DNA from: Hordeum vulgare subsp. vulgare | Lineage: Eukaryota > Streptophyta > Magnoliopsida > Poales > Poaceae | Assembly: GCF_904849725.1 (NCBI RefSeq) | Contig: NC_058519.1 | Location: forward strand, 108,302,881-108,366,880 | Direction: 5' to 3' | Length of the DNA: 64,000 nucleotides | In this document: positions 1 through 64,000 of the stretch, piece by piece | How the letters are laid out: every line of letters starts with the position of its first letter | Position numbering within the stretch: position 1 is the first letter of the stretch | Translations under genes and position numbers: made by a program | The notes under the pieces: model-generated | What the model was told of the DNA's origin: nothing | The model's database searches: none | Seen by the model: only the letters and a program-made list of their open reading frames with translations

Positions 1-626
1 ACATTGCAGAATCTGATGAAGAACCAGAAGACACTGCTACTGGCCCAAGGAAGAAGCCCGTCGCCAAGAATCCTCACGCCTCTTCATGAGCCAAGAAGTG
101 AAAGTCTTCATGGGGCGTTTGTCCTAAGTTTTGTCCCTTTTCGTCACTTGATGACAAAGGGGGAGAAATCTGAGTTAGTCCTCACGCGGGATATAATTTG
201 GGGCTTATGAACTTTATTAAGTTATAAACTCTTGGTTCTTCTGAAGTGTTTTATGTAATGAGTTGTAACTTAAGCCCGATGGTATTCTGACGCTTTTGAA
301 CGTTTTTCTTCGCATGCTTATTCCTCAAAATATTAATGCACACATGCTGAAATTCGCCAGATACCATTTCTCATCATGCATTCTCAAATTCTTCATATTA
401 TATGTCATATGTATGCATGATTTACAAAATTTGGGGAGATCTCCATGATAGAAATCATCAATGTGCATTTGCTGTGAAAAGCAAAATCCTCAAAATATGC
501 ACATCTTCAGGGGGAGTATCTCAGTATCTTGATTTTCAAATTGCTCAAACTGAGTACTTACACTTCATATTTTTATTCCCGTTGAAACTTAACCTAATTG
601 TCATCAACCACCAAAAATGGGAAGAT
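1..626 (+). mobile_element. 3' internal end of LTR retrotransposon C
   Basis: This is non-coding sequence from the 3' end of an LTR retrotransposon whose body lies left of the window. It is rich in short purine tracts, for example the run at 159-170, and ends in a polypurine-like stretch at 611-626 directly before the LTR start. The short ORFs at 4-210 and 402-641 show no recognisable domain. The superfamily is inferred as copia from the layout only; I could not name the family. Confidence 0.55.
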
Positions 627-1251
627 TATAAGTGCATCTAGTGCCCTTAGTGATTTTGGTGATTTGAAGACTTATAGGTTAAGTAACTAATGTGTTTATG
701 AGTGTACACAGGCTTTATAAGTCACTGAGGAGTGTGAATTATACGATGAATATGGACCCCTAAAAATGTATATCTTCGGCTGAAGAAATTGGTCTTATGC
801 TGAAGACTTTCATCGTGAAGAAATTGCGATGAAATTGATATTCCTCATGAAGATATTGAATATGAGGAATTCGGTGTGTCCTGAAGAAAATCAATCCGAA
901 GACTTTGAAGCATAAAGATTTATTCTTTCTGTTTCATTTTCTTCACTCTTGAGTCATAGGAACACCGTACTGTTAAAGGGGGTCAAGGTAACACTACAGA
1001 ATGAATTTCCTCATGATGCTCAACCCAAGCCTAATCCTACAAAGCCTCAAGTGAGGAATATGAGAGACATGAGGACTCTCACAGTTGAGAGTCCCGACCA
1101 TTGTAGCGATTCGCGCCACATCACCTATCTTATCCACACCAACAGTCATAATATTAAAGGGCATTTGTGCTAAATCATGTCGGGATGCTCCCAGGCTATA
1201 AATAGCCTCCCCCACAACCACTAGCTGGTTGGCTGCTCCGTGAGAAACTGA
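627..1251 (+). mobile_element. 3' LTR of element C, first part
   Basis: The LTR starts TATAAGTGCATC, probably a decayed TGTAAGTGC, right after the purine tract. Its inverted counterpart GCACTTTC ends the second part near 10129. The LTR is interrupted after 1251 by element G1. The last five bases, ACTGA (1247-1251), are repeated at 9352-9356 as the target site duplication. Confidence 0.6.
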
Positions 1252-2759
1252 TGATACGTCTCCAACGTATCTATAATTTTTGATGGTTCCATGCTATTAT
1301 CTTGTCAAACTTCGGATGTTTTGTATGCATTTTATATCTTTTTTGGGACTAACTTATTAACTCAGTGACAAGTACCAGTTCCTGTTTTTACGTGTTTTTG
1401 ACCCTTTTCAGAGGAGCATATTAAACGGAGTCCAAACGGAATAAAACTTCTGAAAAGATTTTTTTTGGAACAAAAGATACGCACGGGGCGTGAGAACCAA
1501 GGCAGAGGCCACCAGGGGAGGCCACAAGCCCCCTAGGCGCGGCCAGGGGGCCCGCGCCAAGCAGGCTTGTGGGCCCTCTATGGCTCGTCTGCCCTACCTC
1601 TTCCGCCTATAAATTCCCGAAAAATCCAAAACCAAGAGAGAGATCCACGAAAATACTTTTCCGCCACCGCAAGCTTCTGTCTCCGCAAGATCCCATCTGG
1701 GCACGTTCTGGTGACCTTCTAGAGGGGGGATTCAGATACGGAGGGCTTCTTCATCAACACCATTGCCTCTCCGATGATGCGTGCGCAGTTCACCATAGAT
1801 CTTCGGGTCCATAGCTAGTAGCTAGATGGCTTCTTCTCTCTCTTGGATCTTCAATACAAAGTTCTCCATGATCTTCATGGAGATCTATCCGATGTAATCT
1901 TCTTTTGTGGTGTGTTTGTCGAGATCCGATGAATTGTGGATTTATGATCAGATTATCTATGAATCTTATTTGAGTTTCTTCTAATCTCTTATATGCATGA
2001 TTTCATATCCTTGTAATTATCTTCGAGTTGTGGGTTTTGTTTGGCCAACTTGATCTATGATTCTTGCAATGGGAGAAGTGCTTGGTTTTGGGTTCATACC
2101 GTGCGGTGACCTCACCTAGTGACAGAAGGGGTAGCAAGGCACGCATTGTGTTGTTGCCATCAAGGGTAAAAATATGGGGTTTATATCTATTGCATGAATT
2201 TATCCATCTACATCATGTCATCTTGCTTAAGGCGTTACTCTGTTCGTCATGAACTCAATACACTAGATGCATGCTGGATAGCGGTCGATGTGTGGAGTAA
2301 TAGTAGTAGATGCAGAAAGTATCGGTCTACTTGTCTCGGACATGATGCCTAGATGTATGATCATTGCCTTAGATATCGTCATGACTTTGCGTGGTTCTAT
2401 CAATTGCTCGAAAATAATTTGTTCACCCACCATAATATTTGCTATTTTGAGAGAAGCCTCTAGTGAACACTATGGCCCCCGGGTCTACTTCACATCATAT
2501 TTTCATCCTTACACTTTTACTTCGTTGCACTTTCTTCCTTCAGATCTCACTTTGCAATCAATCTTGAAGGGATTGACAACCCCTTTATAGCGTTGGGTGC
2601 AAGCTCGTTTGTGTTTGCGTAGGTACTCTGGACACTTGGCTTGATTCTCCTACTAGATTGATACCTTGGTTCTCAAACTGAGGGAAATACTTACTGCTAC
2701 TGTGCTGCATCACCGTTTCCTCTTCAAGGGAAAAACCAACGCAAGCTCAAGAAGTAGCA
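1252..2759 (+). repeat. 5' LTR of G1
   Basis: The LTR is 1508 bp with TG...CA ends. It matches 7841-9351 along its length with scattered substitutions: three differences in the first ~85 bases by eye. It contains a GC-rich leader around 1500-1750 and the AT-rich 3' portion typical of this LTR class. The ORFs at 1569-1814, 2064-2252 and 2288-2590 have counterparts in the 3' LTR and are not genes. Confidence 0.9.
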
Positions 2760-2770
2760 AGAAGAATTTC

Positions 2771-2788
2771 TCGCGCCGTTGCCGGGGA
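2771..2788 (+). promoter_or_regulatory. Primer binding site, tRNA-Asp type
   Basis: The sequence TCGCGCCGTTGCCGGGGA lies 11 bases after the 5' LTR. It complements the 3' end of plant tRNA-Asp (expected TGGCGCCGTTGCCGGGGA) with a change only at the second base. This primer type is established for Athila-like plant gypsy elements, and it sets the priming site for minus-strand DNA. Confidence 0.8.
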
Positions 2789-3029
2789 GGATCAAGTCAA
2801 GAATAGTCTCCCGTCAACGTGTTAATTTATAGCACCGGGGATTATTCTAAGTGAAGCTTATCCACGTAAGTGTCGCAAACTCATCTCTTGCATTTACTTT
2901 TTGGCCTCTTGTTTTCCTCTCCCCAACTTCTGAAAAAAAAAATTACAAAAATATTTGCCTTTTTGGGTCGCCCTTTTCTTTTGCTTGCTTTCAGTTCTCT
3001 TGTGTGCTTGTCTGCTTGCTGAAGTCACC

Positions 3030-5105
3030 ATGACTGAAAACACCAAACTTTGCGACTTCTCTAATACTAATAATAATGATTTTATTAGTACTCCGATTGC
3101 TCCCACCACTAGTGCGGAATCATATGAAATCATTGTTGCTTTGCTGAATCTTGTTATGAAAGAGAAATTCTCCGACCTTCCTAGTGAAGATGCCGCATCC
3201 CATCTTAATACCTTCATTGAGCTTTGCAATATGCAAAAGAAGAAAGATGTGGATAATGGTGTGATTAAATTGAAGTTATTTCCGTTCTTGTTGCGAGATC
3301 GAGCAAAAACTTGGTTTTCATCTTTGCCCAAAAATAGTATTGATTCTTGGAACAAGTACAAAGATGCTTACATATCCAAGTATTTTCCATCGGCTAAGAT
3401 TATCTCTCTCCGTAATGATATCATGAATTTTAAGCAACTTGATCATGAACATGTTGCACAATCTTGGGAGAGAATGAAATTGATGATTAGAAATTGTCAC
3501 GCTCATGGCTTGAGTCTTTGGATGATTATACAGATCTTCTACGCTGGTTTGAATTTCGCTTCTAGAAATATCTTGGACTCCGCCTCCGGTGGAACGTTCA
3601 TGGAAATCACATTAGAAGAAACCACAAAACTCCTAGACAATATCATGACAAACTATTCTCAGTGGCACACTGAAAGGTCACCTACTAGTAAAAAGGTACA
3701 CGCTATTGAAGAAATTAACTCGTTGAGTGCTAAGATGGATGAGTTAATGAAATTGTTTTCTAGTAAAGGTGCTCCTTTAGATCCTAATGATATGCCCTTG
3801 TCTTCCTTGATTGAGAGTAGCAATGATAGCTTGGACGTTAATTTTGTTGGTAGGAATAATTTTGGCAACAACAATGCTTTTATAGGAAACTATATTCCTA
3901 GGCCTTTTCCCAGTAATCCCTCTAATAACTTTGGCAACTCCTACCACGATGCTCATGGAAATTGCAACAAATTACCCTCTGATCTAGAGAGTAATATCAA
4001 AGAGTTCATAAACTCGCAAAAGATTTTCAATGCGTCCATAGAAGAAAAACTACTCAAAATTGATGATTTGGCTAGGAGCGTTGATAGAATGTCTATTGAT
4101 ATTGATGCTTTAAAAGTTAGATGTGCTCCTCCCAAGATCAATATGGATGAAACTTTGAAAGCTATGTGTGTTTTCATGAATAAAAATAAAGAAATAACCG
4201 CCCAAATTCGTGCTAGACATGAATGGCTTAAAAAGGCGTGTTCTCGTGATGAGAATCACGAAGATCTTAAAGTGCTTGGTGTGACTCCCATTGAATCCTT
4301 GTTTTCTAGTGTCAAACCTAATGATGATGGGGCTGGATATGAATCCACCTTGGTTGAAAAACGCCCCAATGATTTGGAGTCTATCTATCTTGATGCTAAA
4401 AGCATTGAAAGTGGAGTAGAGGATATCCAAGCTTTGAGTAGTAATGAAACTACTACTTTGGATTTCAAGGAATTCAATTATGATAGTTGCTCTTTGATTG
4501 AATGTATTTCCTTGATGCCATACATGCTAAACTCTCCACATGCTTATAGCCAAAACAAGGCCTTTATTGATTATATCATCGGTGCTATGATAAAATCTCT
4601 TGAAGAGAAACTTGAGTTGGAAGTTTCTATTCCTAGAAAGCTTCATGATGAGTGGGAACCTACTATCAAAATCAAAATCAAAAACTACGAATGCAATGCT
4701 TTGTCTGATTTGGGAGCTAGTGTTTCCGCGATTCCAAAGTCTTTATGTGATGTTCTAGGCTTTAATGAGATTGAGGAGTGCTCTATTAATTTGCATCTTG
4801 CGGATTATACTGTTAAGAAACCCATGGGAAGGATCAATGATGTTCTTATTATTGCAAATAGGAACTATGTACCCGTGGATTTCATTGTGCTTGATATTGA
4901 TTGCAATCCTACATGTCCTATCATTCTTGGTAGACCTTTCCTAAGGACTATTGGTGCTATCATCGATATGAAGGAAGGGAATATTAGATTTCAATTTCAT
5001 TTAAAGAAGGGCATGGAGCATTTTCCTAGAAATAAAATAAGATTGCCTTATAAATCCATGATGAGGGCTACTTATGGTTTGAGCACCAAAGACGACGATA
5101 CGTGA
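3030..5105 (+). CDS. Gag-protease polyprotein of G1
   Basis: This intact ORF codes for 691 residues. An in-frame ATG lies 75 bases upstream at 2955, but the ATG at 3030 has a better context (caccATG) and starts the typical gag sequence. Residues ~80-190 form a Retrotrans_gag domain, including LRDRAKTWFSSLP and the segment around WERMKLMIRNC. The middle is Asn/Ser-rich and shows no CCHC zinc knuckle. Residues ~540-640 form a retropepsin-like domain with ALSDLGAS at the active site (DLG where DT/SG is usual, as in Athila-type elements) and ILGRPFL near its end. The product should form particles and cleave itself. There is no polymerase downstream. Because the frame is open, the element may still be mobilised in trans; that is inference. 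Confidence 0.88.
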   Translation: MTENTKLCDFSNTNNNDFISTPIAPTTSAESYEIIVALLNLVMKEKFSDLPSEDAASHLNTFIELCNMQKKKDVDNGVIKLKLFPFLLRDRAKTWFSSLPKNSIDSWNKYKDAYISKYFPSAKIISLRNDIMNFKQLDHEHVAQSWERMKLMIRNCHAHGLSLWMIIQIFYAGLNFASRNILDSASGGTFMEITLEETTKLLDNIMTNYSQWHTERSPTSKKVHAIEEINSLSAKMDELMKLFSSKGAPLDPNDMPLSSLIESSNDSLDVNFVGRNNFGNNNAFIGNYIPRPFPSNPSNNFGNSYHDAHGNCNKLPSDLESNIKEFINSQKIFNASIEEKLLKIDDLARSVDRMSIDIDALKVRCAPPKINMDETLKAMCVFMNKNKEITAQIRARHEWLKKACSRDENHEDLKVLGVTPIESLFSSVKPNDDGAGYESTLVEKRPNDLESIYLDAKSIESGVEDIQALSSNETTTLDFKEFNYDSCSLIECISLMPYMLNSPHAYSQNKAFIDYIIGAMIKSLEEKLELEVSIPRKLHDEWEPTIKIKIKNYECNALSDLGASVSAIPKSLCDVLGFNEIEECSINLHLADYTVKKPMGRINDVLIIANRNYVPVDFIVLDIDCNPTCPIILGRPFLRTIGAIIDMKEGNIRFQFHLKKGMEHFPRNKIRLPYKSMMRATYGLSTKDDDT

Positions 5106-7840
5106 TTCTATCACCTTATGCCCAAATAAGGGCGTTAAACAATAGCGCTTGTTGGGAGGCAGCCCAATGAATTTATCTTTGCTTTTTTGCTTTCTGTTTT
5201 GTTGCGTCCACACCATCATAATTCTGTTATGATTGTGTCTTTTGTGTTTCTTTTTGTGTTTGTGCCAAGTAAAACCTTTATGACTAGTTTAGTGATGCTT
5301 GTTTGATCCTGCTGGAAAAAGACAAAAACTTTTCGCTCACGAAATTATTTTTCATTTTTATCCAGAAAGAGCTTTTGAGTTGATCCTTTTTGCTTCTGGT
5401 TGATATGCCAATTGCCCAAACTGTCCTAATTTTCAGAATTTTTGAGATACCAGAAGTATACGAAGTATACAGATTGCTACAGACTGGTCTGTTTTTGACA
5501 GATTCTGTTTTTGTTGTGTTGGTTGCTTGTTTTGATGAAACTATGGATAGTATCGGGGGGTACTAGCCATGGAAAAGTGAGAATACAGTAATCTAACACC
5601 AATATAAATAGAAATCAAGTTTGCTACAGTACCTCAAGAGGTGGTAGTTTGTTTTCTTGTGCTAATGATATCACAAGTTTCTGTTTAAGTTTTGTGTTGT
5701 GAAGTTTTCAAGTTTTGGGTGATGTTCTCATGGACAAAGGGATAAAGAGTGGAAAGAGATCAAGCTTGGGGATTCCCAAGGCACCGCAAGCCAAATTCAA
5801 GGACACGAAAAAGCCTAAGCTTGGGGATGCCCCGGGAAGGCATCCTCTCTTTCGTCCTCAATCCATCGGTAACATTACTTGGAGCTATATTTTTATTCAT
5901 CCCATGATATGTGTTTTGCTTGGAGCGTCTTGTATCATAGGAGTCTTTTCTTTTTGTTGTGTCACAATCATCCTTGCTGCACACCTTTTGAGAGAGACAT
6001 GCACTCATCGTGATTTTGCTAGAATACTCTTTGAGCTTCGCTTATATCTTTTGACTTAGGCAATTTAGCTCACATGTGCTTCACTTAGATCTTTTAGAGC
6101 ATGACGGTGTCATATTTTGGAGAAATAAGAACTCTGGATCTTCACTTATATCTTTTTGAGAGTGATCTCTCTGAGTAAATTGGTAGTTGGCTTGTGCTAT
6201 GAAAGTAGTCCCAAAGGTGATAGGAATCCAAAGAAGATACAATGAAACTTCAATCTTCTTGTGCATTGATTAGAAAGAGAAGTTTGATTCCTCTCAATTA
6301 GTTTTGAGATATGGATTTGGTGATACTAAGAGTTATGTTAGTAGGGTGTTGTGAATCTAGAAATACTTGTGTTGAAGTTAGTGATTCCCGTAACATGCAC
6401 GTATGGTGAACCGCTATGTTAGGAAGTCGGAGCATAATTGATCTATTGATTGTCATACTTTGTGTTGCGGTCGGGATCGCGCAATGGTTAACACCTACCA
6501 ACCCTTCCCCTAGGAGTATACGTTTAGCACTTTGTTTTGATTACTAATAAAAACTTCCGCAATAAGTATGTGAGTTCTACATGACTAATGTGAGTCCATG
6601 GTATAGATGCACTTTCACCTTCCACCAATGCTAGCCTCTTTAGTGACACGCAACTTTCGCCGGTGCACAAACCCACCATATGCCTTCCTCAAAACAGCCA
6701 CCATACCTACCTACTATGGCATCTTCATAGCCATTCCGAGATATATTGCCATGCAACTCCCACCGTTCCGTCTCATGACTTGTGCTGTCACTTTCATATT
6801 GCCATTGCATCGTAAGATAGCTAGCGAGTCATACGCCAAGCTAGATCGTTGCACATCCCGGTACATTGTCGGATGCATTTCCTATAAGACTCATCATTGT
6901 TCTAAGCATTGAGCTTTGAGTAAATTAAAGTTTGATGATCATCATTATTAGAGCATTGTCCCATGTGAGGAAATAAAAAAAAGAGGCCAAAGTTGCCCAC
7001 AAAAAAAATATGGAAAGAGGCCAAAGTGCCCAAAACAAGAAGAGAGAAAAAGAGAGAAGGGACAATGCTACTATCTTTTTCCACACTCGTTCTTCATAAT
7101 AGCACCATATTCTTCATGATTGAGAGTCTCTTGATTTGTCACCACCATATGCTAGTGGGAATCTTTGTTATATAACTTGGCTTGTATATTCCAATGATGG
7201 GCTTCCTCAAAATTGGCCTAGGTCTTCGTGAGCAAGCAAGTTGGATGCACACCCACTAGTTCTTCTTTTGAGATTTCACATACTTATAGCTCTAAGTGCA
7301 TCCATTGCTTGGTAATCCCTACTCTTTCAATTTGATATCTATTAATGAGTATCTCCATAGCCCTTTGATACGCCGAGTCGATGTGACCATCTCCTCCTTT
7401 TTGTCTCACAACCTCCACCACACTCTATTCCACCTATAGTGCTATATCCATGGCTCACGCTCATGTATTGTGTGAAAGTTGAAAAAGGTTTGAGCAAGTA
7501 AGAGTGCGAAAACAATTACTTGGCCAATACCGGGGTTGTGCATGATTTAAAATTAGTTGTGTGGGGGATGATGGAGCATAGCCAGACTATATGATTTTGT
7601 AGGGATAACTTTCTTTGGCCTTGTTATTTCGAAAGTTCATGATTACCTTGCTAGTTTGCGTGAAGTATTATTGTTTTCATGTCAATAGAAAACTATTGTT
7701 TTGAATCTTACGATCTGAACATTCATGTCACATGAAAGAAGTTACAACGAACAAATATGCTAGGTTGCATTCCACATCAAAAATTCAGTCTTTATCACTT
7801 CCCTACTCGAGGACGAGCAGGAGTTAAGCTTGGGGATGCT
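5106..7840 (+). other. Long non-coding 3' region of G1
   Basis: About 2.7 kb follow the gag-protease stop without polymerase or env homology. The phrase AAGCTTGGGGAT occurs in the middle (from ~5763 and ~5817) and again just before the 3' LTR (~7828). The stretch around 6965-7080 (GAGGCCAAAG... repeats, A-rich) is shared with element Y at 16006-16041 and 24271-24330. ORFs here (5715-6059, 6607-6912) have no recognised domain. Confidence 0.7.
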
Positions 7841-9351
7841 TGATACGTCTCCAACGTATCTATAATTGTTGATGGTTCCATGCTATTATCTTGTCAAACT
7901 TTGGATGTTTTGTATGCCTTTTATATCTTTTTTGGGACTAACTTATTAACTCAGTGCAGTGTGCCAGTTCCTGTTTTTTCCGTGTTTTTGACCCTTTTCA
8001 GAGGAGAATATTAAACAGAGTCCAAACGGAATAAAACTTCCGAAAAGATTTTTTCGGGAACAGAAGATACGCAGGGGGTGTGAGAACCAAGGCACAGGCC
8101 ACTAGGGGAGGCCACAATCCCCCTAGGTGCGGCCAGGGGGGCCCGCGCCTAGCAGGCTTGTGGCCCCCCTGTGGCTCGTTTGCCCTACCTCTTCCGCCTA
8201 TAAATTCCCAAAAAATCCAAAACCACGAGAGAGATCCACGAAACTACTTTTCCGCCGCCGCAAGCTTCTGTCTCCGCAAGATCTCATCTGGGGCATGTTC
8301 TGGTACCCTGCCGGAGGGGGGATTCGGATAGGGAGGGCTTCTTCATCAACACCATTGCCTCTCCGATGATGCGTGAGTAGTTCACCATAGACCTTTGGGT
8401 CCATAGCCAATAGGTAGATGGCTTCTTCTCTCTCTTGGATCTTCAATACAAAGTTCTCCATGATCTTCATGGAGATCTATCCGATGTAATCTCCTTTTGT
8501 GATGTGTTTGTCAAGATGCGATGAATTGTGGATTTATGATTAGATTATCTATGAATCTTATTTGAGTTTCTTCTGATCTCTTATATGCATGATTTCATAT
8601 CCTTGTAATTCTCTTCGAGTTGAGTGTTTTGTTTGGCCAACTTTATCTATGATTCTTGCAATGGGAGAAGTGCTTGGTTTTGGTTTCATACCGTGCGATG
8701 ACCTCACCCAGTGACAGAAGGGGTAGCGAGGCACGCATCATGTTGTTGCCATCAAGGGTAAAAATATGGGGTTTATATCTATTGCATGAATTTATCCCTC
8801 TACATCATGTCATCTTTCTTAAGGCGTTACTCTGTTCGTCATGAACTCAATACACTAGATGCATGCTGGATAGCGGTCGATGTGTGGAGTAATGGTAGTT
8901 GATGCAGAAAGTATCGATCTACTTGTCTCAGACGTGATGCCTATATGTATGATCATTGCCTTAGATATCGTCATGACTTTGCGCGGTTCTATCAATTGCT
9001 CGACAGTAATTTGTTCACCCACCGTAATATTTGCTATTTTGAGAGAAGCCTCTAGTGAACACTATGGCCCCCGGGTCTACTTCACATCATATTTTCAGCC
9101 TTACAATTTTACTTCGTTGCACTTTCCGCCTTCAGATCTCACTTTGCAATCAATCTTGAAGGGATTGACAACCCCTTTATAGCGTTGGGTGCAAGCTCGT
9201 TTGTGTTTGCGCAGGTACTCTGGACACTTGGCTTGATTCTCCTACTGGATTGATACCTTCGTTCTCAAACTGAGGGAAATACTTACTGCTACTATGCTGC
9301 ATCACCCTTTCCTCTTCAAGGGAAAAACCAACGCAAGCTCAAGAGGTAGCA
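7841..9351 (+). repeat. 3' LTR of G1
   Basis: The LTR is 1511 bp, direct repeat of 1252-2759, with the same TGATACGTCTCC start and GTAGCA end. It is followed by the duplication ACTGA and then by the rest of the C LTR. Confidence 0.9.
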
Positions 9352-9356
9352 ACTGA

Positions 9357-10129
9357 CACTTGTCATTTAGAGGAAGCCAAATTCCTCAGAGTCTTTGAGA
9401 GTAAATCATCAGTGAGGAAATACCCCAAACACCAAACAACAAACCTAAACCAAGTGATTGAGCATCACTGAAGAATTTTTTCCTCTGTGGAACTGAAGCC
9501 TTTTAGCTTTGAGGACTGTGCATCCTCCAGATGGTTAGGCATCATGGTCTAGAGCAATCCAGCAGTCAATTGTGGATCGCCGAGTGACCGAGTTTGTGAG
9601 GGTTTGGAAGTCTGCCCTGAAGACTTACCACGAGTGTTGGGCGAGGACTATGTGTCCTTAGCTTAAGGAGAATACGGTAGGGACTGTGTGTCCCGGGACT
9701 GTGTGTCCTTTGGTTTCAATACCAAGCCTCTCCAAACCAGACGTACGACTGTCACAATAGTTGGAATTGGGTCATCAACAACTATCTTCACTGTGATACG
9801 GGTTCTATTTCTTCAACTCTTTCAATTCCTCAATATTGTATGTTGATGACTTCCGTAGTCTTTGTTTGAAGTATTTGCTGAAGATTTTCTCTGAATTTTC
9901 TCAACCCAAATTCTTCACATCTGTTAATCCTCACCTGCTTACTCTGTGCCCGCGTACTGTGCAAACTGTTTTCCATAATCCTCATCGACAAAACTGCTGT
10001 TGTAGTTTTTGCACTTCTGATCCTTTGCTGTTTCCGCTGCAAGTTATTCATCAGTGTGGAATTTCCTCAGCGATGGAATTCTAAAAATCGCCAATTCACC
10101 CCCCTCTAGTCGATATAACGCACTTTCTA
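9357..10129 (+). mobile_element. 3' LTR of element C, second part
   Basis: The C LTR continues after the G1 insertion. It ends in CCCCCCTCTAG... and GCACTTTCTA, inverted to the LTR start at 627. The next bases belong to the leader of an Angela-type copia element, so C was inserted just upstream of that element's gag. The LTR without G1 is about 1.4 kb. Confidence 0.6.
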
Positions 10130-10599
10130 ATTATCATGAACATAGTCTAAAATTTTCTTTGTGAATTAGGTTGTAGATCAATGGCTCGCGTTGTAGCTCC
10201 CCTATATTTTTTATACATTCCTAGAGAAAACTAAGTTAGAAGATGATGGTAGAAATTATGCGGACTGGGTCCATAATGTGAGGATTGTCCTCATTGCTGC
10301 ACAGAAGGCTTATTTCCTGGATACACCACTTGATGCGCCACAGCCTCAAGCATTGTTTGTGGATGTTGTGAACGTTTGGCGGGCACGTTTTGATGACCAC
10401 TCGATAGTTCAGTGCGCCATGCTTTACAACGTAGAATCGAGGCTCCAAAGACGTTTTGAACACCACAAAGCATATGAGATGTTCCAATAGCTGAAATTTG
10501 TATTTCAGACTCATGGTATTGTCAAGAGGTACGAGACCTCCGACAAGTTCTTTGGCTGCCAGATGGATGAGAACATCTCAGTCGATGAGCATGTGCTCA
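10130..10599 (+). pseudogene. Angela-type copia leader and gag (host element B), piece 1
   Basis: About 50 bases of leader (ATGAACATAGTCTAA, GTTGTAGATCA) match the leader of Angela-1 on the other strand (47480-47550). ATG at 10181 starts a gag whose frame shifts after ~45 bases and then reads KLEDDGRNYADWVHNVR and the segment RRFEHHKAYEMFQ, closely paralleling Angela-1 gag. A TAG at 10488-10490 breaks it. The reading ends at DEHVL, where copia A is inserted. The frame resumes at 52875 (SMSG). Confidence 0.85.
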
Positions 10600-12102
10600 T
10601 GTGGGATCGAAAGAAGGTGTGTCTAGAGGGGGGGGGGTGAATAGCCTACTTGATGTAGGGCAGACTTTCAGCAATACTAACAAGTCTAGTGCACCCTACA
10701 CATGCTAGTCAACATATATGGCAACAGAAAAGTAAAGACTTTGCACATGTAAAGAAGTAGAGTTTAGGAGATCAAACGCAGAGAGCTTTACACGGTGGAT
10801 TTTGGCATGGTTCCGATAGGTGGCGCTATCGTACGTCCATGTTAGTGGAGACTACAAACCACGGAGGGTAATAACTGTGAAAGTTCACGGAGGGCTCTAC
10901 CCACGAAGGGTCCAGAAGAGGAAGCCTTGTCTATTCTACCACGGATTCCGGCCACGAAGGACTAGCCTTACTGACGGTAGATCTTCACGAAGTATGCGAT
11001 CTCCTTGCCCTTACAAACATCTTGGTTCAACTCCACAACACAAAGTAGGAGGCTCCCAAGCGACAGCTAACCAATCTAGGAGGCACCACCCGCCAAAAGG
11101 TAATAGATGTGGTAGAACAATGAACTCCTTGCTCTTGTGCTTCTAAAGATAGTCTCCTCAACACAAAATCACTCTCTCACAAGATAGGCATGGGTAGGAG
11201 AGATTGATTTGGTGGAAAGGAGGTTGGGGAGGCTAGAAATCAAGCTTCAAATGATTGGATTGGAATGTCTTGGTCTGAACACATGAGTAGGTGGCTCTCT
11301 CTCTCTCTCTCGAAAAAATGGATGTGGAGATGAAGTGTGTGTTCTGAGTGCTTCTCCCACGAATGAGAGGTGTGTGAAGGCGTATATATAGGCAGCACAC
11401 AAAATCCAACTTTTATACCTAAAGTCGCAAACTCGGTGACACCAAAGTTGGAAACTCGATGACACCGACTTGTACTAAAAGCAAAAACTTTTTAATCTCA
11501 GTGAGACCAATATATGAAACTCGATGACACCGAAAACGTGACTAACAGTCAGATGAGAAAACTCGGTGACACCGATACTCAAACTTGGAAATTCTGATCT
11601 TGTGTACCGAGGAAACCAAAAGTTGGTCACCCAAACTCGGTAGCACTCATATGGTTTTTGGTTGCACCGATTTGGTGGGAATGGCTAGGGTTCTATGTGA
11701 GGTCAAACTCGGTGGGTCCAAAATATGAAAGTTGGTGACACCGAATTTGAGTATGTGGTATTGGATAGAATGGTTATGTGGGAAAAATGACTGAGTGTTT
11801 TTGTGGCTAACTTTGAGCACTTGAGCAACCAGTTCATTTTAATACCTCACCCCCTTTTAATAGTATTCGATTTCCTATGGACTCAAAAGTTATTTCTCAC
11901 AAATATAAAATGAAGAGTCTTCTAGCTTGAAGCTTGGTCCAATCCTATTCCTTTCATGAATCAAGGGACATCTCCACATAATCCTTTAGCCAATGCTCTC
12001 TATGGACTCTTCTTGAAATATACTAGGTAACAGTGTTAGTCTAAGAGACAATTTATGTTGCCATAAATTATCAAAATCACCAAGGGCGCATATGTGCTTT
12101 CA
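10600..12102 (-). repeat. 3' LTR of copia A
   Basis: The LTR is 1503 bp and similar to 51348-52869. Relative to that copy it lacks a short segment near 10645. It carries a CT microsatellite at ~11296-11310 and a cluster of near-palindromic TCGGTGACACCGA-like motifs from ~11425 to 11745. Directly above it on the plus strand lies GTCTCCCCCTTTTTGG (12103-12118), the complement of a polypurine tract, which fixes this as the 3' LTR. The ORF at 10820-11146 recurs in the other LTR (51596-51922) and is not a gene. Confidence 0.88.
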
Positions 12103-12811
12103 GTCTCCCCCTTTTTGGTAATTGATGACAACATACAATCAAAGCTTCAAATAGAGATAAGCATTAGAATACGATAGCTCTGAAAGAAATATGACTAGTA
12201 CAAGCTCCCCCTAAATGTGTGCAACCCCTCTTTAATGGATAGTTGCTTTGGATTGCATGGGCACACATAAATTGGAAAGGACAAGACAAGTCATATAAAT
12301 CTTGGCTATATGCATCAAACATAAGTGAATGAAGGGCTTCCATGTTCATGACTCACTCTTGCAAACAAATGTGCAAGAAACAAGAGATCATCATGAGTAG
12401 GAATATGATGCATATACTTACCTTGAGGATCTTGAGCATCTTAGCAGTAGGAGCACAAATGGGCAAACAAATGTTAGAAAACACGAAAGTATTCTATTGT
12501 AATAATGCAAAGAGCTTCAAAGGTACCAAGATATTGAAGAAAAATTTCAAATAGGATTTGATGATAAATGTGTCTCCAAAAGAAATAAGAACCTTTCCCC
12601 CTAAGAATGAAAATGTAGGATTACCTCTCCCCCAGAATCATAGGATGTAGATATTGGGACTAGGTAGGGTAAACCAAGTTCAATTACTCAAAAGTGTTAT
12701 CATTTGATTGAACAAATATGTAAAGCAATAATATAAACAATTTTATCTCTCTCCCCCTTAATATGTAAGGTGTGATACATCTCCCTTTAGGCAGATCTCC
12801 CCTTAGGTAGA
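12103..12811 (-). other. Copia A 3' untranslated region, outer part
   Basis: No coding sequence is visible. The segment holds about seven TCTCCCCCT-type tracts, polypurine on the element's sense strand. It is cut at 12811 by X; GTAGA at 12807-12811 is the duplicated target. Confidence 0.75.
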
Positions 12812-14043
12812 TGATACGTCCAAAATGCATCACTATTTTGTATCATAATTTGTCTATATTCATTGATATATTTCACATTATGATGATGTACTTATAGTGT
12901 TTTGGCTTATTTTACGAAGTTTACAACTTTCCGGTGCCGAAACAGTAGACACATGATTCAGCGGAGAAAATAGCACGAAGAGTTACCATATACGAACATC
13001 TCCAATTAAGCTGAAATTTGGAGGGAAGGAGTTTCCGAATAGATCATGAAGACAGGCCGAAGAAGGGCCGGAGGGGGGTCACATGTCACCTAGGCGACGT
13101 GTTGGCGCGGGCCACCCCTAGGCCGCACCCAGAGGCCGCCTGGGTGGTGGGTCCTGCCTCCGGCGCTCTCCTTTGGCCTATATCATCCTCTTGACCTAAA
13201 AGTTACGGGGTACAAAAGAGTTTTCGTTGTTCTCCCGCCGCTCCATGGTGGAAACCTACAAAAGAAAAGACCTTTCCGGCGGGCAGATTCCGCCAGGGAT
13301 AACTCCTCCCGGAAGGGGACATCGTCCTCATTGTCATCACCATCGTCACAGGCATCATCGAGATCATCATCACCATCATCACCACCACCAACACCATCTC
13401 CATCTTAATCCCATCTAACTTCACCATTGCAATCGGAGTTGTACCTTGCACTATTCATCCCCTCTACTCTACCGGTGTTGATTACTCTTTCGTGGTGAAT
13501 GCTATTGAGTTTTGTTTGAGGATTCTTGTTATGACCAAATTGTTAATAATATTTTCATCATCTCTGATCATGATCTCTTTTATGTCTTGTGAGTAGTTCC
13601 GTTAGTTCTTGAGGACATGGGAAAAGTCTAGATGCTAGTAGTCCTATGATGTTGAAGTGATATGTGTTGATTCATATTTAAGTTATGGTGTTATTCTTCT
13701 AGTGGTGTTATGTGAACGTACACTACATAATACTTCGCCTTTTTAAGAACCTACGGGAATGCATCGTGTATAAAGAATGCTTATGGTGGGTTGCCGGAGT
13801 GACAGAAACCTGAACCCCAGTTCGCATACTTTTGCATGAGAGAGTATTGGATCCTAAAGCTTATTGCTATGGTTAGGCTTTCCCTTAATTTCTCTATTGT
13901 ATTTGCAGATACTTTCATGAGGGATTAATCATAAGAGTGTACTTGTGTTAGCCTAGACGGTGCACTAGTTAAGATAAACCCACATAACACTTATCAATAC
14001 AAAACATAATACTAGACAGAATATGGCGAAAGCACTTGACTAT
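12812..14043 (+). repeat. LTR1 of X, first part
   Basis: This part matches 26773-28005 in LTR2. It includes a (CAT/ATC)-rich stretch at ~13322-13410. It is interrupted after ACTAT (14039-14043) by a reverse solo LTR and resumes at 15699. Confidence 0.88.
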
Positions 14044-15698
14044 TGCTACTGCAACAAAAGACCTTCCAACGGCACGAGAAACAAGCGTGCTGATGGGAGA
14101 CTATTCTTGTCTTGATTCTCCTTAGCAACGGCACGAGGAATCCTTCTGCTACGGCTACGCCTTTAGGGACTTCCTAGGAAAATATGCAAAGGATTCCCCC
14201 ATGGCCTTGGAGCCTTGCATTGGTGTTCCCTCGAAGCAGAAAGGGTGATGTAGCACAGCGGTGGTAAGTATTTCCCTCAGTTTTGAGAACCAAGGTACCG
14301 ATCTAGTGAAGGAATATCACAAGTACCTGCACAAACACAAAGAGCTTGCTCCCAACGCTATGAAGGGGTTGTCAATCCCTTATAGATTGTTTGCCAAGTG
14401 AGAACTGAAAGCAACAAAGTAACAAAGCAAAGTAAAAGCGAAAGTGGAAACGATAGGTGTGAATAGATTCGGGGGCCGTAGTGTTCACTAGTGGCTTCTC
14501 TCATGAAAGCAAGTAGACGGTGGGTGAACGAATTACTGTCGAGCAATTGATAGAACTGCACAAAGTCGTGACGTCATCTATGGCAATGATTATATCTATA
14601 GGCATCACGTCCAAAACAAGTAGACCGATACTTTCTGCATCTACTACTATTACTCCACACGTTGACCACTATCCAGCATGGATCTAGTGTATTAAGTTCA
14701 TGAGAACAGAGTAACACCTTAAGCAAGATGACATGATGTAGATGGACAATCTCATATCTACGACAAAGCCCATCTTGTTACCCTTGATGGCAACAACACG
14801 ATGTGTGCCTAGCTGCCCTTTTTGTCACTGGGAAAGGTCACCACACAGTATGAACCCAAAACCAAGCACTTCTCCCATTGCAAGAAACATAGATCTAGTT
14901 GGCCAAACAAAACCCAAGACTCGGAGAGACTTACAAGGATATCAAATCATGCATATAAGAAATCAACAAAGACTCAAATATATATCATAGATAATCTGAT
15001 CACAAATCCACAATTCATCGGATCTCGACAAACACACCGCCAAAGAGGATTACATCGGATAGATCTCCATGAAGATCATGGAGAACTTTGTATTGAAGAT
15101 CCAAGAGAGAGAAGAAGCCATCTGGCTACTAACTACGGACCCGTAGGTCTGAAGTGAACTACCCACGAGTCATTGGAGGGGCGATGATGTTGATGAAGAA
15201 GCCCTCCAACTCCAAAGTCCCCTCCGGCAGGGCACCGGGAAGGGTCTCCAGATGAGATCTCGCGGAAACGGAAGCTTGCGGCGGCGGAAATGTGTTTTTG
15301 TGGACGTCTTGATTTTTTCTGGATTTTTAGGGAATTTATAGGCCAAAGACCTAGGGCAGGGGAGCGCTAGGGGGGCCACAAGCTTGGTTGTCGCGACCTC
15401 CCCCTGGCCGCGGCAATAGGGCTTATGGGCCCCCTGTGGGCCCACTTGCTTGGCCCTCAAGCCTCCCGATCTTCTTCCGTTCTGGAAAAAGTCATTTTGG
15501 GGATTTTATTCCGTTTGGACTCAGTTCCAAAATCAGATCTGAAAAGAGTCAAAAACACAGAAAAAACAGGAACTGGCACTTGGCACTGAGTTAATAAGTT
15601 AGTCCCAAAAAATATATAAAAGGTAAACAAAACATCCAAAGTTGACAAGACAACAACGTGAAACCATCAAAAATTATAGATACGTTTGAGACGTATCA
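14044..15698 (-). mobile_element. Solo LTR of the Y family, inside LTR1 of X
   Basis: This single 1655 bp LTR reads TGATACGTCTCAAACG to GCAGTAGCA on the minus strand. Perfect ACTAT duplications lie at 14039-14043 and 15699-15703. No internal sequence is attached, so an intact element has been reduced by LTR-LTR recombination. It is the same family as the LTR at 25102-26727, in opposite orientation. ORFs at 14742-15594 are LTR sequence, not genes. Confidence 0.9.
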
Positions 15699-15988
15699 AC
15701 TATCTTTCCCGTGTGTCCTCAGGAACGTCTTAGTCTTTATAAGTTTAGTCCCTCGACTTATCACTTGTGTTCAAAAGTATTGGGCCACTTGCTTTACCTC
15801 GACACCATTTACTTTCCTTGCATTTATTTCCTTGTTGCTATTACTAGAAAACCCATAAAAAGTTTCCTTTCGGTACTTGCAGTTGTTCCCTGCTCGAGAT
15901 CGCTTGTCAGTACCTTCTGCTTGTCATTGGGTTCGACACTCTACTTATCGAAAAGGCTACGATAGATCCCCTACACTTGGGTACACTA
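15699..15988 (+). repeat. LTR1 of X, second part
   Basis: This continues LTR1 and matches 28001-28278 of LTR2, including CGAAAAGGCTACGATAGATC. It ends at CACTA. ORFs at 15658-15965 have counterparts in LTR2 (27986-28334) and are not genes. Confidence 0.85.
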
Positions 15989-16041
15989 CCGAAGGCATTC
16001 CATGTGAGGAAAAAAGAGAGGCCAAAGAAGCCCATAAAAAG
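15989..16041 (+). mobile_element. Gypsy remnant Y, left part of 3' region
   Basis: This short stretch (CCATGTGAGG, then GAGGCCAAAG repeats) matches the G1 3' region near 6960-7030. MULE1 interrupts it. The last nine bases, CATAAAAAG (16033-16041), are the probable MULE1 target duplication. Confidence 0.65.
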
Positions 16042-16186
16042 GGGATATTTAAATTAGTGCCCCTCGTTCCTTAGTTGTGCTAACTTTTCCCCACGCTCCA
16101 AACTTTCGCTCACTTTTCCCCTCTTCCTTAGCTGACACTCTCACAAATGCTCATAGCGGCCGTTTGTTGTCTTGACCGTCCATTGA
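16042..16186 (+). repeat. MULE1 left terminal inverted repeat
   Basis: This is the inverse of ~24126-24270. Shared blocks include TTCCTTAGTTGTG, TTTTCCCCACGCT and CTCTCACAAATG. The sequence continues into a pyrimidine-rich subterminal region. Terminal repeats of this family also occur at 56099 (MULE2). Confidence 0.85.
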
Positions 16187-16471
16187 CCGTTTGTTGTCTT
16201 GACCGTGACCGTCAATTGCTGACAAGTGGGACCGAGTCTTTGGCTGACTGTTGCTTGCTGACGGGTGGGACCGCAAGGAGACACGTATTGGGAAGCTTGT
16301 CTGAATCTGAAACATATCTAGACAGGTCGCACTGCACCGCGCCGCCCCGCCTCCTCCACCGGCGTCGTGCCGCGTCCACCGCAGTTGTTTCCTCCACCCT
16401 ATGCCCCTATTCCGTTCGTCGGCGACGTCGCGTCTCCGCCAGATATAGCCCACCTCCCCATCTAGGATTAC
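16187..16471 (+). promoter_or_regulatory. Subterminal region and 5' untranslated region of the transposase gene
   Basis: This GC-rich stretch contains repeated TTGACCGT / TTGTTGTCTTGACCG words and CCGCC-rich sequence around 16330-16440. No TATA box is obvious. The overlapping ORFs at 16147-16488 and on the reverse strand show no domain and cross the terminal repeat. In Mutator elements the transposase promoter usually lies within or next to the terminal repeat; here that is inference. Confidence 0.45.
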
Positions 16472-19400
16472 ATGGCGATGTTGAGTGAGGACGCCCGGAA
16501 TGCAGTCGCCCGTGGAGAGGATTGGGTCGAATCCGCGGCAGATAATGCATGGATTAAACCTGGGTAAGCATTGTTTCCTCTCGACTTGACGTTCTAGGTC
16601 GTATTGTAGGCCGCATTTGAATTCTATTTTCTTGAATCGTTCGAATTTGTGCTCGATTTTACCCGGCTAACTGAAGCCTTTATTTCCTTCAACAAAATAG
16701 AATTGATCCCGCGCTGGCTTTCCAGCTGGCGATTAGAATGGAAACTAGTGTGCTGCGTGGTACTAAAGCGCATTTGATTTCATCATTTTTCTATCCCAAA
16801 GTGGTAGAAACTAGGATATCTTTCAAAGCTTTGCAAGCTGAGCTCAGAAACACATATCCCTGGAGTGATGCCGATGCTGTTGAACTCAATTACTTCAGCA
16901 GTGACGAGCAAATATTTCTCCCACTAACTTGCGACGATCATATGCCGTTGCTTTTTGCTGGGATTGCTGGCTGCCGATTCAGTAAACTCCAAATCGATGT
17001 GCTTCAGCCACGCGCAGAACGGGTGAAGGGGAAGGGAGTTCAGACATCATCTGCCTGTGCTAATAGCCAGCACCCCAGCACTCCTTGTAGGTCGACACCA
17101 AGTAAAGCAAGTGGTTCATGGAGCCACAACATGCCTGCTGCCAATTGTGGTTCCAATTCAGCTGCTGCTTCTCGTGTACCTTCTGCAGTTGGTGTAGAAG
17201 AGGATGCAGAACCTGACGGGGCAGTGCCTACAAATGATGATGAAGACGAGATGATGTTTCCTGAACTGGTCGATGTAGCCAGTCAGCAAGCAGTGGATGA
17301 CGAATATATGGAGGAGCCCATCAGCCAAGCTAGGTTTGATGACACTACCGATGAAGAGAAGGTGGAGAACATGGACAACTTAATCGAGGATGAATACGAT
17401 GGTGATGACATGCCAACAATTGAGTGGAACAGGGAAAAACCTGAGCTTAGTGTAGGTACCATTTTCCAATCAATGGTGGACTGTCGGAATGTAGTGACAA
17501 CATGGTGCATTATATCTGAAAACACCTAGAAGATTAAAAGGAGTGAGCCAGCAAGGTTCACAGTTTTTTGTCCATATCCTAGGTGTAGGTGGAAGTTGCA
17601 TGCATCTCGTATGAGAAAGAGCAAATATATTCAGGTAATCCAAGTTCAGTTAGTAATTTAGTTTCAGATTGTTGAGTAAGGTTTCTTAACTATTTTTACC
17701 CTATTATTTTGTTTCAGATAAAGAAAAACCCACACAAGCACACCTCTCCACCTGGAAGGGGAGGGGGGAAGGCCAAAACCAAGCTAGCAAAAACTAGGTG
17801 GGTGGCAGATGCTATATTGGATTGGCTGAGAGAAGAACCTGGACTTGGTCCAACATCACTCCATGGGAAGCTTTTTGAGAAGTACAAGATATAAATTCCT
17901 TACATGAGAATTTTCAATGCTAGGGAAAAGGCTCTTGACAGAACTAATGGTCAATGGAATGACAGTTTTCAGCTGCTTTACACTTTCAAAGCTGAAGTGG
18001 AGATGGCAAGTCCAGGGAGTGTTGTAGAGATTGACAAGCATATAGTTCAATTCAAAATAAAAGGGAAGTCATTTCAGAAGGAGTGCTTCAGAAGGGCTTT
18101 TGTTTGTTTCAAGGCTTGCTGGCAGGGGTTTCTAGATGGTTGCAGGCCCTATTTGGCTGTAGATGCTACACATTTGACTGGAAGATGGAGAGGACAGCTA
18201 GTAGCAGCTTCTGTAGTTGATGGACACAACTGGCTATTCCCAGTTGCATTTGCTATGGTGGAGGCAGAGTCTGAGGAAAGTTGGGTCTGGTTTCTGCAGC
18301 AGTTGCGCAACATTATAGGCACACCCCCAGGTTTGGCTATACACACAGATGCTTGCAAGGGTTTAGAGAGTGCAGTGGAAATTGTATTCCCTGGAGTGGA
18401 GCATAGGGAATGTATGCGACACCTAGCGCATAATTTCAAAAAGAAGTTCAAAGGTAAATTTTATGATGAGAACTTATGGCCAGCATCATACACATGCAGC
18501 AAAAGGAAACATGAACACCATTTGAGAGTGTTGTATGCTCAAAATCCTCTTGTGAAGGAGTACATGGATGCACATCATAGTAAGGTGTGGTCAAGAAGAA
18601 AATTCAACGAAATCTGCAAAGTAGATTATGTGACCAGTAACCTTGCAGAGTGCTTCAATTCAAAGTTCAAGCCAGTAAAAGGGCTCTTGTTGTGGCAAGC
18701 ATTTGACAAGATGAGGCAAATGATCATGATAAAGATGGCTCTTCGCAAAAGAATTGCAGAAACACAATATGTTGGTCATCAAATGCTCCCATCACTGATT
18801 AAGGCATTGCACTTGAAGGCAAGAGGCCTGAAGATGAAATGTATTCGATCTGGTACATATGAGGCAGAGGTTACCTATACTGACACTAAAAATTGGGTAT
18901 GGAGTTATCGTGTGAACCTAAGTACTAGAGAATGTACTTGTAGGCAATGGCAGATCCGTGGGAAGCCATGCATACATGCCCTACATCCGATGACCGTTAT
19001 CGGGGGTGCAGATGGTGAAGTTGATCAATATTGCTCTGAGTATTTCTCTGTTGCGAAATTTATGGCTGCTTATGCTGACAATGTGCCTGCACTATTGGGG
19101 AAAGATCAATGGAACATAGTAGATCCAGGGTTCAAACTCCATGCTCCTGTCATTACTAGACCACCAGGAAGACCAAGGAACCAGAGGATTAGAGCAGGTG
19201 AGGAGGGTCGTCTACCAAAGAAACGTGCTTGCAAAAAGTCTGGAGTTCTAGGGCATATTGCTAGGCTTTGTACCAATTGAGTGGATGCATCATTTGGAGA
19301 GGAGGAAAGATGGACATCAGCCAATGCTAAGGAGAATGCAACATCAATGGAGATTGAAGATGCAGTGGAGAATGCAGCAGCAATGGAGATTGAAGATGCA

Positions 19401-19721
19401 GTGGAGAATGCAGCAGCAAATGAAGCAGAAGATTTTGAAACCATGGCCTTTGATGGTTTTGAAGATATAAGAGAGGAAGAGGAGGGGGTAATTGTTCCAA
19501 TTGTGCCTTTAAAGATTACTGAACCCATAGATGACCGTCAAATGGTCGTCAAGTGCTCGGCGAGTGGAACTACTCCATCAGCACCTCCACGGGGAAAACA
19601 CCAAGTAAAGCCCAAGATCAAAAGGAACAAGAGTCTGACAGAAAAGAGCATCTCAACTAGGGAAACCAGGAGCAAGACTGTGAAGCCAGCTGCAAACACA
19701 AGGAGCAAGTCAAAAATTTGA
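16472..19721 (+). pseudogene. mudrA-like: MuDR-type MULE transposase, three exons, three nonsense codons
   Basis: Exons 16472-16563, 16701-17634 and 17718-19721 join in frame to 1009 codons before the final stop; both introns have GT...AG ends. The protein starts MAMLSEDARNAV, followed by an acidic low-complexity linker (~140-280) and a MuDR DNA-binding domain (~283-345, with GTIFQSMVDC and the segment FTVFCPYPRCRW). The MULE DDE core follows, with Asp in YLAVDATHLTG (~491), Asp in AIHTDACKGL (~550) and Glu in NLAECFN (~650). A SWIM zinc finger CTCRQWQIRGKPCIHAL (~749-765) and a degraded zinc knuckle near the C-terminus complete it. The product would cut and rejoin the element ends. In-frame stops at 17527-17529 (TAG), 17892-17894 (TAA) and 19278-19280 (TGA) inactivate it. 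There are no frameshifts, so decay is recent or limited. Confidence 0.9.
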
Positions 19722-21230
19722 ATTAAGTTGTTGGAAAATGTTTGTGTTGTCAATTTGAGGGCGAGTCGATCGCTTAAAACTTGGTAGATTTGTATTAAGA
19801 TGTTGGCATCTTAAAACTTGGTAGCTTTGAGCTACTGTAATAATGTTGGCATCAGTTGTAATAATGTTGCTTCTACTTTGGTTCCTTATTTGAGTCAAAA
19901 TTCAAATTTCCATCAAAATTTGAATTTAAATCAATATTTGAATTTGGGCCAAAATTTGGATTCGAGCCAAAGTTGAAGTTGAGCATTGGAGGTTCATTGC
20001 TCTCTGCGGTGTATTTGATCGAGCATTTCAAGTCCAATATTCTTAGGTGAACAGTCCGAATGAGAAATGTGCTAGAAACGAGCTCGAAAGCTAGGGTAAA
20101 CAGCCCTATTTGAAATCAAGTTTTTTTTGACCTTCCCTAAATGAGACATATATATTTTTATTAACACTTGTTCCATATATATAGGGTAAAAACGAAGTCT
20201 CACTATTTATTGATTAATATTCATATTACTACATTTTTTTTAAAATATGCTTTTAATTCAAAACCGTCAAATAACACGTTTTAGATATGAAAATGAAAAC
20301 GTAAGTTGAGATCCTTCTCATTCACTCCAAAATGAAGCTATGGAGATTTTTCTGATTTTTTTTTGATTTTTTTTTTCAAACCCTAAACCCTCTCTCCCTA
20401 AACCCTAAACTCTGAAAATGTTCATAGGTCATAGCTCATTTTTGTGAAGGCTTTTTCATGAAAATGACTTACACCAAGTTTATATTTTTTTTCTCATAAC
20501 CTTGTCACATATGACGGCTATGTGCGCAAGAATTACAACATTTTGATTTTTTATTGAATTTATTAAAAACATTTGAACTTGATTTCGACATGTCACTTCA
20601 AAAAATGACTTTTCAAAAAAACGCCCCTATACCGAGTTTATATTTTTTTATGGTAACTAGGTCTCATAAACAGACGAACTACGTTTGTTTTATATTTTTG
20701 GGATTTTTTCTAATTTAGTTATGGCCATTTGAAATCTGGTCAAACCCTAATAACCCCGTTGACTCGCTCATAACCCTGCAGAAATGCTCCAAACCCTAGC
20801 GTCGAACGTCCGCCGTCGGATCATGCCCTAGGGCCAAACACCACCCGTCAGATGTGGGCAGGCATGCGCGATCCGCGTGATGCATCCTGATTGGCTACTG
20901 CACTGACCTTCTCGGCTTTTTACGATCTGCCCCACTTTACATATGAAATTGTATTTTTCGCACATGACCACCACATGTGAGTGTTAAGAGTTGGTTCAAA
21001 TATTCAAACTGCAAAATACAATGTGGCAAATCGTCAATATAGCTTCCCCTTCTCCTCTTCTCCATGTGACAGACAAAGGCATCGAGCAGATCGAGCAATT
21101 CCTCTGTTTCTTTCCCCATCTTCTCGTTCTTCTTCCTCTCGACCAATTCCTCTGTTTTTTCCTCTCGGGCGATTTGTTGACCTCCTCGTCAGCCCCCCAT
21201 TCCACGTGGCCGGTGTATGGTCCAGTGCCG
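19722..21230. other. MULE1 spacer between transposase and GRF gene
   Basis: About 1.5 kb of mostly AT-rich, non-coding sequence. It includes repeated TTTGAATTT/CAAAATTTG words (19880-19970) and a short telomere-like patch at 20378-20410. The last ~250 bases upstream of the GRF gene are pyrimidine-rich (CTCTTCTCC, TTCTTCCTCTCG), like a plant 5' untranslated region. I see no additional gene. Confidence 0.55.
20378..20410 (+). repeat. Telomere-like CCCTAAA patch
   Basis: Four CCCTAAA-type units occur in two pairs: AAACCCTAAACCC at 20378-20390 and CCCTAAACCCTAAAC at 20396-20410. This is too short for an interstitial telomere. It could be a telo-box-like regulatory motif upstream of the GRF gene, or chance in AT-rich DNA. 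Confidence 0.5.
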
Positions 21231-21726
21231 ATGACTCGATGCACTGACTGCCCACGGATTGCGCCACTGAAGCGGTTGACTTCGAAGGAGGAGAAGAATG
21301 AGAACTTTGGGCGCGAGTTCGTCAAATGCGAGAGCAAGCCGGAGGGGCAGGTTAGATCTGAGTTTTCCTCTCATCCTTTATCTCTGTCAGGTTTGGATTT
21401 AGGTTACATGATTTCGTTTTCAGATCGTGAAGAAATACCACCATTTCGAGTGGATGGATGATTACATCCAGAGGCTTCAAGGGTTGGGCTTGCTGGATTT
21501 GAGGGGTGATGCAATCCGCGAGTTCAATCTGCCCCATGACAGTGCCGCTCCGGCAGCAGCAGCGCGTCTGGAATACCCGACGATGGTAGATGTCGAACTG
21601 AAGACGGAATTGAAGAAGATGAACAAGAACTTCAAGCAGCTGATTGAGTTGAAGAAGCAATCCAATCTGATAGCTTTAGGAATACTTGCTCTAGGAATTT
21701 TTTACTTGATGGCCATCTCTCGTTAG
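21231..21726 (+). CDS. GRF zinc finger / coiled coil / tail-anchor protein of MULE1 (two exons)
   Basis: Exon 1 is 21231-21350 and exon 2 is 21424-21726, separated by a 73 bp GT...AG intron. They join in phase to a 140-residue protein without internal stops. Residues 4-49 look like a GRF zinc finger: CTDC, then FGREFVKC and HHFEWMDD, with His replacing the fourth Cys. Residues ~94-118 (LKTELKKMNKNFKQLIELKK) form a charged coiled coil. Residues ~119-137 (LIALGILALGIFYLMAI) are a single hydrophobic span, leaving only two or three residues after it, so the topology is that of a tail-anchored membrane protein. GRF fingers in other proteins bind single-stranded nucleic acid. A truncated relative lies at 58225-58450 in MULE2. 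The role in the transposon is unknown. The ATG choice is the first one upstream of the Cys motif in frame. Confidence 0.75.
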
Positions 21727-22901
21727 AGATGTTTCTCTACTGTTGTTGCCACTGTTTAGCAATCTTCGTTTGTTTATCTCAAATGCAACTCTGTTTAGTG
21801 CAACTGTCGATCTCTGAATGTATGCAGTTTACTGTTAAGTTTCGACACTTTCAGTTTCGATAGAAGACAACTACCAGTTCAGTGATAGGATTATTTTGTT
21901 AGCTAATAACCTCGAGTGTTGGGTCATACCCTAGCTCGTCAGATGACAGTAAGCAGTACTTGAGCAGCACGAGGGATATACATCAAGTTCATCTCTTCTC
22001 TCTCGCACTTGCCAAACTTTTGTCCTCGAGTTCGTCAGTTCTGCTAGAAAAAAAACCTAGTTTGCGGGCCCAAAGAGAATCAAGCTGCAATAGGCCCACA
22101 AAGGATAAATGAGGTCCAGAAACAAGTGATGTCTCTTCTTTTGTTTAGGAACGATTGCTTTGTTCTTTTTTGTTTTTGATTGCTTTTTTCATTAATTTGA
22201 TTGCCCAATCTCTTCTATCTCATTGAGGAATTTTTTCGGCTTTCCTTTATGGGTCCCTTCATTTATCCTTTTGACTAAAGCCAAACATTTCAAAGTGTAG
22301 TTTTCTACATAGTGTAATTTATATTTCATGATTGGAAAAAGAGGTCCAACCATACTTCAAACATAGTGTAGTTTTCTACATATTAAAGTAGGGATTAAAG
22401 TATATAAAACTACACTTTTGACTAAAGCCAAACATCTCAAAGTATTTGATACTTCAATATTTCTGAAAACCAAAGTATTCTTGGAATACCTAAAAAATAG
22501 AGAGCTCAGCAAACCAAAACCGTGTACAAATGTACAATATGTTCTTATTTTTAGAAGGCATCTATAAACACATCATTTTTAGTTAGTTTGGTTAATTTTT
22601 CCCACGCCAATTAGCCGTGTCTAAACTTGGGACAAACAAAATACAAACATAACAAATCATTAATATAACACACATAACTTAATATAACTTAGATAGGGTT
22701 GCTAGGGCAACATATATAAGTTCTTGGGACATAGACACCAATTTCTTACATGGATAATAATAATTAGTAGCTAGGTCGGGCAACACACACACCAAACTAA
22801 TACTACATACTACTAGATAGGGTAGCTAGGGCAACACCGCCATGTCTTCACCGTCATCTTCACCTTAACCGCCGGCTTCACCGTCTTCTTCGCCGCCGGC
22901 T
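21727..22901. other. MULE1 spacer between GRF gene and ORF-C
   Basis: This is AT-rich and non-coding, between the convergent 3' ends of the GRF gene and ORF-C. A partial local duplication is visible: TTTTGACTAAAGCCAAACAT occurs near 22270 and 22416, and TAGTTTTCTACATA near 22298 and 22370. Polyadenylation signals are not distinct. Confidence 0.5.
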
Positions 22902-23330
22902 TCAGTACTCCTCCTCCTCAAGGCCGTTGTCGCCGAGGTGGTACGGGAGGCTGTGCATGCGGTCGCGAGTGGGGAAGATGCTCTCGAAGTCGGTGAAGAT
23001 GTTATAGGTGGTGAATGCGATGAACTCGCACCCACACCAATACACCTTGCCGAGCAGGTGGTAGGCATCGAACCTGTTGGTGAAGTGGACGACGAGCCTT
23101 ACCGGTGGAGCGTTGGCGTGGGGACGCTACTCCACGAGGTTGAACATGGGCAGCGAGCCCGCCGGGAGGTGGTGGAAGCCCGCACGGAGGAACCCCCGTG
23201 CAAGCTCAGTGCTACCCCTCCAGCGTGAGAACGCCCACACGCGGAGCGATTCCTCGACGACGACGTTGGTGGGGTACCGCCGTTCCGGCACGGTGGGAGG
23301 CCCTTGGAACGTTGGGCCGTAGAACCGCAT
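22902..23330 (-). pseudogene. ORF-C of MULE1: unrecognised ~142-residue gene, one nonsense codon
   Basis: ATG at 23330 reads MRFYGPTFQGPPTVPERRYP and runs 142 codons to TGA at 22902-22904, with one in-frame TAG at 23127-23129. The first half is Arg/Trp-rich (RVWAFSRWRG, ARGFLRAGFHHL). The second half carries FTNRFDAYHLLGKVYWCG followed by CEFIAFTTYNIF, and the C-terminus is acidic (EEEEY). No catalytic motif, signal peptide or membrane span is evident. The MULE2 homologue (56563-57000) conserves both halves, including NRFD, LL, WCG and EFIAFTTYNIF, so this is a genuine gene family rather than a chance ORF. A TATA box lies ~108 bases upstream. I do not recognise the function. Confidence 0.75.
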
Positions 23331-23429
23331 CTTGAACGCTTCGCTGAGTGGAACCGCTCTGGCTTTTGGGGGAAGAAGAGAAGTGGGAGGCGCAGATGGA
23401 TCTGTATAAGAAGAGGCAATGAAGGGCAG

Positions 23430-23438
23430 TTTAAATAG
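23430..23438 (-). promoter_or_regulatory. TATA box of ORF-C (MULE1)
   Basis: CTATTTAAA on the minus strand begins 108 bases before the ORF-C ATG. MULE2 has the identical CTATTTAAA 110 bases before its ORF-C ATG. Confidence 0.7.
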
Positions 23439-23479
23439 CCAGGGGAGACGAAGTGGGTACACGCGCAAACGGCGTAGAT

Positions 23480-24125
23480 CATGACTCAGTGCTGCTGTGT
23501 GAACCGATGCGATCATCAATGTGTGAACGTGAATCGAAGCGAGCGTGCTCTGCGTTGGCGGCTCTGCGTGCTCTACGTTGGCGGCTGCCTCCCCCTGCTG
23601 CGTTGGCGGCTCCCTGCCTCCCCCTTCTGCGTGCTCTGCGTTGGCGGCTACCCCTTCTGCATGCCCCTTCTGCAACCGGCACAACTGAATCGAGCGGCAG
23701 CCGTGCGGCGTAAACTGATGCCTCGACATATGGACGCGAGCGTGCGTGCAGCCTGCCCTTTCTGCCACCGGCACGTATGCCTGCGACGCGTGAAACGACG
23801 TTGCGGAGCGACTGAATCCACTGGCAACCGTGCGGCATGGATCGATGCGTGCATGTCAGCGTGCATGCATGCATTTAGGTCTAGGTCACTAGATGCGTGC
23901 GTGGCGGTGTTCGCATGCATAGCAGGCTACATCGATGCCAAAGACGGGCATGCATAGCAGGCTACATCGATGCCAAAGACGGGCATGCATAGCAGGCTGC
24001 ATCCATCGATAGTAGTTTTTTTAATTTATTACCAACAAAGTAACGGGCCCGTCCTATGAACACAAACACGGCCCAACCAGCGAAGCCACAGCCACAGTCA
24101 ACAGAGTTCAACATGGCCCCACAAG
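23480..24125. other. GC-rich subterminal region of MULE1
   Basis: Non-coding; contains imperfect repeats of GCGTTGGCGGCT (23553-23650), ATGCATGC-rich sequence (23860-23930) and a 35 bp tandem repeat. Overlapping long ORFs on both strands (23127-23774, 23481-23957 and others) reflect GC content and have no domains. Subterminal repeats in Mutator elements can bind transposase; that is inference here. Confidence 0.5.
23913..24000 (+). repeat. 35 bp tandem repeat in MULE1 subterminal region
   Basis: Two perfect 35 bp units (23913-23947, 23948-23982), each starting GCATGCATAGCAGGCT, are followed by a partial third. Each unit has the palindromes GCATGC and ATCGAT. Confidence 0.85.
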
Positions 24126-24270
24126 TCAGTTAACGGCCAAGACGGCAAACGCCTGTTATCAACATTTGTGAGAGTTTCAGCTAAGGGAGAGGGGGAAAGT
24201 GAGCAAAAGTTCGAAGCGTGGGGAAAACTGAACACAACTAAGGAATTGGGGGCACAGATGGAATAAGCCC
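24126..24270 (-). repeat. MULE1 right terminal inverted repeat
   Basis: This is the inverse of 16042-16186. The inverse strand reads GGGCTTATTCCATCTGTGCC at the terminus. It is followed by TAGAAAAAG, the likely target duplication. Confidence 0.85.
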
Positions 24271-25101
24271 TAGAAAAAGAGGCCAAAGAGCCCACAAAAA
24301 AAGAGAGAGAAAAAGAGAGAAGGGACAATGCTACCACTTTTTCCACACTTGTGCATATTAAAGCACCATGATCTTCATGATTGAGAGTCTCTCGTTTTGT
24401 CACCACCATATAGCTAGTGGGAAATTTTCATTATATAACTTGGCTTGTATATTCCAATGATAGGCTTCCTCAAAACTGCCTTAGGTCTTCTTGAGCAAGC
24501 AAGTTGGATGCATACCCACTAGTTTTCTTTAAGAGCTTTCGCATACTCGTAGCTCTAGTGCATCATTTGTATGGCAATCCCTACTCATTCACATTGATAT
24601 CTATTGATGAGCATCTCCACAGCTCATTGATATGCCTAGTTAATGTGACTACCTTATCCTTTTTTGTCTTGCAACCTCCACTACATTGCACACCATCTAT
24701 AGTGCTATAACCATGGCTCACGCTCATGTATTGCATGAGAGTTGAAAATGTTTGAGAAAGTAAAGGTGTCAAACAATTACTTGGCCAATACTGGGGTTGT
24801 GCATGATTTAAATTCGTTGTGCAATGATGATAGAGCATAGCCAGACTATATGCTTTTGTAGGGATAACTTTCTTTTGGCCTTGTTATTTTGAAACTTCAT
24901 GATTACTTTGCTAGTTTGCTTGAATTATTATTGTTTCCACGTCAATCGCAAACTATTGTTTTGAATCTAATGGATCTGAACATTCACGTCACATAAGAGG
25001 AATTACAAAGGACACCTATGCTAGGTAGCATGAAAGCATCAAAAATTCATTCTTATCACTTCCCTACTCGAGGACGAGCAGGAGTTAAGCTTGGGGATGC
25101 T
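24271..25101 (+). mobile_element. Gypsy remnant Y, 3' region up to polypurine tract
   Basis: This continues the Y 3' region after MULE1 and parallels G1 6970-7840 almost throughout: GGGACAATGCTAC, CACCACCATAT and GAGGACGAGCAGGAGTTAAG are shared. It ends with AAGCTTGGGGATGC before the Y LTR. ORFs at 24504-24838 are not genes. Confidence 0.8.
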
Positions 25102-26727
25102 TGATACGTCTCAAACGTATCTATAATTTTTTATGGTTTCACGCTGTTATCTTGTCTTCTTTGGTTGTTTTATGTACCTTTTATATCTTTTTTGGGACTA
25201 ACTTATTAATTCAGTGCCAAGTGCCAGTTCCTGTTTTTTTCGTGTTTTTGACTCTTTTCAGATCTGATTTTGGAATGGAGTCCAAACGGAAGAAAAACCC
25301 CAAAATGATTTTATCCCGAACGAAAGAAGACCAGGGGGCTTTTGGGCCAAGCCAGGTGGGCCCCAGGGAGCCCACAAGCCTCCACTCCGCCACCAGGGGG
25401 AGGCAACGGTGGGCAGGCTTGTGGCCTCCCTGGCCGCCCCCTGACCTAGGTCTTTGGCCTATAAATTCCCAAATATTCCGCAAAAAATCAGGGGAGCCTC
25501 AAAAGTACTTTTCCGCCAACGCAAGCTTCCGTTTCCGCGAGATTTCATCTGGAGACCCTTCCCGGCACCCTGCCGGAGGGGACTTTGGAGTTGGAGGGCT
25601 TCTTCATCAACATCATCGCCCCTCCAATGACTCGTGAGTAGTTCACTTCAGACCTACGGGTCCGTAGTTAGTAGCTAGATGGCTTCTTCTCTCTCTTGGA
25701 TCTTCAATACAAAGTTCTCCTTGATCTTCATGGAGATCTATCCGATGTAATCTTCTTTGGCGGTGTGTTTGTCGAGATCCGATGAATTGTGGATTTGTGA
25801 TCAGATTATCTATGATATATATTTGAGACTTTGCTGATTTCTTATATGCATGATTTGATATCCTTGTAAGTCTCTCCGAGTCTTGGGTTTTGTTTGGCCA
25901 ACTAGATCTATGATTCTTGCAATGGGAGAAGTGCTTGGCTTTGGGTTCTACCATGTGGTGACCTTTCCCAGTGACAGTAGGGGCAGCAAGGCACACATCA
26001 AGTAGTTGCCATCAAGGTTAAAAATATGGGGTTTTTATCATTGGTTTGAGATTATCCCTCTACATCATGTCATCTTGGTTAAGGCGTTACTCTGTTCTTA
26101 TGAACTTAATACACTAGATGCATAGTGGATAGCGGTCGACGTGTGGAGTAATAGTAGTAGATGCAGAAAGTATCGGTCTACTTGTTTCGGATGTGATGCC
26201 TATAGAAATAATCATTGCATAGATATCGTCACGATTTTGCGCGGTTCTATCAATTGCTGGACAGTAATTTGTTCACCCACCGTCTACTTGCTTTCATGAG
26301 AGAAGCCACTAGTAAACACTACGGCCCCGGGTCTATTCACATCCATCGTTTACACCTCCACTTTTACTTTGCTTTGTTACTTTGTTGCTTTCAGTTCTCA
26401 CTTGGCAAACAATCTATAAGGGATTGATAACCCCTTCATAGCGTTGGGAGCAAGTTTTTGTGTTTGTGCAGGATCTTGAGATACTCCTCCACTGTATTGA
26501 TACCTTGGTTCTCAAACTAAGGGAAGTACTTACCACCGCTACGCTACATCACCCTTTCCGCTTCGAGGGAACACAAACGCAAGGCTCCAAGGCCACGGGG
26601 GGAATCCTTTGCATACTTGCCTAGGAAGTCCCTTATGGCGTAGCCACAGCAGAAGGATCAAGCCAAGTATTCTCCCATCGACGTGCCTATTTCTGGCGCC
26701 ATTGGAAGGTCTTTTGTTTCAGTAGAA
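25102..26727 (+). repeat. LTR of gypsy remnant Y
   Basis: The LTR is 1626 bp, TGATACGTCTCAAACG to CAGTAGAA (expected GTAGCA). It is the same family as the solo LTR at 14044-15698 in the other orientation. A polypurine tract lies on its left and a primer site on its right, the reverse of what a single LTR normally shows. ORFs at 25101-25637 and 25643-25996 are LTR sequence. Confidence 0.85.
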
Positions 26728-26737
26728 GAAGTATTTC

Positions 26738-26755
26738 CGGCGTTGTTGCCGGGGA
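26738..26755 (+). promoter_or_regulatory. Degenerate tRNA-Asp-type primer binding site of Y
   Basis: GGCGTTGTTGCCGGGGA resembles the tRNA-Asp complement GGCGCCGTTGCCGGGGA with two changes, 10 bases after the Y LTR. Only ~17 bases of leader follow before LTR2 of X. Confidence 0.65.
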
Positions 26756-26772
26756 TACACAGCAAAAATCAT

Positions 26773-28278
26773 TGATACGTACAAAATGCATCACTATTTT
26801 GTATCACAATTTGTCTCTATTCATTGATATATTTCACATTATGATGATGTACTTACAGTGTTTTGTCTTATTTTACACAGTTTACAACTTACCGGTGCCG
26901 AAACAATAGACACGGGATTTAACAGAGAAAATAACATGAAGAGTTACCATATCAGAACATCTCCAAATGTGCTAAAATTTGGAGGGAAGGAGTTTTCGAA
27001 CAGATCATGAAGACATGTCGAAGAAGCGTCGGAGGGGGGCCACAGGTCACCGAAGCGACCTGCTGGCGCGGGACACCCCTAGGCCGCGCCCAGAGGCCGC
27101 CTAGGTGGTGGGTCCCGCCTCTGACGCTCTCCTTTGGCCTATATCATCCTCTTGACCTAAAAGTGACGGGGTACAGAAGAGTTTTCGCAGTTCCTCTGTC
27201 GCTCCGCGGCGGAAACCTACAGAGAAGAAAAGATGTTTCTGGCGGGAATTTTCCGCTCAGGTGAACTCCTCCCGGAAGGGGAGACCGTCCTCATCGTCAT
27301 CACCATCGTCACGGGCATCACTGATATCATCATCACCATCATCACCACCACCAGCACCATCTCCATCTTCATCCCATCTCACTTCACCATTGCAATCGGA
27401 GTTGTACCATGCACTATCCATCCCCTCTACTCTACCGGTGTTGATTACTCTTTCGTGGTGAATGCTATTGAGTTTTGTTGGAGGATTACTTGTTAATCGT
27501 ATTTTTATCACCTCTGATCATGATCTCTTTTATTTCTTGTGAGTAGTTCTGTTAATTCTTGAGGACATGGGAAAAGTTTAGATGCTAGTAGCCATATGAT
27601 GTTGAAGTAATATGTGTTGATTGATATTTAAGTTATGGTGGTATTCTTCTAGTGGTTTTATGTGAACGTCGACTACATAACACTTTGCCATTTTAAGGAC
27701 CTAGGGGAATGCATAGTGTATAAAGAATGCTTATGGTGGGTTGCCTGAGTGACAGAAACCTGAACCCCAGTTCGCATACTTTTGCATGAGGGAGTATTGG
27801 ATCCCAAAGCTTATTGCTATGGTTAGGCTTTGCCTTAATTTCTCTCTTTTATTTGCGGATGCTTGCAAGTGGGATTAATCATAAGAGTGTACTTGTCTTA
27901 GCCTAGACGATGCACTAGTTAAGATCCACCGACATAACACTTATCAATACACAACATAATACTAGAGAGAATATGACGAAAGCACTTGACTATCTTTCTA
28001 GTGTGTCCTCAGGAACGCCTTACTCTTTATAAGTTTACTCCCTCGGCTTATCCTTTGTGTTCAAAAGGATTGGGCCACTTGCTGCACCTCGGCACCACTT
28101 ACTTTCCTTGCATTTATTTCCTTGTTTCTCTTACTAGAAAACCCAAAAAATTTACCTTTCAGTACTTGCAGTTATTCCTTGCTCGAGATCGCTTGTCAGT
28201 ACCTTCTGCTCCTCGTTGGGTTCGACACTCTACTTATCGAAAAGGCTACGATAGATCCCCTACACTTGTGGGTCATTA
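26773..28278 (+). repeat. LTR2 of X
   Basis: The LTR is 1506 bp, uninterrupted, starting TGATACGTAC and ending GGGTCATTA, followed by GTAGA. It has a (CAT)-rich run at ~27290-27375 corresponding to that of LTR1. The sequence directly before it belongs to Y, not to an X polypurine tract. Confidence 0.88.
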
Positions 28279-28283
28279 GTAGA

Positions 28284-29660
28284 CCTTCCTTTAGGAACAA
28301 ATATCTCCCCTTATTGATATTTCTCCCTCTTTAATTAAGCTTATTTGGGATATTTCTCCCCTATAAATATGTTCATTGGAAGCTTTGATATTCCTCCCCC
28401 TTTGGCATTAATTGCAAAAAGGTCAAAGGGTATGGGCTCACTGAGAGAAAGGGATCCTTGATACTTTTCTCTTTGATAAGGGTTCCTTGAAATTTCTCCC
28501 CCTTAGATAGTAGGTAAGAAATCATCGAAAGTTCTCCCCTTGTAGTGTGCATAAGAGTTCCTTGGACTATCTCCCCCTATGATAGGGATCCTGGACAATT
28601 CTCCCTATTATAGTGTATGGTATCACCGAGATTTTCTCCTCCTAGAGAAGTTTTCTCCCCCGAAAGGAAAAGTACAGAAAGACAAAGGTAGTGAAAATAT
28701 CGGAGTCACCTAGGCAAAGTAGTTCGGTAGAACCAAGAATGAGAATTGGGCCTCAGGGAGGAATTGGTTGGACCGAGTTCCCCTGATCGGTGAGTTGCAA
28801 AGAAAATCAACTCCTTAACTGAAATTTTTCTTCGGTTTTTAAAAGGAAAGAAAATAAGATACCAATTGTAAAAGATAAAACAACACAATTTTTTTCTGAA
28901 ACCAATTGGAAAAAGGAAAGAGGAGAGATTTTTTTTGAAAATATACATACAGATAGATGAGAGTTGAATGGTTCCAAGAAAGTATGCAAAGACAAATTTG
29001 AACCATACAAGATTCTCCATCTAGATGTGGGGGTGACTAGGTCACCTAAAGTAGAGTATTTGACTTGAGGAGCCAAGCAAGATTGTTAGATCATAGGTCA
29101 TACTCATCGTTAAGCGCGAAATGAGGTTACCATTTTTGGATTAAGATTTTTATATCTTCATATCACTTGAGTTGCTTTACCTCATGACTTGGGGTAAAGC
29201 CTTATCAAGGATATGAGTACGTGCCTTCGAATGATGTTGATGACAAGGCATGTAGGTGAACTTGTTGTGGATGCTCAGCGTTGATGAAAATTATCTTGAG
29301 TTGGGAGCTATCAATGTTGTTTTGGTTAACTTTTCACCTACAATGGTTAGTCATGCAAGGAAGACCATAATATATCCAAGTGACATGAGTGAATTTCGAT
29401 ATCATATAATTGTCAAGGATATGCTTTGTTGTATTCTTCCTCCATCTCCGAAGAATGGATTGTTGATACTTGGCCATGACAAAATTGTTCTTATGTGAGT
29501 TGATGGAAATCTTGTAAAGTATATTTCTTCCAAGTACCTAAAAGAGGGTTAGATGCAATACAAGGGAGCATAGTTTGCAACATATAGGATAGTGTCAAAT
29601 AAATGGCATCAATGAATTGTCAATCACGCTCATGCCCTTGCATGCATCCAAATTAGTCTA
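28284..29660 (-). other. Copia A 3' untranslated region, inner part
   Basis: This is non-coding sequence between RNase H and the X insertion. The first 400 bases contain about ten TCTCCCC-type tracts (polypurine on the sense strand) at 20-60 base intervals. The ORF at 29256-29498 shows no domain. Confidence 0.65.
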
Positions 29661-31727
29661 CCTCGGGTTTGAAGCATCAATGATGTTCAACTCAATCCTC
29701 AAATGACTTAACACTTTCTCATCAAGTGGTTTGGTAAAGATATCAGCCTACTGTTTGTCAGTACGAACATGCTTGACATTTATATCTCCTTTAGAAACAT
29801 GATCACGAATGAAATGATGTCGTACTTGAATATGTTTTGTCCAAGAATGTTGCACATGATTATAGGAAAACTTAAAAGCACTTTCATTGTCAATAACAAT
29901 GGAACTTTTCTAACATGAATGCCATAATACTTATGAGTTTGAGTCATCCAAAGTAACTGTGCAACATGATCTGACGGCAATATATTCAGCTTCGGTGGTA
30001 GATAAGGATACCGAGTTTTGTTTCTTGGATGACCAAGACACAAGAGATCTCCCAAGAAATTGACATGCACCCGAGGTGGATTTTCTGTCAACCTTGTCTC
30101 CGGCATAGTCCGAGTCGGAATAGACAATAAGATTAAAATAAGATCCCTTGGGATACCATATGCCAAAGTTTGGTGTATGTATGAGGTATCTCACTATCCT
30201 TTTCACAGCCAATAGATGACAATCTTTCGGTGCCGCTTGGTATCGGGCACACATGCAAACACTCAACATGATTTCAGGATGGGAGGCACATAGATATATA
30301 AATGAACCAATCATTGATCGATAAACCTTTTGATCTACTGGTTTGTCCTCCTTAGTGAGGTCAATATGTCCACTAGGAGGCATGGGGGTTCTCATACCTT
30401 TGCACTCTTGCATGTCGAACTTCCTAATTAACTCCTTGGCATACTTGGTTTGAGAGATAAACGTACCTTCTCTTGATTGTTTGATTTGCAATCCAAGGAA
30501 GAATTTCACCTCACACATCATAGACATCTCATACTTCTGTGACATCAAGTTTCCAAAATTTTCACTAAAATGTGGGTTAGTAGAACCAAAGATAAAACCA
30601 TCCACATATATTTGGCATACAAAAAGTTCTCCATTAACTCTTTTAGTGAGTAAGGTTGCATCAATTTTACCAATATCAAAACCCTTTTCAATGCGAAACT
30701 TCGTTAGGCATTTGTACCAAGCTCTAGGGGCTTGTTTAAGACCATATAAAGCTTTTCGAAGTTTGTAATTATGATTTGGTTTCTTTGGGTTCACAAATCC
30801 ACGAGGCTGTATAACATAAACTTCCTCCTCAATTTCACCATTAGAAAAGTACTTTTGATGTGCATTTGGTAAAGAGTAATATCATGGTGATTGGCATAAG
30901 CGAGAAGAATGTGAATGGCTTCAAGTCTAGCGAGAGGTGCATAAGTCTCACTGTAGTCCATACCTTCGACTTGCGTGTATCCTTGGGATACGAGACACGC
31001 CTTGTTGTGTACAACTTGTCCATCTTCATCTTGCTTGTTCCAAAACACCCATCTTGTACCAATGATGTTCTGCTCGCCTTCGGGCTTTTCAACAAGTGTC
31101 CACACTTCGTTCCTCTCGAAGTTGTGTAGCTCTTTGTGCATGGCATTCACCCAGTCCTGGTCTTGAAGGGCTTCTTCAACCTTCAAAGGTTCAATACTAG
31201 AGATGAAAGAATAATGCTCACAAAAGTTAGCTAAATGAGATTTAGAGCGAGTGATTCTCCCGGTTTTTATGTCGCCATAGATTTGATTCAATGGATGATC
31301 TATGTCTACTCTTGCTCTAACTATGGACAGCTTCTTCTTGTTGGATGGAGAAGCTTCTTCTTAATCATCTTGCACGTTGTCATTGATGTCATCATATCCT
31401 TGAGGTGGTGGTGAGGAAGGTTGAGGTGGATATTCCTGATGTACTTCTTCCTCTTCTTCATCATGTCGTGTACTGCTTGTGGATGCTTCCATGTCGTTTT
31501 GTGGTTCGCCTTGACACGAAGTAGGATCTTCCACTTGAGTTGATGAAGTACTTTCCTTAACTTCCATGGATGAATCTTGGCAATAGATAACTCTTTGATA
31601 GCTTTCGAAGGTTCCTTATCTCCTACATCATTTGGCAATTGTTCGACTTGCGTTCCATTAGTCTCATCAAACTTCACATCTACCGTCTCTTCAACTTTGC
31701 GAGTGAAGTTTTTGTAGACACGGTAAG
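29661..31727 (-). pseudogene. Copia A reverse transcriptase and RNase H
   Basis: On the minus strand the RT starts in the block containing WVNAMHKELHNFERNEVWTL and GTRWVFWNKQDEDG (31250-30790). It continues with [14 protein letters not shown] and QIYVDG, where the second catalytic Asp of YVDD has become Gly. KFFLGLQI follows, then the RNase H segment [18 protein letters not shown] and [10 protein letters not shown]. The frame shifts near 30791 and 29950; the end (about 29660) is read from degraded frames. The N-terminal side reads DTYRVY at 31727, where Z interrupts; GSNSRT lies on the other side at ~40620. This is the copying enzyme of copia A and is inactive. Confidence 0.88.
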
Positions 31728-32603
31728 TGTCACAACCCAAATTTTACTTTGCTTGCCAAGCATTCTTGCATGCATTTTTATTTCCTTTGAATTTGAAATG
31801 GGGAAGTGATCAAGCCTCAGAAACTAATTTTGACAAAAGGCAATATAAAAACTGCCATAAAATGATCCAAGATAATGTTCCAAATTTTGTGTGAAAACAT
31901 TGGCATGTTATAAAAATGTCAACCAAAATCTTTGATCACAGAAACATTTGATTTATGACTTTGGTTTCAATCAAACAATTATTTTGAGTGGAATTATATT
32001 TTCTATAGATATAAAATTTAGTGTCATATACTGTGGAAATATTTGTGTGGCATTGGACAATTAAGTCATGTCACATAAAGATGTCATTAGGATTTTATAA
32101 AATGATTTGATTTCATTTTTAATTCAAAAAAATGCCACAAAACAACTAAAAACAGAAAGAAGAAGAAGAAGGAGATTACCTGACGCTCAATGCAGGCCCA
32201 GCCCATCCCCCCTTCCCTGTTGTCTTCCACCTGTGCGAGTAGGCAGAGGAGGAGGTGGCCTCCGCCTTCCACAGCAGTAGCACGCAGCTGCGTGCCTAGG
32301 CGCTCCTCCTCGTTGAGCTGGCGAGTGGATACACTCTAGGGGAGTCGTCCCCATCTTCCCGCTCTCTTCTCACTTGTCTTCCCTCTCCCTCTCCTCTATC
32401 GCCATTGACCCCATAGCAAGCTCACCGTCGACAAAGCCCCTCCGGCCACAGAAGCGCCTCCCTGAGCTGCCCATCCTCTCCGCCACGACGTGTCGCACCT
32501 TCCAGTCATCGAAATCGAGCCGAAGCCCGTGCATCGCTGCCATCGTCGTCGTTTCCTCCTCCGATCACCGAGATCTGCCGCCGTCGATTTGGTCTGCCCT
32601 GGG

Positions 32604-35600
32604 TGTAACGCCAAGGATGCGATCCTATCCTCAATTTGGCATGGGGCCTCGTTAGGGATAGAAGCGCATCTTGTCGTTTCGCAAGAATGGATATCGTTAC
32701 AAGTACATGTACTGAAAATATGAAATATATAGAATTGGCTTACACTCGGCACAAGCTACATTAGAGTCACAACAGTACAATACATAATCATCATGAAGAA
32801 GAGCAGGGTCCGACTACGGACGAAAACAAATGAGAAAAGAAAACGACGTCCATCCTTGCTATCCCAGGCTGCCGGCCTGGAACCCATCCTAGATCGATGA
32901 AGAAGAAGAAGAAGAAGGAACTCCAAATGAACAATCAACACGCTCGCGTCAAGTAACCTTTACATGTACCTGCAACTGGTGTTGTAGTAATTTGTGAGCC
33001 ACAGGGGACTCAACAATCTCACTTCCAAAGGTATCAAGACTAGCAAAGCTTAATGGGTGAGGCAAGGTTAAGTGGTGAGGCTGGAGCAAGCGACTAAGAA
33101 ATATATATGATGTGGCTAACTTACGAGTACAAGATTAAAGAGGGGGGAGATCTACGCATAGCGGACTTAAACTACTGATTATCAAATGAATGATCCTGAA
33201 CACCTACCTACGTCAGACATAACCCCATCGTGTCCTCGATCGGAGAAGGAACTCACGAAAGAGACAGTCATGGTTACGCACTCAGTTGGCATATTTTAAT
33301 TAAATTACTTCAAGTTATCTAGAACCAGTGTTAAACAAAGTCTCCACGTTGCCACATAACCGCGGGCATGGCTTTCCGAAAGATTTAACCCTGCAGGGGT
33401 GCTCCAACTAGTCCATCACAAATTACCACAAGCCGCATTGAAATCCTCGATCACAACACTCGCGATCTCGTCGGATTCCTTAGTGGAAAACCTCAACTCT
33501 GAGATTACCCAAAGCATCACCAGAAACCCGATGCACAAGATATCTCGTCAAAGGTAAAACTAATACAGCAAGGCCGCCCGACGTGTCGACGATCCTGATA
33601 GGAGCCGCGTATCTCGCTCTCAGGACACGACGGATGAGCGACGTGTACGGTGGCCTGATAGAAAACACCCAAGTTTCGCTAGTTTGGCCCCGCACAATGC
33701 TCTGTTTTGGACCAGCACCATCAGCACTGGCCCTCCATGTATTATGTAGAATTACTCCTCGGGTAGCGCTAACTCCCTATGCATTTCAGTATTAACAGAA
33801 TTATTATGTTGGGCAAATGTAGTACCAATGTTGGGCCTTGTCAGACCAGCTTTAATCTAAAATGAATTATTAAGGGGGTCCCCATAACAACCCCGATCGT
33901 GTTAGGAGTGCTCAATTATGGAACATAACACCGCTAGTCGAAACTAAGGGGGCAAAGGTGGAACAAAACATCAGGCTAGAAAGGTCAACCCTTCCACCTT
34001 TTACCAGGTATATAGGTGCATTAATTTAAATAGGATTTGATAGGGTGATATAACAAGGAACCCATGTTAACACATGGAAACAAGTGCACCTGCAACTAGC
34101 AACGCTAACACATGGTTAAGCAAGCGGTAACATAGCCAATCGGTGGTTTGCTAGGTTGTGAACAGGTTGAAGGTTTTCATGGCATTGTTAAGAGGCTGAT
34201 ATTTAACATGTGGTAGGAAACGAGACATAATCGATAGAAGCGATAAAACTAGCATGGCAATGATAGTAATGGTATCTGGGGAAATGGTCATCTTGCCTGA
34301 GATCCCGCTTAGAAGAAGAATGACTCTGTAAAGCAGACGAACCGATGTAGTCGAACGGGTCCTCACAATCCGACACGCTTGTAGAACTCTATCGAGACAG
34401 AGGAAACCGGAACAAGAATCAACACACTATATACACCAGACAATGCACAACACAAATGATGCATGAACAGCTGAGTACATGCAAGTCACGGCATGCCAAT
34501 CACAACAACCAAATACTACACATTAAGTGAAGTTCAATTTGCAACGAGTTGCATATTGATGAAACTCCACATACGAGCTATTTAGTTCTATCCCAATTAG
34601 GTACACGGCAATATTAAATGTGGTTACACATTGCAAGAGGTGAAGCGTAATTAAACTACCTATCTAGACATTTTAAATGAGGTCGGAAATGATATATAGC
34701 ATCTCCGAGACGACCTCACATGGTAATTTACAATTCTGTCTAGATCTGAACTAACACGTTTAAATGTTTGTCAAACAGAAAAACAAATAGGTTCACGTGA
34801 TTCTACACGTCGTTACAAGCAATTTACACATAGAGAACATCCCCAACGGAGCTACGGTTCAAAAGATACGAGCACCGCAAGATATGATGGCATGAATGCA
34901 ATATGTGTGCAACGACAGTCACAAGCATCTCAAAACACACAACCAGCAAGATAAAATGAATCTACACAAGATTCGAAGCAAGTTTCATATAGGACACGAT
35001 CAAAACGGAGCAACGGTTCAACAACTACAAGCTAAACAAGAAATCACTACAATCTACCAAAATCAGCCACATAGCATTTTCTTCACCCCACAACTACGAG
35101 CTACACAATTCCAATATACTCAACCAAGGCATGAGACGATAGAGGGCAATAAGCACTACAACATACAACTAACAACAACTAGCATGCAAGCATGGATCAC
35201 TAGGAAAAGAAGTCACAAAATGGCTTCTCACACACAGTTTCAGACTTGGTGAAAATAACAGTTTATGAAACTGCAGTTTTCGATCTGAAGGCATATTGAC
35301 AGCAGCAAAACCATAAGCTACAGGACTCCAAATGGCATGAAAATTCACAAAATGCTAGAGAATCCTAAAGTCTACAACTAACTCCATTGCACCAACCTCA
35401 AAAGAGCTATAGATCACCAGATAAACTCATGGAAAGACAACAACAAAATATAACAGATTTCAGACTTAGAAATATTTCAGCATCTCCAAATCAGCACTAT
35501 TTTCTAGCAACTTGAGAGCAAGCAAACCACACCTAAACATAGATTTCTATTGCAACCAAAATTACCAAGGCTAGACTAAACATCCAAGAGCAACTCTCTA

Positions 35601-37447
35601 GTTGACAACTTAATTATATCACCCACGGATTAAATCCCACTAAGTAAACAAAAGGCAATCACATCAAAATATCACGCGAACTAACTTTCTCTAAAGCTAA
35701 AACTAAATAGACAGTTAAATCCTATGGATTTTTCTATCCCGAAAACATATATAACATGAGGGGTTGCAAAATAGAAACAACTCCACACATATATGCGGGA
35801 ATAAGACCTAAACGCGAAATAATAAACTAGCTACGAAATCCTACATGCAAAAATACAACTGACTACTCTAAAATACATGGAAAAAGGGTTCCTAAAACAT
35901 GAGCATTTTATCTACGGAGTTCGAGCAATCCGGACACGCATGGAAAATAAATACGGGCAAATCCTATTGGGACATCACACAAAACTAGGCATATGGCAAG
36001 TCAAACTATGTCAAACATGCATGCAAGTTGCTAAATATTAATCTACGTGGAAAACTACACAAAAACCATATACAATACGTCGTGATCCGATGCACTAGTA
36101 AAAAGATACGTGCGTCTGAAAATCTAGCAAAACCTGAAATTAGCTAAAACTCCGGTAATTTTAAAAATCGCCCACGGGCCGAATTTGTGCTAATGGGCTC
36201 AACAAGAGAGCGGGCTAATGCTATGATGCGCACATGGCGGAAAATAGATGGGTTCAGGGGCTGCTCACCTTGGGCCTGACGCCGGCCTAGGGCTGGCGAA
36301 GGAGGTGGGCCTCGGGGCGAAGTTGGGCCGGCTCGGGGAGGCAGTTGGAGCAGGCCGAGTGGAAGGGGCGTGGCCCACCTTGCGGGCGAGCGAGACCGTC
36401 GTCCTCCTGTGCCCTGATCTGGGCAGGATGCGGTGTGGCTCTAGGAGAGTGCGAGCGGGCGAGGATGTGCGAAGAGGGACGGCAGCCGACAACGCGAGGA
36501 GGAGGCAGCGGGGCGACGGATCTGGGCAAATCCGGGGCGGCCGGTTCCATTTCCGCCGGCGGCGACGAACACGGGCACGAGGATGGCGCGGGGAGAGGCG
36601 AGGCACGGTGTTGACAACGGCATGGACAGAGCCGGCGACGGCTCGAGCTGCCGAGGGGCGCACGAGCGAGCGCGGCTCGCAGCGGACGGCGAGGGAGGCC
36701 GATCTCGAGGCTCCCTCTCGATCGAGATCGAGGAGGAGCCGCCTCCTGGTTGGGGCGCCACGGGCGAGGGGCGGCGCTACCGGGCCTGGTCGGGCCTGCC
36801 ACAGGCTCGGGCGGGCCGCGTCGGCTGCACGCGCTGGAGGAGAGAGAGCGGCGGCTTGGGGTAGGTGGGCGCGGTTTTCAAGGCAGAGAGCTAGGGTTTC
36901 CTTTAGGGGTAGATTAGGGGTGTTTATATAGGGAAAGGGGGCTAGAGTTATCCGAATCCGGCCCCGTTTTTGCCCACACGATCGGAATCGAACGAACTCG
37001 AACGCGGGGTCGGCTAAGACCGGAAATGGTGCGGTGCAGCAACGCGATATTAAAACACCGGAAAACGTCCGACGATAGACCGAATACGGTGCCACTACGG
37101 TCGACCATTCGGGTACCAGACGGACTCCGATTGCGATGAAATTCGAGAGGCGGCCTACCTATATTAAAATAAGACCGCACGTCAAGCTCCAAACCAATCA
37201 GAGAAAGTTTTACACATGCTTTTAAAATAAGGTTTGGACGATGCCGCGGGCGCGTGCGAGTGCAGTCGGGCACAGAACGGACAACGACGAGAGCCGGCAA
37301 CTTCTAACATATGCATGTTTGAAAACTGGCAGCAACGGGATGCCGAAGCAATGCTGATGATGCACATGATGCAACAAATAAAATAATCACACGATGGAAA
37401 CGGAATAGAAGGGGAATCTTGTGGAACGTCGGCATCGGGCTGTCACA
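32604..37447 (-). mobile_element. Solo LTR of Sukkula (large retrotransposon derivative)
   Basis: This single 4844 bp LTR has TG...CA ends (minus strand: TGTGACAGCCCGATGCC to CATCCTTGGCGTTACA) and a perfect CTGGG duplication (32599-32603, 37448-37452). The 3' terminal sequence closely resembles the Sukkula LTR marker-primer sequence as I recall it (GATAGG.TCGCATC..). LTR length near 5 kb and lack of coding capacity fit this barley/wheat LARD. A TATATAAACA promoter box lies at 36921-36930 (minus). Large GC-rich ORFs near 36250-37095 lie in the leader and lack domains. Confidence 0.85.
36921..36930 (-). promoter_or_regulatory. TATA box of Sukkula LTR
   Basis: TATATAAACA reads on the minus strand ~520 bases inside the LTR start, followed by a pyrimidine/GC-rich leader, as expected for a pol II LTR promoter. 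Confidence 0.6.
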
Positions 37448-40400
37448 CTGGGTCTCTCCGACCTCCCCGATGCTAAAAACGGAACCGCAGTGAGCCCCTG
37501 ATCCTTTCCCCTCTCTCGCCCATGTGAGTAACCCTCCAGAGCCACCTCCCCGTCGAGCCCGACCTCCGGCCGTCGCTAGTGCTCGTCGCCGGCACTCTCT
37601 CTGGCCACCTCAGCCCCTCCTGCTACCCCTGCCAGATCGGCCACTTCGCCAGCTTCGTTTAGACGCAAACCATGCTCGATTTGGTGCCTTGTAGCCTCGG
37701 TTAGGCCAACTCCCGCGAGCCCTTCGCCGCGGCTATGGTCGCCGGCGACCACCCTCCGGTGAGGGCCGACGTGGCCAGCCAGTAACCGCCAATAACCTCC
37801 CCTATTCAGTGACACAGGGCCCCACATGGGGTCAAAGCCTAGTTAACCTCTAGTTTGACCGGGGATTAGCCTTGTGTCACTAACTGGTGGGCCCTGGCTG
37901 TCACGGTTGACCTGGCCAGCCAGTTGACCTGCTGACGCAATTAATATATTATGGAGTTAAATTAATTCAATAAAATTCCAGAAAATGCTGAAAACTTCTA
38001 AAAATCATAGAAAATAATCTGTAAGTCCAATGAAAGTAATTTATATATGAAAACTCATCACAAAAATTCAAAGAATCTGATTATGGCATTTTCATGCATG
38101 TTTGAGAAATTTAACATCACCAAGTAGGAAAAATGATGATTAGGGTAAATTTAATAATTAGTTTGGAGTTGGAATTTGGTATACATTTGAATTCCACTTC
38201 AATTAATAAGACCAAACATTGAGCTAGGAAACTCAGTACCTCAATATGCCACCTTCATGCATGATAAAACAAGTTATGCCTGAGCATCAGGTCGAATCAA
38301 TTAAAAGGGTATCTGGAAAATACCTTGCTTAAAGTGATATTTGAATTCTAATTCAAACCAGCTTCAACTTAATAAATGGTAGCTATATTAACCATGCCAC
38401 TTCTCATTTTCATATCATGATCATGCATCATAGTGTTGCATTTTCGTGAAGTAATTATTGTTCTTTCTTGTTTGCCGGCGTTGTTCCCTCTCGGTAGACG
38501 ATGGTTCCGATGATGTGACCATTGACATTGATGAAGACTCATTGCTATCTTCAGACGTGTCACGCAAGCAAACCCCCTTGAGAATACTGATATAAACCCA
38601 CTCTCTCGCTCCTTCTCTCTTTTATTGCATTATGAAAAACACGATTCAATGTTACATGTTCCTGGTAGTTGAACCCATTCCTCTGCATGACCTGATTTTG
38701 CCACTATAAATAGTTGAAACCACTTAGCATGAGTAGCAACTGCTTGAGCCGTGTTGTGCTTACTCATCCATGCTTGATTACTGTGCCTGCTATGCTTAGA
38801 GTTGTGTCGGGTCTGAGCCATCTGGACAATGAATCGGAATGGTTGTGTTCATGCCCTACTGTGTAAGAGTAAAGTGTGTGAATACGATTTGGTAAAGGTA
38901 GCGATGACAGGCCATGTAGGAGTACATGGTGGGTTGTCTCATTGAAACCGTCCTTAAGAACTGAGTTCTGGGTATGTTCTCCAAGACATGATACTACCAT
39001 TCATTGGACCCTGAAATATGACCCCACTCGGCTTATTAATCGCCTAGACCTCTGTCCAGGAGTTGCAATTAGTTTCATGTGTTTGTAGGAAAAGTGTTGG
39101 CGGCCGTGTTTAGCTCTGCCTAACGGGGTAGGCTTCAGTGCGGTAGATACAGAGTGGCACAGTGTACCAAGTGTCACCCGGATGGTGGGCTTGGGAACCC
39201 TACTTACATCGTTTGGGGCCGTAGAGGAAACCTCGGCCGGACTTCCTTGTGGTTTCAGTAGCAAATAGGCGATAAACCTTGACTAGGGTCTTGTGTGGTT
39301 AACGTTCGTGGCCGACACCCAAGCTAGTACTTCCGCTTGAAGGTTGCCGAGATGCATGACGTGCATATGGTGCTAAGTGGTGAGAGCATGAGTGAATAAG
39401 TATACCCCTGCGGGGTGATTTAATCAGTTTGAATAGCCGCGTCCTCGGATATGGACTACTTGGAAATATTACGTGGTACATGGACAATTTAAATGGATAC
39501 TCTAAAACATGCAAGATAAGTGTGAGTGCTATGGATGGCCTTCTCGTAGGGAGACGAGAGTGGATCCATAGTGGTGTATTGAATTGGTGAATATGTGGAC
39601 TCGTGTGCGCTATCCCACCTAAAAGAAAGAACTTGTAGTCGTAGTACAAGTTAGCCAAGAGTCAAAGCTGGCTTGTTGCAATCATACCCCACAATCCTTT
39701 CATTGATACATGTTGCATATGTAGATAGTTCTGATGTAAGTCTTGCTGAGTACCTCTGTACTCATGGTTGCTTTATTTATGTTTTTGCAGAGAAGATTTA
39801 GTCTCATTAAAAGGTTCTACGCGATGTGTTCGATGTTGACCGGAATAGCTTGGGAATCCCAGACAGAGGTCTGGTTTCTTTGGTAGGGTCATTGTAGCTT
39901 TTCAGGCTCATTCAGCCACTTTTTGTAGATGTCTGTACCTAGACATGTTATGCTTCCGCTTGATGTTTTTATGACTTGAGTGTCGGGTCGCGAGACCCCC
40001 TGTTTGTAATATCATACTATGTTGATTCTTATGAGTCTCTAATAAAAGCTTGAGTCATAGAGTTATCTTGTGATGCCATGTTGTGTCTACACATATCGTG
40101 CATATTATGTGTATTGTTATGAAATGTGTTATATGTGTGGGATTCGACACCTAGTTGTGTGCCTTTAGTAGTACTCTTTATGGGGAAATGCCTCTTTGTG
40201 CTTCCACCGAGCGTTGGTAGCTTGCTACTGCTCCGGACACATTGATTGACCGGCATGTATCCTTCTTTGCTGTTGTGTCTATCCCTTCGGGGAAATGTCA
40301 CGCGGTGTAATGGAGTCCTTGTAGCTTTCTACGACTCGTCTACACACGCTGATGACCGACACCTGCTTTGCTGGGTTATGTATGCATGTCCCTGTATGGA

Positions 40401-40613
40401 TGTACCACTTGGGTTTATAACTAGTCATGTCGACCCAGGTTCTTTGTCGTTTGAATGCTAGCGACACATTCATATACGTGAGCCAAAAGACGCAAACGGT
40501 CCCAGCCAAGGTAAGGTGGCAACCGTGGAATTTATCGTGCATGAGGCCACAAAGTGATGTGATGTGTTATAGGCTAGGTTCTTATGATTTAGGATCGGGG
40601 TCCCGATAGTAAG

Positions 40614-41688
40614 TGCGAGAGTTCGATCCGTAACCGAGTAGGAAACCTTCATAAGATTTAGGAGCAAATTTAGAGCGACGATATTTATCAAGAATATAAC
40701 ACTTAGATCCAAATACCCAAAAGTATCCAACTTGGGGTTTGTTACCGTGACTAGCTCGTATGCCGTTTTACCGAGAAGCTTGTGTAAGTAGAGTCGGTTT
40801 ATGGCGTGACAAGCTGTTTCCACGGCTTCTGCCCAGAAGTGTCTTAGAATCTTGTATTTGTCAAGCATTGTTCTTGCCATCTCTATGAGAGTCCGGTTCT
40901 TCCTCTCAACAACTCCATTTTGTTGAGGTCTGTACGTCTCCGAGAACTCATGTGAGATACCTTATTCGTCAACAAAAGTATTCACATTCGTGTTCTTGAA
41001 CTCCATTTTGTTGTCGCTCAGAACATTCTTGATCTTCACTTCAAACTGATTTTGAGTTTTTCGAGTGAAGTTCTTGAAGATCTTTTGTACCTACAACTTA
41101 TCATCAAGAAAGAATACCCACATGAATCTGGAAAATCATTAACAATGAATAAACCATAAGAAATTCCACCGAGGCTCTTGTAATCATTGGGACCAAAGAG
41201 ATCCATGTGAAGAAGCTCGAGTGGTCTTCTTGTAGTCATGATGTTCTTCATGGGATGACTTCCACCAACTTTCTTTCCTGCTTGACGAGCACTACAAAGT
41301 CTATCTTTGTGAAAGATAACATCTTTAACACCAAGAATACGATTACCTTTGATAAGTATGTCAAGATTATGCATACCTACATGTACTAACCTTCTATGCC
41401 ATAACCGATCTTTAGAATATTTAGAAATAAGACATGAACAGGGTTTAGATATTTTAGAGAAATCGATAATGTATAGATCACCTCTACGAAAACCTGTAAA
41501 GACAATTTTATGGTTGTCGCTACGAAACACGCGACACTCATAGATAGCACATCGAAACCGAAATTTGCTAGTGTAGATACGAAAAGAAGATTGTAACCAA
41601 AGGGTTCAACAAGCATGACATTTTGAATGAAACTATCATGAGATACGACCACCTTACCAAGACCAAGTACCATACCTTTGGAGTAATA
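40614..41688 (-). pseudogene. Copia A integrase and protease C-terminal part
   Basis: The protease flank KGMVLGLGKVVVSHDSF is followed by the pre-integrase zinc region LWHRRLVHVGMHNL and LCSARQAGKK, where the second Cys is replaced by Arg. The integrase core has LLHMDLFGP and FIVNDFPD with the first two acidic residues, then FWAEAVETACHAINR. Frames shift at ~41530 and ~41030-40880. Z cuts it at 40614 and Angela-1 at 41688. The enzyme would insert the DNA copy; it is inactive. Confidence 0.85.
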
Positions 41689-43475
41689 TGTTGAGGAACA
41701 TTGCATGGGAAACAAAAAAACTCTGACGTACACGAAGACCTATCATGGTGACGATCATCTACGAGAGGGAGATCGGATCCACATACCCTTGTAGATCGCT
41801 AAGGGAAGCATTAAGAAACGCGGTTGATGTAGTGGAATGTCTTCGTGATCCAAATCGCCGGCGTCCCACGATCCGTCCCGATCTAGCACCGAAGGGATGT
41901 CACCTCCTCATTCAGCACACGTACAACTCGATGACGATCTCCGCCTCCTTGATCTAGCAAGAGAGACGAAGAGGTAGCTGAATTCTCCGGCAGCTCGACG
42001 GTGTGACGGTGGTGATGGTGGAGCTACTCCAGCACGGCTTCGCCGTGCCGTGCCGATCAAGCTACAAGGTGTCATGAAGTAGTGGAGGGAGAGAGGTTTG
42101 CACAAAGGCTTGAGGTCCAAAAACCCTCTCAAATATCCACTATATATAGGAGGAACAAGAGGGAGGCTGCATTGCCTCCTAGTCCAAGTAGGAGGATTCG
42201 GCCGGGCCAAGGAGGAAGGTCTCCTCCTCCAATTCGGTTTGGTGGAGGAGTCCTTTCCTTCTTGTCCACCTCCTTCCCTTTTTTTCATTCTTTTTTCCTT
42301 TATTTTTCCTTGGCTGAAATAGGCTTATTGGGTTGGCCTCACCCGCCCACTAAGGGCTGGTGCGCCACCCATGGGCCTATTAGATCCTCTCCCGGGTGGG
42401 TCGCCCCTCCCGGTAAAACCCCGGAACCCATTCCTCACTCCCGGTACTTTACCGGTAATGCCCGAAATCTTTTCGGAAGCCAAGTGCAACAATCCTATAT
42501 ATCAATCTTCATTTCCGGACCATTCTGGAGACACTCATGACGTACGGGATCTCATCCGGGACTTCGGACAGCATTCAGTTACCCACATCCGTAATTCAAC
42601 TATACCAAAAATGTCACCGAACCTTAAGTATGCAGACCCTACGGAATCGAGAACTATGTAGACATGACCGACACACTCTCCGGCCAATATCCAATAGGGG
42701 GACTTGGACGTCCATATTGGATCCTACATATTCTACGAAGATCTTATCGGTTGAACCTCTATGTCGAGGATTCACATAATCCCGTATATCATTCCCTTTG
42801 TCCGTTCGTATGTTACTTTCCCGAGATTCGATCGTCGGTATCGCCATACCTATTTAATTCTCATTACCAGAAAGTCTCTTTACTCGTTCCGTAATACAAG
42901 ATCTCATGGCTAACTCTTTCGTCACATTGCTTTCAAGGCTTGTTTGTGATGTTGTATTACCGAGTGGGCCCTGAGATACCTCTCCTTCACACGGAGTGAC
43001 AAATCCTAGTCTTGATGCATGCTAGTCAACAGACACCTTCGGAGATGCATTTAGAGTACCTTTATAGTCACCAAGTAACGTTGCGATGTTTGATACACAC
43101 AAGGCATTCCTCAGGTGTCAGTGAGTTACATGATCTCATGGTCATAGGAATCTATACTTGACATGCAGAAAACAATAGCAACAAAATGACACGATCATAT
43201 GCTACGTTTATAGTTTGGGTCTTGTCCATCACATCATTCTCCTAATGATGTGATCCCGTCATCAAGTGACAACACTTGTCTATGCTAGGAAACCTTAACC
43301 ATCCTTAACCAATAGGCTAGTCAACTAGAGGCTCAGTAGGGACATTGTTTTGTCTATATATCTACACATGCATTTCCAATCAATACAATTATAGCATGGA
43401 TAATAAATGATTATCTTGAAATAGGAAATATAATAATAACTATCTTATTATTGCCTCTAGGGTATATTTCCAACA
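41689..43475 (-). repeat. 3' LTR of Angela-1
   Basis: The LTR is 1787 bp and matches 48731-50522. TATATATA lies at 42141-42148. On the plus strand it is followed by GTATCCCACTTGC, complement of the polypurine tract. ORFs at 42082-42894 recur in the other LTR and are not genes. Confidence 0.92.
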
Positions 43476-43526
43476 GTATCCCACTTGCACTAGAGTCAAT
43501 AATCTAGCCTCACATCTCTATGTGAT

Positions 43527-46500
43527 TTACAATGTAATGAATCTAACACCCATACAGTTCTGGTGTTGATCATGCTTTGCTCGTGGAAGAGGTTTAGTCA
43601 GCGGATCTCCAACATTCAGATCCGTATGCACTTTGCAAATATTTATGTCCTCCTCCTTGATGTAATCGCGAATGGCATTGAAGCGTCGCTTTATGTGTCT
43701 GGTCCTCTTGTGAAACCTTGGTTCCTTGGCTAGAGCAATGGCACCAATGTTGTCACAGAACAAATTGATTGGATGCAGTGCACTTGGCACTACTCCAAGA
43801 TCTGACATGAACTGATTCATCCAGACAACCTCCTTAGCCACCTATGAGGAAGCTATGTACTTCGCTTCACATGTAGAATCAGCTACGACGCTTTGCTTGA
43901 AACTGCACCAGCTTACTCCACCCCGGTTAAGAATAAATACGTATCTGGTTTGAGACTTAGAGTCATCCGGATCAGTGTCAAAGCTTGCATTGACGTAACC
44001 CTTTACCACGAGCTCTTCGTCACCTCCATAAACGAGAAACATTTCCTTAGTCCTTTTCAGGTACTTTAGAATATTCTTGACCGCCGCCCAGTGTTCTAGT
44101 CCTGGATCACTTTGGAACCCGTGTGCCATACTTATGGCCAGGCTGACATCCGGTCTTGTGCACAACATTGCATACATCATAGACCCTATGGCTGAAGCAT
44201 AGGGGAAGACACTCATCTTTTCTCTATCTTTTGCAGTTACTAGACATCGAGTCTTACTCAACTTTATACCTTGTAACACACGCAAGAACCCCTTCTTGGA
44301 TTGTCCCATTTTGAACTTCTTCAAAACTTTATCAAGGTATGTGGTTTGTGAAAGAGCTATTAGGCGCCTTGACCTATCTCTATAGATCTTTATGCCCAAT
44401 ATGTAAGAAGCTTCTCCTAGGTCCTTCATTGAAAAACTTTTATTCAGGTGATATTTACGCTTTCCATAACTCTACATTGTTTCCAATCAGCAATATGTCA
44501 TCCACATATAATATTAGAAACACTATAGAGATCCCACTCACTTTCTTGTAAATACAAGCTTCTCCAAAAACTTGTATAAACCCAAACGCCTTGATCACCT
44601 CATCAAAGCGCTGATTCCAACTCCGAGATGCTTGGACCAGTCCATAAATGGATCACCGGAGCTTGCACAAACCTTCGGGTTGCATCATATACAACTCTTG
44701 CTTAAGAAACCCATTAAGAGACGCCGTTTTGACATCCATCTGCCAGATTTCATAATCAAAAAATGCAGCTATTGCTAACATGATTCAGACGGACTTAAGC
44801 ATCGCTTCGGGTGAGAATGTCTCATCTTAGTCAACTCCTTGAACTTGTGAAAACCCCTTTTCCACAAGTCCAGCATTTTAAACGGTCACATTACCGTCCG
44901 CGTCCGTCTTCTTCTTGAAGATCCATTTGTTCTGAATAGCCTTGCGACCTTCAGCTAATACTTCCAAAGTCCATACTTTGTTTTCATACATAGATTCTAT
45001 CTCGGATTTCATGGCTTATAACCATCTATTGGAATCTGGGTCCACCATTGCTTCTCCATAACTCGTTGGCTCATTGTTGTGCAACAACATGATTGACAAG
45101 ATAGGATTCCCGTGCCACTCTGTAGTAGTGCGTGCTCTTGTCGACCTGCATGGTCCGACAGTAACTTGATCTGAAGCTTCATGATCATTATCATTAGCTT
45201 CCCTCTTCAACTAGTGTTGCCTCGACAAAAAATTCTTTCTGCCCTGCGCCACCATCTTGTTGAAGCAGCGGTCTGCAACCTCATCAAGTTCTATATTCCT
45301 CCCACTCTATTCTTTCGAGAGAAACTCTTTATCAAGAAAAGCTCCGTTTTTAGCGACAAACACTTTTCCCACGGATCTGAGATAGAAGGTATACCCAACT
45401 GTCTCTTTTGGGTAACCTATGAAGACACACTTTTCCGCTTTGGGTTCTAGCTTTTCATGCTGATGCTTTTTGACATAAGCATCACATCCCCAAACTTTAA
45501 GAAACAACAACTTTGGCTTCTTGCCATACCATAGCTCACATGGTGTCGTGTCAACGGATTTCAATGGTGCCCAATTTAAAATGAATGCAGCTGTCTCCAA
45601 TGCATAGCCCCAAAATGATAATGGAAAATCGGTAAGAGAGATCATAGAATGCACCATATCTAATAAAGTATGATTATGACGTTTGGACACACCATTACGC
45701 TGTGGTGTTCCATGCGGTGTCAACTTTGAAAAAATTCCACATTGTCTTAAGTGAGCACCAAACTTGCAACTCAGATATTCACCTCCTTGATCAGATCATA
45801 AGAACTTGATCTTCTTGCTACGATGATTTTCAACTTCACTCTGAAATTGATTGAACTTTTCAAAGGTTACAGACTTGTGCTTAATCAAGTAGATATAGTC
45901 ATACCTACTCAAATCGTCAATGAAGGTGAGAAAATAACGATATCCGCCACGTGCCTCTATGCTCATTGGTTTGCACACATCAGTATGTATGATCTCCAAC
46001 AAGTCACTTGCACGCTCCATTGTTCCAGAGAACGGAGTCTTAGTCATCTTGCCCATGAGACATGGTTCGCATGTGTCAAATGATTCAAAAATCAAGTGAC
46101 TCAAAAAGTCCATCAGCATGGAGTTTCTTCATGCTCTTAACACCAATATGACCTAAGCGGCAGTGCCACAAGAAAGTGGCGCTATCATTGTTAAGTCTAC
46201 ATCTTTTAGTGTCAATGTTATAGATATGAGTGTCATCACAATAGAGATTCAATATGAACAAACCCCTTCATTAGGTGCATGACCATAAAAGATATTGCTC
46301 ATATAAATAGAACAACTATTATTCCCTGACTTAAATGAGTAACCATCTTGCAATAAACAAGATCCATATATAATGTTCATGCTCAACGCAGGCACTAAAT
46401 AACAATTATTTAAGTTCATCACTAATCCGGATGGTAAATGAAGTGAGACTGTGCCGACGGCGATCGCATCAACCTTGGAACCATTTCCCACGTGCATCGT

Positions 46501-47481
46501 CACTTCATCCTTCACCAGCCTTCGTTTATTCTGCAGTTCCTGTTTCGAGTTGCAAATGTGAGCAATAGAACCGGTATCAAATACCCAGGCACTACTACGA
46601 GAACTGATGAGCTAGACATCAATAACATGTATATCATATATACCTTGTTTGGCGTTGGCCGCCTTCTTATCGGCCAGATACTTGGGGCAGTTGCACTTCC
46701 AATGACCAGTCCCCTTGCAATAATAGCACTCAGTTTCCGGCTTAGGTCCAGCCTTGGGTTTCTTCGTCGGAGGGGCAACAACTTTTCTACTCTGCTTGGA
46801 GTTACCCTTCTTTCCTTTGTCATTTTTCTTGAAACTAGTGGTCTTATTGACCATCAACACTTGATGTTCTTTCTGGATTTCTGACTCAGCGACTTTTAGC
46901 ATCGCAAATAACTCGCCGGGTAACTTATTCATCCCTTGCATGTTATAGTTCAACACGAAGCTCTTATAGCTAGGTGGCAGTGACTGAAGAATTCTGTCAG
47001 TGATAGATTCTTGCGGGAGTTCAATCCCTAGCTCAGCTAGACGGTTAGAGTACCCAGACATTCTGAGCACGTGTTCACTGACAGACGAATTCTCCTCCAT
47101 TTTGCAAGCATAGAACTTATCAGAGGTCTCATGCCTCTCGATCCGGGAATTCTTCTCAAAGATAAACTTCAACTCCTGGAACATCTCATATGCTCCATGA
47201 CGTTCGAAACGTCTTTGAAGTCCCGATTCTAAGCCATACAAAACTGCACATTGAACTAGTGAGTAGTCATCCTTACGTGCTTGCCAAGCGTTCAAAACAT
47301 CTTGGTTTGCCGTAGCGGGTGGTGCATTGCCTAGCGCAACATCAAGCACATATTGATTTTGGCCAGCTTGGAGGATAAGCCTCAGATTTCGAGCCCAGTC
47401 AACAAAGTTGCTTCCATCATCTTTCAACTTAGCTTTCTCTAGGAACGTATTAAAATTCAGGGTTGCTACTGTGCGCGCCAT
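43527..47481 (-). pseudogene. Angela-1 gag-pol polyprotein, degraded
   Basis: Gag starts at 47481 (MARTVATLNFNTFLEKAKL) with a UBN2-type domain and a CCHC knuckle CYYCKGTGHWKCNC near 46720. A TAG at 46612-46614 separates it from the protease with AWVFDTGSIAHICN. Integrase (HTDVCKPMS, FIDDLSRYDYIY) lies at 46120-45790, and its later part PHGTPQRNGVSKRHNH at 45723-45307. RT is badly broken between 45300 and 44430. The RT C-terminus/RNase H follows (MKDLGEASYILGIKIYRDRS, RPDVSLAIS, VADSTCEAKYIA) at 44429-43842, with a stop before the last segment (LFCDNIGAIALAKEP, to 43527). At least four stops or shifts make it inactive. Confidence 0.9.
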
Positions 47482-48730
47482 TGATCTACAACATAACATT
47501 TTGCAATGATTACTTAGACTATGTTCAAGGAATTTGAGTTTAGCTAATCATATTACTAATAAACGTCCACTCAAATAGACATTCCTCTAGTCATTCGAGT
47601 GTCGCATGATCCAAATTCACTAACTCAAGTCTGATCATCACGTGAGTTGAGTATAGTTTCACTGGTGAACATCTCCATGTTGATCATATCAACTATATGA
47701 TTCATGCTCGACCTTTTGATCTCTTGTGTTCCGATGCCATGTCTGTACATGCTAGGCTCGTCAGGTTTAACCCGAGTGTTCCGTGTGTGCAACTGTTTTG
47801 CACCCGTTGTATGTGAACATTGAGTCTATCACACTCGATCATCACGTGGTGTCTCGAAACGACAAACTGTCGCAACGGTGCATAGTCGGGGAGAACACAA
47901 TTTTATCTTGAAATTCTAGGGAGGGATCACCTTATAATTCTATGGTCATTCTAAGCAAAATAAAGTGCATAAAAGGATTAACATCTCATGCAAATCATAA
48001 GTGACATGATATGGCCATGACTTGTGCTTCTTGATCTCCATCACCACCACCGACATGATCTCCATCGTCACCGGTGCCGCACTATAATCTCCATCATCAT
48101 GCCTCCATCGAGGTTGTCGCATTATCTATGCTATTACTACTAAAGCTACAACCTAGCGATATAGTATATCATCTGCAAGCACAAATGTTACTTTAAAGTC
48201 AACCATATGGCTCATGTCGGTTGCCGTAGCATCAACGTGCAAGTCGATATTTAACTATGACATCATGATCATCTCATACATCCAATATATGATATCATGT
48301 CTTTGGCCATATCACATCACATGCATACCCTGCAAAAACAAGTTAGACGTCCTCTAATTTGTTGTTGCATGTTTTACGTGGCTGCTATGGGTATCTAGTA
48401 TGATTGCATCTTACTTACACAAAGCCACAACCATGATATGTAAATTGCAATTTAACATTCTCCAAGGACCGCCTCGGTCAAATCCGATTCAACTAAAGTT
48501 TAAGAAACATACACCCGTCAGTCATATTTATGCAACAACTTGCATGTCTATCGATGAAATCGGTCTCTTGTAAGGGTACGAGTAAAGTTGGTCCAGGCCA
48601 CTTCAATCCAACAATACCGTCGAATAAAGAAAAGACTAAGGAGGGCATAAAATTGAACATCAACGCCCACAAACTCTTTTGTGTTCTACTCGAGATATCA
48701 TCTACGCATGAACCTAGCTCATGATGCCAC
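47482..48730 (-). other. Angela-1 leader region and primer site
   Basis: This long non-coding leader lies between the 5' LTR and gag, usual for Angela/BARE elements. The primer site GTGGCATCATGAGC abuts the LTR. CATCACCACC-rich sequence occurs near 48040-48110. The 3' end (GTTGTAGATCA before ATG) is shared with element B at 10170. Confidence 0.75.
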
Positions 48731-50522
48731 TGTTGAGGAATGTTGCATGGGAAAATAATAATTCTACGCACACGAAGACCTATCATGGTGATGATCATCT
48801 ACGAGAGGGAGATCGGATCCACATACCCTTGTAGATCGCTAAGCGGTAAGCATTAAGAAATGCGGTTGATGTAGTGGAACGTCTTCACGATCCAAATCGC
48901 CGTCATCCCACGATCCGTCCCGATCTAGCACCGAACGAACGACACCTCCGCGTTCAGCACACGTACAGCTCGATGATGATCCCCACCTTCTTGATCCATC
49001 ACGAGAGATAAAGAGGTAGTTCAATTCTCTGGCAGCACGACGGTGTGGCGGTGATTATGGTGAAGCTACTCCAACAGGGCTTCGCTGTGCCATGCCGATC
49101 TAGCTACGAGGTGTCACGAAGTAGTGGAGGGAGACAGGTTTGGACAAAGGCTTGAGGTCCAAAAACCCTCTCAAATCTCCACTATATATAGGAGGAACAA
49201 GAGGGAGGCTGCCTTGCCTCCTACTCCAAGCAGGAGGGTTCGGCCGAGCCAAGGAGGAAGGTCTCCTCCTCCAATTCGGTTTGGTGGAGGAGCCCTTTCC
49301 TTCTTGTCCACCTCCTTCCCTTTTTTTCTTTCTTTTTCCTTTATTTTTCCCTTGGCCGAAATAGGATTATTGGGCTAGCCTCACCAGCCCACTAAGCGCT
49401 GGTGAGGCACCCATGTGCCTATTAGATCCTCTCCCGGGTGGGTGGCCCCGCCCGGTAAAACCCCGGAACCCATTCGTCACTCCCGATCCTTTACCGGTAA
49501 TGCTCAAGTATTTCCGGAAGCCAAATGCAACGATACTATATATCAATCTTCATTTCGGACCATTCCGTAGACATTCAGGACGTCCGGGATATCATCCGGG
49601 ACTCCGAACAACATTTAGTTACCAACATCAATAATTCAACTATACCAAAAACGTCGCCGAACCTTAAGTGTGCACACCCGGTGGGTTCGAGAACTATGTA
49701 GACACGACCGAGACACTCTCCGGCCAATATGCAATAGCGGGACCTAGACGTCCATATTGGATTCTACATATTCCACGAAGATCTTATCGGTTGAACCTCT
49801 ATGTCGGGGATTCACACAATCCCGTATATCATTCCCTTTGTCCTTTGGTTTGTTACTTGCCCGAGATTTGATCATCGGTATCGCCATACCTATTTCAATA
49901 TCGTTACCGACAAGTCTCTTTACTCGTTCTGTAATACAAGATCCCGTGGCTAACTCTTTAGTCACATTGCTTGCAAGGCTTGTTTGTGATGTTGTATTAC
50001 CGAGTGGGCCCTGAGATACCTCTCCTTCACACGGAGTGACAAATCCTAGTCTTGATCCATGCTAATAAGCAGACACCTTTGGAGATGCATGTAGAGTACC
50101 TTTATAGTCACCCATTAACGTTGCGATGTTTGATACACACAAGGCATTCCTCAGGTGTCAGTGAGTTACATGATCTCATGGTCATAGGAATGTATACTTG
50201 ACATGCAGAAAACAATAGCAACAAAATGACATGATCATATGCTATGTTTATAGTTTGGGTCTTGTCCATCACATCATTCTCCTAATGATGTGATCCTGTC
50301 ATCAAGTGACAACACTTGTCTATGGCTAGGAAACCTTAACCATCGTTGACCAACAGGCTAGTCAACTAGAGGCTCACTAGGGACATTGTTTTGTCTATAT
50401 ATCCACACATGCATTTATGTTTCCATTCAATACAATTATAGCATGGATAATAAATGATTATATTGAAATAGGAAATATAATAATAACTATCTTGTTATTG
50501 CCTCTAGGGCATATTTCCAACA
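48731..50522 (-). repeat. 5' LTR of Angela-1
   Basis: The LTR is 1792 bp and matches 41689-43475. TATATATAGT lies at 49182-49191 (minus strand), the likely promoter. The ORFs at 49124-49378 and 49757-50014 are LTR sequence. Confidence 0.92.
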
Positions 50523-50527
50523 TGATC

Positions 50528-51347
50528 TCCAAAAGTCTCATACTTTCGAGGTCAACGGTTTGGTGTAATCTCATGGAACGTGTATTTATCTTCGGTCATG
50601 TGATCGGTGCATATCGAGAACCCACTCCTTTCCACTGGCCATGTAGTCTCTCAAGTTTGCCACAAGATTAAGGTCCCTCATGGTTTTCTCATACTCGATG
50701 ACAAAGTCATCATCTTCATTGTAGTGGCCATGATCCACATTGTCATCATGAGATGAAGTTCCCTCATCATACGAAATAAGAGTTTCATAAAAAATTTGAC
50801 TATGACAATGTTCATATTTATGCATGCAAATGGATTCAACAATTATATTGTTAATAATAATGACATCTCCTTTAGCACGCATGAGATCACGAAGCTCAAA
50901 TAGACATTTATTGAAATTAGGATCATTTGGCTTAATTTTGTGAAAGGCAATGCATTTGTGGACAATGATATCAAGGTTTTTCAAAGAATAATTTGGATAT
51001 CTTTCCTCTAAGTCTTTGCACAAGGTATAGGCACACTCGAAATTTTGCAATTGACTGAGTACATTTCTTGGTAGTCCTCTAATGATTAGATTGAAAGTGT
51101 TAAGATTACCAAGCATATCAACTTTATCATCATGAGAAGGATGTATGTGATCAATGGGAGGTGCATAGGGATATTCAACATACTTGCGCACATGGAATTT
51201 ATCAAATATATCAAGCATTTCATCTTCCATTGTCTAAAATAATTCTCATCAAGAATAGGCACTCTACAACTAAAAATATCGGAACTTGTCACATTCATCT
51301 TCCTCCAACGGTGATTAAACCATGGTTTTGGAGACCTTGCTACCAAT
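50528..51347 (-). pseudogene. Copia A gag (start of polyprotein)
   Basis: Gag begins about 51298 (MNVTSSDIF, then PILDENYFRQWK). It shifts frame near 51180 and continues as PIDHIHPSHDDKVDMLGNLN, then LIIRGLPRNVLSQL and YEKTMRDLNLVANLRDYM. It ends in the protease entry region around 50600-50530 (KEWVLD; CTDHMTEDK in another frame), where Angela-1 interrupts. The domain is of the copia UBN2/DUF4219 type. The region 51299-51347 is leader with a degenerate tRNA-Met-type primer site TTGGTAGCAAGG directly next to the 5' LTR. Confidence 0.82.
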
Positions 51348-52869
51348 TGTGGGATCAAAAGAACGTGTGTCTAGAGAGGGGTGAATAGACTACTTGTCAA
51401 GATGAAAATCCTAGCCTTACCAAATTTGATGGAGGGAAGAATTTCAGCAATACTAACAAGTCTAGTGCGCCCTACACATGCTAGTCAACATATATGGCAG
51501 AGGAAAAGTAAAGACTTTGCACATATAAAGAAGTAGAGTTTAGCAGATCAAACACAAAGAGGTTGACACAATGATTTTTGGTATGGTTCCGATAGGTGGC
51601 GCTATCGTACATCCATGTTAGTGTAGAGTTCAACCCACGGAGGGTACGACTGCGAGAGTCCACGGAGGGCTCCACCCACGAAGGGTCCACGAAGAAGCGA
51701 CCTTCTCTATTCCACCATGGCTTCCGACCACGAAGGACTAGCCTTACTCTCGGTAGATCTTCACGAAGTAGGAGATCTCCTTGCCCTTACAAACATCTTG
51801 GTTCAACTCCACAACATGAAGTCGGAGGCTCCCAAGCGACACCTAACCAATCTAGGAGGCACCACCCTCCAAAAGGTAATAGATGTGGTAGAACAATGAA
51901 CTCCTTGCTCTTGTGCTTCTAAAAATTGTCTCCTCAACACAAAATCAGTCTCTCACATAATAGGCATGGGTAGGAGAGATTCATTTGCTGGAAAGCAGTT
52001 TGGGGTGGCTAGAGATCAAGTTTGCAATTATTGGATTGGAATATCTTGGTCTCAACACATGAGTAGGTGGCTCTCTCTTAGAAAAATGGATCTGGAAATG
52101 AAGTGTGTGTTCTGAGTGCTTCTCCCAGGAATGAGAGGTGGGTGAAGGGGTATATATAGACAACACACAAAATCCAACCGTTACACCTAAAGTGGCAAAA
52201 TCGGTGACACCGAAGTTGTAAACTTGGTGGTACCGACTTGTACTAAAGGCAACAACTTTTGAACCTCCGTGATACCGATATATGAAACTTGATGACACCG
52301 AAAAAATGACTAACGGTCAGATGAGAAGACTCAGTGACACCGATACTCAAACTCGGAAATTCCGATTTTGTGTACTGAGGCAACTTAAAGTTGGTCACCC
52401 AAACTTGGTAGCACCGATATGGTTTTCGGTTGCACCGATTTGGTGGGAATGGCTAGGATTCTGTATGAGGTAAAACTCAGAGGGTCCGAAATATAAAAGT
52501 TGGTGACACCGAATTTGAGTATGTGGTATTGGATAGAATGGTTATGTGGGAAAAATGACTGAGTATTTTGGTGGCTAACTTTGAGCAATTGAGCAGCCAG
52601 TTCATTTTTATACATCACCCCATTTTAATATTATTGGCTTTGCTATGGACTAAAAAGTTATTTCTCACACATATAAAATGAAGATCTTCTACCTTGAAGG
52701 TTGGGCCAATCCTATTCCATTCGTGCATCAAGCGGCATTTCCACATAATCCTTTAGCCAATGCTCTCTATGGACTCTTACTGAAATATACTAGGTAAAAG
52801 TGTTAGTCCAAGAGATAATGTATGTTGTCATAAATTATAAAAATCACCAAGGGAGCTTATGTGCTTTCA
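51348..52869 (-). repeat. 5' LTR of copia A
   Basis: The LTR is 1522 bp and matches 10600-12102. It carries the same cluster of TCGGTGACACCGA-like motifs at ~52200-52515. It is adjacent to the primer site on its low side and to host gag (SMSG) on its high side. Confidence 0.9.
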
Positions 52870-52916
52870 ACTGAGCATGTCTGGGTGCTACCATCACTTG
52901 AATAAAGTGGGAGTTA
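52870..52916 (+). pseudogene. Element B gag, piece 2
   Basis: This 47-base piece reads LSMSGCYHHLNKVGV in frame, the continuation of DEHVL at 10599 and parallel to Angela-1 gag (LRMSGYSNRLAELGI). A solo LTR follows. Confidence 0.85.
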
Positions 52917-54696
52917 TGTTGGGGAACGCCGCATGGGAAACAAAAAATTTCCTACGCTCACCAAGATCTATCTATCGAGATCAACAACTATGAGAGGGGG
53001 AGTGCATCTACATACCCTTTTAGATCGCTAAGCGGAAGCATTGATAAACATAGTTGATGTAGTCGAGCGTCTTCGTGTTCCAATCATGATATGTCCCACG
53101 ATCCAATCACGAATGTCCCGATCAAGTGTCGAACGAACGACACCTCCGTATTTAGCACACTTACAACTCGATGACGCCTTCACCACATCGGTCCAGAAAG
53201 CATGGGTGAAGTAGTAGCTGAGTTCTCTGGCTAAACGATGATGTGGTGGCAATGGTGGTGGTGCTATTCCGACAGGGGTACGTCGAGCGCTACCGAAACC
53301 GCAAACGGAGGAGAAAACGATCCATGGAGAGAGAGGGACGCCAAGGGCTTAGCGTGTCTTCTTGGGGTGTCCCCTCCCCTCTATATATAGGTGGAGGGGC
53401 GTGAGGAACAGCTCCTAGAAGCCCTAGGGCGCAGCCAAGGTGGGAGGAGGTGGAATCCTAGTCCTCATCCTTCCTTTCATACAAAGGTGGACTTTCCACC
53501 TTTCCCAATTGCATGGGCGTTGAGGGAGTTGTGCGCCTGGACCAATAAGACCAGGGCACCTCCCCTAAGCCCATGCAAACCCTTGGTATGTGGTAGAACC
53601 CTTGGTGGACTTACGAACTCCTCTAGAAGTTTCCAGAACCTTCTAGAAACTTCTTGGTACAATACCGGAAGAACCTAAAACTTTTTTGGTAGCCAAAATA
53701 TGGCTTCCCATATACAAATCTTTACCTCCATACCATTCTGGAGCTCCTCGTGATGTTTATTTCTCATCCAGGACTCTGAACAACATTTAGTCACCAACAC
53801 AATAACTCAACAATATCTATATCGTCACCGAACTCTAGGTGTGAAGACCCTACAGGTTCGAGAACTATGCAGACATGACACGAGACACCTTACGGTCAAT
53901 AACCAATAGAGGGACATGTATGCCCATATTGGTTCCTACATATTCTACGATGATCTTTATCGGTCGAACCATGATGTCAAGGCTTTAGTTAATCCCGTAT
54001 GGAGGTCCCTTTGTCCATCGGTATGTTACTTGCCCGAGATTTGATCGTCGGTATCTCGATACCTAGTTCAATCTCGTTACCGGCAAGTCACTTTACTCGT
54101 TCCGTAATACAAGATCCCGTGACTAAATCCTTATCCACATTTCTAGCAAGCTTATTGTGATGTTGTATTACCGAGTGGGCCCCGAGATACCTCTCCGTCA
54201 CACAGAATGACAAATCCAGTCTTGATCCATGCCAATCTCCACAGACACCCTCGGAGATACCTATAGAGCATCTTTATAGTCACCCAGTGATGTTGTGACG
54301 TTGGATACACACAAGGCATTCCTCCGGTGTTGGTGAGTTGCATGATCTCATAGTTATAGGAACATATATATTGACATGCAGAAAGCAATAACACTAAGCT
54401 CGATACGATCAAATGTTATGCTTAAGTTTTGGATCTTGTCGATCACATCATTCTCCTAATGATGTGATCCTCTTATCAAATATCAACTCATGTCTATGCC
54501 TAGGAAACCTTAGCCATCTTTGATCAACGAGCCAGTCTAGGAGAGGCTCACTAGGGACACGGTGTTGTCTATGTATCCACACATGTACTTGAGTTTCCAA
54601 CCAATACAATTATAGCATGGATAATAAACGATTATCATGAACAAGGAAATATGATAATAATTAATTTATTATTGCCTATAAGGCTTATTTCCAACA
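52917..54696 (-). mobile_element. Angela/WIS-like copia solo LTR
   Basis: This single 1780 bp LTR reads TGTTGGAAATAAGCC to CCCCAACA on the minus strand, with a perfect AGTTA duplication (52912-52916, 54697-54701). CTATATATAG near 53382 is its TATA box. The gag frame of B resumes after it. It is related to but distinct from the Angela-1 LTRs. Confidence 0.92.
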
Positions 54697-54701
54697 AGTT
54701 A

Positions 54702-54746
54702 ATCTTAGAGATAATACAATGATTGACAGAGTTCTCCACTCACTGT
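54702..54746 (+). pseudogene. Element B gag, piece 3
   Basis: The 45 bases (with the preceding duplication) read VNLRDNTMIDRVLHSL, matching ELPQESITDRILQSL of Angela-1 gag. The frame is then lost at a gypsy LTR fragment; no further piece of B was found. Confidence 0.82.
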
Positions 54747-54960
54747 TGATACATCTCCAACGTATCTACTTTTGCAAACACTTTTGCTCTAGTTTTGGAC
54801 TCTAATTTGCATGATTTGAATAGAACTAACCCGGACTGATGTTGTTTTTAGCAGAACTACCTTGGTTTTTATTTTTGTGCAGAAATAAAAAAATTCAGAA
54901 TTGGATGAAACTTTTTTTGAATTATTCCTGAAATATATATATAATTTTGGAGCAAAGATG
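54747..54960 (+). mobile_element. 5' fragment of a gypsy LTR (Sabrina/Fatima-like)
   Basis: The fragment starts TGATACATCTCCAACGTATC and holds ~214 bases of an LTR class common in wheat (CTTTTGCTCTAGTTTTGG, AACTAACCCGGACTGA). It is cut at 54960 by, or against, another LTR fragment. No duplication could be assigned. Confidence 0.65.
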
Positions 54961-55898
54961 TAGGGTCCGCACGCTTAACATTCGGTGACTACAGTGTATT
55001 ATTGGGTTATGTATGTTGGTGATCAAATGTTAGTTGGCATCCCAGATGATATCCCGGACGTCCCGAGGAGCTCCGGAATGGTCCGAAGGTAAAGAATTAT
55101 ATTTGGGAAGTCATATATTGGCTACCGAAAAAGTTTTAGGTTTTTCCGGTAATGTACCAGGAAGCTTCTAGAAGGTTCCAGAAACTACTGGAGGAGTCTA
55201 CAAGTTCACCAGGGGCTCCACCACGCCCCAAGGGTTTGCATGGGCTGAGGGTAGGTTCCCTAGCCTTTTTATGCCAGGCGCACAACTCCCTAAAGGCCCA
55301 TGCAATTGGGAAAGGTGGAAAGTCCACCTTTGTATGGAAGGCAAGGAGGAGGAGTAGGATTCCACCTCCTCCCACCTTGGTTGTTCCCTAGGGCTTGGAG
55401 GGGCTCTTCCCCACGCACCTCTACCTATATATAGAGGGGAAGGGGCGCTCGAAGATGACACACCAAGCACTTGGCTCCCCTCTCTCTCCCTACATCGTTT
55501 TCTCCTCCATTTGCAGTTCTGGTAGCACTTGGCGTATCCCTGCCGGAATAGCACCACCACCGCCGCCACCACACCATCGTGCCACCGGAGAACACAAGAT
55601 ACTACTTCACCTCTGCTCGCTGAATCAAGGTCGTGAAGGCATCATTGAGATGTACGTGTGTTGAACGCGGAGGTGTCATCCGTTTGGCACTTGATCGGGA
55701 TGTGATTGGATCACGAAAGGGATCGGGATTGGATCTCGAAGACGTTCGACTACATCAACAGTGTTTCTTAATGCTTCCTCTTAGAAATCTACAAGGGTAT
55801 GTAGCTGCACTCCCCCTCTCGTAGTTGTTGATCTCCATAGATTGATCTTGGGTGCACGTAGGATTTTTTTTTGTTTCCCATGCAAATTTCCCCAACAC
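54961..55898 (+). mobile_element. 5'-truncated Angela/WIS-like LTR fragment
   Basis: This 938 bp fragment is the 3' half of the same LTR family as 52917-54696 but in plus orientation, ending CCCCAACA. CTATATATAG at ~55424 matches the TATA box of the other copy. The two copies form a large inverted repeat. Confidence 0.8.
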
Positions 55899-56098
55899 AA
55901 GGGGGTGCTTGCCTGGCTCAACAAAGTCTCCGGGATCTTCAAAGTCTTCTGATCCAACTCCTTCATCAAAAACGCAATCTATTGTTGCAATTATAACGGG
56001 AATAATAAGACCATGACAAAAACACAGAAAATAAAATCTTCTTAAAAATGTCACACCATTTTTGTAAAATAGTAGGGTGAATGTAAGCTTTGTAAAAA
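55899..56098. other. Unassigned sequence before MULE2
   Basis: I could not place these 200 bases. A minus-strand frame reads IDCVFDEGVGSEDFEDPGDF, an acidic stretch that may be a retroelement fragment. The last nine bases (TTGTAAAAA, 56090-56098) are the candidate left target duplication of MULE2. Confidence 0.35.
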
Positions 56099-56245
56099 GG
56101 GTTTTCTATATTTGTGCCCCTGGTTCCTCAGTCTTTCTCACTGAACCCCCTGCTCTAAAATTTAGCTATGTTTCCCCACTTGCTAGTCTGAAACCCTCAC
56201 AAAAGCCCAAACTGGATGTTTGCCGTCAAGTCAAGCTTTGACCGT
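56099..56245 (+). repeat. MULE2 terminal inverted repeat
   Basis: It aligns with the MULE1 terminal repeats by eye: GTGCCCC, GTTCCTCAGT, TTTCCCCAC, CTCACAAA, GTTTGCCGTC, GACCGTTAAC. Its partner end is not in the window. Confidence 0.75.
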
Positions 56246-56452
56246 TAACTCTGACGAGTGAGGCATCTATTGTTTCAGCCACACTAGAGTTGAAGAGGGA
56301 CTCTGTTATCTAGCGACATGATCGTTTCAGCTTTCTCAGTTCGCTCATGTCGATTCAATGGCTGGCGTCTTGATTCAATGCTTGACATCGATTCAGTGGC
56401 TCGCATCGAGTCAGTTGCCAATTAAATCCCATGGCATACTGATCCCAGGCAT

Positions 56453-56461
56453 CTATTTAAA
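56453..56461 (+). promoter_or_regulatory. TATA box of ORF-C (MULE2)
   Basis: CTATTTAAA lies 110 bases before the ORF-C ATG. It is identical in sequence and nearly identical in spacing to that of MULE1. Confidence 0.7.
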
Positions 56462-56562
56462 CCACTCACCCCTGTGTCTCTTGTCCACAACTTCCATCTC
56501 CGCTGGTCCTTCCCTTCTTCATCCAACTCCAAAGCAGTTTCAAAGCTAGGCGAGTAGAGAAG

Positions 56563-57000
56563 ATGCAGTACAATGGCCCCACCTTTCGCTTCCCACCCAC
56601 TATGCCAGAGAGGAGGTACCCCACCGTCGTCATCATGGATACCACGTTGCGTGTGTGGGCGATCTCAAGGTGGAGGGCTCCTAGGTAGTTGGCCCAGGTG
56701 TTCCTCCGTGCAGGATTTGGCCACCTCTCGGCAAGCTAGCAGGTCATGTTCCGCCTGGACGAGATGCGTCTGAATGCATCCTCTCCGACGACCGGGCTGC
56801 TCGCACACTTCACCAACCGCTTCGACACATTCTATCTTCTCGAGCAGGTGTTTTGGTGTGGTTTTGAGTTCATCGCTTTCACAACCTACAACATCTTCGC
56901 CGACGTAGACAACATCTTCCCCACCCCGAACGCTATGCACAACCTCCCCTACTACATCGGCGGTAACGACATGGAGGAGTACTATCGAAGATGGCGATGA
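56563..57000 (+). pseudogene. ORF-C of MULE2: ~145-residue homologue, two nonsense codons
   Basis: ATG at 56563 reads MQYNGPTFRFPPTMPERRYP and reaches TGA at 56998-57000, in one frame, with TAG at 56686-56688 and 56737-56739. It shares RVWA.SRWR, FLRAGF.HL, HFTNRFD, WCG.EFIAFTTYNIF and the spacing of the acidic C-terminus with MULE1 ORF-C (22902-23330). The shared protein against more diverged DNA suggests past selection on the protein. Function unknown. The strand is inward from the terminal repeat, as in MULE1. Confidence 0.75.
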
Positions 57001-58224
57001 AGGCAGGCCGATTTTTCATGAACATGGTGTTGCCTGGTGTTGCCCTAGTTTGTTTCTCTAGTGTGTTAGGGCTTCTAATTTCTACTATTAGTGTATCGTT
57101 TGTTAAGTTCTACCGTGAACTTGCCGTTTTATCTTTATTGTTGTCATGTTATATGTAAGAACTTCTATTTATATATCTATGTTATGCTTGTGTTATATTT
57201 GGATTTCTTGGCTAGCATGTATGGGCTTTTATTCATGTTGTGTTATATTTGGATTTCATTGGAAACAACATAATCAAATCTGTCAAAAAAGGATACAAAA
57301 GCTAGAGCAAAAAGAGCAAAAATAATTATGAAGCTTTTATTCATGTTGTGTTATATTTGGATTTTATTAGAAACAACATAATCAAATGTGTCAAAAAAGG
57401 ATACAAAACCTAGAGAAAAAATAGTAAAAAAATATGAACTACATCATGGTGATCCCTCCCTATAAACTTGGTATAAACCATGCAGTATATAAAAAAGCTC
57501 ACCTTTGCCTCTATGGTGATCCCTACAGCATGCAACATGCACAAGTAATATAGATCTCTCTAATATACAACATGCACCATAGAGTGTGACAAGTAGGACG
57601 AGATATTATTTTAATCCAATCACAAGCTTGGAGAGTGCCTCTACATTCCTTAGCATGCAACATCCACCATAGAGTGTGACAAGTAGGATCGGATATGGAG
57701 AGGAAGCATGCAACCATGTGAAATGGACATATTTCAATGTTAATCGTAATAATTTTTTGTGGCTAATTTTTGAAATGTTGGTCTCCATATTGCATGAAAG
57801 AGCAATCAAATAAATGCTAGTGCCTAATTTTTGAAATGTTGTATTGGATACTAAATTTTGAACGTAAAAAGGAGCAATCAAATAAATGAAGCACAAAAGA
57901 AAACAGAGCCATCACATGCACTATTTTTTGTGGGTCTCTTTTATCTTTGGGGGTTGGGGGGTTTCACAGTCACCTTGCCACGACCCAAAAATATATTTGT
58001 TTAGGTTTGGGCCCAACAAATCAAGTTTGGTTTTCTTGCACTCGGTGTGTTCTGAAGAAAGTGAAACTGTCGAAAACTAACACCTACAGATATTCAGAGA
58101 TCGAGTAGGAAGTCCAAATAGATTCAGAGATTCAGAGATAGAGTTTAAGCTTATACCACCATTAAGCATACGATCCACACATTAAGCATGTAAACTTAAG
58201 GTTACACCACAGTAATAACATATC
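57001..58224. other. MULE2 spacer between ORF-C and GRF gene
   Basis: AT-rich, non-coding. It holds a ~110 bp tandem duplication (57225-57445) and a second imperfect repeat of CACCATAGAGTGTGACAAGT (57571, 57668). ORFs here have no domains. Confidence 0.6.
57225..57445 (+). repeat. ~110 bp tandem duplication
   Basis: Two adjacent copies share TTTTATTCATGTTGTGTTAT, GAAACAACATAATCAAAT and AAAAAAGGATACAAAA with a few substitutions. Confidence 0.8.
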
Positions 58225-58450
58225 TTAACGAGAGATGACCAACAAGTAAGCAAGTTCTAGAGCAACTATAGAAAAATAAAATCCTAAAGATATCAGATTG
58301 GCTTGCTTCTTCAATTCATTCATTTGTTTCAAATTCTTGTTCATCATCTTTAATTCCCCATTCAAATCCACATCCACCACTCTCGCAACAACACTATGAG
58401 AGAGCAAATTCTCCATGGCTGACGGCAGATTGAGTTCCCGGGTTGCGACC
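58225..58450 (-). pseudogene. GRF/tail-anchor gene of MULE2, 5'-truncated
   Basis: An open 74-codon stretch (minus strand) reads VATRELNLPSA and on to the stop TAA at 58225-58227. It aligns with residues ~70-140 of the MULE1 GRF protein: coiled-coil LKMMNKNLKQMNELKKQ and hydrophobic tail ISLGFYFSIVALELAYLLVI, ending ISR in both. The zinc-finger half is missing because G3 begins at 58451. The surviving coiled coil and anchor have no stops. Confidence 0.82.
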
Positions 58451-60123
58451 TAATATCGCACAAGTATAGGGGATAGTGTGTAGCCTTTTAGATAAGTAAG
58501 CGTGTCGAACCCAACGAGGAGCTAAAGGTGGGATAAATATTCTCTCAAGTTCTATCAACCACTGACACAACTCTACGCACACTAAACGTTTTGCAATATC
58601 TAGGAAATAAAACTAGAGTAACAATACGGGTAAACAAGATAGTTTTGCAGGATAATAAATACATGAAATAAAAGTTAGTTGCTGCAGCAATAAAGTATAC
58701 TAAATAACTATAAACTAACAGTACCATGAGTGTGGAAAAGTGGTGGTAATTTTGATGGATTTGTCCATTATCAAATAGTCAAATACAAGGTTGATATTCC
58801 TCTTTTATGTGGGAGAGGCAAAGCTAACAAGCTCTCACTATCCAATGATTGCAAGTACTTATGATTGGAACTCTAGCAAACATCCGTAACTACTATAAGA
58901 TACATTAAGGTAAAAATACCCAACCATAGCATTAAGATCAAAAGGTCCTCTTTATCCCATATGCTTTAATCACAAGATTGGGGCTCATGTTTCTGTCACT
59001 CAAGCAGCCCACCCTCTAGCTTTGTCCACATAGTACAAACCCTATGATGTGATCCATGCATGCATAAACATATGATGGGCACCATAGGACTGTAATAAAT
59101 TCAATATATAGCTCAAACCATCCATGGAGATTCAACAATCAATCGTATGACAAAAGGGAACTACACAAACATGACATAGATGCAATAGATAATCTCCAAA
59201 TAATTTATAACATCATACACCATGTTTACATAGGGGTTTACATAGGTTTGTGGGAGAGTGGTCCGCTATAACTATGAAGGAGATGATGATGGAAGTGTTG
59301 GTGAAGGCAGCATCATGGCGGAGAGGATGGAGAAGGGGCAACACGTGGGGTGCGGGGCGGCGCCAACGGCGGAGGGACTCCTCCTGCACCGGCCGGCCAT
59401 CATGGGGGAGCGCTGCCCCCCTTCCTCCATGGCTTCTTGGTGCTGTAGATGAGCCCTCCCCCATGGATATGAGGCCATGGGGGAAGCAAAATTCGTGTCT
59501 TTTGGAGGATGTCCAGAAATCAGAGTTTTCCTCTCCTTATATGAGCTGGGACGATCATCCTTGGCCCTCCGATGGATGCCTCTTTTATCCAAGGGCTCTT
59601 GGGCACCTCTAGAACCTCCCTAGGAACCCCTCTCATCCCTAATGAGGTCCCAAAGTCGTGGCTTGGCCAAATCCATCAAATATGGTAAGAATTGGACTCA
59701 ATCACGTCACAGATTCCCGTAATCCTGTAATCAGATATTTGTCCTCTAGTAAAACGGGTTTTCCTGGAGCGTCTATTCTCCAAATGGGCCGAATTGTATG
59801 TCTAGAATTATCAGAATAAAATTACCCACACTTTGGCTTCTGTAAGATTTCTGTTTCAGGCCGTATTCGACCCATAACGTGGCAATCTTTAAAAAGAATT
59901 TTCAGGCAGATTTCAGGAAAGTCCCAATTCGACTCCAACAAGGTTTCCTCTTCTATTTTTGATAGTTCCTACACATAAAAGTGTAAAATAAGAACATTGT
60001 GCACTTTTGCAACTATTAATAGGTTAGTCAAAAGAAATCATAAACTTAATATAAAAACAATTATCAAAAGCATAAAAGTAGCATGAAACCATCAAAAATT
60101 ATAGATACTTTTTAGACGTATCA
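58451..60123 (-). repeat. 3' LTR of gypsy-like element G3
   Basis: On the minus strand it runs from TGATACGTCTAAAAAG to GCGATATTA (a decayed CA end), 1673 bp. On its high side lies ACATCCCCAAGCTTAG, complement of the polypurine tract, so this is the 3' LTR. Its low side abuts MULE2 GRF sequence (CGACC, 58446-58450, the candidate target duplication). ORFs near 59213-59612 are in the GC-rich LTR leader. Confidence 0.8.
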
Positions 60124-61246
60124 ACATCCCCAAGCTTAGTTCCTACTCGTCCTCGAGTAGGTGAAACGATAATAACAAAATAATTTTTGAGGTGACATGC
60201 TACCAACATAATCTTGATCATCATATTTGTAAAAGTATCTGTAAGCTGAGATCATAGCACTCTAAATATAGGCATGATAGATATAATTCTAACAATGAAA
60301 CCTAGCAACCATGTTGTAACATGAAAGGTAACACAAACGAAAGATCAATAATAATAATGCACTTGAAAGTTATACGTTTGTTTCGAGCATAAAGAAAACA
60401 TAGCAAAGTGGTATTTCGCGTGTCCTTAAGAGCGGGGCAAAACATAAATGCCAGGACACCTTCAAAGTTCAAGTGGGTGACTAGAACAAATAATTTGAGA
60501 ACAAGTAATAACACATCATGAATCAATCAATAATAAATTTTGGGACTATGCACATTATACTCAGAATGACAACTATGCTCTCTTAATTGGTGCATAAAGT
60601 TAGAAGATGACGACTCAACATAAAAGTAAAAGAAAGGCCCTTCACAGAGGGAAGCAAGGATTACTCATGTGCTAGAGCTTTTAGAGATTTTTAAAATCAA
60701 TAAGATTGTAAAACAAGCTTTTGGGAGGTGCATAATTCATCAACGAATGCTAGCAGATAGCCCAATAATTCTCATGCTAGACAAGTTTTGAGGAACGACT
60801 CCCAAAGTGGGGATGATCACATCCCCTTAATCTCCTTTGTTTATCACTATTCTTATTTCTCATGAACAAAGCATGGAGGAGGTTTTGTTTGTTGCTATTA
60901 TATTTTACGAGCTGGGCGCACTCATGCCAGTCCATCCTCGTATTAGAGGTTCGCAGATTAGACATGCAAACCCAAGATAAAGCTTGTCCAATATGAGAAG
61001 ATCATGAATTATCTACTACTTTCTCATGAGCTAAAACACAGGCACAAAACAGGAATAATTTTGAAAGTTTTAAAGGTAGCACATGAGAAATTTACTTGGA
61101 GTGGCGGTTAAATACCACATGTAGGTAGGTATGGTGGACACATTTGGCAAACTTTGGTTTTTGGGAGTTGGATGCACGAGTAGAGCTCATACTCAGTACA
61201 GGTGGAGGCTAGCAAAAGACTGAGAGCGACAAATTAAGAATGATAA
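60124..61246 (-). mobile_element. G3 internal 3' region, truncated
   Basis: This non-coding 3' region begins with the polypurine tract and the GAGGACGAGTAGG motif shared (on this strand) with G1 and Y. No gag or pol is present. It stops at 61246 where the candidate Helitron starts. Confidence 0.7.
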
Positions 61247-61257
61247 CTAGTCGACAA

Positions 61258-61275
61258 CCCGTGCACCTGCATGGG
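61258..61275 (-). other. Terminal hairpin of candidate Helitron
   Basis: CCCGTGCACCTGCATGGG forms an 8 bp stem with one G-T mismatch and a two-base loop, next to CTAG at 61247-61250. Confidence 0.5.
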
Positions 61276-62990
61276 CTAGGGTTTTTATGATAATGGTGCT
61301 ATCCCAATACACATTGTAGAAACGAACTTTTAAACTAAACGTGGTACATGAAATGGGCGTATATTTATATATGTTTTACTCATTAAAATAAAATGATTAT
61401 ATTGAAGAAAAGAAAGGACTGAAGCGTTTATGACAATATCAAATGTAAATTAATTTATCAATACTTAATTTCAAACACTGAAGTCAAATAAAGAGTTAAA
61501 ATTATTTCTATTATATGAATTCTTTATTCCAACTGTTTATGTGTCTAGTTTTGCATTCCATTTCATACATGATATACATATATAATTATACATATAGATG
61601 CAAGAAAAAAAAATGAAGTAAAACTGAGAACGACAACGTTTGATTGCCAATAGAACGAAAATAAACTATTTTCCATGCAAGCCCAGCAAATAAAATCAAG
61701 GCAGTTAGAATAATATGTATGTTTGAGATCAGATAGAGGATGGAAACTATTTTCAAACAATGACCATTCATCTTCAAATTTAATAAAAGAGAAGTTCCAA
61801 TGTACACCTGAAATAGCAGTATGCATTGAAGCTAGTCGCAATGTGGAAGAATAAGGCAACACATTATGTCTGTTCGGCAAAAAAAAATCATAAACTGTAC
61901 CCATCATTGTAATATAAATTAGTAGCAATATTGACACAAACAATTTTATTTTGCTAACTAATTAAATTTCTTGGAGCTATTAACTGTATGTACATGAACC
62001 GTCATCATATGGTTATATCAAAGATCTCATGCTTTAAGCACCCAAGTAATATGGTATAAAAAGTGAAACACCTCAGCATATATACAAAATTCATTGATAA
62101 AACCTCTACGAATCAAAGTAGTATTGCCACCGTTAGTTTGAGTAGAAACTGGTAGTAAGGCACGTCTCATTCATTACATGCCATTAGAAGCCAATAGTTG
62201 AGCATGCAAAAGAATACGTAAACTGGATTCCCTATTCATGCAAAAGAAGAGAGGAGACATTACCTTCATGAACAAAATGGGATATGAAGAATGTGATTTT
62301 CTTTATCTGAAGTGTCACTGTGTAGAATGAAAAGTGTGCCAAAGAATATGAGATTGAACGTGTTATCTAATGCATGATTTGATTAGTAATAGTATAACTC
62401 TATGCTGGCTTGCATGCCAAATACCTAATCTAAAGAATGACCTCAAATAGACATACATATTCTTTGAAATGGAAAGAAACAAATGAATCATAGTGCTGCA
62501 AACACAACAACACAACGTACATTTTCCTCGATATGTACTGGTATATAATTAGTTGTTATTTAGTTTTGTGAATGGAGAGAGGTTCACATATACAAACAGG
62601 TTGCTTATAATGATACAAAGCCACGTTCAACGGCAGGTGAACACACCCAAAATATTCTTTCTCCTCAATGAGCTAAACCATGAGGTACGGACCTTGGTAT
62701 TCCCTCTTATTGTTATGGAAACTACGAAACATGATTTTTGTCATGATAAACTTACTGAATATAAGAAATTGGGAATGGTTCATATTGCAATGTTGATTAT
62801 TCCCAAACATATGCGTTCGTACATACATCACACATCTATACCTAAAAATAAAGAGGTTGTTGCTTCCGTCGGAAAACCCATTGCGACATTTTTATAAAAA
62901 AGCCCTCTAATTTTTGTTATTCAACTCACGCTCCATCATTTATCTGCAACGCAAAAAGAAAAAACGATTCGTTGCAAAAATTATACCCGT
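61276..62990. other. AT-rich region without recognisable gene
   Basis: No domain, LTR end or inverted repeat was recognised. The ORF at 62553-62897 (plus, 114 residues) is the longest but shows no motif and has no visible promoter or relative in the window. I do not call it a gene. Confidence 0.4.
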
Positions 62991-63002
62991 AGGCATCGCC
63001 TC

Positions 63003-63370
63003 CTCGCGTCGACCCTGGGCCACCCTGGCCTGTGCCCAGGCCGCCGCCACACCACTCGCCGCAGCGGCCGACCTCAACCGCCACCGCTGCCGATCTCAAC
63101 CCACCCGCCTCCGCGGCCGACCTCAACCGCCACCGCTGCCGATCTCAACCCACCCGCCTCCGTGGCCGTACCTCTCTCCGCTCACTGCCCCCGTTACGGC
63201 GCTCGAGCGCATCGCGTCGACCCTGGTCCATCCTGGCTTGTGCCCAGGCCGCTGCCACACCACTCGCCGCAGCGGCCGACCTCAACCACCACTGTTGTCG
63301 ATCTCAACCCACCCGCCTCCGCGGCTGTACCTCTGCTCGCTTGCTGCCCCCGTTTCGGCGCTCGAGCACA
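63003..63370 (+). repeat. GC-rich nested tandem repeats
   Basis: A block starting CGCGTCGACCCTGG near 63006 recurs at 63213. Within the first block a 49 bp unit starting GCGGCCGACCTCAACC is perfectly repeated (63064-63112, 63113-63161); the second block has one diverged unit (~63271). Overlapping ORFs (62914-63405, 63032-63415, 63162-63557) are products of this repeat; whether any is translated is unknown. Confidence 0.8.
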
Positions 63371-63379
63371 ACTTCTGGA

Positions 63380-64000
63380 TCAAATCAACGCGACAACTAC
63401 AGTGACTGGGGATGATGCGTCTGCTCGATGCAGAACGGCGGCGGCGCGGCGGAGCGAAGTACTTGCTGGTGGAGGCGGGCCTCCATGGCTCACACGGGGA
63501 ACTCTGAGGTTAAGGCACGACAACGGCGACTCCTTATGGTCAGATAGAGGTGTCTAACCCTTGCTCCCCACATCGTATCCCCTCCTCCGACAGAAACTCA
63601 TCATCTGGTGAGATCCCCTCCCCATGCCTCCAACTGTGTGCCAAGCACCGGCAAGAAATTTTGTTTTGTGGGGATTTGTTTGCTGATGAATGAATGTATT
63701 GAATGTAAGATTGTATTGTTGTAGAGACAGAGAATGGAACACCACCTTCAGTTTGTCATCTGATCCCACATTCTCTACCCCATGAGTGAAATAAGATAAC
63801 AGTTCATTGATCAATTCACGTAGCCTCTTTGTTTTCCTTTGCTTGTCCCGCTCAATTTCTCATCATGGTGGAATTAACAATGGACGGGTTGATTTCTGAA
63901 CAAAATAGGATAGGACTGACTACATTAGTTAATTAGCTTATTATTTTAATAAATTAAAATGATTATAGAAATATTAAAAGTGTGTGGTATTTTTTTCCCC
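63380..64000. other. Right window edge, no gene recognised
   Basis: The first 250 bases are GC-rich (GGCGGCGGCGCGGCGGAGCG), possibly from a captured gene leader. The rest is AT-rich. Nothing supports a complete gene. Confidence 0.35.

Follow-up and report, generated by a model that had tools for sequence, protein, structure and literature searches.

The question raised by this locus is whether MULE1, an element in a 64,000-nucleotide stretch of Hordeum vulgare subsp. vulgare DNA (the window), represents a new kind of Mutator-like transposon, and what the two genes that it carries besides its transposase may encode. MULE1 occupies positions 16042..24270 of the plus strand (8,229 bp), as delimited by its terminal repeats, ends, flanking 9-mers and gene order and by the alignment of 20 loci from the same genome. 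The 5' and 3' terminal inverted repeats (16042..16187 and 24125..24270, plus strand; 146 nt each, 79% identity) are the sole inverted pair of at least 25 nt detected by inverted-repeat search in the region 15.5-24.8 kb; blastn aligned them over 131 nt with 82% identity (E 5e-32). The termini read GGG...CCC. The flanking 9-mers, CATAAAAAG at 16033..16041 and TAGAAAAAG at 24271..24279 (no strand assigned), are identical at 7/9 positions and constitute a decayed 9-bp target duplication. A related retroelement copy at 6961-7215, which lacks the element, can be aligned across the site of insertion, where the two differ in length by 11 nt.

The transposase gene consists of predicted exon 1 (16472..16563, with ATG and GT-AG borders), predicted exon 2 (16701..17634, with an in-frame TAG at 17527-17529) and exon 3 (17718..19280), all on the plus strand. 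Exon 3 encodes MULE, Transposase_mut and SWIM domains and contains an in-frame TAA (17892-17894) and the final TGA (19278-19280). All three domains exceeded the Pfam cut-offs in a profile search (PF10551, 77.4 bits with a cut-off of 27.6; PF04434, 31.5 bits with a cut-off of 19.6), and under the splicing predicted here the gene is interrupted by the two in-frame stops. A search with the MULE1 transposase found no relative elsewhere within the 64-kb window. Eight MULE-domain loci from a first genome search were rejected as members of other families (24-27% identity to the MULE1 transposase, 108-131 residues). Between the repeats lie also a GRF-like gene (ORF2), in the same direction as the transposase, and ORF-C (ORFR), on the opposite strand. 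The original prediction of a Mutator-like element with clear terminal repeats and two accessory genes was thus borne out.

The GRF-like gene comprises two predicted exons on the plus strand (21165..21350 and 21424..21726). The start codon position, 21174, is TTG in MULE1, ATG in 19 of the 20 other barley copies and a gap in the remaining one. Exon 2 encodes the last zinc ligand, a predicted coil helix and a C-terminal hydrophobic helix, followed by the stop; the ligand position is Tyr in MULE1 and in 2/48 database relatives, and Cys in all 20 other barley copies. The four zinc-ligand cysteines are kept family-wide, each of their columns showing C in at least 43 and at most 48 of the 48 relatives compared. 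Altogether 153 database relatives were found, some of them annotated with PF23549 or PF06839. The Pfam GRF match is weak, yet it was found family-wide; MULE1, whose exon 1 by itself gives 19.1 bits and whose spliced protein gives 17.7, and P0001 (25.1 bits) both score below the cut-off of 27. The arrangement CxxC...C...C with an FEW motif behind it is common to ORF2 and known GRF zinc ribbons, among them the APE2 Zf-GRF, which binds single-stranded DNA (PMC9900424); ORF2 differs in its short length, predicted coil, predicted C-terminal hydrophobic helix and scores under the Pfam cut-offs. That helix was predicted from hydropathy in 41 of 49 ORF2 sequences, and C-terminal hydropathy was also examined with shuffles. 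A PDB sequence search with the GRF family gave two chance-level matches only, and a Foldseek search with a low-confidence GRF model returned no GRF chain among the best 50 matches listed. The reading of ORF2 as a GRF zinc-ribbon protein with a C-terminal tail anchor draws on profile matches under the threshold and on hydropathy and is graded plausible; the same grade applies to the membrane-anchored nucleic-acid-binding protein first suggested for this gene.

ORF-C is located at 22902..23330 on the minus strand (142 codons, with an in-frame TAG at 23129-23127). A divergent lineage that also carries GRF and ORFR sequence is present in the window as MULE2, at about 56099..58447 on the minus strand, with the 3' part of a GRF gene (58443-58225, minus strand), an ORF-C with two in-frame stops (56563-56985, plus strand) and a 3' terminal repeat that ends near 56099. 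MULE2 as a second complete element was ruled out, as it is a 3' fragment with no transposase; the accessory pair does recur there as originally stated, its GRF gene being represented by the 3' part. It is very improbable that ORF-C is merely a chance open frame. Such a reading would accommodate the single stop in MULE1 and the two in MULE2, a Pfam search with the ORF-C family that yielded nothing beyond two single chance-level matches, and a PDB sequence search that found no relative, but it is already contradicted because ORF-C is conserved: 171 database relatives were found, many of about 141 residues, 10 columns are invariant among 53 aligned sequences, and dN/dS between MULE1 and MULE2 is 0.34. 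In addition, of 21 barley copies examined 16 are free of in-frame stops and show less than 5% gaps, stops being counted on MULE1 coordinates with insertions ignored. A strict count over the 20 loci, which accepted only sequences of unchanged length whose ends align exactly and which contain no stop inside the frame, retained full-length ORFR in 10, GRF exon 1 in 13 and GRF exon 2 in 18; it is uninformative for the transposase exons because the exact-ends filter left 0/20. ORFR is predicted to fold like an RNA-recognition motif (RRM), a motif defined by a beta-alpha-beta-beta-alpha-beta fold; a search of a viral structure library with ORFR gave no match at E <=0.001.

MULE1 itself is a decayed copy of a Mutator-like DNA transposon. 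It is considered broken because the transposase has two stops and ORF-C one, and because the GRF gene lacks the usual start and the last zinc-ligand Cys; intact transposase, ORF2 or ORFR protein is unlikely to be made from this copy.

The gene set had been proposed to be a property of the family, and this was followed up in GRF-bearing loci of the window's own genome. Every second match from ranks 2 to 40 of 150 scored was used (60 selected, 20 taken in), so that close copies are over-represented, and co-occurrence is conditional on the GRF gene by which the loci were chosen: transposase sequence was present in 20/20 loci, at least half of ORF-C in 18/20, and all parts in the right order in 14/20. 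Thirteen of the 14 complete loci span 8,127-8,368 bp and one 6,472 bp. At the 15 loci with both ends, the 9-bp duplication matches at 9/9 positions in 11, at 8/9 in three and at 6/9 in one. At GRF-bearing loci the transposase, the GRF gene and ORF-C belong together.

These data bear on the possibility that an old element picked up both additional genes from its host and has carried them as passengers without a role in transposition. Among the listed relatives with a readable species, those of the GRF gene and of ORFR came from Triticum, Hordeum, Aegilops or Alopecurus, whereas those of the transposase include also Lolium, Zea, Zizania, Avena, Festuca and Ulmus. The passenger reading also agrees with Abermu, a transposon family published in 2022 for barley and wheat (Hvu_Abermu, Tae_Abermu): according to that report, many relatives in other grasses lack ORF2 (Type II and III elements, some lacking both ORF2 and ORFR), and a rice Abermu without ORFR is polymorphic (PMC9168764). 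However, both genes hold fixed positions in the 14 complete loci and recur in the divergent MULE2 lineage, and in barley copies the in-frame pN/pS of each lies below the shifted-frame controls; no host source gene came to light in searches made for other purposes. Passenger status is rated unlikely, although it is the strongest of the alternatives. From sequence comparison, ORF2 and ORFR are both conserved at the protein level. The alignments A1, A2 and A3 contained 55, 53 and 48 hand-picked rows, many short or fused matches and those beyond the 120 listed being excluded. Trees were built from 76 of 120 listed GRF matches and 104 of 120 listed ORFR matches after length filtering; in the GRF tree the bootstrap was not settled and MULE2 was on a long branch. 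For ORFR a rapid tree was made, without bootstrap.

The claim that the three-gene architecture is new fails because Abermu Type I, already published, matches it in layout, size, ends and duplication. According to PMC9168764, Type I elements are about 8.2 kb long and carry a transposase gene, followed before the 3' repeat by a co-directional ORF2 and an oppositely oriented ORFR; they have terminal repeats of 138-145 bp, GGG...CCC ends and a 9-bp A/T-rich target duplication; there are about 10,000 Abermu copies in barley and over 30,000 in wheat. MULE1 agrees in length, in its 146-nt repeats and ends and in gene order and directions, and its family in A/T-rich 9-bp duplications and high barley copy number; on these grounds MULE1 most likely belongs to Abermu Type I, differing in that all three of its genes are broken. 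ORF2 and ORFR are described as unclear in that paper, the available part of which gives neither of them a domain, and the terms 'GRF' and 'transmembrane' are absent from its main text (PMC9168764). The element type is thus already known, and what is added here is the predicted GRF-like nature of ORF2 with its C-terminal anchor and of ORFR as RRM-like. Literature searches found nothing joining GRF zinc fingers with Mutator-like elements: matches listed for zf-GRF, MULE and transposase made no mention of 'zf-GRF', those for GRF zinc finger, transmembrane and plant were by title not on topic, and those for GRF-type, transposon and wheat concerned by title only Arabidopsis DNA damage or demethylation.

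VANDAL elements are Mutator-like as well. According to PMC5735166, Arabidopsis VANDAL21 combines the transposase VANA with two further genes, VANB and VANC, the last carrying DUF1985 and DUF287 domains. The accessory proteins of the barley element could by analogy be anti-silencing factors which, like VANC, attach to the DNA of the element and strip it of silencing marks. The fast evolution of ORFR relative to the conserved transposase, reported in PMC9168764, resembles the VANC pattern (PMC5735166), and escape from silencing would be required for a high copy number; DUF1985 and DUF287 are, however, missing from the Pfam matches of both the ORF2 and ORFR families, and this alternative is regarded as improbable, more so than passenger status. 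In maize MuDR (mudrA, mudrB), too, a Mutator transposase is accompanied by an oppositely oriented accessory gene (PMC9168764), but there is one such gene where the Abermu Type I family has two, and no similarity between ORFR and MURB is reported (PMC9168764). According to PMC8224964, mudrB is required for insertion. A literature search found nothing joining mudrB with RNA-binding.

The explanation preferred with good confidence is that MULE1 is a decayed Mutator-like element, most likely an Abermu Type I copy, whose own transposase would once have mobilised it by cut-and-paste, the two small accessory proteins likely helping in trans. The transposase would cut at the terminal repeats and insert into A/T-rich sites, making the 9-bp duplication. 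ORF2 would bind single-stranded nucleic acid through its zinc ribbon, pair via its coil and use its C-terminal helix as an anchor to the endoplasmic reticulum or the nuclear envelope, and ORFR may bind element RNA or single strands. Both would be expected to aid insertion or expression and to be dispensable for excision, resembling mudrB in role, not in sequence. A more specific and doubtful version is that Type I elements bring along a kit of two proteins for handling nucleic acids, in which a tail-anchored GRF zinc-ribbon protein, with an RRM-like partner, would fasten either the DNA of the transposon or the transcripts of its transposase to the membrane of the nuclear envelope or endoplasmic reticulum. 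Type I Abermu would then be, to our knowledge, the first cut-and-paste transposon found to encode a membrane tether of its own. How a cut-and-paste element came to such copy numbers is called unclear in PMC9168764, and a tether kit, if real, would help to explain the thousands of Abermu copies in barley and wheat. With likely biochemical identities, the two uncharacterised frames ORF2 and ORFR become testable proteins, and some cereal proteins labelled 'GRF-type domain-containing protein' or 'Auxin-induced protein 5NG4' are probably transposon genes.

The Mutator-like element MULE1 occupies 8,229 bp (16042-24270), and the terminal repeats, the ends, the transposase and the two accessory genes of the original prediction were all found. 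The terminal inverted repeats are 146 nt long and 79% complementary, end in GGG...CCC and pair by blastn over 131 nt (E 5e-32); no second inverted pair reaching 25 nt was found between 15.5 and 24.8 kb. The flanking 9-mers are identical at 7 of 9 positions. A related copy of a retroelement, at 6961-7215 of the window, aligns with the joined flanks (83% over 258 columns); because this alignment spans the insertion point, where length differs by 11 nt, the borders are sound. The retroelement relative corresponds to a paralogous empty site, i.e. the target sequence without the element.

The published barley element Abermu is 8,176 bp long, with repeats of 138-145 bp, GGG...CCC termini and 9-bp A/T-rich duplications, and encodes a transposase (ORF1), ORF2 in the same direction and ORFR in the opposite one (PMC9168764). 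The same description gives about 10,000 copies in barley and three types: Type I, with three ORFs, found only in Triticeae and Poeae, Type II without ORF2, and Type III with the transposase alone. MULE1 agrees with this description on every testable feature and is most likely Abermu; the fairly high confidence of this reading applies mainly to the identity of the element. The architecture, predicted to be new, had thus been published already; the addition made here, domain identities for two formerly unknown frames, is modest. Among the 10 papers listed in a literature search on the name Abermu, the other nine concern unrelated topics, judging by their titles.

The transposase exons of MULE1 (16472-16563, 16701-17634 and 17718-19280; 862 codons) contain two in-frame stops as spliced by prediction, and the MULE, Transposase_mut and SWIM domains all lie in the last exon, exceeding Pfam cut-offs. 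Past the transposase stop the frame is open for a further 146 codons (19281-19721), acidic first and basic after; this stretch may be untranslated 3' sequence, or else a C-terminal extension that the protein has lost. The GRF-like gene (ORF2) has two exons, 21165-21350 and 21424-21726, separated by a GT-AG intron. Its start at 21174 is TTG in MULE1 versus ATG in 19 of 20 other copies (a gap in the remaining one), and the last zinc ligand is tyrosine versus cysteine in all 20. ORF-C (ORFR; 23330-22902, minus strand, 142 codons) has one in-frame stop. All three genes of MULE1 are therefore defective.

When GRF exon 2 was used to search the barley genome (4.2 Gb, 180 contigs, seven of chromosome length), there were 975 candidates at first look and 150 matches that were scored, 19 of them listed with an internal stop. 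The last 27 listed begin only at residues 18-21, and 23 of these have an 87-aa open frame; they may form a sub-family or differ in an exon border. Parts of MULE1 were aligned to 20 loci, taken as alternate matches between ranks 2 and 40, a sample conditional on the GRF gene and drawn from the upper ranking. All 20 carry at least some transposase exon-3 sequence, 18 carry ORF-C at half length or more, 15 both terminal repeats, and 14 all seven parts, each at least half, in order; thirteen of the latter measure 8,127-8,368 bp and one 6,472 bp. The 9-bp duplication of the 15 loci with both ends is 9/9 in 11, 8/9 in three and 6/9 in one (end shifts of up to 3 bases were permitted and used in the last only); among 210 left/right flank cross-pairs, none reached 9/9 and one 8/9. 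Mean identity among copies is 96.8%.

The related copy MULE2 (~58447-56099, minus strand) is a fragment. Recurrence of the accessory pair there held for ORF-C (71% over 421 nt by blastn) and for the 3' part of the GRF gene, both within 58.4-56.6 kb, followed after ORF-C by a 3' terminal repeat scoring 129.5 against the MULE1 3' repeat (maximum of 200 shuffles, 74.5) and 144.5 against the 5' repeat; it did not extend to the transposase, for which blastn found no other match within the window. MULE2 is cut off near 58447 by adjoining sequence, to ~60130, that on inspection resembles the end of a retroelement 3' LTR; the absent 5' half would be expected past the window end.

Between MULE1 and MULE2, dN/dS is 0.34 for ORF-C (bootstrap 0.21-0.54; 138 codons) and 0.56 for the GRF gene (0.28-1.14; 68 codons). 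Across 21 copies, MULE1 plus the 20 loci, pN/pS is 0.43 for the GRF gene (0.28-0.65; shifted frames 0.80 and 0.74), a signal favoured by choosing loci through that gene, and 0.61 for ORF-C (0.40-0.89; shifted frames 0.72 and 1.00); GRF exon 1 by itself gives 0.48 (shifted frames 0.85 and 0.55). From these values there is an in-frame signal in both accessory genes, with overlapping intervals. The transposase (0.81, 0.64-1.06; shifted frames 0.57 and 0.63) has none among these recent copies. Aligned codons are free of in-frame stops, with gaps below 5% and insertions ignored, in 17 of 21 copies for the GRF gene, 16 for ORF-C and 4 for the longer transposase. The main null is that the accessory genes are passengers; rice elements without ORFR are described as polymorphic (PMC9168764), suggesting that at least this one accessory gene is not essential in some lineages.

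Cutting and joining would be the work of the transposase, and the two accessory proteins, predicted nucleic-acid binders, would act in trans. Reactivated elements that lack mudrB are described as excising but failing to insert (PMC8224964), and on that analogy the accessory proteins are expected to serve in insertion or expression. Far less confidence attaches to such roles for ORF2 and ORFR than to the identity of the element; as the main functional rival, both proteins may instead be VANC-like anti-silencing factors (PMC5735166).

Barley relatives of ORFR (P0121, P0122, P0163, P0205 and others) are annotated as 'Auxin-induced protein 5NG4' and one as '40S ribosomal protein S5-1', apparently a mis-annotated transposon gene. 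Elsewhere in the genome, contig C1 (12140582-12585069) holds sixteen equal-score MULE-domain matches with a 775-aa open frame, spaced ~29.3 kb apart and each with a second MULE match ~4.8 kb further on, which looks like a tandem array with a 29-kb unit.
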